From the NCBI GenBank assembly GCA_013314815.1, contig JABUEY010000009.1, positions 1 to 51,721 of the forward strand: a DNA stretch of 51,721 bases. The letters are read 5' to 3'. Origin of the DNA: Syntrophobacteraceae bacterium. GTDB taxonomy: Bacteria; Desulfobacterota; Syntrophobacteria; Syntrophobacterales; Syntrophobacteraceae. The notes beneath the pieces were generated by a model. It saw only the letters and a list, made by a program, of their open reading frames with translations, was not told the DNA's origin and did no database searches. Below, in pieces: positions 1 to 51,721 of the stretch (position 1 is its first letter; each line of letters opens with the position of its first letter). Made by a program: the position numbers and the translations under genes.

Positions 1-133
1 CAGCTAGTGCTGAGCATATAAAAATAAACAGAAATACAGATATTAAAACTTTGGAGTGATAAAAAAGTACAAATAAAAACTCCCTCATTAAATTAAGTCT
101 TGGCTTTTGACTATATTCTCTTGCCTCTTCCAT
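1..133 (-). CDS. Partial polysaccharide chain-length determinant-like protein (N-terminus only)
   Basis: The minus strand carries an open frame that starts with ATG at 133 and runs off the window edge at base 1, giving 44 residues. A good ribosome binding site (GGTGAGG) lies just before the ATG. The peptide has a short charged head, then a hydrophobic stretch from about residue 18 to 44 (begins MREFLFVLFYHSKVLISVFL), which looks like the first membrane helix of a Wzz/GumC-type inner-membrane protein. It begins 39 bases after the stop of the Wza-like exporter gene in the same direction, which is the usual order in exopolysaccharide export operons. The family call rests on context and topology, because the diagnostic periplasmic part is outside the window. 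Confidence 0.5.
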   Translation of the reverse strand, partial: MEEAREYSQKPRLNLMREFLFVLFYHSKVLISVFLFIFICSALA

Positions 134-172
134 TGTCCTCACCTTCCATGACGGACGATTCTCGAGAAATGA

Positions 173-1321
173 CTATCTGATGGTTACTCCATTGATGTCG
201 TAATTAATGGAGAAGACAGTCTGAAAAGGCAGAATGCCGTAAATGCCCCTTGTGAAAATCTTTTCCACCAGGTCGTTGAAATTATCGAGCTTTGTCTTGG
301 GAACAAAGATGATGTCCGCGGGCCTTATTCTCAAGTCAGCATAGTACGGAGAGCCCCGGCGCAATACGTTTTCCAGGTCCACCTTGAGAGCGATGGGTTT
401 TTCGAGGCCGTCGTTGCGAAAGACTACGACTTCCCTGATGTTGGCCGATTTCTTGTACCCGTTCGCCATGCCCAGTGCTTCAAGCAGGTTGATCGAACTT
501 GTCATTTCGTAGGTACCCGGCCGCTCGATCTCCCCGAAGATGTAGAACTTCGCGTGGTGGATCTCGAGCAGGATCAGGGTGGCCTGGAGGTTTCTGATAT
601 AGGCGGAATACTGTCGGTTGACGGTCTGTTCGAGTTGTGTAACGGTCATTCCTTCCGCCTGGACGTTTCCGATGATGGGAAAGGATATTCTGCCGTCGGG
701 AGCCACCGGTGCGATCTTGCTCTGCCCCCGTGGAGCCGTGGTGATGGCTTTCTTCAGTTCGTCGATTTTCACGTTGAATTGTTCGAGCGCTACCGTGATG
801 GACGGATCCGAGATGAATCTTCCGTATTCCCTGTTCAGAATGCGCGCAAGTTCCACCGGTGTTTTCGATTCGGCGGCGATGTCACCCACCAGCGGGACCG
901 TGATCTTTCCGTCCGTGCGCACCAGTACGGTGGTGTTGAACTGTGGATGGTAGGCAAAAGTAATGCTGATCTTGTCCTGCACTTCAATGCGGTAGTCTTC
1001 TGGGGTCTTTTCGTAGCGGATATGGTATACAATCTCAACCACGTCGCCGGGACCGACCCGGTATTCCGGTATATACGGAACGGCGATGTTCTCGATCACC
1101 TGGTAGTCGGGGTGGAGAGCCGCCTTCTCGGGTGTTACCGTCAGGTCTCTTTCCACTTTCTTCAGTTCGGAGGCTGTGTTGTCATCCCGGACATGAAGGG
1201 AAAAGTCCTCCTGCCGGGCATCGGGAGTGGAACACGAAGGCAGGGCAAGAACGGTCAGCGCCAGCAAGATCAGTGCAAAAATCTTTTCAAACCCGATAAT
1301 GCTCCTGTTTACATTAAACAT
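173..1321 (-). CDS. Polysaccharide export outer-membrane lipoprotein (Wza/GumB-like, SLBB)
   Basis: The 382-residue protein begins with a hydrophobic signal (about residues 10-30) ending in LALPSC, a near-lipobox that suggests lipidation at Cys30. The mature part has the Poly_export opening YRVGPGDVVEI (about 87-97). Two similar blocks follow, each with a 'DGxIxxPxxGxxxAxxxT' pattern (about 136-150 and 207-221), and then an SLBB-like region (about 255-345, FGEIERPGTYEM). Proteins of this family form the outer-membrane channel for capsular or exopolysaccharide. It is probably co-transcribed with the chain-length-like gene that starts 39 bases downstream. It is divergent from the riboswitch-controlled glycosidase-like gene. 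The family call is firm; the polymer exported is unknown. Confidence 0.88.
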   Translation of the reverse strand: MFNVNRSIIGFEKIFALILLALTVLALPSCSTPDARQEDFSLHVRDDNTASELKKVERDLTVTPEKAALHPDYQVIENIAVPYIPEYRVGPGDVVEIVYHIRYEKTPEDYRIEVQDKISITFAYHPQFNTTVLVRTDGKITVPLVGDIAAESKTPVELARILNREYGRFISDPSITVALEQFNVKIDELKKAITTAPRGQSKIAPVAPDGRISFPIIGNVQAEGMTVTQLEQTVNRQYSAYIRNLQATLILLEIHHAKFYIFGEIERPGTYEMTSSINLLEALGMANGYKKSANIREVVVFRNDGLEKPIALKVDLENVLRRGSPYYADLRIRPADIIFVPKTKLDNFNDLVEKIFTRGIYGILPFQTVFSINYDINGVTIR

Positions 1322-1927
1322 CGACCCAGCTCCTGCTCGACACCTTCATTCAAAACCCCGCGCATCCATAGGCATCTTCTGCTTTGCCTGACAAATCCCA
1401 GCCGGGATCTTCGCACCCGATTTATTCTCATAAAGATGGTGAACTGTGAATGGTTTTCTTCATATGCAACCGGGCATGCGAATGTTCCGGGCAAAAAGAG
1501 TGTGACCGGACGTTGCTCGCCCGGTAGAATGAATCGTTCCATGGGCTGCAGCATGACGGAATAAGTGACATGCCCATGTAGCTGCACCGGAGTATATAGA
1601 GCAACGATTTTGAAAAAAATCGCCTCAATCAAAGGGAGGCCAGGGAATATTCCTAATGACAACAATATAAATTGAAGCTACTTATTGTTCAAGATATTTC
1701 TTGCTTTGAATTCGGATAGATCGGGAATTTCAGGAAAATGGACGAAAGAAAGCCTCATTCCACATCACAACGTCATTCCGCATCACAACGTCAATCCCGC
1801 AAAGGCGGGAATCCAGCCCAAGCCCAAGGGGATCGCGCCATAAAGATCTTTTCTCGATGAATCCTTCGACCACGCCCTGCTTGGAAGCTTCCTTTTCTCT
1901 GTTATTTCAATCTCTGTCATTTCAGAC
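1322..1927. other. Divergent intergenic region, no gene
   Basis: This is the first part of the 820-base gap between the minus-strand exporter and the plus-strand glycosidase-like gene. I see no convincing coding sequence: the open frames here lack ribosome sites and resemble nothing. It holds the upstream region of the exporter gene and, near its right end, a REP-like repeat (listed separately). Confidence 0.55.
1762..1814. repeat. REP-like repeat with hairpin and short tandem duplication
   Basis: An 18-base stretch (CATCACAACGTCATTCCG, then CATCACAACGTCAATCCC) is present twice in tandem. It runs into CCCGC-AAAG-GCGGG (1796-1809), a 5-bp perfect hairpin followed by AATCCAG. The pattern 'GTCATTCCCGC...GCGGGAATCCAG' recurs in reverse orientation near 40253-40285, so it belongs to a dispersed palindromic family. 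Confidence 0.6.
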
Positions 1928-1956
1928 TTGACACGAGCAGCAGGAGAAACTAGACT
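1928..1956 (+). promoter_or_regulatory. Sigma70-type promoter for the riboswitch leader
   Basis: A perfect TTGACA at 1928-1933 is separated by exactly 17 bases from TAGACT (1951-1956, 4 of 6 matches to TATAAT). Transcription would start near 1963 and give a leader of about 180 bases containing the whole c-di-GMP aptamer before the ATG at 2145. Confidence 0.65.
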
Positions 1957-1997
1957 TTATCCAGGCAAGTTGTATTTTATTTATCCAAGTGTAAACG

Positions 1998-2094
1998 TTC
2001 GAAAAAGGCAAAGCACTCGAAAGGGTGTGGCGCAAAGCTTCTGGCCTAAGTTCCCGCCTGCCGGGAATAAGGTAGCAGGGTTGCCGAGCGGTTG
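1998..2094 (+). promoter_or_regulatory. Cyclic di-GMP-I riboswitch (GEMM-I)
   Basis: The conserved parts of the GEMM-I aptamer occur in order: GGCAAAG (2007-2013), a P2 hairpin with a GAAA tetraloop (GCACTC-GAAA-GGGTGT), the GGCGCAAAGC junction, GGCCTAAG, a variable P3 tip (TTCCCG...CGGGAA), AAGGTAGCAGGGTTGCCGAG. This matches the c-di-GMP-I class known from Vibrio and Geobacter, including the tetraloop and its receptor. The base matching G20 of the Vibrio Vc2 aptamer appears to be G (2007), which favours c-di-GMP over the A20 cGAMP-binding variant; this was aligned by eye. It sits between the promoter at 1928 and the secreted glycosidase-like gene. Confidence 0.9.
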
Positions 2095-2097
2095 CAG

Positions 2098-2139
2098 CAT
2101 CTCCCGAGGGCTGTATATCGCACGGTCCAAAGGGAGGTG
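2098..2139 (+). promoter_or_regulatory. Possible expression platform: Shine-Dalgarno-masking helix
   Basis: CATCTCCC (2098-2105), directly after the aptamer, can pair with GGGAGGTG (2132-2139) over 8 positions with one G-U pair. The second strand contains the Shine-Dalgarno sequence of the gene starting at 2145. No T-rich terminator is visible between aptamer and gene, so translational control is the simplest reading. Which ligand state frees the ribosome site cannot be told by eye. Confidence 0.45.
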
Positions 2140-2144
2140 CCACC

Positions 2145-3242
2145 ATGAGTAGAAAGCACGTACGCCGATCTGGTACTATTGCGGTTCGATCTCCCCTGAC
2201 TTTCCGAATTCAAACAGCTTTCATGGCGTTGACCCTTTTGATCTCCCTGGGGTGCGCCGTAGTACCTCCTGCCACTGCAGCTGATTTTTCAGGCGGGGTC
2301 GGCATCTTCTTGCCCGTCAGTCCTTTGAACGCCGATAATCTCACCTACTGGGTGACTCCCAAGACGAAGCTTGCCAAGTCCTACGGCCTGCAGTTTGTCA
2401 ATCTTGTCGTCAACTGGGCCGACCTGGAACCTGCCGACGACAGTTTCAATTTCAAGACGCTCCAGAACTACATCAAGGCCGTTCAAGGCCAGGGAATGAA
2501 AGTTGTTCTGCGTGTCTACTTCAACGGAGGAGACTGGCTTCAGGCCGCCCCCAATTGGCTCTTCGATTCGAGGAAGGCTCAATTCTATTATGAGGGAAGC
2601 CAGAGACAGCCGGTACCCTGGGACAGCGTTTACCTCGAGGAGATGGGCGAGTTTGCCATGAAGCTCGGGCTGTGGCTCCGGGACAACGGAACGATCATGC
2701 CCGACGCCATTCAGATCTCCGCGGGGGGAATCTACGGCGAACAATGCATCCTGGGTCTTGACTGGCCGTCGATGTTTAACGGCGACTACGATGCATTCTA
2801 CCTCAAACTCATGGAAGCCGAAAAGCAGCATGTCAACGTGTTTGCGAATCTCGGCTGGTACACGAACAGCAAGCTGGCCCTCATGGTTTCCCACCTTTAC
2901 GACAACAATACGGACATGAGCGATATGCTCATCGCGCACTCCAAGGCTTTGGGGGTCAACTGGTTCCAGACCAACTCCTGGTCCGGTGAACTGCAGAGCA
3001 CGTGGTACGGACCGAAAATCCTGGAGATGCTCAGCAGGCACAGTGATGCGGGGCAGTTTTTCCTGGAGGATGAATACGGGAGCAAGTTTTCGGAGACCGT
3101 TGCAAAGAGATTGGAAAGGATAAAACAGATCGAACAGCAGAACGGCATCAGGTTCAAAGCCGTAAGTCTCAACGTGGACGACCTGACTTCGCGCAACAAG
3201 AAGGGCATTCAGAGTCTGGTCAAACACGTTCTCCAGCCTTGA
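2145..3242 (+). CDS. Secreted glycoside-hydrolase-like TIM-barrel protein under c-di-GMP riboswitch control
   Basis: The protein has 365 residues and starts at an ATG with a strong GGGAGG site 7 bases upstream. A long basic N-terminus and hydrophobic segment (about 25-45) ending in ATAA suggest export. The mature domain looks like a beta/alpha-barrel glycosidase of the GH42/GH39 kind: VNWADLEPADDSFNF (about 86-100) resembles the early strand-helix of these families. Glutamates that could be catalytic occur in SAGGIYGEQ (about 190-198) and FFLEDEYGSKF (about 306-316). The family assignment is loose; no substrate can be named. Its leader carries a GEMM-I riboswitch and it is divergent from an exopolysaccharide exporter, so a role in matrix polysaccharide trimming or degradation is a reasonable inference. 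Confidence 0.7.
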   Translation: MSRKHVRRSGTIAVRSPLTFRIQTAFMALTLLISLGCAVVPPATAADFSGGVGIFLPVSPLNADNLTYWVTPKTKLAKSYGLQFVNLVVNWADLEPADDSFNFKTLQNYIKAVQGQGMKVVLRVYFNGGDWLQAAPNWLFDSRKAQFYYEGSQRQPVPWDSVYLEEMGEFAMKLGLWLRDNGTIMPDAIQISAGGIYGEQCILGLDWPSMFNGDYDAFYLKLMEAEKQHVNVFANLGWYTNSKLALMVSHLYDNNTDMSDMLIAHSKALGVNWFQTNSWSGELQSTWYGPKILEMLSRHSDAGQFFLEDEYGSKFSETVAKRLERIKQIEQQNGIRFKAVSLNVDDLTSRNKKGIQSLVKHVLQP

Positions 3243-3282
3243 TCATTTCCTCGCAACACTTTCCTCTCCCAAACCAAGAAAT

Positions 3283-3308
3283 GCCGGGGGACTCCCGCAT
3301 CCCCCGGC
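3283..3308 (+). terminator. Strong hairpin after the glycosidase-like gene
   Basis: GCCGGGGG (3283-3290) and CCCCCGGC (3301-3308) form a perfect 8-bp stem with a 10-base loop 41 bases after the stop codon. The following bases are C/T mixed rather than a T run, so it is terminator-like but not a textbook intrinsic terminator. Confidence 0.4.
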
Positions 3309-3456
3309 CCTTCCATCCCGGGAATATCCCTTTTCCTGTGAGTCGTTTCACATACGGGTCTCACCGGATAAAGGCAATCTTGGCTTGTCCCGACAGCCGC
3401 GTTCCCATATAATCTTCACCAAGTGTTTATCGGCCGCACTTCTGGCTTGGATGGTT

Positions 3457-5166
3457 ATGTACAAGGACTATTTCGGTCTCAGGGAAACCCCTTTTTCCAT
3501 AGCGCCCGACCCCCGGTATCTCTATATGAGTGAGAATCACCGGGAAGCTCTCGCTCATCTTCTCTATGGTCTGAACAGCGAAGGGGGTTTTGTTCTGCTC
3601 ACCGGCGAAGTGGGCACGGGAAAGACCACGGTCTGTCGCTGTCTGCTTGAACAGATTCCCGAGGACTGTGAAACGGCCTTTATCCTGAACCCCAGGCTGA
3701 CGGTCGTGGAGCTTCTATCCTCGATCTGTGACGAATTGCATATTCGATGTCCCGATGGGAATACCAGCATCAAGGTCTTTGTGGATCTCATCAATGCCCG
3801 CCTGCTCGATACCCATGCCAGGGGTTCCAGGACGGTGCTCATCATCGACGAAGCCCAGAACCTCGACACGGATGTCCTCGAACAGCTCAGGCTCTTGACC
3901 AATCTCGAAACCAATCAAAGAAAGCTTCTGCAGATCATCCTGCTCGGCCAGCCGGAACTCCGGGACAAGCTGGCGCTTCCCGAACTGCGCCAGTTCGCCC
4001 AACGGATCATCGCCCGGTATCACCTGGAACCCCTGACGGGCCAGGACGTCCTGTCGTATGTCAATCATCGTCTGATGGTGGCCGGAGCGCGAACCGAGCT
4101 TTTCGATCCTTCCTCCGTCCGCGAACTGTACAGGGTCAGCGGCGGCATACCCCGCCTCATCAACCTGGTTTGCGACCGCGCTCTTCTCGGGGCATACGCC
4201 GAAGGGAAGACCCGGGTAGACCGAGACACGCTGAAGAAAGCCGCCGGCGAATTACTGGGTGGAAGAAGTTCCAGGAGCACGCATCGCAATTCCGCGTACA
4301 GGCTTGTCGCCGCATGCCTTCTGTTCATGGTCTGCGGTGCTGCACTGTCCGCCGTGTATGTTCAACGTTTTCGACCGACATCTGCGCCGGCGCAGCCGGT
4401 CGTGCAAGAGAAGGCTTCGTCGTCCGGCATGCAGCGCAGGCAAGTACCTTCTTCCGTCAAGCCTGCACAGGCCGGGGAAGCCGTGGATGCATCCGCGGCG
4501 GAGGGTGGATCCGCACCGGCTGTCGTGCCCAGACCTTCGGGATCTCTGCGGCAGCTTGCCGATTCGCCCCTTTCGCGAGGTGACCATGCGGCCTTTCAGG
4601 CTCTTTTTGCCAGGTGGGGCATAAGCCTGCAGGCACAGGAGAATGTTCCCGCCTGTCGGCAGGCGGAGGCCCAGGGCCTTCGTTGTCTTTCGGGACAGGG
4701 GGGAATGGACGAATTGTTCAAATTGAACCGGCCGGCGGTTTTGAAACTCCACACGAACAGCGGCGAGGAATTCTATGCCTTGCTTTCCGTTCTTCAAGGG
4801 GATACTGCTGCCTTTGCGGCGGGTTCCCAGTCGGTAACCGTTCCGGTGAGTGACATACCCAAGTGGTGGAGGGGGGAATACGTGCTGTTATGGAGACCTC
4901 CCCCCAGGTACCAGGGAAGCGTTCAGGGTGGCGACCGGGGGCCCCTGGTCGACTGGCTGAGGTCCAATCTGCCCGGATTCAAGGAGACCCGGCCGGTGGA
5001 GGGCGGCGTGTTCGACGCCGCCATGGTGGAAGCGGTGATCAGGTTTCAGCTGGCCAACGGACTGAAGCCGGATGGTATCGTCGGTCCTCATACACTTATC
5101 TGCCTGGATACCCTTATTGGAACAGGTTCTCCCCTGCTGGTGGTTAGACAGGAGGTAGGTCCATAA
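3457..5166 (+). CDS. gspA: GspA/ExeA-type AAA ATPase with C-terminal peptidoglycan-binding domain
   Basis: I start the gene at the ATG at 3457 (569 residues) because the family begins MYxxYFGLxExPF; an ATG at 3451 and a TTG at 3385 are in frame but add atypical sequence. The AAA domain has Walker A GEVGTGKTT (50-58), Walker B VLIIDEAQ (about 127-134) and the arginine-rich lid region. A membrane helix follows at about 283-305, then a Pro/Ala/Ser-rich periplasmic linker and a PG_binding_1 domain near the C-terminus (about 505-555, FDAAMVEAVIRFQLANGLKP). GspA/ExeA works with GspB/ExeB in pushing the type II secretin through or onto peptidoglycan. The gspB-like gene overlaps its stop codon. No other type II secretion genes are in the window. 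Confidence 0.88.
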   Translation: MYKDYFGLRETPFSIAPDPRYLYMSENHREALAHLLYGLNSEGGFVLLTGEVGTGKTTVCRCLLEQIPEDCETAFILNPRLTVVELLSSICDELHIRCPDGNTSIKVFVDLINARLLDTHARGSRTVLIIDEAQNLDTDVLEQLRLLTNLETNQRKLLQIILLGQPELRDKLALPELRQFAQRIIARYHLEPLTGQDVLSYVNHRLMVAGARTELFDPSSVRELYRVSGGIPRLINLVCDRALLGAYAEGKTRVDRDTLKKAAGELLGGRSSRSTHRNSAYRLVAACLLFMVCGAALSAVYVQRFRPTSAPAQPVVQEKASSSGMQRRQVPSSVKPAQAGEAVDASAAEGGSAPAVVPRPSGSLRQLADSPLSRGDHAAFQALFARWGISLQAQENVPACRQAEAQGLRCLSGQGGMDELFKLNRPAVLKLHTNSGEEFYALLSVLQGDTAAFAAGSQSVTVPVSDIPKWWRGEYVLLWRPPPRYQGSVQGGDRGPLVDWLRSNLPGFKETRPVEGGVFDAAMVEAVIRFQLANGLKPDGIVGPHTLICLDTLIGTGSPLLVVRQEVGP

Positions 5167-6050
5167 TGTCTTATATTCTCGATGCATTGAAAAAATCCGA
5201 CCAGGAACGCCGGCGCGGCACTCCTCCCAATCTGCAAACGTTACACGCACCAGACTCCTCGCCCTCAAAGGGAACTCGCCTCCGGCTCTGGCTGCTGTTC
5301 GCCGTGGTGATCGTCAACACGGCTCTCCTTGCCTGGTGGCTGCGCCCATGGCAGGCAGGCGACGCGGTTGCGCCGCTTCAGACGGCCGCGATAGAAAGCC
5401 CCTCACCCGTTTCTGCGCCTTCTTCGGCAGCTGAAATGGATCGGGCGCCGGAATCTTCAGTGTCGACGGCGGAAAAGAATGCCGCTCCATCTCATCGAGT
5501 CTCGCCGGTGGATGCGGATCCGCCTGGATCCGCCCGGGAAGCCCCCGCTTCCCGTCTTCACATCCCGGCCCGTGGCGCCTCGTCCCCTCAGCCGGATCCG
5601 TCGAAACTCGAAGCCGTGAAAAAGCCTTCCGAGAAACAGGCCGAAATACCCTCACCTCCGGCAAAGGGAAAGACGGCGGAAAAGGACGGGAGATCGGAGC
5701 TGGTTCAAAGAACAAAGGATCTGGAACTCGCACTGACGGCGCCTCTGCAAAAAAAGCCCGAAGAGCGGGAGGGGGACTCCCTCCGGTCGGCCACCGATGT
5801 TCAGCCCCTGCCGGTTCAGAAGATTCCCGGCATACACGATCTGCCCGTCGCTTTGCAGCGCGAGATACCGGACATGGCCTTCACCATGCTGGTCTATTCC
5901 AACAAGCCGGAAGAACGGATACTGAACATCAACGGTCGAATGATGCGCGAGGGGCAGGAAGTGGCTCCCGGGCTCAGACTCGAAGAAATCAACCAGGATG
6001 GAGCCGTGTTCAGCTTCCGGGGCACCCGCTTCCGCAAGGGGATGTTCTAG
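5166..6050 (+). CDS. gspB: GspB-type general secretion pathway protein
   Basis: The 294-residue protein starts MSYILDALKKSDQERRRG, the hallmark N-terminus of GspB/ExeB. A single membrane helix at about 38-60 is followed by a long Pro/Ser/Lys-rich periplasmic stretch and the C-terminal GspB domain (about 230-294, MAFTMLVYSNKPEERILNIN, then GRMMREGQEVAPGLRLEEI). The ATG shares one base with the stop of gspA (TAATG), so the two are translationally coupled. The partner ATPase upstream supports the call. GspB-like proteins help assemble the outer-membrane secretin; here the target could be a type II secretin or another envelope channel encoded elsewhere. Confidence 0.88.
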   Translation: MSYILDALKKSDQERRRGTPPNLQTLHAPDSSPSKGTRLRLWLLFAVVIVNTALLAWWLRPWQAGDAVAPLQTAAIESPSPVSAPSSAAEMDRAPESSVSTAEKNAAPSHRVSPVDADPPGSAREAPASRLHIPARGASSPQPDPSKLEAVKKPSEKQAEIPSPPAKGKTAEKDGRSELVQRTKDLELALTAPLQKKPEEREGDSLRSATDVQPLPVQKIPGIHDLPVALQREIPDMAFTMLVYSNKPEERILNINGRMMREGQEVAPGLRLEEINQDGAVFSFRGTRFRKGMF

Positions 6051-6191
6051 TCCGAACCGGCGTACCTGGTTCTTCCCGGTCTGACACCCCGACCCGTCCC
6101 TGACGCTTGCATCTTTCATCCTCGTGGGATCCTGCAGTCGTGTATCGCGCGAGTTTGCGGCGGTATATGTAAAAGGTGGGAGGCCGGCTGA

Positions 6192-7916
6192 ATGCGTACG
6201 ATTCGTCTCGGACTTTTCAATATCATGCTCCTGCTTCTTCTGGCGGCAGCGGAGGGGATGATCTGGATCGTTTCCGCGTCCGCCCGTTCAGTCGGGGCAA
6301 AGAATGTCATCGTGATGATCGTTGACGGGTGTTCAACGGAACAGGTCACCCTGGCAAGATGGTACAAAGGTTCGCCCCTTGCAATGGACAGCATCCTGAC
6401 CGGCAGCGTCATTACTCATAGTGCGGATTCCGTCATCACCGACTCGGCGCCTTCGGCGACAGCCTATGCCACGGGTTACCGGACGACCAACCGCTCCATC
6501 TCCATGGGCCCCGGGGAGCAGACTCTTTCCACCGTGCACCCGCCACCCCCTGAACTTCGACTCAAACCCCTCGCAACGGTCCTCGAAGGTGCAAGGCTCA
6601 TGGGCAAGTCCACCGGAATAGTTGCGACTTCGCGAATAACGCATGCCACGCCAGCCGCTTTCGCGGCGCATGTGCCCTCACGTTCCACGGAACACACCAT
6701 CATGGAGCAGATGATCCACCAGGGTGTCGATGTTGTCCTGGGAGGGGGCAGGATGTACATGTCGGGGGCGGCGGGCGGCGAAAAGACGGGGAACATGTCC
6801 GACCTCTGGGATGTGCTGCGCACGCGGGGATACCGGCTGGCGGAAGACAGGGCCGGCCTGATGAACATCCATTCGGGCAAAGTCTTCGCTCTTTTTTCCG
6901 AAGACCACATGGTTCCTGAAATCGATCGGTCGAGAATCGCTCCACACCAGCCCACCCTCGAAGAAATGACTCAGAAGGCCATCGACATCCTGTCCAAAGA
7001 TCCGGACGGTTTCTTTCTCATGGTCGAAGGCAGCCAGGTGGACTGGGCATGTCATGCCAACGATCCGGCCTACATGGTGTCCGAAATCCTCATGTTCGAT
7101 AAGGCGGTTGCAGCCGCGCTGGATTTTGCGCGCAGGGACGGGAGGACTCTCCTCCTGGTCCTGCCCGACCACAACACCGCGGGCTTTTCCATCGGGAATC
7201 ATTCCACAAACGGGAAATACGGCAGGCTGACGGTAGAGGAGCTCCTGGATCCCCTGAGGAAGATGGTGGCTTCGAGCGGCTTTCTGTGGAGCCAGGTGAA
7301 GAACGAGCAGACTCCGGATCATGTGAAGAGCGTGGTGCGGCAATACTGGGGCCTGGACATAACGGACGAGGAAGCCGGCCGCATCCTCGAACTTGCCCGT
7401 TCATTCGGCAGCGCTCCCCACAATGCCTTCGGCAGGGTGATCTGCCCGGTTTATACCTGCTTCGGATGGACATCCCACGGCCACGTGGGCGGCGATGTTC
7501 CTCTGTATGCCTTCGGTCCGGGAAGGCCCTCGGGGGTCGTCCAGTCGCCGGACATCGGGAGAATCACGTTCAGAGCCATGGGGCTGGATTCGGACCGGCT
7601 GAATGCCCGATTGTTCGTCGAAGCACGCAAAGCGTTCGACGACGGAACCGTCGAGATCGAAAAAAGCGATGGGGAGAAGACCCTGGTCAAGGTGCGGTAT
7701 AGAGGAAAAACCGCCGAATTCACAGTGAACAGGGACGGGGTTCGAATGGAAGGCCGATCCTTCACTCTCGAAGGAATAGTGATATACGTCGTCGACACGG
7801 ACCAACTCTATATGCCCGTGCAGGCGGTAAACATCATCAGGGGCAGGGGAGGAAAACTCCCCAGCATTGCCGCGGAGGCGCGGTCCAGCGGGGCTGCCGC
7901 AAACAGGGGGGACTGA
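6192..7916 (+). CDS. Alkaline phosphatase (PhoA family), exported
   Basis: This 574-residue protein starts at an ATG with GGGAGG upstream. An N-terminal hydrophobic segment (about 8-32, ending ASARS) acts as signal peptide. The alkaline phosphatase core is clear: metal-site Asp in VIVMIVDGCS (about 39-48), the nucleophile motif TDSAPSAT with Ser85 as predicted phosphoserine, HATPAAFAAHVPSR (about 150-163), MVEGSQVDWACHAND (metal ligands, about 277-291) and VLPDHNTAGFS (about 319-329). FGWTSHGHVGGDVPLYAFGPG (about 424-444) supplies the last His ligand. The C-terminal ~100 residues are an added beta-rich region. It hydrolyses phosphate monoesters in the periplasm. No Pho regulator or transporter is adjacent and I see no clear Pho box. 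Confidence 0.9.
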   Translation: MRTIRLGLFNIMLLLLLAAAEGMIWIVSASARSVGAKNVIVMIVDGCSTEQVTLARWYKGSPLAMDSILTGSVITHSADSVITDSAPSATAYATGYRTTNRSISMGPGEQTLSTVHPPPPELRLKPLATVLEGARLMGKSTGIVATSRITHATPAAFAAHVPSRSTEHTIMEQMIHQGVDVVLGGGRMYMSGAAGGEKTGNMSDLWDVLRTRGYRLAEDRAGLMNIHSGKVFALFSEDHMVPEIDRSRIAPHQPTLEEMTQKAIDILSKDPDGFFLMVEGSQVDWACHANDPAYMVSEILMFDKAVAAALDFARRDGRTLLLVLPDHNTAGFSIGNHSTNGKYGRLTVEELLDPLRKMVASSGFLWSQVKNEQTPDHVKSVVRQYWGLDITDEEAGRILELARSFGSAPHNAFGRVICPVYTCFGWTSHGHVGGDVPLYAFGPGRPSGVVQSPDIGRITFRAMGLDSDRLNARLFVEARKAFDDGTVEIEKSDGEKTLVKVRYRGKTAEFTVNRDGVRMEGRSFTLEGIVIYVVDTDQLYMPVQAVNIIRGRGGKLPSIAAEARSSGAAANRGD

Positions 7917-8080
7917 AAGTCCTTCACGGCGATCCGGCGCCACCCGGTACAGAAGCCCTGCCTCTCCCGCACGCTGCGCCCTCCGGTCCTCCCAGGGCGT
8001 ATGCCGTTTCAGAACTCAACGTCCCGCCCATTTACCCCCGTTTTCCCACCGCCGTACCTCCCTCCGTGCGCAGGCCTCTT

Positions 8081-8299
8081 TTATCGATGCCCGCTGCCCG
8101 CTGCCTGGCGTCTCCTCACGGTCACCGTTTCTCCTCCGATCCCCCAATTGTCCATGTCCACCTCGTCGATGACCACAACGGTGGTGGCCGGATTCTTGCC
8201 GAGGACGTCCGCCAGCAGCTGAGTCACTCTCCGGATGAGCTCCGCCTTCTGTTCCACGGTGGCGCCCTCTTTTGTGATCCTGATATTGACGTACGGCAT
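8081..8299 (-). CDS. 4-oxalocrotonate tautomerase-family protein
   Basis: The gene starts at the ATG at 8299 (72 residues), where a GGAGAGGATCTT ribosome site precedes it and the protein begins MPYVNIRIT. Proline after the removed Met is the catalytic base of the tautomerase superfamily. The rest follows the family: a KAELIRRVTQLLADVLGKNP helix and TVVVIDEVDMDNWGIGG, which match 4-OT/YdcE-type proteins. A longer start at 8320 adds seven residues that would bury Pro1, so I reject it. It is convergent with the alkaline phosphatase gene and stands alone, so its substrate is unknown. Confidence 0.85.
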   Translation of the reverse strand: MPYVNIRITKEGATVEQKAELIRRVTQLLADVLGKNPATTVVVIDEVDMDNWGIGGETVTVRRRQAAGSGHR

Positions 8300-8627
8300 A
8301 AGATCCTCTCCTTCCAGCATGGTTCACATGCTTTTGAACGCATGAAAATAGTCGATCGTTTTCCTGGAACCCCGGCGCGTACACCAGCATAAGGACGAAC
8401 GGAAGATTATTCAACCGTGATGATCGGCGGTTTCTGGTTTCCCCGTCGGCCAGCCGGCACCGGCGTCGGGGCAGATCTGCAGAGGATGTCTTGGCTGAAC
8501 TATTCCAGGGAGTGGCTTTTCCCCCATTGCCGGGAGTGCTTATGTTCATCGAGAGAGCGACGCAGGTGGAATCATTCCGTCATTTCGAGGGATGAGAAAA
8601 CGGCTTCGATGGAAAGGGGGAATGGAT

Positions 8628-8807
8628 ATGCCGTACGCGGACTGCAGGAACTGCCGGGTGGACGGTCGCGAGATCCTTCATGGAGAGTTCGTGGCCTTGA
8701 GCGACAGATGCTTTGTATGCAACGACGGCGTACTCGAAGAAGACTACGACAACATCATCGGGGGATTGGCGGGCGCCGGGACCCGGGATGCCTGGGGCGA
8801 TCGCTGA
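8628..8807 (+). CDS. Small two-CxxC protein, unknown function
   Basis: This is a 59-residue open frame starting at ATG 8628 behind a GGAAAGGGGG site (8611-8620). An in-frame ATG at 8622 is too close to that site. It has two CxxC pairs, YADCRNC near the N-terminus and DRCFVC about 24 residues later, followed by an acidic tail (NDGVLEEDYDN). The spacing is what a zinc-ribbon or rubredoxin-like knuckle would use. I do not recognise the family. It sits between the tautomerase-like gene (opposite strand) and the OsmC-like gene. Confidence 0.55.
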   Translation: MPYADCRNCRVDGREILHGEFVALSDRCFVCNDGVLEEDYDNIIGGLAGAGTRDAWGDR

Positions 8808-8917
8808 AAGGGCTTCCAAGCCCAAGGTGCATCTTCCGGCGCGGCTTCCGGGAGTCGCGGGAATTGAAACTTGAAGTTGCCTGGCTGATATGGTGAGGCC
8901 AGATATGGTGCTTCTTC

Positions 8918-8932
8918 CAATAATGATTATTG
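8918..8932. promoter_or_regulatory. Perfect 7-1-7 palindrome, Fur/PerR-type operator candidate
   Basis: CAATAATGATTATTG is a 15-base inverted repeat with one central base and no mismatches, 28 bases before the ATG of the OsmC-family gene. The 7-1-7 layout with AT-rich TAATNATTA core is the shape of PerR/Fur/Zur boxes. The OsmC family reduces organic peroxides, so a PerR-like repressor is a natural candidate. Confidence 0.55.
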
Positions 8933-8960
8933 TTACGGTATATGGAAGGAGGTAGCCAAG

Positions 8961-9542
8961 ATGAGCCAACAGACAGCGGAAACACTGGAAAATAGAATGG
9001 TAAACGGAGTCGATGTAGGCAGGCTGTTCGAGACCATTGACGCGGTGAAGGGCGAGCCGGGAATTGCCAGGTTCAAGTTCCGTTCGACGAACAGGTGGAT
9101 CAATGGAGGGAACAACCAGGCCAGGATCAACGGGTTTTACGGTGCGTTGCAGGAGCACTCGAGGGAAACGGACTTTGAACTGGAAATCGACGAGCCTCCC
9201 GTGCTGCTTGGCGAGGACAAGGGGCCCAATCCTGTCGAGTACCTGCTGGCAGGCCTTTCGGGCTGTCTCACATCGTCTTTGATCTTTCATGCGGCGGCCA
9301 GGGGCATAACGATACGAGGAGTCGAATCGCGGCTGGAAGGAGACCTGGATCTTCGTGGTTTTCTTGGGATATCCAAGGATGTGAAGGTGGGCTACGAAAA
9401 CATCCGCGTGTGCTTTAAGATCGATGCGGATATATCCGATGCGGACAAGCAGGAACTCATCCAGATGGCCAAGAAGTACTCCCCCGTGTTCAACACCGTC
9501 GCCAATCCGACGGACGTTACTGTTGAACTTGACAAAGACTGA
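8961..9542 (+). CDS. OsmC-family (organic hydroperoxide reductase-like) protein
   Basis: The 193-residue protein starts at an ATG with GGAAGGAGG 8 bases upstream. The OsmC fold is seen from about residue 35 to 190: PPVLLGEDKGPNPVEYLLAG leads into the first conserved Cys in LSGCLTSSL (about Cys98), and the second Cys is in ENIRVCFKI (about Cys153). These correspond to the peroxidatic and resolving cysteines of the family. The C-terminal YSPVFNTVANPTDVTVEL is also typical. It is longer than Ohr/OsmC (about 140) because of an N-terminal extension, like the YhfA/anaerobe subgroup. A palindromic operator candidate lies directly upstream and an intrinsic terminator lies 120 bases downstream, so it is probably a single-gene unit. 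Confidence 0.88.
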   Translation: MSQQTAETLENRMVNGVDVGRLFETIDAVKGEPGIARFKFRSTNRWINGGNNQARINGFYGALQEHSRETDFELEIDEPPVLLGEDKGPNPVEYLLAGLSGCLTSSLIFHAAARGITIRGVESRLEGDLDLRGFLGISKDVKVGYENIRVCFKIDADISDADKQELIQMAKKYSPVFNTVANPTDVTVELDKD

Positions 9543-9660
9543 AGTGGCAATTGAGCCGAGTTTCCGGGCATTCTTCCAGGAGGACGCCCGGAGATTCGGC
9601 TTTTCTCATCCCGTGTCCAGGCGGATTTCTTGATAAGCCGCGGATGAAGAAGGTTTCTAC

Positions 9661-9689
9661 TCCCGCTCTCCATTGGAGCGGGATTTTTT
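9661..9689 (+). terminator. Intrinsic terminator after the OsmC-family gene
   Basis: TCCCGCTC (9661-9668) pairs perfectly with GAGCGGGA (9676-9683) across a 7-base loop and is followed by six T. It ends the transcript of the OsmC-family gene. Confidence 0.85.
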
Positions 9690-10083
9690 GTTCGCCGCGA
9701 GCGGTGGCGGTGTATGCGGCTTTTGTCCGTTTCACCTGTTTGAACACCGTTGCATAAATGCCCTGCGCGGCATCAACGGCAACCGGACAAATCATGTGCT
9801 GCGAAAGCTGGAAATCCTTGCGTGCTCTTGACAATGTAAACGACGATTTTGCATGCAATGATTTCTTGATGTAAACTTTCCGAACGGCTTGGCAGGTGTG
9901 AAGACGCTGTAGGGAGAGACCTCGGAAGCCGCAGTGACGGGGTGAAGGGAGGGGCTCACGCGAAGGCGCGAAGGATGAGGGGTTGTGCCGCGTCCGGGAT
10001 ATGCGTGGCCGAACGAGTACCCTATGAGTCTTCGAGGGATCGGTTTGAGGTTTGCGGGATGATGCGGTGAGGGGTTAAAGTCC
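9690..10083. other. Intergenic region before the two-component operon
   Basis: No gene is visible in these 394 bases. A small inverted repeat TGCC-CTGCGC-GGCA lies at about 9758-9771. The ribosome site of the response regulator (GAGGGG) is at the right end. I found no confident promoter. Confidence 0.5.
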
Positions 10084-10755
10084 ATGCGGCTGCTGGTTGT
10101 TGAAGACGAAAGGAAGGTATCGAGTTTCATCAGGAGAGGCTTGGAGGAGGAAGGTTATGCCGTGGATACGGCTTTGGACGGAAAGAGCGGCCTGGATATG
10201 GCTCTCGATGCTGTCCATGATCTCATTATCCTGGATGTGCAGCTTCCCGGGCTCGACGGAATCCGCGTTCTTCAGAGTCTGCGCGGCGCCGGGGTGAGTA
10301 CTCCCGTACTGCTGCTCACGGTAAGAGCTGCCATAGAAGACAAGGTGCTGGGGCTGGATGCCGGGGCCGACGATTACCTGACCAAGCCTTTCGCATTTCA
10401 GGAACTGGTGGCCAGGGTCCGCGCCCTGCTCAGGCGCGGCACGGAAGGGAACCGGCCCACACTCCAGGTCCTGGATCTTACCCTCGACCCTGCCACACGA
10501 AAGGTAACGAGGGGCGGCCGGCAGATCGAACTCACTCCCAGGGAGTTCGCCCTGCTCGATTATTTCATGCGCAATCCCGGGCGGGTTCTCACGAGAACCA
10601 TGATCGCCGAACACGTGTGGGATTATGACTTCGACTCCATGACGAACATTATAGACGTTTACGTGAACTATCTTCGAAAGAAGATCGATTCCGGCGAGGA
10701 ACCCAAACTGATTCACACGGTCCGCGGAGCCGGATACGTGCTGAAAGGGGAATGA
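10084..10755 (+). CDS. OmpR/PhoB-family response regulator
   Basis: The 223-residue protein has a receiver domain (1-115) with the acidic pocket at Glu7/Asp8, phospho-acceptor Asp51 (LIILDVQLPGLDG), a Thr in LLLTVRA and the Lys of LTKPF (about 101). A winged-helix DNA-binding domain (about 128-222) contains the family signature LTPREFALLDYFMRNPGRVLTR, then VDVYVNYLRKKI-like and IHTVRGAGYVL. It is most like the CusR/QseB branch. It is followed 9 bases later by its probable kinase. Three 11-bp direct repeats of the kind such regulators bind lie in front of the HtrA gene downstream. Confidence 0.93.
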   Translation: MRLLVVEDERKVSSFIRRGLEEEGYAVDTALDGKSGLDMALDAVHDLIILDVQLPGLDGIRVLQSLRGAGVSTPVLLLTVRAAIEDKVLGLDAGADDYLTKPFAFQELVARVRALLRRGTEGNRPTLQVLDLTLDPATRKVTRGGRQIELTPREFALLDYFMRNPGRVLTRTMIAEHVWDYDFDSMTNIIDVYVNYLRKKIDSGEEPKLIHTVRGAGYVLKGE

Positions 10756-10764
10756 CCCTTGTTC

Positions 10765-12165
10765 ATGCGATCCATTCGAGCCCGGCTCACTCTCTGGTAC
10801 ACGGTGATTTTGACCGTAACTTTGCTTTTTCTTGGAGGGTCGGCGTACGGGCTGCTTTCCTACAGTCTTTCCCGGGAGGTGGACGCGGCACTGAACAGTG
10901 TGGCCAGGACGCTGACCGACCGCGCGCATCATGCCAATGCCACTTTCTTCCCTGCTGAAATCGATGAAATCTTCAGGAACTTTTTCGGGTTTTCTCCCTG
11001 GGATCGGTACTTCCAGATGTTCGATCCCATGGGCCGGCGTGACCCGCGCCAGCATCCAGCAACATCTTCGAAGCTGCCCCTGGGCAGGGAGGCCGTCGAA
11101 AACGCGGCACGGGGGATTGCCACCTTTGAAACCGTACACGGGCTGGGGGAATACCCCGTGCGGGTGCTCAACATGCCCGTGATGGACGGCGGCAGAATGG
11201 TCAACCTGATCCAGGTGGGGATGTCTCTGCAGAGTGTAACGGAGACCCGGATGCGATTCCTGTTCATCATGGCCGGTCTTTTCCCGGTCGCCCTGGTCCT
11301 TGCGGGCTCCGGCGGATGGCTTCTGGCCAGGCGAGCTCTGAAGCCGGTGGACCTGATGGCGGAATCAGCGCGCCGGATAAGCGCCGAACACCTGACTCAA
11401 CGCATCGAAGAATCGGGAGCCGGCGACGAACTCGATCGCCTGGCCCGCACTCTCAACCAGATGCTCGGCCGGCTCGATGCGTCCTTCAGTCAAGTACGTC
11501 GGTTCAGCGCCGATGCGTCCCACGAGCTTCAAACCCCTCTTACCATTCTGAGAGGTGAACTCGAAGTCGCACTCCGCTCGCCCAGGACTTCCGGTGAATA
11601 CGAATCCACCATCCAGAGCGCCCTGGAGGAAGTCGATCGCATAACCCGGCTGGTGGACGGCCTGCTCATCCTGCACCGAGCGGAAGCCGGGGCGCTGCGC
11701 ATGGACCGCCGCACGGTGGACCTGGGCCGACTTCTCGAGGAGGTATACTGGCGTCTCAAGGTCGTTTCCGACTCGCGTTCCATTCATCTTGATCTGATTT
11801 CCACGGAAGGGGTAATCATTCAGGGAGACCGCGAACAGTTGAGGCGCCTGATTCTGAACCTGGCGGACAACGCCGTGAAATACACCGAACCGGGCGGACG
11901 TGTGATTCTCTCCCTCGGGCTCGACGGGCAGTGGGCGGTTCTCGATGTGGCGGATTCCGGAATGGGTATCCCGGCCGGGGAACTGGACCAGATCTTCCAG
12001 CCGTTCTATCGGTCAGAGGAGGTCCGGTCAGTTGCTGCAACGGGTGCCGGCCTGGGGCTGTCCATCGCGCGTTCCATTGCCCTGGCTCACGGAGGAAGAA
12101 TCGAGGTCGAAAGTGAACCTGGACACGGAAGTGTCTTCAGGCTGTTCATCCCCCTGGTATCGTGA
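10765..12165 (+). CDS. Membrane sensor histidine kinase, partner of the upstream regulator
   Basis: I prefer the ATG at 10765 (466 residues) to the TTG two codons earlier. Membrane helices lie at about 10-33 and 165-187 and flank a periplasmic sensor of some 130 residues (NNF/PWDRYFQMFDP region). A HAMP domain follows (LARRALKPVDLMAESARRIS), then a HisKA domain with His253 in ADASHELQTPLTILRGELEVAL. The HATPase domain has the N box LADNAVKYTEPGG, the G1 box VADSGMGIP and the G2 box TGAGLGLSIA. The layout equals CusS/QseC-like kinases. It probably phosphorylates the regulator encoded immediately upstream; the stimulus is unknown, perhaps metal or envelope stress given the HtrA gene next door. 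Confidence 0.92.
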   Translation: MRSIRARLTLWYTVILTVTLLFLGGSAYGLLSYSLSREVDAALNSVARTLTDRAHHANATFFPAEIDEIFRNFFGFSPWDRYFQMFDPMGRRDPRQHPATSSKLPLGREAVENAARGIATFETVHGLGEYPVRVLNMPVMDGGRMVNLIQVGMSLQSVTETRMRFLFIMAGLFPVALVLAGSGGWLLARRALKPVDLMAESARRISAEHLTQRIEESGAGDELDRLARTLNQMLGRLDASFSQVRRFSADASHELQTPLTILRGELEVALRSPRTSGEYESTIQSALEEVDRITRLVDGLLILHRAEAGALRMDRRTVDLGRLLEEVYWRLKVVSDSRSIHLDLISTEGVIIQGDREQLRRLILNLADNAVKYTEPGGRVILSLGLDGQWAVLDVADSGMGIPAGELDQIFQPFYRSEEVRSVAATGAGLGLSIARSIALAHGGRIEVESEPGHGSVFRLFIPLVS

Positions 12166-12241
12166 GAAGCGATCAGTCCGTCGGGAAGTCTTCAGAAGAG
12201 TGATCGAGCACAATGCGGGAAATCCGCTCGATGAGAGAATT

Positions 12242-12274
12242 CTAATCCGCGGTTAATCCTCTTTTAATCTTCCG
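12242..12274 (+). promoter_or_regulatory. Three 11-bp direct repeats, response-regulator binding-site candidate
   Basis: TAATC occurs at 12243-12247, 12254-12258 and 12265-12269, so the three copies are spaced exactly 11 bases apart; two extend to TTAATC. One-turn direct repeats are how OmpR/PhoB-family regulators bind. The site lies between the kinase stop (12165) and the HtrA start (12359). Confidence 0.55.
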
Positions 12275-12358
12275 CCTGTACTTTCCTTTCTTCATGAACA
12301 TAGGATTCGCCAGGTTCTTTATTTCAGAAATCCGGTATGTGAAGAAAGGAGGCAGGAA

Positions 12359-13828
12359 ATGTTGATGCATCATATCGGCCGTTTCAAACATCCACGCTGT
12401 GGACGGAAAACCGCTGCGGTGGGGGGAGTCGCTGTTCTTCTCACGGGCCTCGTGACGGCCTGGGGGATCGGAGCCGCCGCTCCGTCCCTGGCTCAGAGCC
12501 CTCCCGCATCCATACATTCCTCCGCTGAACAGTCCACCATGACAAGCCCCTACATTTTCCTCGTGCAGAAGCTCTCTCCGGCGGTGGTGAACGTCCGGGT
12601 GGACAGGGTCGCCAAGACGGTCTCTCCCTGGTCTCGAATACCCGAGGGGCTGTTCAGGGATTTTTTCGGCCGCCCGGACCTGTATCCGAACCGGCCTGAC
12701 CAGGGAGCCGCTTCGGGGGTCCTCATCAGCAGCGACGGATATATCCTCACCAACAACCATGTTGTTGAAAACGCAAGGGAAGTATCGGTTACCCTTGATG
12801 ATCGGAGGGAGTTTAAGGCACGGATTATCGGCAAGGATGCGAAAACGGATCTCGCGGTCTTGAAAATCGATGCGGGAAAGGATCTTCCCGCCGCGGTGAT
12901 GGGGGATTCGGAAAGGCTGATGGTGGGGGAATGGGTGCTTGCAGTGGGTAACCCGTTCGGTTTGAGCCACACCGTTACCTCTGGAATCGTCAGCGCCAAG
13001 GGGAGGGTGATCGGTGCAGGTCCGTATGATGATTTTATCCAGACCGATGCATCCATCAATCCGGGCAATTCGGGCGGGCCTCTTTTCAACATGCGGGGCG
13101 AGGTGGTCGGGATCAACACGGCCATCATCCCCCATGGCCAGGGAATCGGTTTTGCCATACCGATCAACACGGCAAAGCCCCTTATTCCTCAACTCGTTGA
13201 AAAGGGGACGGTCACAAGAGGGTTCCTGGGGGTAAGCATCCAGTCCGTCACTCCTGATCTCGCGGAGGCACTGAAGATCAGCGACGGTAGCGGGGCACTG
13301 GTCACCGACGTCATACCCGATGGACCCGGCCACAAGGCGGGGATCAGGCGCGGCGATGTCATCATTTCGTACGACGGCAGAATGGTCCGGGACAGCCGCG
13401 ACCTGCCAGCCCTCGTCGCCGCCACGCCGGTGGGCAAGGAGGTCCGTGTGACCGTGGTCCGTGACGGCGGAACGGAGCAGGTCATCGCGAAGATTGCGAA
13501 ACTGGATCCCGATGATACCGAAATCGATCCGGACACGGAGCCTGCTCGGGGCAAATGGGGGCTTCAGTTACAGGATCTTACGCCCGACGCTGCGCGCAGG
13601 TTCGGCATGAAGGGCGGGGACGGTGCGGTGGTTGTAGGAGTGCAACCGGGGAGTTCCGCGGATAAGGCATCCATACGCCGGGGTGATATCATCCTGGAGG
13701 TGAACCGTCAACCCGTCGGATCCGCGCAGGAAGCTGTTGACGCGATCACCGGGAACGGAAGCGGGAATCGTCTGCTGCTCCTGGTTCGAGCGGAGCAGGG
13801 CAGCCGGTACGTGGTCCTGAAGCAGTAA
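12359..13828 (+). CDS. HtrA/DegP-family periplasmic serine protease with two PDZ domains
   Basis: The 489-residue protein starts at ATG 12359 behind GAAAGGAGG; an ATG two codons later is possible. A signal segment spans about 18-47 (ends SLAQS). The trypsin-like domain (about 60-260) has all three catalytic residues: His134 in TNNHVVENA, Asp164 in TDLAVLKID and Ser238 in NPGNSGGPLF. Two PDZ domains follow (about 275-365 and 395-485). The family degrades or refolds damaged envelope proteins. It follows a two-component pair and has a candidate binding site for that regulator, the same logic as Cpx-DegP. A terminator lies after the stop. Confidence 0.93.
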   Translation: MLMHHIGRFKHPRCGRKTAAVGGVAVLLTGLVTAWGIGAAAPSLAQSPPASIHSSAEQSTMTSPYIFLVQKLSPAVVNVRVDRVAKTVSPWSRIPEGLFRDFFGRPDLYPNRPDQGAASGVLISSDGYILTNNHVVENAREVSVTLDDRREFKARIIGKDAKTDLAVLKIDAGKDLPAAVMGDSERLMVGEWVLAVGNPFGLSHTVTSGIVSAKGRVIGAGPYDDFIQTDASINPGNSGGPLFNMRGEVVGINTAIIPHGQGIGFAIPINTAKPLIPQLVEKGTVTRGFLGVSIQSVTPDLAEALKISDGSGALVTDVIPDGPGHKAGIRRGDVIISYDGRMVRDSRDLPALVAATPVGKEVRVTVVRDGGTEQVIAKIAKLDPDDTEIDPDTEPARGKWGLQLQDLTPDAARRFGMKGGDGAVVVGVQPGSSADKASIRRGDIILEVNRQPVGSAQEAVDAITGNGSGNRLLLLVRAEQGSRYVVLKQ

Positions 13829-13849
13829 CCTGCACCTGGAAACGGCCGT

Positions 13850-13903
13850 GGGAAGAGAGGCGGCGGCAGACGCGTCCGCAAGGCCTCTTTTCCCGTTGTT
13901 TTT
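13850..13903 (+). terminator. Intrinsic terminator after the HtrA gene
   Basis: GGGAAGAGAGGC (13850-13861) pairs with GCCTCTTTTCCC (13883-13894) over 12 positions with a single G-U pair, and is followed by GTTGTTTTT. It lies 21 bases after the stop codon. Confidence 0.8.
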
Positions 13904-14294
13904 CCCCGATCCTGCCGCCTGCAAAGGGCGGAACGTTTCACCGAATTGGCCTCCGGAACCCCGTAAGCGCTCTCAGCCTCCCTGTTGTCCACAGAGCGTG
14001 AACAGAACGGATTGAAGACTTTGTCTTTCAAAACGATGTTGCTTGATGTAAATCTATCTGCAATATTCGTCCGCGGACACGGAAGTCCCCGCTGGTTGCC
14101 AGGCTGTTTTTCGATCCATCTGCATCGCTCGAATCTTTGATTCTTCCTTCTTCCGAACGCCGATCTTCATCCTGCAGATGCTTCGGCTGCCGACGGTCGT
14201 TCCTTTTCCCGTGCGACGGCGGGAACCGTCTCGGCACCGCTCCGGGATGTCGGACATCGTCCGCATTCTTCAACCGGTTGGAAGGCAGAATGTC
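13904..14294. other. Intergenic region before the Fe-S/ASKHA gene
   Basis: No gene is supported here. The frame of the next gene is open upstream to 14178, but those 39 codons are Arg/Pro-rich, lack a ribosome site at their start, and do not look like the family's N-terminus. Confidence 0.45.
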
Positions 14295-16238
14295 ATGACC
14301 AGGAAAGTCACGTTTTATCCCTACGAAGTCACCGTGGAGGTGCCGGATGGAGAGAATCTCCTGCGTGCGGCACTGGAAGCGGGTGTTCACGTAAATGCCA
14401 CCTGCGGTGGAGAGGGGGTCTGTGGGAAATGCAGGATCATCCTGGAATCAGGAGAACTCGATTCGCGGCAGACTGACCTCCTGGATGCCCAGGACTGGGA
14501 TTCCGGGTATCGTCTGGCGTGCCAGAGCCGAGTAGAATCGGATGTATCCGTTCGGATTCCTCAGGAGTCTCTCCTGGACAGGCGAATTCTGACCAGGCAC
14601 AGACCCCGGGTGACTCTTCGTTCGAGCCCGATCGACCTCGATGCGGTCAAGGCGGCAGGCCTGTATCACCCTGCTTTCGAAAAGCGATTTGTAAGAATTC
14701 CGCCTCCAACCCCTTCGAACAACATCTGTGACCTCAGCAGGCTCGAAGATGCCCTGACCCATCAGCACGACCTCCATAACATCACCCTGGATTTCCACCT
14801 GCTGCCCAAACTGGGTCGAGTGCTGCGCATGAACGATTTCCAGATCACCACGACTCTCGATTTCTCTCGCCGCAGGTACCGCTTCCCCCACCTGCTCAAC
14901 GTGGAACCGGGAGATACAACCCGGCGTCACTTTGCCTTTGCGATGGATATCGGCACCACGACCGTCTGGGTCAAGCTCATCGATATGGCCAGGGGCGAAA
15001 TCGTGGGAAGAGACGCGGACTACAACGGCCAGATCAAGTACGGAGACGACGTGATCACCCGGATTATCTACAGCGAGAAAGAAGGAGGACTCGAAGCACT
15101 CCAGAAGGCGGTTGCCGCCACCATCAACCGGCTGATGAAGCGCGTTCTTTCTCAATACCGGATCTCGGTCGATGAAATCTCGCACATCACCCTGGCAGCC
15201 AATACGACCATGACCCATCTTTTCTACGGGATCGATCCACGATACATCCGTCTTTCCCCTTATACTCCCACCGCCTGCAGCATACCCCTCGCCCGGGCTC
15301 GTGACCTCGGCCTGGAGATGCCACCCCATGTCTTCATCAACTGCGTAAGTTCCGTGGCAAGCTACGTAGGTGGGGACATCGTTGCCGGAGTCCTCGCTTC
15401 AGGCATTTACAAGGATCCGAGATTGACCCTGTTCGTGGACATCGGGACGAATGCGGAGATTGTGCTGGGCAACGAGGACTGGCTGGCCTGCGCTGCCTGC
15501 TCTGCGGGGCCGGCTTTCGAAGGGGGCGGGATCCGCTTCGGCATGCGGGCCGTCGAAGGAGCCATCGAGGACGTGAGGATCAATCCTCACACACACGAAC
15601 CCATGATCATCACCATAGAGATGTCGAGACCCAGGGGCATCTGTGGATCCGGACTCATCAATCTCCTGGCTGCGCTGCTGGAATCGGGGCTTCTTCAGCC
15701 AAACGGCAGGCTTCGGGACGACGTGGAGACTCCCCGCATCCGAACGGGTGAAAACGGCAGAGAATATGTGCTGGTTCACGCTCGAGACACGGATATGGGC
15801 CAGGATATCGTTCTCAACGAAGCGGATATCGACAATCTCATGAGGGCGAAAGCGGCGATGTTTGCAGGCTATGTCACTCTTCTCGATAACGTGGGGCTCA
15901 CATTCCAGGACATCGAACAGGTGATTCTTGCAGGGGGATTCGGCAGCACCATCAACATCGAGAATGCCATCGTCATCGGACTGCTTCCCGACCTGGAACG
16001 CAGCAGGTTCCAGTTCGTGGGCAACGGCTCGCTCCAGGGGGCCACTCTGCTCGCACTGTCCCGCGAACTGCTGGCAGAGGAGCGTCGAGTGGCCACGATG
16101 ATGACCAACCTGGATCTTTCCGAAGTTCCCGGCTACATGAACAACTATGTGGCGGCGCTCTTTCTGCCTCACACCCAGATGGAATACTTCCCGACCGTGG
16201 TTGAGCGCCTTCGTGGAAACAGGAACCACGCGGTCTGA
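14295..16238 (+). CDS. [2Fe-2S] ferredoxin-ASKHA protein, corrinoid-activator (RACo)-like
   Basis: Starting at ATG 14295 (GGAAGG upstream) the protein has 647 residues. The N-terminal ferredoxin domain has Cys ligands in CGGEGVCGKC and later in RLACQ, the plant-type C-x5-C-x2-C...C pattern. A linker domain follows, then an ASKHA ATPase core (DUF4445 type) with phosphate motifs MDIGTTTVWVKL (about 217-228) and LFVDIGTNAEI (about 379-389) and adenosine motif VILAGGFGSTINIENA (about 542-557). Known members use ATP to drive one-electron reduction of inactive Co(II) corrinoid in methyl-transfer enzymes. No corrinoid protein or methyltransferase gene is next to it, so its partner is encoded elsewhere. 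An upstream ATG at 14247 is possible but has a weak ribosome site. Confidence 0.88.
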   Translation: MTRKVTFYPYEVTVEVPDGENLLRAALEAGVHVNATCGGEGVCGKCRIILESGELDSRQTDLLDAQDWDSGYRLACQSRVESDVSVRIPQESLLDRRILTRHRPRVTLRSSPIDLDAVKAAGLYHPAFEKRFVRIPPPTPSNNICDLSRLEDALTHQHDLHNITLDFHLLPKLGRVLRMNDFQITTTLDFSRRRYRFPHLLNVEPGDTTRRHFAFAMDIGTTTVWVKLIDMARGEIVGRDADYNGQIKYGDDVITRIIYSEKEGGLEALQKAVAATINRLMKRVLSQYRISVDEISHITLAANTTMTHLFYGIDPRYIRLSPYTPTACSIPLARARDLGLEMPPHVFINCVSSVASYVGGDIVAGVLASGIYKDPRLTLFVDIGTNAEIVLGNEDWLACAACSAGPAFEGGGIRFGMRAVEGAIEDVRINPHTHEPMIITIEMSRPRGICGSGLINLLAALLESGLLQPNGRLRDDVETPRIRTGENGREYVLVHARDTDMGQDIVLNEADIDNLMRAKAAMFAGYVTLLDNVGLTFQDIEQVILAGGFGSTINIENAIVIGLLPDLERSRFQFVGNGSLQGATLLALSRELLAEERRVATMMTNLDLSEVPGYMNNYVAALFLPHTQMEYFPTVVERLRGNRNHAV

Positions 16239-16320
16239 GGCGTGCTTCCGTGGCTGGCGAAGGTTCGAAAGATATTTCCGTCCGAACAGGTCTGGAAGGA
16301 GGCAGGGAATAACCGTCGTT

Positions 16321-17985
16321 TCAGTCGTCCGGTGCCAGGTCTCCCGATCTGCGAATGGCCCGGAGAAGGCGGAAACCGAGCAGGAAGGACAGCAGAATTC
16401 CCGTCGATCCCGGAATCGAAATCCCATGAAAAAGAGGGGGGATTTCACCGCTCAAAATCAGGCAGGACCCAAGGAAAAGGGCGGCACACAGAATCCCGTA
16501 CACCAGCCGGTTTACGGCGGTGTCCACGCGGCGGTGTTCCAGGTGGATATCGAATTTTCCATCGCGCACGCGCCGGAGAATGTCGGACAGTTCGCGCGGA
16601 AACATTTCCACGAGCCGGTCCCAGTCGACGTAGGCCCGCTGAATCCGCTGCAGCAGCCGTCCCGGTGAAAAGCGCCTTTGCATCGCCCTGACATAATAGG
16701 GCTGCAGCAGATCGGCGAGGCTGAAATTCCGGTCGAGGGAGCGGGACGTCCCTTCGAGCATGACCAGTACCTTCACCAGCAGGGCCACATTGGATGGCAG
16801 GATAATGCGGTACCTCCGTATGATCTCGGTCAGGTCGGTCAACGCTCTGCTCAGATCCAGTTCGATGAGGGGCCTGCCGACATATTCGCCGAGGAATTCG
16901 GAAATGTCCGCGCGCAGGGCATCCCGGTCGAGCCCCTGGGGAACCGAACCCATACGCATGACATATTCCGTGAGTTGTCCTCCGTCTTTTTCCGCTGCAC
17001 AGAAAAGCATGCCCTCGATTTCTTCCCGGGTCCTGCCGTCCAGGCTTCCCACCATTCCGCAGTCGAGCAGAGCGATGATGCCGCCGGGCAGAACCCGGAT
17101 ATTTCCCGGATGAGGGTCGGCATGGTAGAAGCCGTCCCGAAAGACCATTTCCAGAAAGATGCCCGCCCCGCGCCTTGCAAGTTCTCCCGTGTCGATCCCT
17201 TCCCTGCGCAACAGATCGACATCGGCAATTCCGAATCCCTCGATCCGCTCCATGGTGAGCACCCGCCGGGCCGAAAGTTCGGGATACGGCCTCGGGATGT
17301 GCACCCCCTCGTCGTTCTCGAGATTGCGGGCGAATTGCTGAAGGTTGCGGAGTTCCCTGCGGAAATCGAGTTCCCGCAGCAGCTGGCGCCTGAATTCCAC
17401 AACCATCGCCCGCGGCTGGTACAATTTGATTTCGGGATCGTGCTTTTCAGCAAGTTCCGCCAGGGACAGGAGTATATCCAGGTCGTTGGAGATCCGTTCC
17501 TCGATGCCCTGGTGCTGCACCTTGACCACGACGGCTTCTCCGGTCAGAAGACTTGCCTGGTGGATCTGGCCGATGGATGCTGAAGCCGTCGCCCGATCGT
17601 CGAACTCGGCAAAAACCCGCTCGACAGGTTTCCCCAGTTCCATCTCGATGGTGGCCCGCACCGATTCCGGCGGGTCCGAGGGAGTATTGGCCTGCAGTTC
17701 CGAGAGTTCCCGTGCCAGTGCCGGCCCCACAAGGTCGACTCTCGTGCTCAGCATCTGGCCCAGCTTGATGAAGGTTGGTCCCAGTTCACTGAGAGCCATG
17801 CGGATCCGCGTCTCGGTGGGCATATCGGCAATGGCGAGTCCCTCGGAGCTCCTGAAAAGACTCTTCACGAGTTCCGGGTCACTTTCCTTGATCCAGTTGG
17901 CCAGTCCATACTTGAGAAGCACCGAAACAATCTCGGTAAACCTCTTGAGATTGCGGTTGAATTGCTGAAGTGAAATCAGGTTCAT
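16321..17985 (-). CDS. UbiB/ABC1/ADCK-family atypical kinase
   Basis: The 554-residue protein has the ABC1 family hallmarks: KLGQMLSTRVDLVGP (KxGQ motif, about 77-91), the Ala-rich loop ATASASIGQIHQA (about 132-144), the Lys of VVVKVQHQGI (about 151-160), HADPHPGNIRV (catalytic loop, about 290-300) and LLDCGMVG (DFG equivalent). Two hydrophobic helices close to the C-terminus (about 495-545) anchor it in the membrane. Proteins of this family support ubiquinone biosynthesis or lipid homeostasis by ATPase activity. No ubi or men genes are adjacent, so the process served is not known. It is convergent with the Fe-S/ASKHA gene, 82 bases apart. Confidence 0.9.
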   Translation of the reverse strand: MNLISLQQFNRNLKRFTEIVSVLLKYGLANWIKESDPELVKSLFRSSEGLAIADMPTETRIRMALSELGPTFIKLGQMLSTRVDLVGPALARELSELQANTPSDPPESVRATIEMELGKPVERVFAEFDDRATASASIGQIHQASLLTGEAVVVKVQHQGIEERISNDLDILLSLAELAEKHDPEIKLYQPRAMVVEFRRQLLRELDFRRELRNLQQFARNLENDEGVHIPRPYPELSARRVLTMERIEGFGIADVDLLRREGIDTGELARRGAGIFLEMVFRDGFYHADPHPGNIRVLPGGIIALLDCGMVGSLDGRTREEIEGMLFCAAEKDGGQLTEYVMRMGSVPQGLDRDALRADISEFLGEYVGRPLIELDLSRALTDLTEIIRRYRIILPSNVALLVKVLVMLEGTSRSLDRNFSLADLLQPYYVRAMQRRFSPGRLLQRIQRAYVDWDRLVEMFPRELSDILRRVRDGKFDIHLEHRRVDTAVNRLVYGILCAALFLGSCLILSGEIPPLFHGISIPGSTGILLSFLLGFRLLRAIRRSGDLAPDD

Positions 17986-18948
17986 TGTGAGAAAAACCTC
18001 GTATGCGTGTCTTCAAGGGCCTCCATGAACCCTCCCCCCGATACGCGGCAGGCGCGTCTGTGCACCCTGACTTTCCCTGAAAGCATCGTGGATAAGGTAA
18101 AGGGGATGGGTCCAAGGCTCCGCGGCAGTGCCCCGGAGCCGGGCGGAGATTACCGCCCGAAACACTCGGGTGGAGCTCTCCACGCAAGGTCCCGTCTCTC
18201 TAGGCCGCGCCGCTGCACGCTGTCATGAGATGCATTCCAATCTTATCATAAAATCTTTCCGTTCAGCCCGATAATGAGTGCGCCGTTTGCGCCTCCTAAA
18301 GAGCCGGGTCCATCCGGCAAACTTCCATGAGCCGAGGACTCACAACGAACTGTGAAGACAGGTCGAACAAGGATTAAACTCCCGTTGAACGGACAAACCC
18401 GAGCCGAAAGAAAAACACCGGACCACGCACATAATACCTGTAATCAGCTGATCTCATAAAAATCGGGCCAAACAGTTCCTGCATCTTTTGCGCGAATGAC
18501 GCTGCTGTGGCCATGACTCTGTTGTGGGTGAATTCATTCTTGTGCGACAATCGTCCGGGTACGCGCTTGCTGGAAGAACCAAAGGTCAGAAGCAAAGCGA
18601 GAGGGATAGAACGACAGGCGTTGCATGGGAGAAATGTCCTGCAGGGGAAAGAAGAGGAGCGGTTCCCGCGACAGGCTGCCTCAGTCCCGCGATGGTATCG
18701 GCGGTCGTGGAATGCCGGTATCGAGGCTTTCCGTGCGCCTTTCCACGGCCTGTGGAAAGGCGTTGCATAACGTCTCGTACGCGATTTAGCCAACCGCTTT
18801 CCGATGTCTCCACTTTAGGTTGACAATGCTTCTCAGTATAGACTATCAGGGAATACCGGTTTGCTTTCCAAGGCCGGCTGCCTGGTTTATAGTAAAGGCG
18901 GAACCGGCTGCAACAGGTCGGAGTGGGAATGAAACCAGAGGTGTATAG
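17986..18948. other. Long intergenic region, 963 bases
   Basis: It separates the divergent UbiB-like and KefB-like genes. Open frames around 18374-18823 exist on both strands, but they lack ribosome sites, are Arg/Ser-rich and resemble nothing. A fragment of the GIY-YIG-relic repeat is at 18311-18349. TTGACA at 18820-18825 could be a -35 box, but no well-spaced -10 follows. Confidence 0.5.
18311..18349 (+). repeat. Leading fragment of the dispersed GIY-YIG-relic repeat
   Basis: CATCCGGCAAAC-T-TCCATGAGCCG-A-GGAC matches 23079-23107 with single-base differences. The following ACTCACAACG resembles the GCTCACAATG of the copy at 39.9 kb. After that the similarity stops, so only the left end of the element is present. 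Confidence 0.5.
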
Positions 18949-20964
18949 ATGCAGATACCCTTACTGAGTGACATTGTCATCCTTTTCGGGTTGGCGGTCT
19001 TTGTCCTGTTCATATGCCACCAGATGCGCATTCCGGGGATTGTGGGGTTTCTGCTTACAGGAGTGGTCGTCGGTCCGCACGGACTCGGGCTGATCAGCGG
19101 TCTGCACGAGGTGGAGACCATGGCGGAAATCGGGGTCGTTCTGCTCCTTTTCACCATCGGTCTCGAATTTTCCATGAAGAACCTCTGGCAGCTCAAACGA
19201 TCCGTTCTCATGGGCGGTTCCTTCCAGGTGTTTGCAACCCTCCTCGTTACCTTTCTCGCGGCCTGGCATCTCGGGCAGGATCTCGGCAAATCGGTCTTTC
19301 TCGGCTTCCTGGTATCATTGAGCAGTACGGCCATTGTGCTGAAACTTTTTCAGGAGAGAGCGGAAATCGACAGTCCTCACGGGAAGATCGGTTTGGCCAT
19401 TCTGATCTTCCAGGACGTGGTGGCTGTGCCCATGATGCTCCTGACTCCCCTTATGGCCGGAGGCAAGGGTGACGTGGGAGGCCTCTTTCTCCTTCTGATG
19501 CTGAAGGGGGTTGGCATTGTGGCACTGGCCATTGTGTGCGCGCGCTACGTGGTGCCTCATATCCTTTACCAGGTGGCTCGAACCCGCAGCAGAGAGCTCT
19601 TTTTGCTTACCATTGTCGTCATATGCCTGGCCGTCGCCTGGCTGACTTCGAGTATAGGCCTGTCCCTGGCCCTGGGCGCGTTTCTGGCCGGGCTCATCAT
19701 CTCCGAATCGGAATACAGCTACCAGGCGTTGAGCAATCTTCTGCCCTTCAGGGACGTATTTACGAGTATTTTTTTCATCTCTGTCGGAATGCTGGTCGAT
19801 CTGAGCGTGCTGTTTGATCATCCCTGGCTGGTTTTTACCCTGGCCCTGGTCGTCATCGCGGTCAAGACTCTGGTGGCCGGATCCGCCGCAGCGATTCTGG
19901 GCTTTCCTTTCCGCACCATGCTCCTTTCCGGCCTGGCCCTGTGCCAGGTGGGGGAGTTTTCGTTCATCATCTCCAAGGCGGGAGTCCAGCACGGCCTGCT
20001 GGCCGGAAACACGTACCAGATTTTTCTTGCCATGTCCGTCCTCACGATGGTTGCGACTCCCTTCATCATGGCGGCCGGGCCGCGTGCCGCCAACCTGGTC
20101 ATGTCCCTGCCCCTGCCGGGAAGGTTGCGTAGAGGGCCGGTTTCCGCTTCCGCCGAAGACGGGAGCGAGGCTTTGGACGTTCCCAGGGATCACCTGCTCA
20201 TCATCGGCTACGGAGTGAACGGCAGGAACGTAGCGCGTGCCGCGAAGGTGGCCGGTATTCCCTACCTCATCATCGAAATGAACCCGGTGACGGTGAAGAA
20301 AGAAAAGGCCCGGGGCGAACCCATTATTTACGGGGATGCCAGCCAGGAGGCGGTGCTCGAACATGCGGGAGTCCATGAGGCGCGGGTCATGGTGGTGGGC
20401 ATTCCCGATCCGGTTGCCACCCGCATGGTGGTTGCTTCCGCCAGGCTGAGTTCGGAGCGCCTGCACATTATTGCCAGAACGCGGTTTCTGCAGGAGATGA
20501 AGCCGCTGTATGACCTGGGGGCCAATGAAGTCATTCCCGAGGAATTCGAGACGTCGGTCGAGATCTTCAGCAGGGTTCTGGCCAAGTACTTTGTCCCGAG
20601 AGACGAAATCGAGAAATTCGTTTCCGAGGTTCGAGGAGATGGGTACAGCATGTTCAGGAGTCTTTCCCAGGATGCCACGGGCACGTGCAGTACGGCCCTC
20701 TGTGATTTCAGGTTCTACCTCCCCGACGTGGAAGTCTGTACGCTGAGGGTGAAGGATGGCGCGCCGATCGCCGGGAAGTCTCTTTCCCAGGTCGAATTGA
20801 GAAAGAAGCACGGAGTCACCCTGCTGGCCCTCAGCAGAGACTCCCAGGTCGTTTCGAACCCTTCGGCGGACACGCAGATCCTGGAGGGAGACATTTCGGT
20901 GCTGGTCGGAACGCCGGAAAACATCACCAGGGTGAGGCGCCTTTTTGCCCCGGAAACAGGTTGA
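18949..20964 (+). CDS. KefB-like monovalent cation:proton antiporter with RCK domains
   Basis: The 671-residue protein starts at ATG 18949 behind AGAGGTG. Residues 1-385 hold about 12-13 membrane helices of the CPA2 Na+/H+ exchanger fold, with early GFLLTGVVVGPHGLGLI and the helix FQDVVAVPMMLL that carries a charged Asp. A TrkA-N/RCK_N domain (about 415-530) shows the nucleotide-binding motif LLIIGYGVNGRNVARAAK. A TrkA-C/RCK_C domain lies at about 585-668. This is the layout of KefB/KefC and YbaL-type K+ efflux systems, except that the RCK_C end is extra to KefB/C. A small zinc-ribbon gene starts 4 bases after its stop. Confidence 0.92.
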   Translation: MQIPLLSDIVILFGLAVFVLFICHQMRIPGIVGFLLTGVVVGPHGLGLISGLHEVETMAEIGVVLLLFTIGLEFSMKNLWQLKRSVLMGGSFQVFATLLVTFLAAWHLGQDLGKSVFLGFLVSLSSTAIVLKLFQERAEIDSPHGKIGLAILIFQDVVAVPMMLLTPLMAGGKGDVGGLFLLLMLKGVGIVALAIVCARYVVPHILYQVARTRSRELFLLTIVVICLAVAWLTSSIGLSLALGAFLAGLIISESEYSYQALSNLLPFRDVFTSIFFISVGMLVDLSVLFDHPWLVFTLALVVIAVKTLVAGSAAAILGFPFRTMLLSGLALCQVGEFSFIISKAGVQHGLLAGNTYQIFLAMSVLTMVATPFIMAAGPRAANLVMSLPLPGRLRRGPVSASAEDGSEALDVPRDHLLIIGYGVNGRNVARAAKVAGIPYLIIEMNPVTVKKEKARGEPIIYGDASQEAVLEHAGVHEARVMVVGIPDPVATRMVVASARLSSERLHIIARTRFLQEMKPLYDLGANEVIPEEFETSVEIFSRVLAKYFVPRDEIEKFVSEVRGDGYSMFRSLSQDATGTCSTALCDFRFYLPDVEVCTLRVKDGAPIAGKSLSQVELRKKHGVTLLALSRDSQVVSNPSADTQILEGDISVLVGTPENITRVRRLFAPETG

Positions 20965-20967
20965 GAC

Positions 20968-21129
20968 ATGGCCATGATTTTCCTTCCCGCCGTCCTTTCC
21001 GCACTCTCGGGAAAAAGGCGGTGTCCCAAATGCGGGACCGTTCAAGACGTCCCGAAGGCCCAGAGAAGACTCGCGACGAGGTGCAGGAAGTGCGGAAACC
21101 GGATCCCGGCTCCCGCTCCTGTCAAGTAG
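20968..21129 (+). CDS. Small zinc-ribbon protein, 53 residues
   Basis: An ATG at 20968, three bases after the antiporter stop, opens a 53-residue frame ending TAG at 21127-21129. It begins with a short hydrophobic run (MAMIFLPAVLSAL), then RRCPKCGTVQDVP and, after 12 more residues, TRCRKCGNRIP. Two CxxC knuckles about 20 residues apart are the classic zinc-ribbon arrangement. An AGG-containing site lies 7 bases before the ATG, inside the antiporter end. The tight spacing suggests co-transcription with the antiporter gene. The overlapping longer frame that starts at 20961 has no such pattern and I regard it as spurious. Function unknown. Confidence 0.65.
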   Translation: MAMIFLPAVLSALSGKRRCPKCGTVQDVPKAQRRLATRCRKCGNRIPAPAPVK

Positions 21130-21279
21130 ACACTTGTCAGAAGCCGTACCGGACAAGGTTCGAACGCCTTCCGTTTTCGCGACACTGAAAACGCCGGGCG
21201 CTTTCCGGATGGCATCTCCTCCGGGATGTCGGCACAACCCGGCCGTCACGGCGTGCAGCGCCTGGTGAGGTGAGACATT

Positions 21280-21972
21280 ATGAAAGGGTACAGGGAAAAC
21301 CTGTCGGAAGCCTTGCAGGCGGTTTTGCCCATCACGCTGGTAGTGATGATCCTCCAGTTTTCCATGGTATCCATGCCTGCCGTGGTGTTTATACGATTCC
21401 TGCTGGGAGCCTTGATGGTCATGGCGGGCCTTTCCCTGTTCCTGCACGGCGTGAAAACCGGCCTGCTGCCGCTCGGCGAACTGGTGGGGGCCGAGATGCC
21501 CAAACGTGCGTCATTTGCTTTCATGCTCCTGCTCGCTTTTATCCTCGGCTTCGTTGTAACCGTTGCGGAACCGGATGTGCGAGTCCTGGCTCACCAGGTG
21601 GATGTCGTCTCCGGCGGAGAAATCAATCGGAATATCCTGATTCTTACAGTAGCCCTGGGAGTGGGTTTCTTTGTCGCCCTTGCCATGCTCCGGATTATAG
21701 TGGGAATTCCCATAGCGTACCTGCTCGCTGGCGGTTATGTGCTTGTCATAATCCTTTCCTTCTTTACACATCCCGATTTCGTGCCCATTGCGTTTGACGC
21801 GGGGGGGGTTACGACGGGCCCCGTCACCGTTCCCTTTATACTCGCCCTCGGCGTCGGTACAGCATCGGTCCTGGGTGGAAGATCATCCATTACCGACGGC
21901 TTCGGCCTGGTGGGACTGGCATCCATCGGGCCGGTGATCGGAGTCATGATCCTGGGGGTTGTTTTCGGATGA
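21280..21972 (+). CDS. DUF1538 membrane protein, first subunit (UmpA/UmpB-type)
   Basis: This 230-residue protein has about six or seven membrane helices. It shows the DUF1538 signatures LFLHGVKTGLLPLGELVGAE (about 47-66) and FDAGGVTTGPVTVPFILALG (about 172-191). A homologous pair of such proteins, UmpAB of Halomonas, was reported as a two-component Na+(Li+,K+)/H+ antiporter (recalled, not checked). The start has GAGGTGAG 6 bases upstream. Its stop codon overlaps the ATG of the second subunit (ATGA at 21969). The nearby KefB-like gene is also a cation:proton exchanger. Confidence 0.88.
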   Translation: MKGYRENLSEALQAVLPITLVVMILQFSMVSMPAVVFIRFLLGALMVMAGLSLFLHGVKTGLLPLGELVGAEMPKRASFAFMLLLAFILGFVVTVAEPDVRVLAHQVDVVSGGEINRNILILTVALGVGFFVALAMLRIIVGIPIAYLLAGGYVLVIILSFFTHPDFVPIAFDAGGVTTGPVTVPFILALGVGTASVLGGRSSITDGFGLVGLASIGPVIGVMILGVVFG

Positions 21973-22694
21973 CGGAATTGCTTGAGTTTTTATACATCGG
22001 GGAGGTGGTCGAAGAGGTCGCCGTGGCCCTGGGTCCCCTCATCCTCTTCTTCATCTTCTTCCAGGTCTTCTTTCTGAAACTTCCCAGGGAGTATGTGTTC
22101 AACCTCCTGAAGGGGGTGGTCATGACCTCCGTCGGGCTGGTGCTTTTTCTGCAAGGCGTCAAGGTAGGTTTTCTTCCCACGGGCACCGCGATGGGGGAGA
22201 TCCTCGGCGGATCCGGCCGCCCCTGGTTCCTGATCCCCATCGGGTTCGGCTTCGGGTTGGTGGCCACCATAGCCGAACCCGCCGTCAGGATTCTCAGTTT
22301 CGAGGTCGAGAAGGCATCGAATGGAGCCATAAGGGCAAAGGTGATTCTTATAACCCTGTCCCTTGGAGTCGCCCTGTTCGTGGCGCTGGGCATGGTGCGG
22401 ACGATATACGGAATACCCGTTCATTATCTTGTCATCCCTGGATACCTGGGTGCACTGGCCATGCTGAAGTTTTCCGACCAGACGTTCACTTCCATTGCTT
22501 TCGACGCAGGCGGCGTCGCCACGGGCCCCATGACGGTGACTTTCGTCATGGCTTTGTCCGTGGGTGTGGCATCGGTCATGGAAGGCAGGAATCCCATCCT
22601 GGACGGCTTCGGATTGATTGCCCTGGTAGCGCTGGCCCCCATTCTTTCAGTCATGGTATTGGGACTGTTTTATTCATCCGGAAAGAGGAGATGA
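21969..22694 (+). CDS. DUF1538 membrane protein, second subunit
   Basis: The 241-residue protein is a paralogue of the preceding one. It has the same two signatures, VLFLQGVKVGFLPTGTAMGE (about 57-76) and FDAGGVATGPMTVTFVMALS (about 178-197), and the same number of membrane helices. The two differ enough to be an old duplication that forms a heteromer. It overlaps the upstream gene by 4 bases (ATGA) and the PII-like gene downstream by 4 bases (22691-22694). The strict coupling of three genes points to one complex made in fixed ratio. Confidence 0.88.
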   Translation: MTELLEFLYIGEVVEEVAVALGPLILFFIFFQVFFLKLPREYVFNLLKGVVMTSVGLVLFLQGVKVGFLPTGTAMGEILGGSGRPWFLIPIGFGFGLVATIAEPAVRILSFEVEKASNGAIRAKVILITLSLGVALFVALGMVRTIYGIPVHYLVIPGYLGALAMLKFSDQTFTSIAFDAGGVATGPMTVTFVMALSVGVASVMEGRNPILDGFGLIALVALAPILSVMVLGLFYSSGKRR

Positions 22695-23074
22695 CCATGG
22701 ACCCTGCCGGTGGGTACGATCTCATCATAACGATTGTCAACAAAGGCTGGTCGGAGAGGATCGTGAAGGCTTCCAAGGAGGCCGGGGCCGAAGGGGGCAC
22801 CATTATGTTCGGCCGCGGGACCGGCATCCATGAAACCAAGACCTTTTTCGGCATTCCCATAGAACCCGAGAAGGAAATCGTTTTCACCGCCATTCCCGAA
22901 GAAAAGACAAGGGAAGTTCTGTCCGCCATCATCGAGGCGGGCAGGCTCAATGAACCCGGTACAGGCGTTGCCTTTGTTCTCCCCCTCAAGTACGTCGCGG
23001 GCATCTGTCATCTCGTGCAGGGGATCTGGTCCTGCGGACCGGCTGAGAAGTCTTCGTCGCCGGCTAAGAAATGA
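22691..23074 (+). CDS. PII-like signal protein linked to the DUF1538 pair
   Basis: The 127-residue protein has the PII ferredoxin-like fold: YDLIITIVNKGWSERIVKASKEAGAEGGTIMFGRGTG (strand 1, helix 1, strand 2), EKEIVFTAIPEEKTREVLSAIIEAG (strand 3, helix 2) and TGVAFVLPLKYVAGI (strand 4). The T-loop is short (about IHETKTFFGIPIEPE) and lacks the uridylylated Tyr of GlnB/GlnK, so this is a PII-like rather than a classical nitrogen regulator. Its ATG overlaps the stop of the second DUF1538 gene. By analogy with AmtB-GlnK and SbtA-SbtB, I infer that it binds a nucleotide and gates the DUF1538 transporter. Confidence 0.85.
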   Translation: MTMDPAGGYDLIITIVNKGWSERIVKASKEAGAEGGTIMFGRGTGIHETKTFFGIPIEPEKEIVFTAIPEEKTREVLSAIIEAGRLNEPGTGVAFVLPLKYVAGICHLVQGIWSCGPAEKSSSPAKK

Positions 23075-23103
23075 GAATCATCCGGCAAACATCCATGAGC
23101 CGC

Positions 23104-23380
23104 GGACGTTGCTGCGATGGTAGGGGCGAAAGATTTTTCGCCCCTGCGGCCTTCCATTCTCCGATTTTGAAACCACGCATTGGCAGGCAGACCCAAACGG
23201 TACGTTGAACGCCGGTGTAACATCAAATCCGGTGCAGCGAGTGTGACATGACGAACAGGGTGCGGTCGAAGGATTTGCCAGGGAAACGGCCGAATCCGCC
23301 GATACCATGGAAAAGCAGTTGAGCAAATGAAAGAGCCTGGAAGACAGGATGGGTGGAGCAGGGCAATGCCGGGTGGAGAC
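23104..23380 (+). pseudogene. Dispersed repeat copy A: hairpin plus GIY-YIG nuclease relic
   Basis: It starts with GGACGTTG and carries a 10-bp hairpin AGGGGCGAAA-GATT-TTTCGCCCCT (23122-23145). The coding relic begins near 23198 (TTGGCAGGCAGACCC) and corresponds to the MAGRLNGT...VGVTSN part of small GIY-YIG proteins, but frameshifts and stops break it at once. It ends near the AGAGCCTGG...GGGTGGAGA block, which is shared with the copy at 39.9 kb. It is the most decayed of three copies. Confidence 0.6.
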
Positions 23381-23563
23381 CTTGAATGAATGTGTGTCGC
23401 AGAGCAGGGTGGAGGATGCGGGAGGAGAGGGCGCATGCCGGGTGCTCGAGTGGAGATGCCGACTCGGATATACTCTTTTTGACATTTTGCCGAAATCGGT
23501 TTACTTGTCTGGCTTGAGATTTGCCGGGTCATTTGCCGATCCTTCTGGAGTCCGTTCACTGTC

Positions 23564-24676
23564 ATGGCTTTGCCAAGTTTCCTGGATACGCTGAGACTTT
23601 CTCTTTTCGATGGGGGCCCCGGGTTTTCTCAGGTCGCCGTTACGAACAGGTGCAATGCTGACTGCGCATTCTGCAATTTCGCCCGCAGTCAGGGGCTGGA
23701 AAAGCATGATGCACCCGCTGACAGGCTTCTTCGATCCATAGATGTACTGTATGAAAAGGGGATACGTTACGTTGCCCTGATTGGAGGAGAACCGCTCCTT
23801 TATCCCGACATGGACAGAGTGGTGTCCGGGATGAGCCGGAGGGGCATGGAGCCGATCATCTGCACCAACGGCTGGCTGCTGTCCGAAAAGAGAATCCGGC
23901 GCCTTGCCGATACGGGAATCCGGAATCTTATCATCTCCATCGATGCGCCGGATGCCGGGGTGCATGACAAGAACAGGGGGTTGCCGGGACTCACGGAAAG
24001 GATCAGGAAGGCCAATGCGATCATCAACCGCCTGGGGATGCATTCCACGGCAAGCGTCACCATCAGCCGACTGTTGGGCGATATAAAAAGGCTGCCTACC
24101 TTCCTCGATGAAATGGGCTTTGCGGATCTTACTTTTTCCTATCCGCTGCAGAAGCTGTACTCCACGTATCTGTCCTACTCGGATTCCAGGCTGGTTGAAT
24201 TCTCCGCGTGCGAACTCCTCGCGATCTTCGAACAGCTCAAGGCTCTCAAGAAGCACTTCAGGGTCCTCAACCCTACTGCGGGCATGGATGAAATGATGAG
24301 GTTCCTCAGAAACGAGCCCGCCAGGTTTCCCTGCCTGGCCGGCTACAAGTATTTCTTCATAGACTGGAATCTCGATGTCTACCGCTGCCATTACCTGCCG
24401 ACCAGGATCTGCTCGGTCGAGGACCTGCCGAATGCTGCTCCTGTCCGGGACAACTGCGCCCGCTGCATGATCGACTGCTACAGGGAGCCGAGCATACTCC
24501 AGTACTGTGCCGTTGCGCTGGCCGATTCATGGAGGGAACTGAAAAGGGGACGACTGCGCAGTTCCGCGGCCTGTCTTTTTAACTCGAACAACGTCGTTTC
24601 CCTCGAGGCCGTCGCCGAACAGTTCGAGCTGGTCAGGCGATACAAGAGGCGCAGGGAAACCAACGGAGCCCGCTGA
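23564..24676 (+). CDS. Radical SAM protein with SPASM-like C-terminus
   Basis: The 370-residue protein has the radical SAM cluster motif C30-x3-C34-x2-C37 (TNRCNADCAFCNF) and the SAM-binding LIGGEPLLYPDM (about 72-83). The core barrel runs to about residue 230. The C-terminal part carries further cysteines (YRCHYLPTRIC, about 271-281, and NCARCMIDC, about 298-306) like a SPASM/twitch domain with an auxiliary Fe-S cluster. A GGAG site lies 12 bases before the ATG. It stands alone and has no short peptide or cofactor gene nearby, so the substrate is unknown. It is not a recognised quinohemoprotein or PQQ-type maturase. Confidence 0.85.
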   Translation: MALPSFLDTLRLSLFDGGPGFSQVAVTNRCNADCAFCNFARSQGLEKHDAPADRLLRSIDVLYEKGIRYVALIGGEPLLYPDMDRVVSGMSRRGMEPIICTNGWLLSEKRIRRLADTGIRNLIISIDAPDAGVHDKNRGLPGLTERIRKANAIINRLGMHSTASVTISRLLGDIKRLPTFLDEMGFADLTFSYPLQKLYSTYLSYSDSRLVEFSACELLAIFEQLKALKKHFRVLNPTAGMDEMMRFLRNEPARFPCLAGYKYFFIDWNLDVYRCHYLPTRICSVEDLPNAAPVRDNCARCMIDCYREPSILQYCAVALADSWRELKRGRLRSSAACLFNSNNVVSLEAVAEQFELVRRYKRRRETNGAR

Positions 24677-25089
24677 CCTTTCTTTCACAACCTCGAATGA
24701 TGCCGATCTGCCCAGTCCGGCAGGACTCCCATGAAGAAAACGACAGCTGTTGTTCCTGCACGCAGTCTTTTCCTGCAATCTGAAGCGAATCATTGAAGCC
24801 CGTCCATGTCCTTCAACTGTTTGTAATTTGGTCTATATCTGCTGAATCGAGGTTGATGGGGAATTCTATAGTGAATATATTCCATGACAAGTCGCGATAG
24901 ATCGAGTCTCAACGACAATGGAAAGCAGGGGCAGGAAATCTCCGCCTGCATGCAGCCGGTGAACATTTCAAGTGGTCGCTTGCCCAAAAGTATGCATCCA
25001 CCACGCACTTCGCACTGAAGCATCCTTGCCGAGGCGGCATCCTGTTCCGAGAATTCAGACTGCAACACCCCGGGGAGGCGTTTATAGAG
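24677..25089. other. Intergenic region before the efflux genes
   Basis: No gene is supported in these 413 bases. The ribosome site of the adaptor gene (GGGGAGG) is at the right end. I saw no clear metal-regulator palindrome (CueR/MerR- or CsoR-like). Confidence 0.45.
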
Positions 25090-27345
25090 ATGAAGATGCC
25101 GGAGGGAAAATGGATCAGGTATGGCGCCGCAGGGATGCTGGCACTCTTCGTGGTCGGGTTCATCGTGGGCGGCAGCCTGTGGCGGTCACGGGGATCTTCC
25201 GTTCACGATCATTCGGGTCATGTGTCGAACCTGTCCACTCACGAGGAGGTCGAAGCCTGGACGTGTTCCATGCATCCCCAGATCCGGCTCCCGGCACCCG
25301 GTAAATGCCCGATCTGCGGGATGGATCTCATCCCGGCCAGGAGAGAACCGGGAGCCGGTCCGGGGCAGCCATCGAGCCTGAGAGAAATCAGGCTCACCCC
25401 CTATGCCGAAAGGCTCGCGGCAATCGAGACTCACCCCGTTGAGCGAAAATTCGTCACCACCAGGGTCCGCATGGTGGGGAAAATAGAATACGACGAGACC
25501 CGAGTGGCCTTCATCACGGCATGGGTCCCTGGAAGAATCGACCGTCTTTTCGTGGACTTCACCGGCACCACGGTAAGAAAGGGCGATCCCATGGTTTCCC
25601 TTTACAGCCCGGAACTGCTTTCCACCCAGGTGGAGCTGTTGCAGGCTGTTCACGCCGGTCAGGGTGGCGGGCAGAGTCTCGTCATGCGGGAAACCAGCCA
25701 GTCCGCCGCGAATGCCGCTCGTGAAAGACTGCGGCTGTGGGGACTCCCTCCTCAGCAGATCACTGAGATCCTGAAGCGTGGAAAACCCTTGGAACATGTG
25801 CCCATCCCGGCTCCCATGAGCGGTGTGGTGGTGCGAAAAGACGCCCTCGAAGGCATGTACGTCCAGACGGGGACCCGCATCTACACGATAGCGGATCTGT
25901 CACATGTATGGGTCAGGCTGGATGCCTACGAATCCGATCTGGTCTGGATACAGAAAAACCAGGAGGTGGAATTCGAGGCCGAAGCCTATCCGGGGGAGAT
26001 CTTCAAGGGAACGGTCGATTTCATCGATCCGTTCCTCAACCCCGTTACGCGTACGGTCAGGGTGCGCCTCGATGCACGAAACCCCGACGGAAGACTGAAA
26101 CCGGACATGTTTGTTCATGCCGTACTCCGCTCGACCCTGGGGGATGATGGAAAAGCCTTTGTCCGTGATGGAGAAAAGGCAAAACCGCCCTTGGTCATTC
26201 CCGCGAGTGCACCTCTTCTTACGGGCAGGCGGGCGGTAGTCTATGTGGCCGTCCCCGATGCCCCGGGGACCTATGCTGGGCGCGAGATAGTGCTGGGTCC
26301 CAGGGCGGAGGATTATTACCTGGTGCGGCACGGGTTGAATGAAGGCGAACTTGTCGTCACCCACGGAAACTTCAAGATCGACAGTGCCGTGCAGATCCTT
26401 GCCCAGCCGAGCATGATGACCCCGGAAGGAGGCGGCGCAGGCGCGGAACACCGGCACGATTCCTCCGAGCGGGCGCACAGGCCGCCGGGGACTCCACCCA
26501 TGACGGTCCCCGATGCCTTCCTTCACCAGGTCAAGACTATCCAGGCCGCTTATGAAAAGGTTTCTCGATCCGTGGAATCCGGGGACCTCTCCGGAATCCG
26601 GAAGGAGTTCGCCTCGTTGGGAAAGAGTATCCGAAGTGCAGATCCATCGCTTCTTGCCGGCCATGCACACTTGCTCTGGATGGATCTGGTGATGCTGCTG
26701 GAAAACGACGCCATTCTGGGAAGTGAGGCTCGAAGCATCGCTGAAGCGAACCGGGCATTCCAGGCCCTGGATGCACACATGGATCGACTGCAGCGGGAGT
26801 TCGGCCTGGATCATCCTGCACATCCGCCGGGGAGAGTCCTTCCCGAAGAACCCGTTCCCAGGGCGTTTAAAGTACAGATGGGAGATGCTCTCAAGGCCTA
26901 CTTTGCGCTGCACGAATCACTGGCGGGCGACAGGTTCGCCGAAGCGATGGAAAATGCAAAGACCCTGGAAAAAGCGGTCCGGGCCGCCGACATGGGTCTT
27001 CTCCGGGGGAAGGTGCACGACACCTGGATGGAGAATTCATCCGGCCTGATAGAGGCACTCAGGGCGGCCGGGAAGTCCGAAGATCTGGAGAATCTTCGCA
27101 GGAGTTTTCTGCCTCTTTCGGAAATCATGGCCGTGGTTCTGCAGGATTTTGGTATCCACCCGGAACAGCCCGTCTACAGGATGCTTTGCCCCATGGCTTT
27201 TGAAGGAAAAGGCGCCACATGGCTTCAAAAGGACGGAGAAGTTCGCAATCCCTATTATGGAGCGGCCATGTTCCGTTGCGGGCAGGTGATCCGGACTTTC
27301 CACGTGAATTCGGGGGCGGCGCCGGAGGTGCATCGGCATGAATAA
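25090..27345 (+). CDS. RND efflux periplasmic adaptor (CusB-like) with metal-binding and DUF3347-like domains
   Basis: The 751-residue protein is nearly twice the size of CusB. After an N-terminal membrane anchor (about 9-32) comes a heavy-metal-binding domain, WTCSMHPQIRLPAPGKCPICGMDL (about 57-80, a Cys-x3-His/Cys-x2-Cys motif). The membrane-fusion core follows (VGKIEYDETRVAFITAWVPGRIDRL; ADLSHVWVRLDAYESDL; RTVRVRLDARNPDGRLKPDM), ending near 440. The C-terminal ~270 residues form two similar helical segments (about 475-590 and 605-700) like DUF3347, and a last motif YRMLCPMAFEGKGATWLQKD with GAAMFRCGQV. That motif is common in Cus-type proteins of Bacteroidetes. It likely hands Cu or Ag to the permease. 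It overlaps the permease gene by 8 bases. Confidence 0.88.
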   Translation: MKMPEGKWIRYGAAGMLALFVVGFIVGGSLWRSRGSSVHDHSGHVSNLSTHEEVEAWTCSMHPQIRLPAPGKCPICGMDLIPARREPGAGPGQPSSLREIRLTPYAERLAAIETHPVERKFVTTRVRMVGKIEYDETRVAFITAWVPGRIDRLFVDFTGTTVRKGDPMVSLYSPELLSTQVELLQAVHAGQGGGQSLVMRETSQSAANAARERLRLWGLPPQQITEILKRGKPLEHVPIPAPMSGVVVRKDALEGMYVQTGTRIYTIADLSHVWVRLDAYESDLVWIQKNQEVEFEAEAYPGEIFKGTVDFIDPFLNPVTRTVRVRLDARNPDGRLKPDMFVHAVLRSTLGDDGKAFVRDGEKAKPPLVIPASAPLLTGRRAVVYVAVPDAPGTYAGREIVLGPRAEDYYLVRHGLNEGELVVTHGNFKIDSAVQILAQPSMMTPEGGGAGAEHRHDSSERAHRPPGTPPMTVPDAFLHQVKTIQAAYEKVSRSVESGDLSGIRKEFASLGKSIRSADPSLLAGHAHLLWMDLVMLLENDAILGSEARSIAEANRAFQALDAHMDRLQREFGLDHPAHPPGRVLPEEPVPRAFKVQMGDALKAYFALHESLAGDRFAEAMENAKTLEKAVRAADMGLLRGKVHDTWMENSSGLIEALRAAGKSEDLENLRRSFLPLSEIMAVVLQDFGIHPEQPVYRMLCPMAFEGKGATWLQKDGEVRNPYYGAAMFRCGQVIRTFHVNSGAAPEVHRHE

Positions 27346-30300
27346 CTCCATGGGACCTGTCCCGCCGGGCCGGCCGGCGACTTCGGTCATTGACCGTATC
27401 ATTCGATTCTGTATCGAACTGAAGATCGTGGTCTATCTCATGATTCTCCTCTTCGTGGGCTGGGGTCTCATGGTGGCTCCTTTTGACTGGAAGATATGGG
27501 GTGTCCCCCGCAGTCCGGTGCCCGTGGATGCTATTCCCGACATCGGCGAGAACCAGCAGATCGTCTTTTCCGAATGGATGGGACGTTCTCCCCAGGACGT
27601 CGAAGATCAGGTCACCTACCCTCTGACGGTCTCATTGCTCGGCATTCCTGGTGTGAAGACCGTCCGAAGTTACTCCATGTTCGGATTTTCGACGGTATAC
27701 GTGATCTTTTACGAGGATATCGAATTCTACTGGTCCCGATCGAGAATACTGGAGAAGCTCAACAGCCTGCCCGCGGGAACTCTCCCCGCCGGGGTTCAGC
27801 CGGTTCTTGGACCGGATGCCACAGCTCTGGGCCAGGTCTTCTGGTATACCCTGGAAGGCCGGGATCCCGAAGGAAATCCCACGGGGGGATGGGACCTCCA
27901 CGAACTGCGGAGCATTCAGGACTGGTACGTTCGCTATGGGCTCCTTTCTGCCGAAGGGGTGAGCGAGGTGGCATCGGTGGGCGGTTTTGTCCGGGAATAC
28001 CAGATCGATGTGGACCCCAATGCCATGCGCGCTTACGGGGTGGGAATCGACGAGGTGTTCAAATCCGTTCAAATGTCCAACCTGGATGTGGGCGCGCGGA
28101 CCATCGAGATCAACCGAGTGGAGTACGTGATACGGGGTCTGGGGTTTATCAGGAACCTGGAGGATATCCGGGAAAACGTGATTACGTCCCGCGACAATGT
28201 GCCCGTCAGAGTCCGGGATGTAGCCAACGTGACTCTCGGCCCGGCTCTTCGGCGTGGAGTCCTGGACAAGGAAGGTGCCGAGGTGGTGGGAGGGGTTGTG
28301 GTGGTCCGGCACGGCGCAAACCCCCTTGCCACGATTCAGAATGTGAAAAACAAGATGGAAGAGATCGCTCCGGGCCTTCCGGGAAAAGTCCTGCCGGACG
28401 GTACGGTGAGCCGGGTGACGATCGTGCCGTTTTATGACCGAACCGAACTCATCTATGAGACTCTTGGAACGCTTTATTCCGCGCTTTCCGCACAAATCCT
28501 CGTGACGATCATCGTGGTCCTGGTCATCGTCTCCCATCTTCGAAGCTCCCTGCTCATCTCGGGGCTGCTGCCTCTGGCTGTGCTCATGACTTTCATCGCC
28601 ATGAAGATCTTCGGGGTGGATGCCAATATCGTAGCACTCTCGGGCATCGCCATCGCCATCGGCACCATGGTGGACATGGGCATCATTATCTGTGAGAATA
28701 TCCTCAGGCGCTTGGATGAAGCCGACCCGGAGGATCGCCGAATCGACGTGATCTTTCGGGCTGCCAGTGAAGTGGGAAGCGCTGTGCTGACTGCCGTGGC
28801 GACCACCGTGGTGAGTTTCCTTCCCGTGTTCACCATGATCGAGGCCGAAGGAAAGCTCTTCAAACCTTTGGCCTTTACCAAGACCTTTGCCTTGATCGCT
28901 TCCGTGATCGTCGCCCTTACCGTCATCCCCGCCCTTGCCCACCTGTTTTTCAGCACAAAAGGCCGGAATCGCCGGGTGCCCTCCCTCGTTCGGCTGTTCG
29001 CCTGGGTGGCCTTGACAGGGCTCGGGATCTTCCTGGTTTTCAAGACATCCTTCTGGCTGGGAAGCATCGTTATCTTGACCGGCCTTTACCACCTGGCCGA
29101 AAGATGGATTCCCACGCGCTTCAGAGAAGAAATCGCCCGGATGTTTCCGTGGGCCGTCGTCTTCCTCGTCACGCTCCTGCTGACCTACCACTGGCTGCCT
29201 CTTGGTCCGTCCGCGGGCAGCTTCAAAAATTTCGTCTTTGTTGTAGCCGTCACAGGAGGCCTGCTGGGAATATTCCAGGTTTACCGGCTGGCCTACGCCC
29301 CCGTGCTTCGGTGGTGTCTGTCTCACAAGGCCGCTTTTCTCAGTATTCCACTGTGTTTGATCTTCCTGGGAGCCATGATATGGCAGGGTTTTGAGACCTT
29401 CTTCGGCTGGCTGCCGCAGGTGGTACGGGAGACCAGGCTTGTGGCCGCCGTTGAAAGAAGTTTTCCGGGGCCCGGGAGGGAGTTCATGCCGCCGCTTGAT
29501 GAAGGGTCCTACTTCTATATGCCCACGGTGATGCCCCACGCTTCCATAGCCGAGGCGTACGATATTCTCCAGAAGCAGGATATTGCCATATCGGGCATCC
29601 CGGAAGTTGAATCGGTGGTTGGTAAGCTGGGAAGAGTCGAATCGCCCCTGGATCCGGCTCCCATTTCGATGTTCGAGACAGTCATCCAGTACAGGAGCGA
29701 GTACTTGGCGGATCGGAGCGGAAACCGCCTGAGATTTCGGTTCGATTCCGGCGCCATCGATCTGTTTCGAAATGAAAGGGGAGTCCCCGTCCCGGCTCTG
29801 GACGGCAGGCCTTACATGGTTCGAGGGCGGTTTGCCAGGGACGAAGAGGGGCGCCTGATCCCGGATTCACGGGGTATTCCGTTTCGCCTGTGGCGTCCTT
29901 CCCTGGATCCGGAACTCAACCCGGATCGGGAGGCCTGGCCGGGGATTCGAAGACCGGACGATATCTGGGAGCAGATCGTGGCTGTAGCCGAAGTGCCGGG
30001 TGCGACTTCCGCTCCCAGGCTTCAGCCCATCGCGGCACGGATTGTGATGCTGCAGAGCGGGATGAGGGCCCCCATGGGAGTGAAGATCAAGGGCCCCGAT
30101 CTTGAATCCATTGAAAGTATCGGGCTCCAGATCGAGCAGCAGCTCAAGAACGTCCCGTCCGTGGAACCCGCTACCGTACTGGCCGACCGGATTGTTGGAA
30201 AACCTTATCTCGAGATCGTCATCGATCGCAGGGCCATTGCCCGCTATGGAATCAACCTCCAGCAGGTGCAGGATGTCATCGAGGTGGCCATCGGAGGCAG

Positions 30301-31270
30301 GCAGATGACCACCACGGTCGAAGGGCGTGAACGCTATCCGGTGCGCGTCAGGTACCCGCGCGAACTTCGAGACGACATGGAATCCCTCGGGCGGATCCTC
30401 ATCCCGGGTCCTGGCGGGAATACCCAGATTCCGCTCTCCCAGCTGGCGGATATCCGATATGTTCGAGGCCCGCAGATGATCAGGGCTGAAGACACCTTTC
30501 TGGTCGGATATGTCATCTTCGACAAGAAACCGGGCCATGCCGAAGTGGACGTGGTCGAAGAGGCGCAGGCACATCTGCTCGGCAAGATCGGCAGCGGCGA
30601 ACTGAAGATACCGGCCGGAGTGAGCTACGCGTTTGCGGGGAGCTACGAAAACCAGATCCGCGCCCAGAAGACACTGCTTGTCGTTCTGCCCCTGTCTCTT
30701 TTCATCATCTTCATCATCCTTTATCTGCACTTCCGTACGACCCTTACCACATTCATGGTGTTCTCGGGCATCCTGGTGGCGTGGTCGGGCGGCTTCCTGT
30801 TGATCTGGCTCTACGGTCAGCCCTGGTTTCTCGATTTTTCCGTCTTTGGTGTCTCGATGAGAGAACTGTTCCAGGTGCACACGATCAACCTCAGCGTCGC
30901 CATATGGGTGGGGTTTCTCGCCCTGTTCGGTATTGCCACCGATGACGGCGTTCTCATGGCCACCTGCCTGGATGACAGCTTTGCCGCGCGCGAGCCGGAA
31001 ACCGTCGAGGAGTTGAGGGAGGCTGTAATGGCCGGGGCGCTGCGCCGCATTCGTCCGGCCCTCATGACCACGGCCACGACCATTGTGGCTCTCCTCCCCG
31101 TCCTGACTTCCACAGGGCGTGGAGCGGATATCATGGTCCCCATGGCCATACCTTCCTTCGGCGGAATGCTGGTTGCGAGCATCACCGTTCTGGTGGTGCC
31201 GGTGCTGTATTGCGCAAGGGAGGAGTGGAAACTCAGAGCGAGAGATTCGATGCGTGCGCGTGAAGGCTGA
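27338..31270 (+). CDS. Heavy-metal efflux RND permease (CusA-like), enlarged
   Basis: The 1310-residue protein has the RND layout: N-terminal PVDAIPDIGENQQIVFSEWMGRSPQDVEDQ (about 60-90), two large periplasmic loops, and twelve core membrane helices. The helix-4 motif IAIGTMVDMGIIICEN has the essential Asp at the position of CusA Asp405. Helix 10 is GIATDDGVLMATCLDD, and helix 11 has RPALMTTATTIVALLP, without the Lys of CusA at that point. It is about 260 residues longer than CusA: there is an insert with about four extra hydrophobic helices between the two halves (about 535-660) and a larger second periplasmic loop (about 790-870). It probably exports Cu(I)/Ag(I) or related metals, though the substrate is not certain. 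Confidence 0.9.
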   Translation: MNNSMGPVPPGRPATSVIDRIIRFCIELKIVVYLMILLFVGWGLMVAPFDWKIWGVPRSPVPVDAIPDIGENQQIVFSEWMGRSPQDVEDQVTYPLTVSLLGIPGVKTVRSYSMFGFSTVYVIFYEDIEFYWSRSRILEKLNSLPAGTLPAGVQPVLGPDATALGQVFWYTLEGRDPEGNPTGGWDLHELRSIQDWYVRYGLLSAEGVSEVASVGGFVREYQIDVDPNAMRAYGVGIDEVFKSVQMSNLDVGARTIEINRVEYVIRGLGFIRNLEDIRENVITSRDNVPVRVRDVANVTLGPALRRGVLDKEGAEVVGGVVVVRHGANPLATIQNVKNKMEEIAPGLPGKVLPDGTVSRVTIVPFYDRTELIYETLGTLYSALSAQILVTIIVVLVIVSHLRSSLLISGLLPLAVLMTFIAMKIFGVDANIVALSGIAIAIGTMVDMGIIICENILRRLDEADPEDRRIDVIFRAASEVGSAVLTAVATTVVSFLPVFTMIEAEGKLFKPLAFTKTFALIASVIVALTVIPALAHLFFSTKGRNRRVPSLVRLFAWVALTGLGIFLVFKTSFWLGSIVILTGLYHLAERWIPTRFREEIARMFPWAVVFLVTLLLTYHWLPLGPSAGSFKNFVFVVAVTGGLLGIFQVYRLAYAPVLRWCLSHKAAFLSIPLCLIFLGAMIWQGFETFFGWLPQVVRETRLVAAVERSFPGPGREFMPPLDEGSYFYMPTVMPHASIAEAYDILQKQDIAISGIPEVESVVGKLGRVESPLDPAPISMFETVIQYRSEYLADRSGNRLRFRFDSGAIDLFRNERGVPVPALDGRPYMVRGRFARDEEGRLIPDSRGIPFRLWRPSLDPELNPDREAWPGIRRPDDIWEQIVAVAEVPGATSAPRLQPIAARIVMLQSGMRAPMGVKIKGPDLESIESIGLQIEQQLKNVPSVEPATVLADRIVGKPYLEIVIDRRAIARYGINLQQVQDVIEVAIGGRQMTTTVEGRERYPVRVRYPRELRDDMESLGRILIPGPGGNTQIPLSQLADIRYVRGPQMIRAEDTFLVGYVIFDKKPGHAEVDVVEEAQAHLLGKIGSGELKIPAGVSYAFAGSYENQIRAQKTLLVVLPLSLFIIFIILYLHFRTTLTTFMVFSGILVAWSGGFLLIWLYGQPWFLDFSVFGVSMRELFQVHTINLSVAIWVGFLALFGIATDDGVLMATCLDDSFAAREPETVEELREAVMAGALRRIRPALMTTATTIVALLPVLTSTGRGADIMVPMAIPSFGGMLVASITVLVVPVLYCAREEWKLRARDSMRAREG

Positions 31271-31344
31271 TGCCCCGGGTCCGTACGACCGATCGTTCGA
31301 CCGCCGGTCCATCCACCGGAATGGAAAGCCCGTTCCACCTGTTT

Positions 31345-32679
31345 TCAGTTCGTGAGTTCCACACCCACCAGCGGTTCGAGCCGAGCCAGAGCCTTGCGGA
31401 AATCTGCCAGGGATTCATAATACTTGAGCTGGTAATTCAGCAGGGTGGATTCTGTGTCCAGGAGAGTAAGGAAATCCACCAGGCCGACCCTGTAGGAAGC
31501 CAGTGCCGATTCCAGGGAGAGGGATGCCTGCGGAAGGACGGTTGTCTTGTAGAGCCTTACGAGCTCCTCCGAGGTCTTCACCATGGTGTAGGCGTCCCTC
31601 ACATTGTATTGAAGAGTGGACGCCACACTTTCCTTCTGCTCCTGTGCACTTGCCAGTTCGAGCCTGGCGCTCTGAAGCAGCGGATGTTGTTTCCGCCAGA
31701 AGTAAAGTGGTACCTTGACGCTCAGCATCAGCCCGTACATCTCCGGCATGTCTTTTCGATCCGTGACACTGGCACTGACGGCAAAATCGGGATAGTATTG
31801 TCTTTCAGCGAGCTTCACGTTGTGCCGGTTCCGCTCCAACTCCTGTTCCTGCATATTCATACCGGGTGAATTCTTCAATGCCATCTGGTGCAGTTCCTCG
31901 AGGGAATAGGGCAGCTCAGCTTTTCCCAGGTCGATGGGCCTTCCCAGGGGCGTATCGCGTGGGCGATAAAGCAGGTCGTTGAGGAGCGCCTCAGTGACTT
32001 TTCGCCGCTGTTCCAGGACGAGACCCCTGTCGGTGAGCTTCGAAATTTCCACCTGGGCTTTCAGGATATCCTGTTGGGCCGCCTGTCCGACGCGGTATTT
32101 TGCGTCGACTACCTCCGCCAGTTCCTTCAGCAGCAGCTTGTTCTCCTCCAATACCTCGATGGATTTGTGGATCAGGTAATAGTCATAATAAGCCTGCTTC
32201 ACCTCGGCGATTACCTGCCTGCGTCTCTGCTCGTAGCCCCACCACTGCACCTCGGCTTCCGAGGAGGCGATCTTTCCCTTGAGTCCGAGCTTGCCGGGGA
32301 AAGGCACCTCCTGCATGATCCTGTAGGTGCGTCCCGACGACGGATCCCCTTCCTGAAGCTGGAATGGATTGGGATCTCCCATGGTTTCAAATGAGAGTAC
32401 CGGGTCGGGAAGGGTCCTTTCCGCGGTTACCTTTGAGCGACCGGCTTCAGCGGCATTGCGGAAGGCCTTGATCGACGGATTGCGTTCGAGTGCTTCATTC
32501 ACCAGACCCTCGAGTCTCACTTCACTTGTCGGCCTGGATGAGTTGACGACATCCTTTCTCTCTTCACCCTGACGGGAGGATTCCTGAGTGCCGCCAGGCG
32601 ACAGGCCGTGAAAGCAGACGACTGCGGCGAAGAACAGAACTCCCACGAGTATTTGTGTGATTCCGGGTATCGTTTTCAT
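31345..32679 (-). CDS. TolC-family outer-membrane efflux protein (CusC-like)
   Basis: I start at ATG 32679 (444 residues), which has AGAAAGGA upstream; a start 16 codons earlier adds atypical sequence. A signal peptide spans about 1-30. Two outer-membrane-efflux repeats follow (about 65-240 and 260-440), with long alternating helices and the opening LVNEALERNPSIKAFRNAAEAGRSKVTAERTLPDP, reduced here to the family's NPsi motif. It faces the permease gene end to end, 74 bases apart, instead of belonging to the same transcript. It is the probable outer-membrane partner of the adaptor-permease pair. Confidence 0.88.
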   Translation of the reverse strand: MKTIPGITQILVGVLFFAAVVCFHGLSPGGTQESSRQGEERKDVVNSSRPTSEVRLEGLVNEALERNPSIKAFRNAAEAGRSKVTAERTLPDPVLSFETMGDPNPFQLQEGDPSSGRTYRIMQEVPFPGKLGLKGKIASSEAEVQWWGYEQRRRQVIAEVKQAYYDYYLIHKSIEVLEENKLLLKELAEVVDAKYRVGQAAQQDILKAQVEISKLTDRGLVLEQRRKVTEALLNDLLYRPRDTPLGRPIDLGKAELPYSLEELHQMALKNSPGMNMQEQELERNRHNVKLAERQYYPDFAVSASVTDRKDMPEMYGLMLSVKVPLYFWRKQHPLLQSARLELASAQEQKESVASTLQYNVRDAYTMVKTSEELVRLYKTTVLPQASLSLESALASYRVGLVDFLTLLDTESTLLNYQLKYYESLADFRKALARLEPLVGVELTN

Positions 32680-33366
32680 GGTTCCTTTCTCCGTTTGCGT
32701 TTCGATACAAAGCGGCCAGGCTGGCAAAAGGAAGCTTATCTATATTCCTATCATGAATTCATGACGTGGGTGAAACAAACTGATCCCTTCTTTTTCAAGA
32801 AGTTTTTCTTGCGGGTTTTCTTGCGGGCAACTCCATACTCCTCGTCTCCAGCAGTTGTTCGCGCTGGACTGTTCCGCGCTCACCGGTCGTTATATTCAGG
32901 TCGAAAGGATCCGGAAATGATGGTTCTTCCGGAAAACACTGACCCAAACAGTTGTCGCCCATAAGTGGAATACACCCACAACAGCTGCCGAGATGCTTTT
33001 CCCTGGTGACGGAGGATTCGACGGTTTTCCCGGTAAATCCTCCGACCGCGCCCTGTTTGTGATGCCATACTCGCTGCACTGGATTTGATGTTACACCGAC
33101 GTTCAGCGTACCGTTGAGTCTGCCTGCCATTACGTGGTTTCAAAATCGGACAATGGCAGGCTGCAGGGGCGAAAAATCTTTCGCCCCTACCATCGCGGCA
33201 ACGTCCGGGGCAACTCCTGCAGGCACATCGAAGACAGTGTTCTCCAAATTGTACGGGGTTTGCATTGTGAGCCCGTGACGAAAGGGAAGGGGGGAAGAAA
33301 GACCTTGCCGTTCAGCAAGGACGGACCCGCCGGGAGGTGATCTTTGCGTGGACGGCGCAGGGGCAG
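32680..33366. other. Intergenic region holding repeat copy B
   Basis: The 687 bases between the TolC-like gene and the DUF6600 gene hold no intact gene. Repeat copy B (32993-33273, minus orientation) fills the middle. The remainder shows nothing I can interpret. Confidence 0.5.
32993..33273 (-). pseudogene. Dispersed repeat copy B: hairpin plus GIY-YIG nuclease relic
   Basis: The minus-strand copy is nearly identical to 39879-40162 over about 280 bases. It has the 10-bp hairpin AGGGGCGAAA-AATC-TTTCGCCCCT at 33165-33188. The relic begins with ATG at 33130 and reads MAGRLNGTLNVGVTSNPV, then QRVWHHKQGAVGGFTGK, which are GIY-YIG landmarks. It then jumps directly to ESSVTREKH, missing the segment in between. 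Translation continues into unrelated sequence. Confidence 0.7.
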
Positions 33367-35127
33367 TCAGCGAACAACTTCGGGTTTCGCGTTGTTCCGG
33401 GAGCGCGTGGCAGGTGTGGTCTCTCGCTGTGGTCCCGGGCCTCCCGGTCTGCGAACCATCCCTCCGCTCCCGGTCTTCAACGGCGCCTTCATGAACCGCA
33501 CTCTTTCTTCGGGCAGATCTACTTCCGCGGGTGACACCATCCTGTCTGTCAGTTCCACGGGCAGCGCCTTCAAGGCGGGCAGGACGGGGCCGGGTTCGGC
33601 CGAGTCGATTTGCTGCATGATCGAAACCGCGGACAGATCGGATGCCTGTACAGCCATACCGTAATTGAAGAGGATTTTGTCCACCGTTTTTCGATGAGGC
33701 CGCCTGCCAGCATAGGTGCTGGAGAATTCATACTTCTCCTTCCTGCTGGAAAAGCCGGGAATGACCATTTCATTCACGAAGGGAGCAACATGGAATCCGG
33801 CGGAACGCGAGTTGCGGCTTGCGCTCCGGAAACCAGCTGCTGCATAGTTCTTCGCGCCGTAGAAAGAACCGGAATCGACGGTCACGGCACCGTTTATGAA
33901 TCGATATCTTCGGGAGTCGATGTTTATGAGCGGGGCATCGCCGATGGGTATGGAACGGGGACCCCAGGGCACGTGGGTGTAGTACGGTTCCAGGGGAGCC
34001 AGCGGTACCCAGCCTGCACGGTTCGAAGACGCAATCCATGCAACCCGCCCCGGGTACCATTCCGGGCCGACTGCTGATAAGGATCCCCGAGTCTCCTCTC
34101 CGGACGCATCTGCGGGGGGCGCCCAGAACCAGGCAGGCCCCACCTGGACCCAGTTGCCGTAGTGATGAGTCACATACCCGAACGGCTCGCAGGGAACCCA
34201 GCAGTGGTCCCCGTAATATACCGTCCACCGGCCGGCGGTAAAGGGTGCCCACCCGGATCCTGCATCTGCCGCTGGCCGCCAGAAAAGGCGGTAGTCTCCT
34301 TCATAATACACCTTCTCCCACCTGCCGTATCCCTCCAGTATACAGGCATCTTCTGAAAAATCCGCTGGCAGGCACTTGGCCGATAGGCCGCCCGATCGAG
34401 TTCGTTCAGCCCAGAAGCCTTCACGCTCACGATCCCATTCATCCCACCTCCTGTCGATCTCGGCGCTTCCCACCCGCACTCTTTCTCGATCCGCAATGAG
34501 TGACAGCGGTCCGGCGGCGATACCGTATTTCATGTGACCCGCTTCGTGGATGAATTCAACGCGGCCTGCCAGGACCAGGATCTCGAGGGCATGATCGCCT
34601 ACATACAGATCGAAGGAGACATCCGGGGAGGCGACAACAAAACCGAAAGGAGTGGATGCCTTCACGAGGGTCTTTACGCTTCGGTTGTGAAAACAGGCCA
34701 CGCCCGACGCCACATCCACGAAGGCAAGGTCCCCGTTGAGAGCGATCGCCTGGATTTGAGTGCTGCCTCCCGTTCTGACCTGGATATTGCCGGGGATTTT
34801 CAATTCCACGCGGGAATCCCTGTCGGAGTACAGGGCATCGAAGAGTGCGAAGGGCGTATCCGCCGGGCTGAGAACCCAGTCGTCGAGTTCAGAAACGAAG
34901 CGCAGCAGAGTGCCCTCGACGTGGGATATGCGGCCGACCAGCAAAGGCTTCTTCACAGTTTGTTGAAACTCGCCTGCCTGCCGGGCATGGCCTGATTCGC
35001 AAAGCAACACGGTCATAAGAGTGACAGCTACAAGAAAGATCCCGTGCGCCCGGTCGGTTCCACCCGGCCTTGTCCTGCGCGGCACGATTTCCGGCATCTG
35101 AGTTCCCTCGTCTGAGACACGGTGCAT
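33367..35127 (-). CDS. Exported FecR-domain / DUF6600 protein
   Basis: The 586-residue protein starts at ATG 35127 behind GGAGGAAG; a second start at 35097 with GAGGG is possible. A signal peptide ends near residue 49. A FecR-like domain follows (about 60-215: VGRISHVEGTLLRFV, WVLSPADTPFALFDALYSDRDSRVEL, AFVDVASG, FGFVVASPDVSFDLYV). The central part (about 260-400) is rich in Trp and Tyr with repeated 'GRWxxYYGDHCWVPCEPFGYVTHHYGNW'-type blocks typical of DUF6600. The C-terminus is low-complexity and Arg/Pro-rich. Although it has a FecR-like fold, no sigma factor gene accompanies it, so an anti-sigma role is not supported. I infer an envelope or surface structural protein of unknown function. 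Confidence 0.82.
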   Translation of the reverse strand: MHRVSDEGTQMPEIVPRRTRPGGTDRAHGIFLVAVTLMTVLLCESGHARQAGEFQQTVKKPLLVGRISHVEGTLLRFVSELDDWVLSPADTPFALFDALYSDRDSRVELKIPGNIQVRTGGSTQIQAIALNGDLAFVDVASGVACFHNRSVKTLVKASTPFGFVVASPDVSFDLYVGDHALEILVLAGRVEFIHEAGHMKYGIAAGPLSLIADRERVRVGSAEIDRRWDEWDREREGFWAERTRSGGLSAKCLPADFSEDACILEGYGRWEKVYYEGDYRLFWRPAADAGSGWAPFTAGRWTVYYGDHCWVPCEPFGYVTHHYGNWVQVGPAWFWAPPADASGEETRGSLSAVGPEWYPGRVAWIASSNRAGWVPLAPLEPYYTHVPWGPRSIPIGDAPLINIDSRRYRFINGAVTVDSGSFYGAKNYAAAGFRSASRNSRSAGFHVAPFVNEMVIPGFSSRKEKYEFSSTYAGRRPHRKTVDKILFNYGMAVQASDLSAVSIMQQIDSAEPGPVLPALKALPVELTDRMVSPAEVDLPEERVRFMKAPLKTGSGGMVRRPGGPGPQRETTPATRSRNNAKPEVVR

Positions 35128-35841
35128 CGCCTTCCTCCAGCATGGCCAGCGGTTCCGTCAAGCAACCTTTCCGCTGCTTCCTTCTGGTTGGTTCCGGGAG
35201 GAAACAGATATGGAATCAACCAAATTCGCAGCAATCTTGCAGGCAAACAGCAGGAAATAGAGAACTCCTCCCGGGCGGGGATCGCCGCAGGGAAAGCCGC
35301 TTTCTCCGCTCAATTCGTCCTCGATATGCGCGCCCAGTCCTTGCGGGCATGGGCTGACGCCTGGGCTGAACAGCCGGGATTATCCTTAGGAAAGATCGGC
35401 TTTCCACCTTGCAGTCCTTGATTCGTTTCCTTCGTTTCTTTCGAATGAGAATTTTTACACAACTTTTAAGGGAAGTGCTATGATACAGCATATATATGCC
35501 CAACGACGGGCATGTTGCACAGGGATGCAGTCCGTCGGGATGAGGCGGTTTTAGTTTTTCTTTGGGATGGTTGGCAGGATGGGAGGCAGGGGATGCTTCG
35601 GACTTCTGCGCTTCCAGTCGCGGGTGCGGAAACGGCCTGCGGCCGTCTTCGCATGACGGATCTCTTATGTGCAGCTTGCGGTCTGTATTTCTGGAGCTGC
35701 GGTATGACTCGCCTAGGTTCCGGAAGCCCCGGTTTTGTGGTTCGCCCGTGGAGAATGCCGATCGAGAGCATGAAGATTCTGCGGAGGATTCTGTTGCCTG
35801 TCCGATAGCCGGATAGAAGGCAAACGAGGGAGCAGCAGTCG
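35128..35841. other. Intergenic region between divergent genes
   Basis: These 714 bases separate the FecR/DUF6600 gene from the kinase gene. Overlapping open frames at 35512-35857 on both strands lack ribosome sites and family resemblance. A promoter candidate and an inverted repeat near 35454-35513 are listed separately. Confidence 0.5.
35454..35513 (+). promoter_or_regulatory. Promoter candidate with adjacent 6-6-6 inverted repeat
   Basis: TTACAC (35455-35460), an 18-base spacer and TATGAT (35479-35484) form a plausible sigma70 promoter. Just downstream, ATGCCC-AACGAC-GGGCAT (35496-35513) is a perfect 6-bp inverted repeat at or after the start of transcription, where a repressor could bind. 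The kinase ATG is 330 bases further on. Confidence 0.35.
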
Positions 35842-38637
35842 ATGCGTTTGCGCACAATCCTGGTTACTTTGGCCTGCCTGGCCTTTTTTGCCACTTCGGC
35901 CGGCGGGTATTTCTATTATTCGTCGCTGAAGGAATATGCGTACAGAGACGCGTGGAGCAGGTCCATTGCCAATGCCGAAGTGATCAGCGGCCGGCTGTCC
36001 TCCATGCTGGAGGAACAGTTGAAGTGCGCCAGGGCCATGGCCGGGCTGGAACCTCTCAGTAAGGCTCTCTTGTTCAGGAATCCCGAAAGCATCTTCCATG
36101 CAAACATGGTTCTCGACCATTTCAGGGATGCTCTGAACGTGGACGTCTGTTACCTCATGGATCTCGAAGGGAACACACTGGCCTCGAGCAACCGCCATGC
36201 GCGGGAAAGTTTCGTGGGGAAAAACTATGCGTTTCGTCCTTATTTTCAGGCGGCCAGGCAGGGCAATCCCGGAATCCACATGGCAGTGGGAGTGACTTCT
36301 CGGAAGCGTGGAGCCTATCTGAGCTATCCGGTGTATGCGCAGGGAGATCCGACTCCTGTGGGTGTTGCCGTCATCAAGGCTTCTATCGAGCATCTCGAAA
36401 GTGAGTTCGAAGACATTTATGAAGGCATTGTCCTTGTGACGGACGCGCAGGGGATGGTCTTTCTTTCGACTCGGCCGGGCTGGCTCTACCTGTCGTGCTG
36501 GAAGGAATCAACGGAAGTGGATCCGGTGAATTCAGCCATGGAGACGGGGGGGGCAGTTCCATCGGGGTGGACGGGCCTTCGAAGAAGAGGGGATCAGCAG
36601 GCCGTGGACATGTCGGGGATGGAATACCTGGTCCAGCAGATCCCGATCCAAAGGTATCCAGGCTGGAATGTGGTTTACCTCACCGATCTCGAATCCCTTT
36701 CGAAAAAGCTTTCCGATCCTCTGCTCCAGGTCACCGGGTACATTATAGCCACTCTTTGCCTGTTTGTCGGATTTGCGGTCCTGTTTCTCTATGACCGGGC
36801 AAGCTACGACATCTTTCGCCGTAAGAGCGCGGAAGATGCTTTGAAGGAGAACGAACGCAAATTCAGGATGCTGGTCGAAACGATGAACGAGGGGTTGTGC
36901 GGGTGCAATGAGTACGGCGGGATCACCTATGTGAACGAGAAGCTGTGCAGGATGCTGGAATATCCGAGGGAGGAGCTTGTTGGCCGCAGCCTTGCCGAAC
37001 TCTTCGATGAACCCAGCCGGTCCCTGATCGAGGATCGCATCCGCTCCGGCAGGTCCGGCGAAACCACAACCTGCGAGATAGAATACGCATGGAAGGACGG
37101 GCGTGGCCATGCGGCGATTGTCTCGGTGTCTCCGGTTCTTGATGAAACAGGGACGTTTGCCGGAGCCATTGCGGTCTTGACCGACATCACCGATCTGAAG
37201 AAGACCGAAAGGATGCTCAAGGTATCCGAGGAGAAGTACCGGCTGATCTTCGAACATTCTCCTTTGGGAATCATGCGCTTCGATCATGAGGGAATCATCA
37301 CCGACTGCAACGAAAAACTCGTGGAGATCTGCGGTTCGTCGAAGGAGGCGCTGATTGGTTTCAGTCTGTTCGATTCGGTGAAGGATCCGGATATGCAGAA
37401 GGCCATAAGGGAATGCATCACCGGAAGAGAGGGGCTTTATGAAGGCTGCTACGAGTCTGTGACGGGCGGGAAGACGACCCCCGTGAAGGTGAATTTCAGC
37501 CCGATCCTGACCGAAGACGGCACACGCCTCGGAGGAATGGGGCTTTTCGAAGATATAACTGAACGATGGAGGGCGCAAGAGGAGTTGAGGGCGTCGGAGG
37601 AACGCCTGAAGCTGCTTTTCGAATATGCTCCCGACGCCTACTATCTGACCGACCTTCATGGAAATATCGTGGACGGAAATCAGTCGGCTGAAGCGGTGAC
37701 GGGCTATGACCGCAAGGATCTTGTAGGACAGAATATTTTCGAGATGGATCTGCTCAGGTCCGACCAGGTGTTCAAGGCCTTGAACACCCTGAAAGCGAAC
37801 GCGAAAGGGCACCCGACGGGGCCGGACGAGTTCACTTTCTTTAGGAAGAACGGTGAAGCCATCATACTGGAAATCCGTTCTTTCCCAACCAGGATCGGGG
37901 ACCGCATGCTTGTCTTGAGCATCGCCAGGGATATCACTTCCAGGAAAAAAGCCGAAGAAGCACTCATTCAATCGGAAAAGAAACTCCGGCACCTGTCCGC
38001 CCGTCTGCTCAAGGCTGAAGAGGACGAGAGGAAAAGAATTTCCAGGGAACTTCACGACAGTATCGGGTCGTCTCTGACGGCCGTGAAGTTCTACGTGGAA
38101 CGCATGCTGCTTCAGACCCGGCCGGACAGTGTTTTTTTTCAGCCGCTTACGAATCTTGTTTCCGTGGTGGAACATGCCATCGAGGAGTCGCGGAGGATCA
38201 TGACCGACCTGCGTCCCTCGATGCTGGACGACCTCGGGATCGTGTCCACCCTGGACTGGTACTGCAGGGAATTCATGAAGATCCATTCCCACATCCACAT
38301 CGAGAAGCAGATCTATGTGGATGAGGAGGTCATTCCCGAGCCCTTGAAAATCGTGATTTTCCGAATTGTCCAGGAGGCTCTCAACAACGTCGCCAAGCAC
38401 AGCGGAGCGGAATACGTTGAACTGTCGGTGGTCAAAACCGGTGAGATCCTGGAACTGACTGTCGAGGACAACGGTACGGGCTTCCATGCGGGCAATGCCA
38501 TCAACGGAGACACGCACCTGAAAGGGTTGGGACTCACGAGCATGAAGGAGCGCGTGGAACTTTCACAAGGTCGTTTTGTGCTGGAATCGGCTCCCGGCAG
38601 GGGAACCACCATAAGGGTAAGCTGGCCGATCGGCTGA
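35842..38637 (+). CDS. Orphan membrane histidine kinase: Cache sensor, three PAS domains, HisKA_3
   Basis: The 931-residue protein starts at ATG 35842 behind GAGGGAG. Membrane helices at about 5-27 and 295-317 enclose a periplasmic double-Cache sensor like that of DctB (LDHFRDALNVDVCYLMDLEGNTLASS, then GKNYAFRPYFQAARQG, GAYLSYPVY). Three PAS domains follow (about 335-455, 460-580, 585-705), each ending with a PAC-like 'ITxxxxAE' linker. The HisKA_3 domain has His738 in RKRISRELHDSIGSSLTAVK, and the HATPase domain has DLRPSMLDDLGIVSTL, QEALNNVAKHSGA and VEDNGTGF. This is a NarX/LiaS-class kinase, whose partner is normally a LuxR-type regulator. None is adjacent, so it is an orphan. The Cache ligand is probably a small organic acid or amino acid. 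Confidence 0.9.
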   Translation: MRLRTILVTLACLAFFATSAGGYFYYSSLKEYAYRDAWSRSIANAEVISGRLSSMLEEQLKCARAMAGLEPLSKALLFRNPESIFHANMVLDHFRDALNVDVCYLMDLEGNTLASSNRHARESFVGKNYAFRPYFQAARQGNPGIHMAVGVTSRKRGAYLSYPVYAQGDPTPVGVAVIKASIEHLESEFEDIYEGIVLVTDAQGMVFLSTRPGWLYLSCWKESTEVDPVNSAMETGGAVPSGWTGLRRRGDQQAVDMSGMEYLVQQIPIQRYPGWNVVYLTDLESLSKKLSDPLLQVTGYIIATLCLFVGFAVLFLYDRASYDIFRRKSAEDALKENERKFRMLVETMNEGLCGCNEYGGITYVNEKLCRMLEYPREELVGRSLAELFDEPSRSLIEDRIRSGRSGETTTCEIEYAWKDGRGHAAIVSVSPVLDETGTFAGAIAVLTDITDLKKTERMLKVSEEKYRLIFEHSPLGIMRFDHEGIITDCNEKLVEICGSSKEALIGFSLFDSVKDPDMQKAIRECITGREGLYEGCYESVTGGKTTPVKVNFSPILTEDGTRLGGMGLFEDITERWRAQEELRASEERLKLLFEYAPDAYYLTDLHGNIVDGNQSAEAVTGYDRKDLVGQNIFEMDLLRSDQVFKALNTLKANAKGHPTGPDEFTFFRKNGEAIILEIRSFPTRIGDRMLVLSIARDITSRKKAEEALIQSEKKLRHLSARLLKAEEDERKRISRELHDSIGSSLTAVKFYVERMLLQTRPDSVFFQPLTNLVSVVEHAIEESRRIMTDLRPSMLDDLGIVSTLDWYCREFMKIHSHIHIEKQIYVDEEVIPEPLKIVIFRIVQEALNNVAKHSGAEYVELSVVKTGEILELTVEDNGTGFHAGNAINGDTHLKGLGLTSMKERVELSQGRFVLESAPGRGTTIRVSWPIG

Positions 38638-38834
38638 ATGCCGTCGGATTTATTCCCTGGGGCGCTGAGGCGGCTGGTTTCCACACAAGAACATTGCTTA
38701 TGATCGCAAATAGTGGCATTTTAAGCCAATAAAAATCCCCTGCAGCGCGGTCGATTCCACCGGTCCGCATGCCTGGCGGGCCCGCAGTCCCCTGCAGGAC
38801 TTTCGAAAGACTCTAAACAGGGAGGAATATCTGC

Positions 38835-39305
38835 ATGTCTCGAACGCTCCGACTCTTGCTCACAGGGGTTATTTGTGCGGTTTTTTTCGCAGGTCCAGGA
38901 TGGGCTGCTGAAGCTTCGCCGGACTTGTCCACTGCACCGACCTCCGTATCGCCCGCCGCTCCATCCGGACCCAGTGCGGAAATTCCAAAAACATTCCATG
39001 ACTTTGGAAAGATGTCCGAAGGAAAGGATTATGTCTACGACTTTGTCATCCGGAATACGGGAACGGCGGAACTGCAGATCAAGAAAGTCTTGCCCGGCTG
39101 AGGCAGTTCCGTCGCCTACTTCGACAAGGCGATCCCTCCCGGTGGCGAGGGAAGAATATCCATCCGTTTGAATCCAAAGACCTGCCATGGAGGCGGGCAG
39201 AAGTCGGCTCTTGTCCTTTCCAACGATCCCAGGAAATCCTATTTCACCCTCGTTGTACGTGGGGAGACGGACGCCGAACGGCCAATGGCCGCAAGCGACC
39301 GATAA
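38835..39305 (+). CDS. DUF1573-domain exported protein with in-frame TGA, probable selenoprotein
   Basis: The frame starts at ATG 38835 (GGAGG upstream), meets TGA at 39099-39101 (codon 89), and then stays open for 67 codons to TAA at 39303. Read through, it gives a 156-residue protein: signal peptide (about 1-24), a Pro/Ser linker, and a DUF1573 immunoglobulin-like domain. The domain shows TFHDFGKMSEGKDYVYDFVIRN before the TGA and AIPPGGEGRISIRLN, then LVLSNDPRKSYFTLVV, after it. In this family the strand ends in a conserved '.CGCT' motif; here the sequence is PG-[TGA]-GSS, so TGA stands at the first Cys. The second Cys is Ser. Another Cys lies at 117. Sec insertion is the best reading; a nonsense mutation of TGC is the alternative. 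Confidence 0.72.
39111..39152 (+). promoter_or_regulatory. Candidate bacterial SECIS hairpins downstream of the TGA
   Basis: Two stem-loops lie in the coding sequence after the TGA (39099-39101). The first is GTCGCC (39111-39116) with GGCGAT (39128-39133), 6 bp with one G-U pair and an 11-base loop. The second is TCCCTC (39133-39138) with GAGGGA (39147-39152), a perfect 6-bp stem with loop CCGGTGGC that contains G-G near its 5' part, as SelB-binding loops do. The second loop starts 37 bases after the TGA, at the far end of the range I recall for bacterial SECIS. The two share a base and would compete. Confidence 0.35.
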
Positions 39306-39389
39306 ACGCTGCGACTGCAATGCGAAAAGAATCCGTTCCGGAAAAGATGTGAGTGCAGGTGAATTCTCCAGAAGGGAGGCGGCGACTGG

Positions 39390-39584
39390 TCAGGAAATAT
39401 CATCTCCCGGGAAGCCGCTCCCCGATTCTGCTAACCTTTCGATGACGTCCATGACCGCTTCAGCCCTTGCCCTGGGTTCATCGTATCCTTTCCCGTACTG
39501 GTATTCCATAAACCTGTCTATCGTGTCGTCCAGAATCCTGGTCATCTCTTTCGCACTGAATGTATACCTCTTCGCACAATCCAT
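39390..39584 (-). CDS. Small acidic protein, unknown function
   Basis: Starting at ATG 39584 behind GATGAGGGAATC, the frame gives 64 residues: MDCAKRYTFSAKEMTRILDD, then TIDRFMEYQYGKGYDEPRAR, then AEAVMDVIERLAESGSG. It is predicted to be mostly helical and has a single Cys near the start. The frame is open further upstream, but that extension is Arg/Pro-rich and lacks a start signal. I do not recognise the family. It is antisense-neighbour to the DUF1573 gene (convergent, 84 bases apart). Confidence 0.5.
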   Translation of the reverse strand: MDCAKRYTFSAKEMTRILDDTIDRFMEYQYGKGYDEPRARAEAVMDVIERLAESGSGFPGDDIS

Positions 39585-39878
39585 GATTCCCTCATCCCTT
39601 TTTGTGTTGCTCGTTCCGTCGTCAGCCGGTGGACGGGTATCGTGAAACCGGTAAGCCGGCAGGCTGAGTAGCAGCGTTCCCGGCCACGATCCGAACCATA
39701 CGAATGTCTTTCGTTCAGGAGTACGTTGCAGAGAACCTGCACCCGGCATGAGTGCACGATACATATCGGCATATCTCTCCAGTTTATACAGACCCGAACG
39801 CTGTGAACGAACGGTTCTTCCTGCAGGGACGTCTCAGGCAATGGAAAGAGGTTCTTTCGGCGGATTTCCATGAGCCGT

Positions 39879-40226
39879 GGGCTCACAATGCAAACCCCGT
39901 ACAATTTGGAGAACACTGTCTTCGATGTGCCTGCAGGAGTTGCCCCGGACGTTGCCGCGATGGTAGGGGCGAAAGATTTTTTTGGCCCCTGCAGCCTGCC
40001 ATTGTCCGATTTTGAAACCACGTAATGGCAGGCAGACTCAACGGTACGCTGAACGTCGGTGTAACATCAAATCCAGTGCAGCGAGCATGGCATCACAAAC
40101 AGGGCGCGGTCGGAGGATGTACCAGGAAAGCTGCCGAATCCGCCGTCACCAGGGAAAAGCATTTCAGCACGAGAAAGAGCCTGGAGGACAAGATGGATAG
40201 AGCAAAGCAATCCCGGGTGGAGAGAT
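39879..40226 (+). pseudogene. Dispersed repeat copy C: GIY-YIG nuclease relic
   Basis: The copy starts at GGGCTCACAATG and matches copy B in reverse orientation to about 40162; it then continues with the AGAGCCTGGAGGACA block also seen in copy A. The hairpin is damaged here (AGGGGCGAAAGATTTTTTTG). The relic begins at ATG 40025 and reads MAGRLNGTLNVGVTSNPV, QRAWHHKQGAVGG, CTRKAAESAVTREKH. GIY-YIG proteins have about 15 residues (a 'YGVxxLVxYE' segment) between the FTRK and the xAIxREK parts; those are missing. The frame continues into a REP-like palindrome, giving a hybrid tail. Confidence 0.7.
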
Positions 40227-40252
40227 CCTCACAGCGCCATCTGCGCTCGGAC

Positions 40253-40285
40253 TGGATTCCCGTCTTTTGCGGGAATGACGATGTG
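40253..40285 (-). repeat. REP-like palindrome after the GIY-YIG relic
   Basis: GGATTCCCGTCTTTTGCGGGAATGACG contains TTCCCG-TCTTTTG-CGGGAA, a 6-bp stem. Read on the minus strand it is 'CGTCATTCCCGC...GGGAATCC', the same family as the repeat near 1775-1814. Confidence 0.65.
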
Positions 40286-40353
40286 ATGGCGAATAACGTT
40301 GCGTTGCCGAATGACATTTTGATGCTGTCGATCCTGTGCGTGAAGAGCACCGG

Positions 40354-40575
40354 ATGCATGAAGAGCATCGGAGTACTCGTTTGTTGGATGAACCTGAAAA
40401 AACGGAAATCCCAGGTGTTGGAGAAGACTGGTTTTCAAAGTTCAAGCGTCTTATCTTTGAGTGCGAAAGCGAATTGAATGTCATGGATGGCGGTGGTTGT
40501 CGTCGGGGAGTCCCGGTATGGACTGAAGAGGGCATTCAAATGAACGAAATGAAGATCTTGTTGAACGAGAGATGA
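40354..40575 (+). CDS. Possible small protein overlapping the next gene
   Basis: A frame open from about 40336 ends with TGA at 40573-40575, which overlaps the ATG of the reductase fusion (ATGA). From ATG 40354 it encodes 73 residues, mainly charged: HEEHRSTRLLDEPEKTEIPG, then VGEDWFSKFKRLIFECESEL, ending MNEMKILLNER. No good ribosome site is seen, and a 14-base direct repeat (TGAAGAGCACCGGA / TGAAGAGCATCGGA) lies at its start. The overlap suggests translational coupling, but the composition is not clearly coding. Confidence 0.3.
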   Translation: MHEEHRSTRLLDEPEKTEIPGVGEDWFSKFKRLIFECESELNVMDGGGCRRGVPVWTEEGIQMNEMKILLNER

Positions 40576-42269
40576 TCAATATGCCGGAAATGGAACCTTC
40601 GCGATCTGATGCCGGTGGTTTTCTGGGAACAGAAGTCGAGAAGCAGTTGAAAGCCGCTTTCGATGCGCTGCCTTTCGATATTCCTGTTTATCTTTTCACT
40701 CGAAAAGGGGAGGGCGACGCGATGGATCGTGCCGCGCGGAGCCTTGCCGGTGTTTTCCAGAAGTTGAGCAGTCGAATCAGGTTGAGGGAGTTGGATGTCG
40801 GCGACCGGGAGGGGAACAGGCTCAAGATATCCAGTTCACCCACCTTTGTGTTCGGCCCCGAGCGATACTCGATCAAGTACCTGGGAGTCCCCTTCGGCGA
40901 GGAGGGGAAGACTCTTGTGGGTGCCCTGCTCCTGTTGGGGCTGGGATCTTCCGGCCTGGGCGAAGAGTCACTGAAAATCATGAAAAGGCTCGATTCCAGG
41001 AGGGAAATCAAGGTCTTTGTGAGCCCTACCTGCCCGTACTGCCCGGAACAGGCCATCCATGCCATAAAGGCTGCCATGGAAAGACCGGACCTGGTATCCC
41101 TTGAGATCATCGACATACAGTCGAACCCTGAAATCGCGGACCGGTATTCCGCGTTCAGTGTTCCCCAGGTCTATGCCAACGATATCCTTATTGCACAGGG
41201 AGCTCAGCCGGAGGAGTTGTTCATTCTTTCCCTCGTGAAGCTCGAGCCGCAGACGGTTTTCATCCCGGAAAGCGACGCGGAAGTGGTGGAAACCGATGTG
41301 GTGATCGTTGGAGGAGGTCCCGCCGGTCTGACTGCGGGGATCTATGCCGTCCGGAGCGGGCTGAAGACCGTGGTCGTGGAGCGTGGAGCCCTGGGCGGGC
41401 AGGTCGCCACAACGCCCATCGTGGAAAACTATCCCGGCTTTACCCGTGTTCCGGGGAAGACCCTGGTCGACATCCTGGTCAGCCATGCTCTGGAATACGT
41501 GCAGATTTTTCCTGGAGAAGAAGTGGTGGATATCAGGTTCGGCGATACGATGGAGGTGTTGACAAGCAGGAGAAGGTTCGTTGCCAGGGCGGTCATTCTG
41601 GCTACGGGAGCCCGTTACAGGCACCTGGACGTTCCCGGGGAAATGCGGCTGGCCGGGCGGGGAGTCAGTTATTGCGCCACGTGTGACGGACCTCTTTTCA
41701 GGGGAAAGCGGGTGATTGTGGTGGGTGGAGGAAACAGTGCCACAACGGAAGCGCTTTATCTGCATAACATCGGGGTCGACGTCACCATCGTCCACAGGAG
41801 AGACACTCTGCGTGCCCAGGAACACCTGGTCAGGAGTGTCCAGGACAGCGGGATTCCGGTTCTGTGGAACACGGAGGTGAGGGAGATCAGGGGAGTGGAG
41901 AAGGTGAAGGAAGTGTCTGTGTACAACAATCGCACCGGGGAAACCTCATCTCTGCCCGTAGACGGCGTATTCATTGCGGTCGGATATGTCCCGACAGTGG
42001 ATCTGGCGCGGAAGATAGGAGTAGAGTTGACGCCGGACGGGTTCATCAGGCACGACAGTCGCCATCGTACGAACATCCCGGGAGTGTATTCTGCGGGGGA
42101 TGTCGAGGGGGGATACAAGCAGATCGTCACGGCCATGGGCCAGGGTACGGAGGCGGCCCTGTCCGTGTTCGAAGACCTGCGAAACCCTTACTGGCTCGAT
42201 GAAGATGGATGGGTCGGGAGCCTGGTGATAAAGAAACGGGGCAATGATCTTTCATCGAGGGGGGCTTGA
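40572..42269 (+). CDS. Glutaredoxin-like/thioredoxin reductase fusion flavoprotein
   Basis: The 565-residue protein starts at ATG 40572 or 40581. Residues 1-230 are two thioredoxin-fold repeats like AhpF N-domain or archaeal protein disulfide oxidoreductase. The first repeat has lost its CxxC (SSSPTFVFG), and the second keeps VSPTCPYCPEQA. Residues 240-555 are a thioredoxin reductase with FAD motif DVVIVGGGPAGLTAGIYAVR, active-site VSYCATCDGPLF, NADPH motif VIVVGGGNSATTEALYL and C-terminal VYSAGDVEGGYKQIVTAMGQG. It moves electrons from NAD(P)H through FAD to the CPYC site and then to a partner. A peroxiredoxin is not adjacent. The nearest redox candidate is the DUF1573 gene 1.3 kb upstream. 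Confidence 0.9.
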   Translation: MINMPEMEPSRSDAGGFLGTEVEKQLKAAFDALPFDIPVYLFTRKGEGDAMDRAARSLAGVFQKLSSRIRLRELDVGDREGNRLKISSSPTFVFGPERYSIKYLGVPFGEEGKTLVGALLLLGLGSSGLGEESLKIMKRLDSRREIKVFVSPTCPYCPEQAIHAIKAAMERPDLVSLEIIDIQSNPEIADRYSAFSVPQVYANDILIAQGAQPEELFILSLVKLEPQTVFIPESDAEVVETDVVIVGGGPAGLTAGIYAVRSGLKTVVVERGALGGQVATTPIVENYPGFTRVPGKTLVDILVSHALEYVQIFPGEEVVDIRFGDTMEVLTSRRRFVARAVILATGARYRHLDVPGEMRLAGRGVSYCATCDGPLFRGKRVIVVGGGNSATTEALYLHNIGVDVTIVHRRDTLRAQEHLVRSVQDSGIPVLWNTEVREIRGVEKVKEVSVYNNRTGETSSLPVDGVFIAVGYVPTVDLARKIGVELTPDGFIRHDSRHRTNIPGVYSAGDVEGGYKQIVTAMGQGTEAALSVFEDLRNPYWLDEDGWVGSLVIKKRGNDLSSRGA

Positions 42270-42315
42270 CGAACGGGTTATTATTATATCGGAAAGAACA
42301 GCTCTTTCCTCCTCG

Positions 42316-42352
42316 GAGAGAGTCAGGCCCCCTCCTCCTTCCTGGCTCTCTC
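42316..42352 (+). terminator. Long hairpin after the reductase fusion
   Basis: GAGAGAGTCAGG (42316-42327) pairs with CCTGGCTCTCTC (42341-42352) over 12 positions with one G-U pair and a 13-base loop. It lies 46 bases after the stop. A T run is poor (TTCCACATTC), so it may end transcription weakly or protect the 3' end. Confidence 0.55.
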
Positions 42353-42618
42353 TTCCACATTCTCCCCGAGTACCGCGGCACACTCATGCACCAAATACTG
42401 TTATTTCAGACTCCAAATACTGCGTTTACCTGATACCCCGTCTCTGCGTTTCGGATATTATGATCACGTGTTAAGGGATGAAAACATTCAGTGCTGCCTG
42501 ATACCTGTCTTGGAAACTCCGCCTGTGGTCGTTGTCTGTATCCCTCTGTATCCCGCGCGATTGAGGGTTTCAGTGCACTGCACGGTGCCGGTATCCTGCC
42601 GGAAAGAAGAGGACCCGG

Positions 42619-43182
42619 ATGGCTTCCTGGAAAAGCAAGGGCGCCTTGAAAAGCATGATTGAGAAGAACAACCCCCGAGGGCAACGCGATTCAAAGCGTG
42701 ACGGGTATAAATTCGACCGCCGTCTTCGAGATGCGTTGTCTCCGGACAGCGGGACGGACGCCGGATCGCGCTGGGAGATCATATCGGCCTACATCAATGT
42801 GCTGGAAAACTGTGTATCGCCGGTCGAAAACGAGTCCCTCCTGCCGTTTTCCAAGGATGTCATCCGCCGGGCCATTTACGAAGAGCTTACAGTCAACCCG
42901 GATAGTGAGTACAGAGGGCATCTCGAAATAGCGTTTGCACGCCTGGAGTCGTTTCTGCCTTACGATGAATTCAAGGTCATCCGGGAATTCAAGGTCGTCA
43001 GTTCAGTTGCGTTGAGAATGGCGGGGACAGGGGACCCTGCGGATATACTGGCCTCGGCTCGGATTTTGAAAGAGGCAAAGGGGGAGCGAGCGGTCAAGAT
43101 CCAGGAGAAGGTATCGAAAAGAATGAGGAAGAGGCTGGCGCAGATCCAGGGTGTGGGAGGGGCCGCCTTGCTACCCACATGA
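42619..43182 (+). CDS. Conserved-looking hypothetical protein, helical
   Basis: The 187-residue protein starts at ATG 42619 with AGAGGA upstream. It has no signal peptide or membrane helix. The N-terminal 45 residues are basic and polar; the rest looks alpha-helical (WEIISAYINVLENCVSPVEN, ESLLPFSKDVIRRAIYEELT, then EIAFARLESFLPYDEFKVIR). The C-terminus is Lys/Arg-rich. I do not recognise the family. It is convergent with recJ, 115 bases apart. Confidence 0.6.
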   Translation: MASWKSKGALKSMIEKNNPRGQRDSKRDGYKFDRRLRDALSPDSGTDAGSRWEIISAYINVLENCVSPVENESLLPFSKDVIRRAIYEELTVNPDSEYRGHLEIAFARLESFLPYDEFKVIREFKVVSSVALRMAGTGDPADILASARILKEAKGERAVKIQEKVSKRMRKRLAQIQGVGGAALLPT

Positions 43183-43297
43183 CCGTTTCGGGGCGGCAGG
43201 GCCCTGCGGCCTTTTCGTCCTGCGCCGGTTGCCGGAAACGTCAATACATAGATCCATCAAACGGGCTGGTCCTGCCCACGAGAAAAGCGGCTGGCAT

Positions 43298-44965
43298 TCA
43301 CGGAAAGAGGTGCCCCATGTCTTTTACGTTCAGCATGGGTTTTCCGGTAAAATCGTCCCAGTCCACCTGGAAAACAAGATCGACCGGATTGTCATCTCTC
43401 CAGCGTTTCACATTGACCAGCTGATTCCCCCTCCAGAATACTGCTCCGACCCGGTCATTGACGAGGAGCCGAAGATGGCTCTGTTCCCTCCCGAACACCC
43501 GCTGCAGCTTCACTTTTACACCCCGTGCAGCAAAGGTCGGAATCGGGTTTCCCATGCCGTAGGGTTCGAGTTGGCTGAGGCTTTCGTAGAGTTCGGCGGT
43601 AACCACATCCAGGTCCACTTCGAGGTCGACTTTCCCCATAGGCTTGAATACGTGCTCGGGGTGCATGTCTGCCACCTGTTCCAGGCGGTCGGCGAGCGGA
43701 TCCATCTGGTCGCTCAGGATGGTCATCCCGGCTGCCATCTTGTGACCTCCCCATTTCAGAAGAAGATCGTCGCATGCCTTCAGCGCCTCGTGGATGTCGA
43801 ACCCCGGAACACTCCTGGCCGAGCCCCTGGCTACGCCGATTTCCCTGTCCAAAGCGAAAACCACCACCGGGCCGTAGTGGAGTTCCTGCTGTATCCTCGA
43901 AGCGACTATGCCGATGACTCCCGCATTCCATCTGTGGTCGCCGATGATGAGAGTGCGTCTTCTGCCTTTGCTGCCCAGGAGGCGGCGTCGAACATCGTTC
44001 AGGATCGCGTCTTCTTCCTGCTGTCTGCGGCTGTTGAGCCGGTTCAATTCGTGAGTGAGCCTGCTGATCGATTCGGGTTCTGCGGCCATGAGCAGGTCGA
44101 AGGCGATGCGTGCATCTGCCATGCGCCCCGCGGCGTTGAGTCGCGGCCCGATGTAATAGCCCAGGTGGCCGGCAGTGAGAATCCTGTTCGACAGTCCTGC
44201 TTGGTCCGCGATCCGTTTGACGGGCGGGAAGCAGTGTTGGTTAAGGCTCTGGAGTCCGCTTCTGGCGAGGATTCGGTTGGCGTCCACCAGGGGTACGATG
44301 TCCGCCACGGTGCCGATGGCAGCAAGGGCGAGGTACTTTCCCCCCAGGCTGGGAGCCTGGAAACGGTCCCGAATGGCCCTGCGCAGGCAGGCCAGGAAGA
44401 GAAGTGTCAGTCCGGCCGAGCAGAAGGATTTGAAAGTGGAGCGGCACGCGGGCTGCTTCGGGTTGATGAGTACCGTGGCAGGTGCACGCCCTTTTTCCGG
44501 GACTTCGTGATGGTCGATGACAATGCATTCCATGCCCAGTTCTCGTGCCGCGGTGACCGCCCGGACATCGAGGGTTCCGCAATCCATGGCAAGCAGGACC
44601 TTCGCGTCCGGGTGTTCGTGAACGGCTCTCTCGGGAATGCCGTATCCTTCCGAACGGTGAGGGACGACGACCTCGTAGTTCCTATATCCTATGTCGTTGA
44701 GAAAGTGGGACACCTGGGCAAGAGAAGTAATGCCGTCGCAATCGTAGTCTCCAACGAGCAGGATCTTGCTTCCCGCGCAAAGATGCCCGGCCATGATGCG
44801 GGCACCTTCTTCCATACCGTCGATGCGAAGGTGTGCTTCCAGGTCCTTGAGAGTTCCATTGAGAAAAGAATGGTCCAGCCCCCTGTCGGCAAGAAGGATA
44901 TGGAGGACACTTCGAGCATCCTCGGGTTTTTCTTTCCCGAGTATCTGCCATTGCGGCTTTACCAT
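43298..44965 (-). CDS. recJ: Single-stranded-DNA-specific exonuclease RecJ
   Basis: I start at ATG 44965 (555 residues, close to the usual ~570), where MVKPQWQILGKEKPEDA matches RecJ N-termini; an upstream frame to 45028 lacks support. DHH motifs are present: VGDYDCDGITS (motif I, with Cys where Ala is common), LLAMDCGTLD (motif II), IVIDHHEVPEKG (motif III) and GPRLNAAGRMADA (motif IV). The DHHA1 domain has ALDREIGVARGSARSVPGFD and KWGGHKMAAGMT. The OB-like C-terminal domain follows. RecJ degrades 5' single-stranded DNA in recombination and repair. It is not part of an operon here. Confidence 0.95.
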   Translation of the reverse strand: MVKPQWQILGKEKPEDARSVLHILLADRGLDHSFLNGTLKDLEAHLRIDGMEEGARIMAGHLCAGSKILLVGDYDCDGITSLAQVSHFLNDIGYRNYEVVVPHRSEGYGIPERAVHEHPDAKVLLAMDCGTLDVRAVTAARELGMECIVIDHHEVPEKGRAPATVLINPKQPACRSTFKSFCSAGLTLLFLACLRRAIRDRFQAPSLGGKYLALAAIGTVADIVPLVDANRILARSGLQSLNQHCFPPVKRIADQAGLSNRILTAGHLGYYIGPRLNAAGRMADARIAFDLLMAAEPESISRLTHELNRLNSRRQQEEDAILNDVRRRLLGSKGRRRTLIIGDHRWNAGVIGIVASRIQQELHYGPVVVFALDREIGVARGSARSVPGFDIHEALKACDDLLLKWGGHKMAAGMTILSDQMDPLADRLEQVADMHPEHVFKPMGKVDLEVDLDVVTAELYESLSQLEPYGMGNPIPTFAARGVKVKLQRVFGREQSHLRLLVNDRVGAVFWRGNQLVNVKRWRDDNPVDLVFQVDWDDFTGKPMLNVKDMGHLFP

Positions 44966-45606
44966 GAATTCGTGTCTCCAATGAACACCGGCTGCAGCCC
45001 CCATCCCGTCACGCGGGCCTGCGCCCATGGCTTTGTTTCGGGCGGGATCGCGATCCCCTTTTCTTGACTGAAGGATTTTATACCATTGGACCGCCCCCCG
45101 GGTCTACCCCTGATCCGCAATGTGCACGGACACCGCATGGAACGTCCGGCAGGTTTCAGAAGGGAGGGAACAATGATCTCGCGGGTTCATGGTCTTATCG
45201 CAAACGAGACTTCAGGACAACGTTGACTCTCCCCTGAAGAAGTTCTTTGGAAAATTTGATTTTGACCTTTGACAGTTCGCGGTGGTGTGGAGTAAAAATG
45301 GCGCCTGTCGGCAGCCAAAAGGGATGCTGCCGGCATTTGTGTGCGTCTGCACAAAGGATTGTTTTGCTTTGGAGCATATTCCGCATTATATTGCAGTGGA
45401 TTAGAATTCCACTGGAATCGATGTCCTGGCAGGGAGTTGCAGAAGTGGAAACGGAATCCATCCGACAATCCCAGCCCCCTTGATTATGGGGAGTGTGGGA
45501 TAGTGCCGTTTCTTTGCAGGTTTTTGAAAAATTCTATTGCCGGAGGATTCAGTCCATTCGGCATGGGGAATGCATTGAGCAAATTCAGCGTCAGGAGCAG
45601 TTGAAG
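44966..45606. other. Intergenic region between recJ and the methyltransferase gene
   Basis: These 641 bases are AT-richer than the surroundings after 45230. Minus-strand frames at 45187-45468 overlap each other and lack ribosome sites. A 17-codon frame at 45172 follows a good AAGGGAGGG site, but it resembles nothing known. Confidence 0.4.
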
Positions 45607-46170
45607 ATGGACACGATTACATATCTGAAGAACTTTGTACGGGACCGGAATGTCGCCTCGATCACCCCGACTTCGGCAATCGGCGTAAAGAAGGTCTGCA
45701 GCAAGATCGACTTTCACAAGCCCAGCGTGATCGTCGAATACGGACCTGGGACCGGAGTCTTTTCCAATTATCTCTTGAAGAACATGGGGACCGGTTCCCG
45801 GTTGATTCTCATCGAACGCAACAAGAACTTCGACCTGATCCTGAAGAGAAAAATACACGACCCGAGGGTGGTCATCGTAAACGACAGTGCCGAAAATGTT
45901 CTCGATACACTCAGGGCATGCCAGGAATATGAGGCGGACTATGTCTTGTCGGGTATACCCTTCCTGCTGCTCAGCGACGAAATGAAACACCGGATCTTGT
46001 ATAATACACACAGGGCCTTGAAGAAAGGCGGCAAGTTTCTGGCCTATCAGACCTGCTTCCAGACGGACAACGCTCTCAAGAATCGCCTCTGGCAATATTT
46101 CCCGAAGGTCCAGTCCAAGTACGAGCTTCTGAATATTCCGCCTCTCCGCATCTACGAAGCCGTCAAATGA
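45607..46170 (+). CDS. SAM-dependent methyltransferase, phospholipid N-methyltransferase-like
   Basis: The 187-residue protein starts at ATG 45607 behind CAGGAGCAG; the frame extends upstream without a start signal. It has the class I SAM-binding motif VIVEYGPGTGVFSNYLL (about 40-56), LILIERNKNFDLILKRK (acidic motif II), RVVIVNDSAENVL (motif III) and YVLSGIPFLLLSDE (motif IV). The order and wording resemble PmtA-type phosphatidylethanolamine N-methyltransferases and the related KsgA/Erm fold. I favour a lipid substrate, but no evidence in the window decides. A glycosyltransferase gene follows 305 bases later. Confidence 0.8.
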   Translation: MDTITYLKNFVRDRNVASITPTSAIGVKKVCSKIDFHKPSVIVEYGPGTGVFSNYLLKNMGTGSRLILIERNKNFDLILKRKIHDPRVVIVNDSAENVLDTLRACQEYEADYVLSGIPFLLLSDEMKHRILYNTHRALKKGGKFLAYQTCFQTDNALKNRLWQYFPKVQSKYELLNIPPLRIYEAVK

Positions 46171-46475
46171 CCTTTCTAAACAGGTACCCGATTCAGTCCG
46201 TCCGCCGGGCTGGACCGGCGTTGGTCAATCGAATCGATTCGGCGGGCCCTGCGCCCGCCGTCCGACTGCCCCGCGCATTCACCCGGATCCACAGGCTGCT
46301 GTACATGACCGGCACCCTGCCCCAGATCGTTCCCAGCCCGGCTCCATCGATTTTCCTGCCTTTGCCGTTGCCCGCAATCGATTTTAATTCGGAGATTGCA
46401 CACAGAATGCTTCGGCACTCGCCTTTTGGAATCAAGGCCACTTGACGGTTCGGTAAAGGTGCGGAGGACGAGAGT
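46171..46475. other. Intergenic region
   Basis: A frame opens at 46167, overlapping the methyltransferase stop (ATGA), and reads 92 Pro/Arg-rich residues without any recognisable motif. I regard it as non-coding. GGAGGACGAG before 46476 is the ribosome site of the next gene. Confidence 0.4.
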
Positions 46476-47735
46476 ATGATCAATTCGGGGGATTCGAAGG
46501 CCGCGAGGTTCTGCGGCAAGGTCATCCTGACGTCGGCGACCTGGAGCTTGAGCGGGGTCAATACTCTTTCTGCCAATATGGTGCGCGGATTCAGGGAGCG
46601 GGGAGTTGACGCGGGCATACTGCTGACCCGCCCCGAGTTCCAGGAGGACACGCCTCTGGCGCCCTTTGCGGATGTCCCCCTGATGAAACTGCCTGTGGGT
46701 GTATTTTCCACATGGAAAGAGCGCTGCCATGCATTGCTTCGGTACCTCGAAGACCAAGCACCGTGCATCTACATCCCCAATTTCGACTGGGGCCATTCGT
46801 GCATAAGCCCCCTGCTGTCCCCTCGTGTTCTCATCGTCGGAATCCTGCACAGTGAAGAATGGATCCACTTCGAGCATGCCGCTCGGCTGGGAAGGTATTG
46901 GAACGCGATTGTCGCCGTGAGCGAGGCCATCGCCGGCAGGCTGGCGCAGCTCCACCCGGAGTTCGATGGCAGGATCTTCGCGATACCCAACGGCGTCCCG
47001 GTTCCCAGCTTCCCTCCCCGGCGGTCTTCATCTCCGGGTTCGCCCCTCGAAATCATCTACACGGGCCGTCTGGAACAATACCAGAAAAGAGTCCTGGACC
47101 TGCCTGAAATTGCCGAAGCGCTCGATCGCGTGCACGTCCCGTTCAGAATGACGATCGCCGGGGACGGGGTGGACCGAAAACGCCTCGAGGAATTGAGCCG
47201 GCGGTTTATTGTGCGGGGTTCGATGCGCTTTACGGGAAGCGTCGACAACCGGCGGATTCTCGAACTCCTTGCCGAACACGACGTCTTTCTTCTCACATCG
47301 GAATTCGAAGGCATGCCCATAAGCGTTCTTGAAGCGATGGCTCACGGTTGTGTTCCCGTGGTGACCGACGTCCGAAGCGGGATTCCCGAGCTGATCGATG
47401 ACGGAATCAACGGTTTCAGGGTTCCGGTCGGGGATATCGGGGCCTTTGCCGATCGCCTGCGTATCCTGTGCCATGACGTGACCAGGCGCAAGGATATGGG
47501 GCTCAATGCCCACAGGAAGGTATCCGAGGGGGGATTTCGCATTCAGGATACCGTGGCGCACTACATCGACGTTTTCGATCATGTAATCCGGGATGTGGAG
47601 GAAGGCGTTTTTGTGCGTCCACAGGGAAAAATGACCAAACCTCTCGGCATCTCTTCCTGGAACTATCGCCTGCCTGACAGTCTTGCCAGGATGGGCATCA
47701 TAGCCAGGCACGGATTGCGCAAGTTGACCCGGTAG
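46476..47735 (+). CDS. Glycosyltransferase family 4 (GT-B fold)
   Basis: The 419-residue protein starts at ATG 46476 (GGAGGACGAG upstream). The N-terminal Rossmann domain begins TSATWSLSGVNTLSANMVRGFRERG. The C-terminal domain holds IIYTGRLEQYQKRVLDLPEIAEAL (about 193-216), MTIAGDGVDRKRLEELSRR (about 228-246), and the donor-binding EX7E block SEFEGMPISVLEAMAHGCVP (about 278-297). These are GT4 features, so it uses an NDP-sugar with a retaining mechanism. It probably serves surface polysaccharide or glycolipid synthesis together with the sugar nucleotidyltransferase encoded 1.2 kb downstream. The acceptor is unknown. Confidence 0.9.
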   Translation: MINSGDSKAARFCGKVILTSATWSLSGVNTLSANMVRGFRERGVDAGILLTRPEFQEDTPLAPFADVPLMKLPVGVFSTWKERCHALLRYLEDQAPCIYIPNFDWGHSCISPLLSPRVLIVGILHSEEWIHFEHAARLGRYWNAIVAVSEAIAGRLAQLHPEFDGRIFAIPNGVPVPSFPPRRSSSPGSPLEIIYTGRLEQYQKRVLDLPEIAEALDRVHVPFRMTIAGDGVDRKRLEELSRRFIVRGSMRFTGSVDNRRILELLAEHDVFLLTSEFEGMPISVLEAMAHGCVPVVTDVRSGIPELIDDGINGFRVPVGDIGAFADRLRILCHDVTRRKDMGLNAHRKVSEGGFRIQDTVAHYIDVFDHVIRDVEEGVFVRPQGKMTKPLGISSWNYRLPDSLARMGIIARHGLRKLTR

Positions 47736-47915
47736 GAGGCAGCTTCGACGCAGTGGAGTGCGATGCTCCTCTCCCAGGGGGGATGAAGGCGTTTGCCCCT
47801 CCTGCCTGCAGGAAGGCCACCCGCCCGCGCATTGGTACACGATGCATGGGCGCCGCCAGGGAGCGGAGACTTTCGAGAGGCGTGGACTCGACATGAGGCT
47901 GTCGGCCGAGGGGAG

Positions 47916-48533
47916 CTATTTTCTGAGCTTATCGCCAGGTTCCACGTGGATCACTTTCCTGCCGGCGATTTGAGCACTGTATCGCACATAGGAATTTTCG
48001 ACGGAGTCGTAGCCGTTCAGCCATATGTGGCCGGTCACCCTGCCGCTGCGTATTCTCAGCTTCAATTTTCCGGCCTGCACCGGAACAGGTACGGGCACGA
48101 TAGCTGCTTCGGCTGCCTCCTCTCTCTCCTGTTCCTTATGAGTTGTCATACCTCCAGGTTTCAAAAGCCTGGGACTGAGAAAATAGAAGTGAATGCTGGA
48201 GTCCCTGGTATACGACCTTTTTATGTCGCATGTGATCTCGTCGAAAAGGACGGTCATTTCAGTTTCGTCTGAATTCAAGAAAAAGGTGTTTCGCGAATTC
48301 TTCCTCGGAAAGCCTTCGATGATCAACAGGTAGGGGTTTGAATGGTTTGAAGATGGCGGACTGACGGTCAGCACGGCTCCCACCCCGGTGAACCTTTCAT
48401 TGTTTGCGTTGCCCGAAAGCTGGAGCAAATACCGGCTGGAGAATCGACCGCTATCGAGCAGGGTATCCTCGCCAAAGGAAAAGTCCGGCATGCATACCAG
48501 AGCAATAAAAGTCAGGCAAACGAGGGCGTTCAT
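47916..48533 (-). CDS. Exported protein of unknown function
   Basis: The 205-residue protein begins with a signal peptide (about 1-21, ending SFG|ED); a GGAG site lies 9 bases before the ATG. The rest is beta-rich, with TGVGAVLTVSPPSSNHSNPY and SYTRDSSIHFYFLSPRLLKP, then a charged hinge (HKEQEREEAAEAA), a Pro/Val run (IVPVPVPVQ) and a last beta segment (KLKLRIRSGRVTGHIWLNGYD). I do not recognise the family. It is convergent with the glycosyltransferase gene, 180 bases apart. Confidence 0.65.
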   Translation of the reverse strand: MNALVCLTFIALVCMPDFSFGEDTLLDSGRFSSRYLLQLSGNANNERFTGVGAVLTVSPPSSNHSNPYLLIIEGFPRKNSRNTFFLNSDETEMTVLFDEITCDIKRSYTRDSSIHFYFLSPRLLKPGGMTTHKEQEREEAAEAAIVPVPVPVQAGKLKLRIRSGRVTGHIWLNGYDSVENSYVRYSAQIAGRKVIHVEPGDKLRK

Positions 48534-48955
48534 GATATAGACTCCGTTCCCGGGCTATTCGATATCCCCCGCGGCCGCATCTTGCCGCCCGACCGGAGGT
48601 GCAGTCAGGTTTCTTTGAATATGGCAAAAGGAGAGGTGGATATCAAACACTTTGATGAATCTTCGTTGCGATCTTTTCAGCAACTGTGCGCGGTGGCAAT
48701 GGAAGATCCGTAGAGGCATTCCCGGCTGTTTGATGTTACACAATAAAGAGGCTGATGCGTATCCTGCCGAAGATCTTGACAGAGGAGGATTGCCCATGAT
48801 AGCAGACATAGGTCAGTAGTACCGGTTTGAATATCCTGTTCTCTTATTTCCCGCCACAATTCCAGCTGCTCGACCGATGATTCATGAAACCGCCCGGCTG
48901 CCTTGTCCATCCGGGTTCTGTGTTGTGGGTCGGAAGAATGAAGAGGTAGGGTGTC
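48534..48955. other. Intergenic region between divergent genes
   Basis: These 422 bases separate the exported unknown from the nucleotidyltransferase gene. A minus-strand frame at 48555-48809 has no start signal. I see no operator or repeat. Confidence 0.45.
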
Positions 48956-50119
48956 ATGAAAGCCATGATTCTGGCTGCAGGCAAAGGAACGAGGGTAAGG
49001 CCCATCACGTACGAAATCCCCAAGCCCATGATTCCTCTGGTCAGAAAACCGGTGATGGAATACATCGTCGAACACCTGGTTTCCCATGGAGTCGACCAGT
49101 TGGTGGTCAATCTGAGTCATCTTCCCGGAAGCATCGAGGATTATTTCCGGGACGGAGACCGTTGGGGATGCAGTATTGCTTATTCCCACGAGGGGAAGCT
49201 GGTGGATGGCAGGTTTGTGGGCACCGCCCTCGGGTCCGCGGGAGGTCTGAAGAAGATCCAGGATTTCTCTGGTTTCTTTGATGATACGTTCCTGGTGCTC
49301 TGCGGTGACGCCGTTACGGATTTCGATGTGGGCAAGGTGCTGGAATTCCACCGGTCGAGGGGAGCCCTTGCCACGATCGTGTTGAAGGAAGTGCCTCTTT
49401 CCGACGTTCACAAGTACGGAGTCGTGGAACTGGATGAATCCGGGAGGATTTTGAGGTTCCAGGAGAAACCGAAACCGGAAGAAGCGGTTTCCACGATGAT
49501 CAATACAGGAATCTACATGTTTGAACCCGAGGTCCTCGATCACATTCCGTCGGGAGTTGAATACGACATCGGCGGGCAGCTCTTCCCGGCCCTGGCCGCA
49601 ATGAGTGCTCCATTCTATGGACTGCCGCTTCCTTTCCAGTGGGTGGATATCGGGTCCGTTGCCGACTACTGGAACGCGACACACCTCGTATTGTCGGGTC
49701 AACTCCAGGGGATCTCCCTGCCGGGCCGTGAGATCGCTCCGGGAGTCCGGGCCGGAATCAATCTGTGTCTTGAACTGGACGAAATAGAGATCGTGCCGCC
49801 GGTTTACATCGGAAGCGGCACATTTATAGGGAACGGTGCGAGGATCGAGGGTCCATCGGTGATTGGAGCCAATTGCCGCATCGAAGGTGGCGCCGTGATC
49901 CGGCGTTGTATTGTCGATGATCACATCAGGATAGGAGAATTGGCCGACATATCGGGGAAAATCATCTTCGGCAGGAACTACATCGATCCGTCCGGGCATT
50001 ACCTGGATGTTGAAGAGGCGGACGTCGGCTGGATCATCACTGATGCGAGAAAAGACCTTGTCATGTCGGACACTCATGCCATGCTCTACGAACTGGGCAG
50101 ACAGGCCCGGGATCGCTAG
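48956..50119 (+). CDS. Sugar-1-phosphate nucleotidyltransferase with left-handed beta-helix domain
   Basis: The 387-residue protein starts at ATG 48956 with GAGGTAGGG upstream. The N-terminal nucleotidyltransferase signature is complete: AMILAAGKGTRVRPITYEIP, then KPMIPL. LVLCGDAVTDFD holds the metal-binding Asp, and YDIGGQLFPAL and QWVDIGSVADYWNA are also typical. The C-terminal part (about 240-345) has hexapeptide repeats (VYIGSGTFIGNGARIEGPSV, then IGANCRIEGGAVIRRCIV). This is the layout of mannose-1-phosphate guanylyltransferase-like and related NDP-sugar pyrophosphorylases. It makes an activated sugar for glycan synthesis. The exact sugar cannot be read. About 40 C-terminal residues beyond the repeats are unassigned. 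Confidence 0.88.
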   Translation: MKAMILAAGKGTRVRPITYEIPKPMIPLVRKPVMEYIVEHLVSHGVDQLVVNLSHLPGSIEDYFRDGDRWGCSIAYSHEGKLVDGRFVGTALGSAGGLKKIQDFSGFFDDTFLVLCGDAVTDFDVGKVLEFHRSRGALATIVLKEVPLSDVHKYGVVELDESGRILRFQEKPKPEEAVSTMINTGIYMFEPEVLDHIPSGVEYDIGGQLFPALAAMSAPFYGLPLPFQWVDIGSVADYWNATHLVLSGQLQGISLPGREIAPGVRAGINLCLELDEIEIVPPVYIGSGTFIGNGARIEGPSVIGANCRIEGGAVIRRCIVDDHIRIGELADISGKIIFGRNYIDPSGHYLDVEEADVGWIITDARKDLVMSDTHAMLYELGRQARDR

Positions 50120-50203
50120 GCACTCTCTTCCCATCCCCATGCCGAGTCGTGGAACGGCGGACGGAACTCACTGCATCTTTCGGAGATTTTAGGAGAATAG
50201 CAG

Positions 50204-51397
50204 ATGCGCGTCCTGGTTGTCGATGATGATGCCAGCACCAGGCTGCTTCTGTCCCGGTTCTTGAGGGACCTGGGACACGAGGTGCTTACCGCGACGGACG
50301 GGGTTGAAGCTCTCGATGTCCTGGAAAAGGAACGCATTCGACTGGTCATCACCGACTGGGTCATGCCGAGAATGGACGGCTTGGAATTGTGCCAGCGCAT
50401 ACGCAAGGGGCCTTTCTCCCGGTACGTGTATATGATCATTCTCACCGCCAGGGACACGAAGGTCGAACTTGTCGCCGCCATGGAGGCCGGTGCCGACGAT
50501 TATGTGACCAAGCCTTTTGACAAGAGTGAACTCGATGTGCGTATCAGGGCTGGTGAACGCATCTTGAAGCTCGAGACGGACCTCGAGGATCGCAATAAAA
50601 GGTTAAGCAACGCCCTTTCCATTATCCAGAGAGACCTCGAAGCGGCGGCGAAAATGCAGAAAGACCTTCTCCCCTGCCCGGGGTGCAGTCTGCCGGGCAT
50701 TGCCTATGACTGGATATTCCTCCCGTGCAGCTTCGTCGCAGGGGATACCTTCAATTTCCTGAACCTTGATGAATCCCACCTCGGTTTCTACCTGCTCGAT
50801 GTGGCAGGGCACGGTGTTCCGGCAGCCATGCTTTCCTTCACGTTGACGAAGACCCTGTCCTCCCTCTCCTTTCCCGGAAATCCACTGAAAAACCTCTCCG
50901 GCGAATCCGGACACTATGAAATCCTTTCCCCCGCTTCAGCCATGCGGGAACTGAACCGGATCTACCTTGCCGATGATGAAACGATGCAGTATTTCACCAT
51001 GATTTACGGCATAGTCGAGCTCGAAAGCGGGACAGTAACGCTCTGCCAGGCCGGGCAGCCGCACCCCATTCATATGACCGGCGGAGGTCGATTCTTTCTG
51101 ATTGGGCAGGGCGGGTTCCCCATAGGGATACACTCCGAGGCCGATTTCGACGAATGTCGAGTCCAACTCGAACCCGGAGACCGCCTGCTTCTCTATTCAG
51201 ATGGTATTCCAGACTGTACGGATGCCGGGGGAAACTATTATACTGTCGAACGTCTGGTGGAGACGCTGGAAAGATGGCAGCATCTCCCTTTGGGCGATCT
51301 CACGAAGAAGGTGGAGGACAGTTTGCGGAGTTGGAGAGGGGGGGATGAGTTCGAGGACGACATCACCCTGTTGATCATGGAACGGACCTCTGTCTGA
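50204..51397 (+). CDS. Response regulator with PP2C-type (RsbU/SpoIIE) phosphatase output
   Basis: The 397-residue protein starts at ATG 50204 behind TTAGGAGAA. The receiver domain (1-120) has VVDDDAS, phospho-acceptor Asp51 (LVITDWVMPRMDG), ILTARD and YVTKPF. A coiled linker (about 125-155) leads to the SpoIIE/PP2C domain (about 165-395) with FVAGDTFNFLNLDESHLGFY, LLDVAGHGVPAAMLSF, and a final GGDEFEDDITLLIMER carrying metal-binding Asp residues. Such proteins dephosphorylate a STAS anti-anti-sigma factor when activated. A STAS gene starts 137 bases downstream, so the two form the core of a partner-switching pathway. The serine kinase (RsbW-like) is not in the window. Confidence 0.92.
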   Translation: MRVLVVDDDASTRLLLSRFLRDLGHEVLTATDGVEALDVLEKERIRLVITDWVMPRMDGLELCQRIRKGPFSRYVYMIILTARDTKVELVAAMEAGADDYVTKPFDKSELDVRIRAGERILKLETDLEDRNKRLSNALSIIQRDLEAAAKMQKDLLPCPGCSLPGIAYDWIFLPCSFVAGDTFNFLNLDESHLGFYLLDVAGHGVPAAMLSFTLTKTLSSLSFPGNPLKNLSGESGHYEILSPASAMRELNRIYLADDETMQYFTMIYGIVELESGTVTLCQAGQPHPIHMTGGGRFFLIGQGGFPIGIHSEADFDECRVQLEPGDRLLLYSDGIPDCTDAGGNYYTVERLVETLERWQHLPLGDLTKKVEDSLRSWRGGDEFEDDITLLIMERTSV

Positions 51398-51533
51398 AAA
51401 GTTCCTGGCTGGTTCGACGAACGGTACCCCTGAAAGAATCTTGAACAGGAAGATCGAACCGGTCGGGGAACATACCGTTCAGGATAACCGTGAAGCCTGC
51501 AAGTGGCAAAGGAACGTCAAAGGAACGTTGATC

Positions 51534-51721
51534 ATGAATATCGTCGAGGAAATAATGGACGAGGTCACGGTGCTCAAGTTTCAGGGGCGTTTGGGTTCAA
51601 ATTCCGCGGCCACCGTCAAAGACAGGATAAAATCCTGCATCAATGAGCGAAGACTCCAGCTCGTTGTGGATATGGGGGACGTTGACTTTGTGGACAGCTC
51701 CGGTCTGGGCAGCCTTGTTTA
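51534..51721 (+). CDS. STAS-domain anti-sigma factor antagonist (partial, cut by window end)
   Basis: An ATG at 51534 with AAAGGA upstream opens a frame that runs to the window end (62 residues). It reads MNIVEEIMDEVTVLKFQGRL, then VVDMGDVDFVDSSGLGSLV, which is the STAS signature with the phosphorylatable Ser in DSSGLG. It is the likely substrate of the PP2C-type regulator encoded just upstream. Confidence 0.88.
   Translation, partial: MNIVEEIMDEVTVLKFQGRLGSNSAATVKDRIKSCINERRLQLVVDMGDVDFVDSSGLGSLV

Follow-up and report, generated by a model that had tools for sequence, protein, structure and literature searches.

The gene at positions 38835-39305 of the window (the whole 51,721-nt stretch of DNA that was analysed, from a Syntrophobacteraceae bacterium) is best explained as coding for a small exported selenoprotein, and we consider it likely that its selenocysteine, Sec89, is resolved by a relocated cysteine, Cys117. 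The gene apparently belongs to an undescribed single-domain branch of the OS_HP2/DUF1573 family, in which the partner Cys lies elsewhere in the fold. The features of the gene, all on the plus strand, are as follows.

38820-38826, plus strand: Shine-Dalgarno-like GGGAGGA, 8 nt upstream of the ATG, from sequence
38835-39305, plus strand: gene for a short OS_HP2-like/DUF1573 selenoprotein; with Sec at the TGA it has 156 codons
38835-38909, plus strand: probable Sec-type signal peptide (MSRTLRLLLTGVICAVFFAGPGWAA), from sequence and homologues
38982-39266, plus strand: DUF1573 (PF07610) domain, seven-stranded Ig/ASH-like β-sandwich, from profile match and predicted structure
39099-39101, plus strand: TGA codon 89, selenocysteine on comparative evidence
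39105-39107, plus strand: codon 91 AGT (Ser), where the catalogued UGC motif has its second Cys, which this gene has lost
39111-39133, plus strand: proximal hairpin (arms 39111-39117 and 39127-39133), probable SECIS, apical loop 16 nt past TGA, synonymous covariation
39134-39151, plus strand: distal hairpin CCCTCCC-GGT-GG.C.GAGGG, second SECIS-like element, apical GGU 39 nt past TGA, weaker covariation
39183-39185, plus strand: codon 117 TGC (Cys), predicted partner of Sec89; Cys kept in 33 of 36 short homologues

Reading frame and decoding of the UGA codon

Codon 89 (39099-39101) is the sole in-frame TGA between the ATG at 38835 and the TAA at 39303-39305. The 156-codon frame shows no further stop and no frame damage, in agreement with an earlier note on this DNA that described a lone TGA, a later TAA and an otherwise intact frame. 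That note also saw family sequence on either side of the TGA. The PF07610 profile matches residues 50-144 with 57.2 bits when Cys is placed at codon 89 (gathering cut-off 26.1), and the DUF1573 domain therefore spans the TGA. Secretion, another of its proposals, is supported by the signal-peptide-like N-terminus; most short homologues have a lipobox Cys there instead of the Sec-type signal peptide of this gene. The product is probably an exported protein. Other TGAs in the window were read through and judged by eye and by third-position G+C, and no convincing further candidate was found.

We compared 90 homologous domains from 60 relatives' genomes. A conserved in-frame UGA, or a Cys aligned with it, is what is expected of homologues at a Sec site, and the aligned codon is TGA in 80 domains. 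The remaining ten have Cys (7), Trp (1), Thr (1) or Ser (1). All five DUF1573 domains of the source genome, that is, this gene and four other OS_HP2-like genes, carry TGA at the Sec codon. The region downstream of the TGA changes little at the amino acid level: among close pairs whose dS is usable, dN is 0.03–0.20 and dS is 0.4–1.2 (dN 0.028 and dS 0.79 for L005/L007, dN 0.075 and dS 0.40 for L046/L008), while dS is saturated in several further pairs. These values indicate that the region 3' of the TGA is under purifying selection. A pseudogene, a sequencing error or an ordinary stop yielding an 88-residue protein would fit the automatic call, which is a short truncated ORF, and the source genome is a draft assembly of 245 contigs. 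However, the TGA stands at the same codon in the 80 homologous domains, including those of the single-contig assemblies G004 and G015, and a pattern scan of genome contigs finds it in the isolate Desulforhabdus sp. TSK, which excludes an assembly error. The strong purifying selection, the synonymous covariation of the proximal hairpin (see below) and the fact that an end at residue 88 would leave only three of the seven strands also stand against such a reading. Comparative data in effect refute it, and we give it an extremely low probability.

Bacterial selenoproteins are expected together with SelA, SelB, SelD and tRNA-Sec, and the earlier note held that a genome without this machinery would speak against Sec. 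The source genome contains all of selA, selB, selC and selD. The tRNA-Sec has anticodon TCA (UCA) and scores 73.4 bits, selB scores 382 bits, and selA scores 511.5 bits, split across two contig ends. There are two selD genes, one TGA-free (contig C98) and one with an in-frame TGA (L115, G000 contig C33:38009-38932), which makes SelD itself a probable selenoprotein. None of the contrary observations listed in the earlier note was made where they could be checked.

Contig C208 of G000 also encodes a tRNA-Sec-shaped tRNA with the Cys anticodon GCA (L032:1020-1108). Downstream of it are a second selB (L105:1483-3450) and, judged by eye, an MvhD-like gene. The tRNA and the second selB are a selC*/selB* locus, present besides the normal selC and selB elsewhere; PMC7609411 refers this locus type to Mukai et al. 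2017. A selC* tRNA-Cys with a UCA anticodon exists in some Desulfobacterales (PMC7609411). With a second tRNA-Sec-like gene adjoining a second selB, a special tRNA might insert Cys or some other amino acid at UGA. The anticodon here, however, is GCA and not the UCA of a UGA reader, so this tRNA reads UGC/UGU, and translation of UGA as Cys through selC* was rejected. Among matches over the tRNA-Sec cut-off the UCA anticodon occurs only in tRNA-Sec itself, and the SelD gene of the same genome has a TGA as well. We consider decoding by a special tRNA very unlikely.

One short homologue, L052 (G025 contig C91), has TGG (Trp) at the Sec site and retains Cys117. This could be taken to favor a genome-wide use of TGA for Trp or Gly. 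Yet the neighboring histidine kinase ends at an ordinary TGA stop (38635-38637), and readthrough in the family is limited to the Sec site. Genome-wide recoding is contradicted by stop usage, and its probability is next to nothing. L052 is instead a possible recent loss of Sec through one base change. Together with L055 and L056, which have Cys at the site and no partner, it shows that Sec can be dispensed with in some lineages. For this gene, we regard it as nearly certain from the comparative evidence that UGA at codon 89 is incorporated as Sec.

Hairpins downstream of the UGA codon

Two adjoining hairpins occupy nucleotides 10–32 and 33–50 after the TGA in the window, where the earlier note had proposed folding the RNA after 39099. 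In the window itself the hairpins fold with an energy that is ordinary compared with shuffles (z -0.51), and an Rfam scan for SECIS gave no match, so the case for an RNA element rests on covariation. A bacterial SECIS is expected just past the UGA, and the covarying hairpin lies there, with its loop 16 nt after the UGA. In 73 distinct sequences, 85% of cells in the proximal stem are paired, compared with 77% in shuffles and 31–46% in slid registers. Double-change cells number 47 in this stem and 21.6 in shuffles, and 0 of 1000 shuffles reach the observed value. The key pair is formed by the third positions of the Val93 and Ala99 codons, both of which are fourfold-degenerate. Only sequences with both amino acids were taken, which leaves both bases free. 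In these, 28 of 32 combinations are Watson-Crick (GC 12, CG 10, TA 5, AT 1) against a shuffle mean of 10.4; 0 of 100,000 shuffles reach this value, a count that is not a probability because the shuffles ignore relatedness. Three pair types in quantity would be hard to get without selection on the RNA.

The distal hairpin is encoded mostly by the conserved IPPGGEG. In homologues where Glu105 is replaced by Val (GTG), the paired Pro101 base is changed to A or G. There is no clear covariation excess for this hairpin within the short forms alone, and we therefore regard the proximal hairpin as the probable SECIS; the distal hairpin is a possible one.

The short branch and its partner cysteine

The earlier note presented this gene as a probable new selenoprotein. 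At the level of the family this novelty falls, because DUF1573/OS_HP2 is already catalogued and has an NCBIfam model (NF041425). The GOS survey (PMC2398784) names OS_HP2, with motif UxC, among selenoprotein families, and two reviews (PMC9312934, PMC13188914) do so for DUF1573, with motif UGC. Both reviews refer to a 2007 paper on the Olavius symbiont; according to PMC9312934, the family was first reported there, by Zhang and Gladyshev, from the Olavius algarvensis Delta1 symbiont. This gene shares with catalogued OS_HP2 the domain, the Sec position and a host in the Sec-rich Thermodesulfobacteriota. It differs in the motif, which is UGS and not UGC or UxC, and its second Cys is at +28. The earlier note had placed the TGA at the first Cys of a CGC motif. 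Sec does stand at that position, but the second Cys is absent; the local motif UGSS has Ser there, so that only the first Cys of CGC is replaced by Sec. The protein is also a single domain of 156 residues, while the local long OS_HP2 form has about 350. On NF041425 this gene scores 82.3 bits, below the curated cut-off of 100 bits. Seven other short forms (C117, no Cys at +2) score 74–93 bits, the UGC+C117 form L058 scores 74 bits and a long form 118 bits.

The other copies in the source genome and in relatives differ in how the cysteines are placed. The long OS_HP2 paralogues L069 and L074 of the source genome share the Sec codon and the hairpins with this gene, but have UGC, Phe/Tyr at 117 and ~200 extra C-terminal residues. 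L058, from the source genome, and L059, L061 and L063 have the same short architecture, Sec and Cys117, and differ in also keeping Cys at +2. L055, L056 and L091 are short as well but have TGC instead of TGA, and Cys117 is lost in two of these three. In general, long forms (about 350 residues) have UGC; nearly all of them have Tyr or Phe at position 117, and none has Cys there. Short forms (about 140–210 residues) mostly have Ser, Thr or a similar residue at +2 and Cys at 117. Across the 80 Sec domains, 49 have Cys at +2 only (48 long, 1 short), 27 have Cys117 only, four have both and none has neither. Three homologues are without either Cys (L055, L056 and L026), and all three have lost Sec; since L055 and L056 are sisters, this amounts to about two events. 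Because every Sec domain keeps at least one Cys and the homologues with neither have lost Sec, the resolving Cys appears to have been relocated. Cys117, which the earlier note suggested as a possible partner, is thus borne out as a conserved and Sec-coupled feature of the short branch, and we hold the coupling of Sec with Cys117 to be highly probable from the alignment.

In the tree, the group with Cys at +2 only forms one side of a branch (99/98). The three label states need 4 changes, compared with 26.3 when labels are shuffled, on a tree that has few alignment columns and no fixed root position. Among relatives' genomes, the UGC form is found across the class and outside it too, whereas the short form was encountered only in the family of the window; the short Sec form with Cys117 is present in 17 of these genomes. 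A scan of genome contigs from 84,980 species with a DNA pattern that requires TGA and the Cys117 codon matched only Syntrophobacteraceae and other deltaproteobacterial assemblies. As far as these searches reach, the short branch is found only in Syntrophobacteraceae-type bacteria. As the root is not fixed, we infer the direction of change, UGC to C117, from the wide spread of UGC and the family-restricted short form. The relocation probably passed through the surviving UGC+C117 intermediates.

Fold, proposed chemistry and significance

The AlphaFold2 model is a seven-stranded sandwich with pLDDT 87.8. Sec89 is in the C-D loop between strands three and four, and Cys117 is in the E-F loop between strands five and six. 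Ig-type folds have the C-D and E-F loops at one end of the sandwich, with strand three next to strand six. From this topology U89 and C117 are predicted to be near each other. Structure matches are PapD-like/ASH domains (HYDIN, CEP192) and 2qsv, an uncharacterised P. gingivalis protein with the same Ig-like fold (TM 0.69, normalised by query). Unlike this protein, these matches have no Sec, and identity is about 20%.

We propose that the SelB and tRNA-Sec(UCA) of the genome insert Sec at UGA codon 89, directed by the downstream hairpin or hairpins. The product would be a single exported Ig/ASH-like DUF1573 domain, with Sec ending strand C and Cys117 before strand F. In the periplasm, the Sec selenolate would react with a substrate that is oxidised or electrophilic, and Cys117 would resolve the adduct as an internal U89-C117 selenenylsulfide, standing in for the +2 Cys (UGC) of the longer, catalogued OS_HP2 proteins. 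This branch would have arisen in the Syntrophobacteraceae lineage by relocation of the partner Cys, probably via the UGC+C117 form, which is still extant, in the source genome among others. The selenenylsulfide is predicted chemistry; it and an extracytoplasmic redox role are suggested by the conserved and coupled Sec/Cys117 pair. Instead of redox catalysis, Sec and Cys could serve to bind a metal or metalloid or to form a structural bond. A small β-sandwich without a known catalytic fold, with PapD-like/ASH domains and 2qsv as its nearest solved relatives, fits such a role, and a two-ligand site would also account for a coupled Sec/Cys pair. However, the alignment shows no other conserved ligand residues (His, Met) beside this pair, and Sec is seldom used for structural bonds. 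Metal binding or a structural bond is in our judgement rather improbable, and redox catalysis by the Sec89/Cys117 pair is the reading we favor with reasonable confidence.

The gene has a PAS histidine kinase as its upstream neighbor. Downstream, at 40572-42269 of the window, a thioredoxin/glutaredoxin-like domain is fused to a thioredoxin reductase-like domain. This is the only neighbor shared with the closest orthologue; in G004, a homologue lies downstream of the short selenoprotein gene. It has no obvious signal sequence, and for this reason we set it aside and do not claim it as a partner. Comparison of gene neighborhoods of homologues gave no conserved operon and no substrate clue. The region is flanked by near-identical (95–100%) inverted repeat copies at 32986-33274 and 39879-40169, about 6.6 kb apart, with another at 23099-23379. 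Parts of this element are present at about 50 places across the genome, which defines it as a dispersed intergenic repeat family.

All nine short forms tested score under the NF041425 cut-off. Curated models can therefore miss short forms; NF041425 at its present cut-off can overlook a set of selenoproteins, and short-form genes risk annotation as truncated proteins. The gene is also a clear case in which synonymous covariation backs a bacterial SECIS. Relocation of a resolving Cys in a selenoprotein is documented here with its start, its intermediate and its end point each present in living genomes, so that the role of the partner Cys is testable by comparison of paralogues. On balance, we lean towards a lineage-specific branch in which selection moved the resolving Cys from +2 to the +28 loop, with the two-Cys intermediate alive in the same genomes, and in which several differently wired copies per cell would constitute an exported Sec-based redox set of these syntrophic or sulfate-reducing bacteria.
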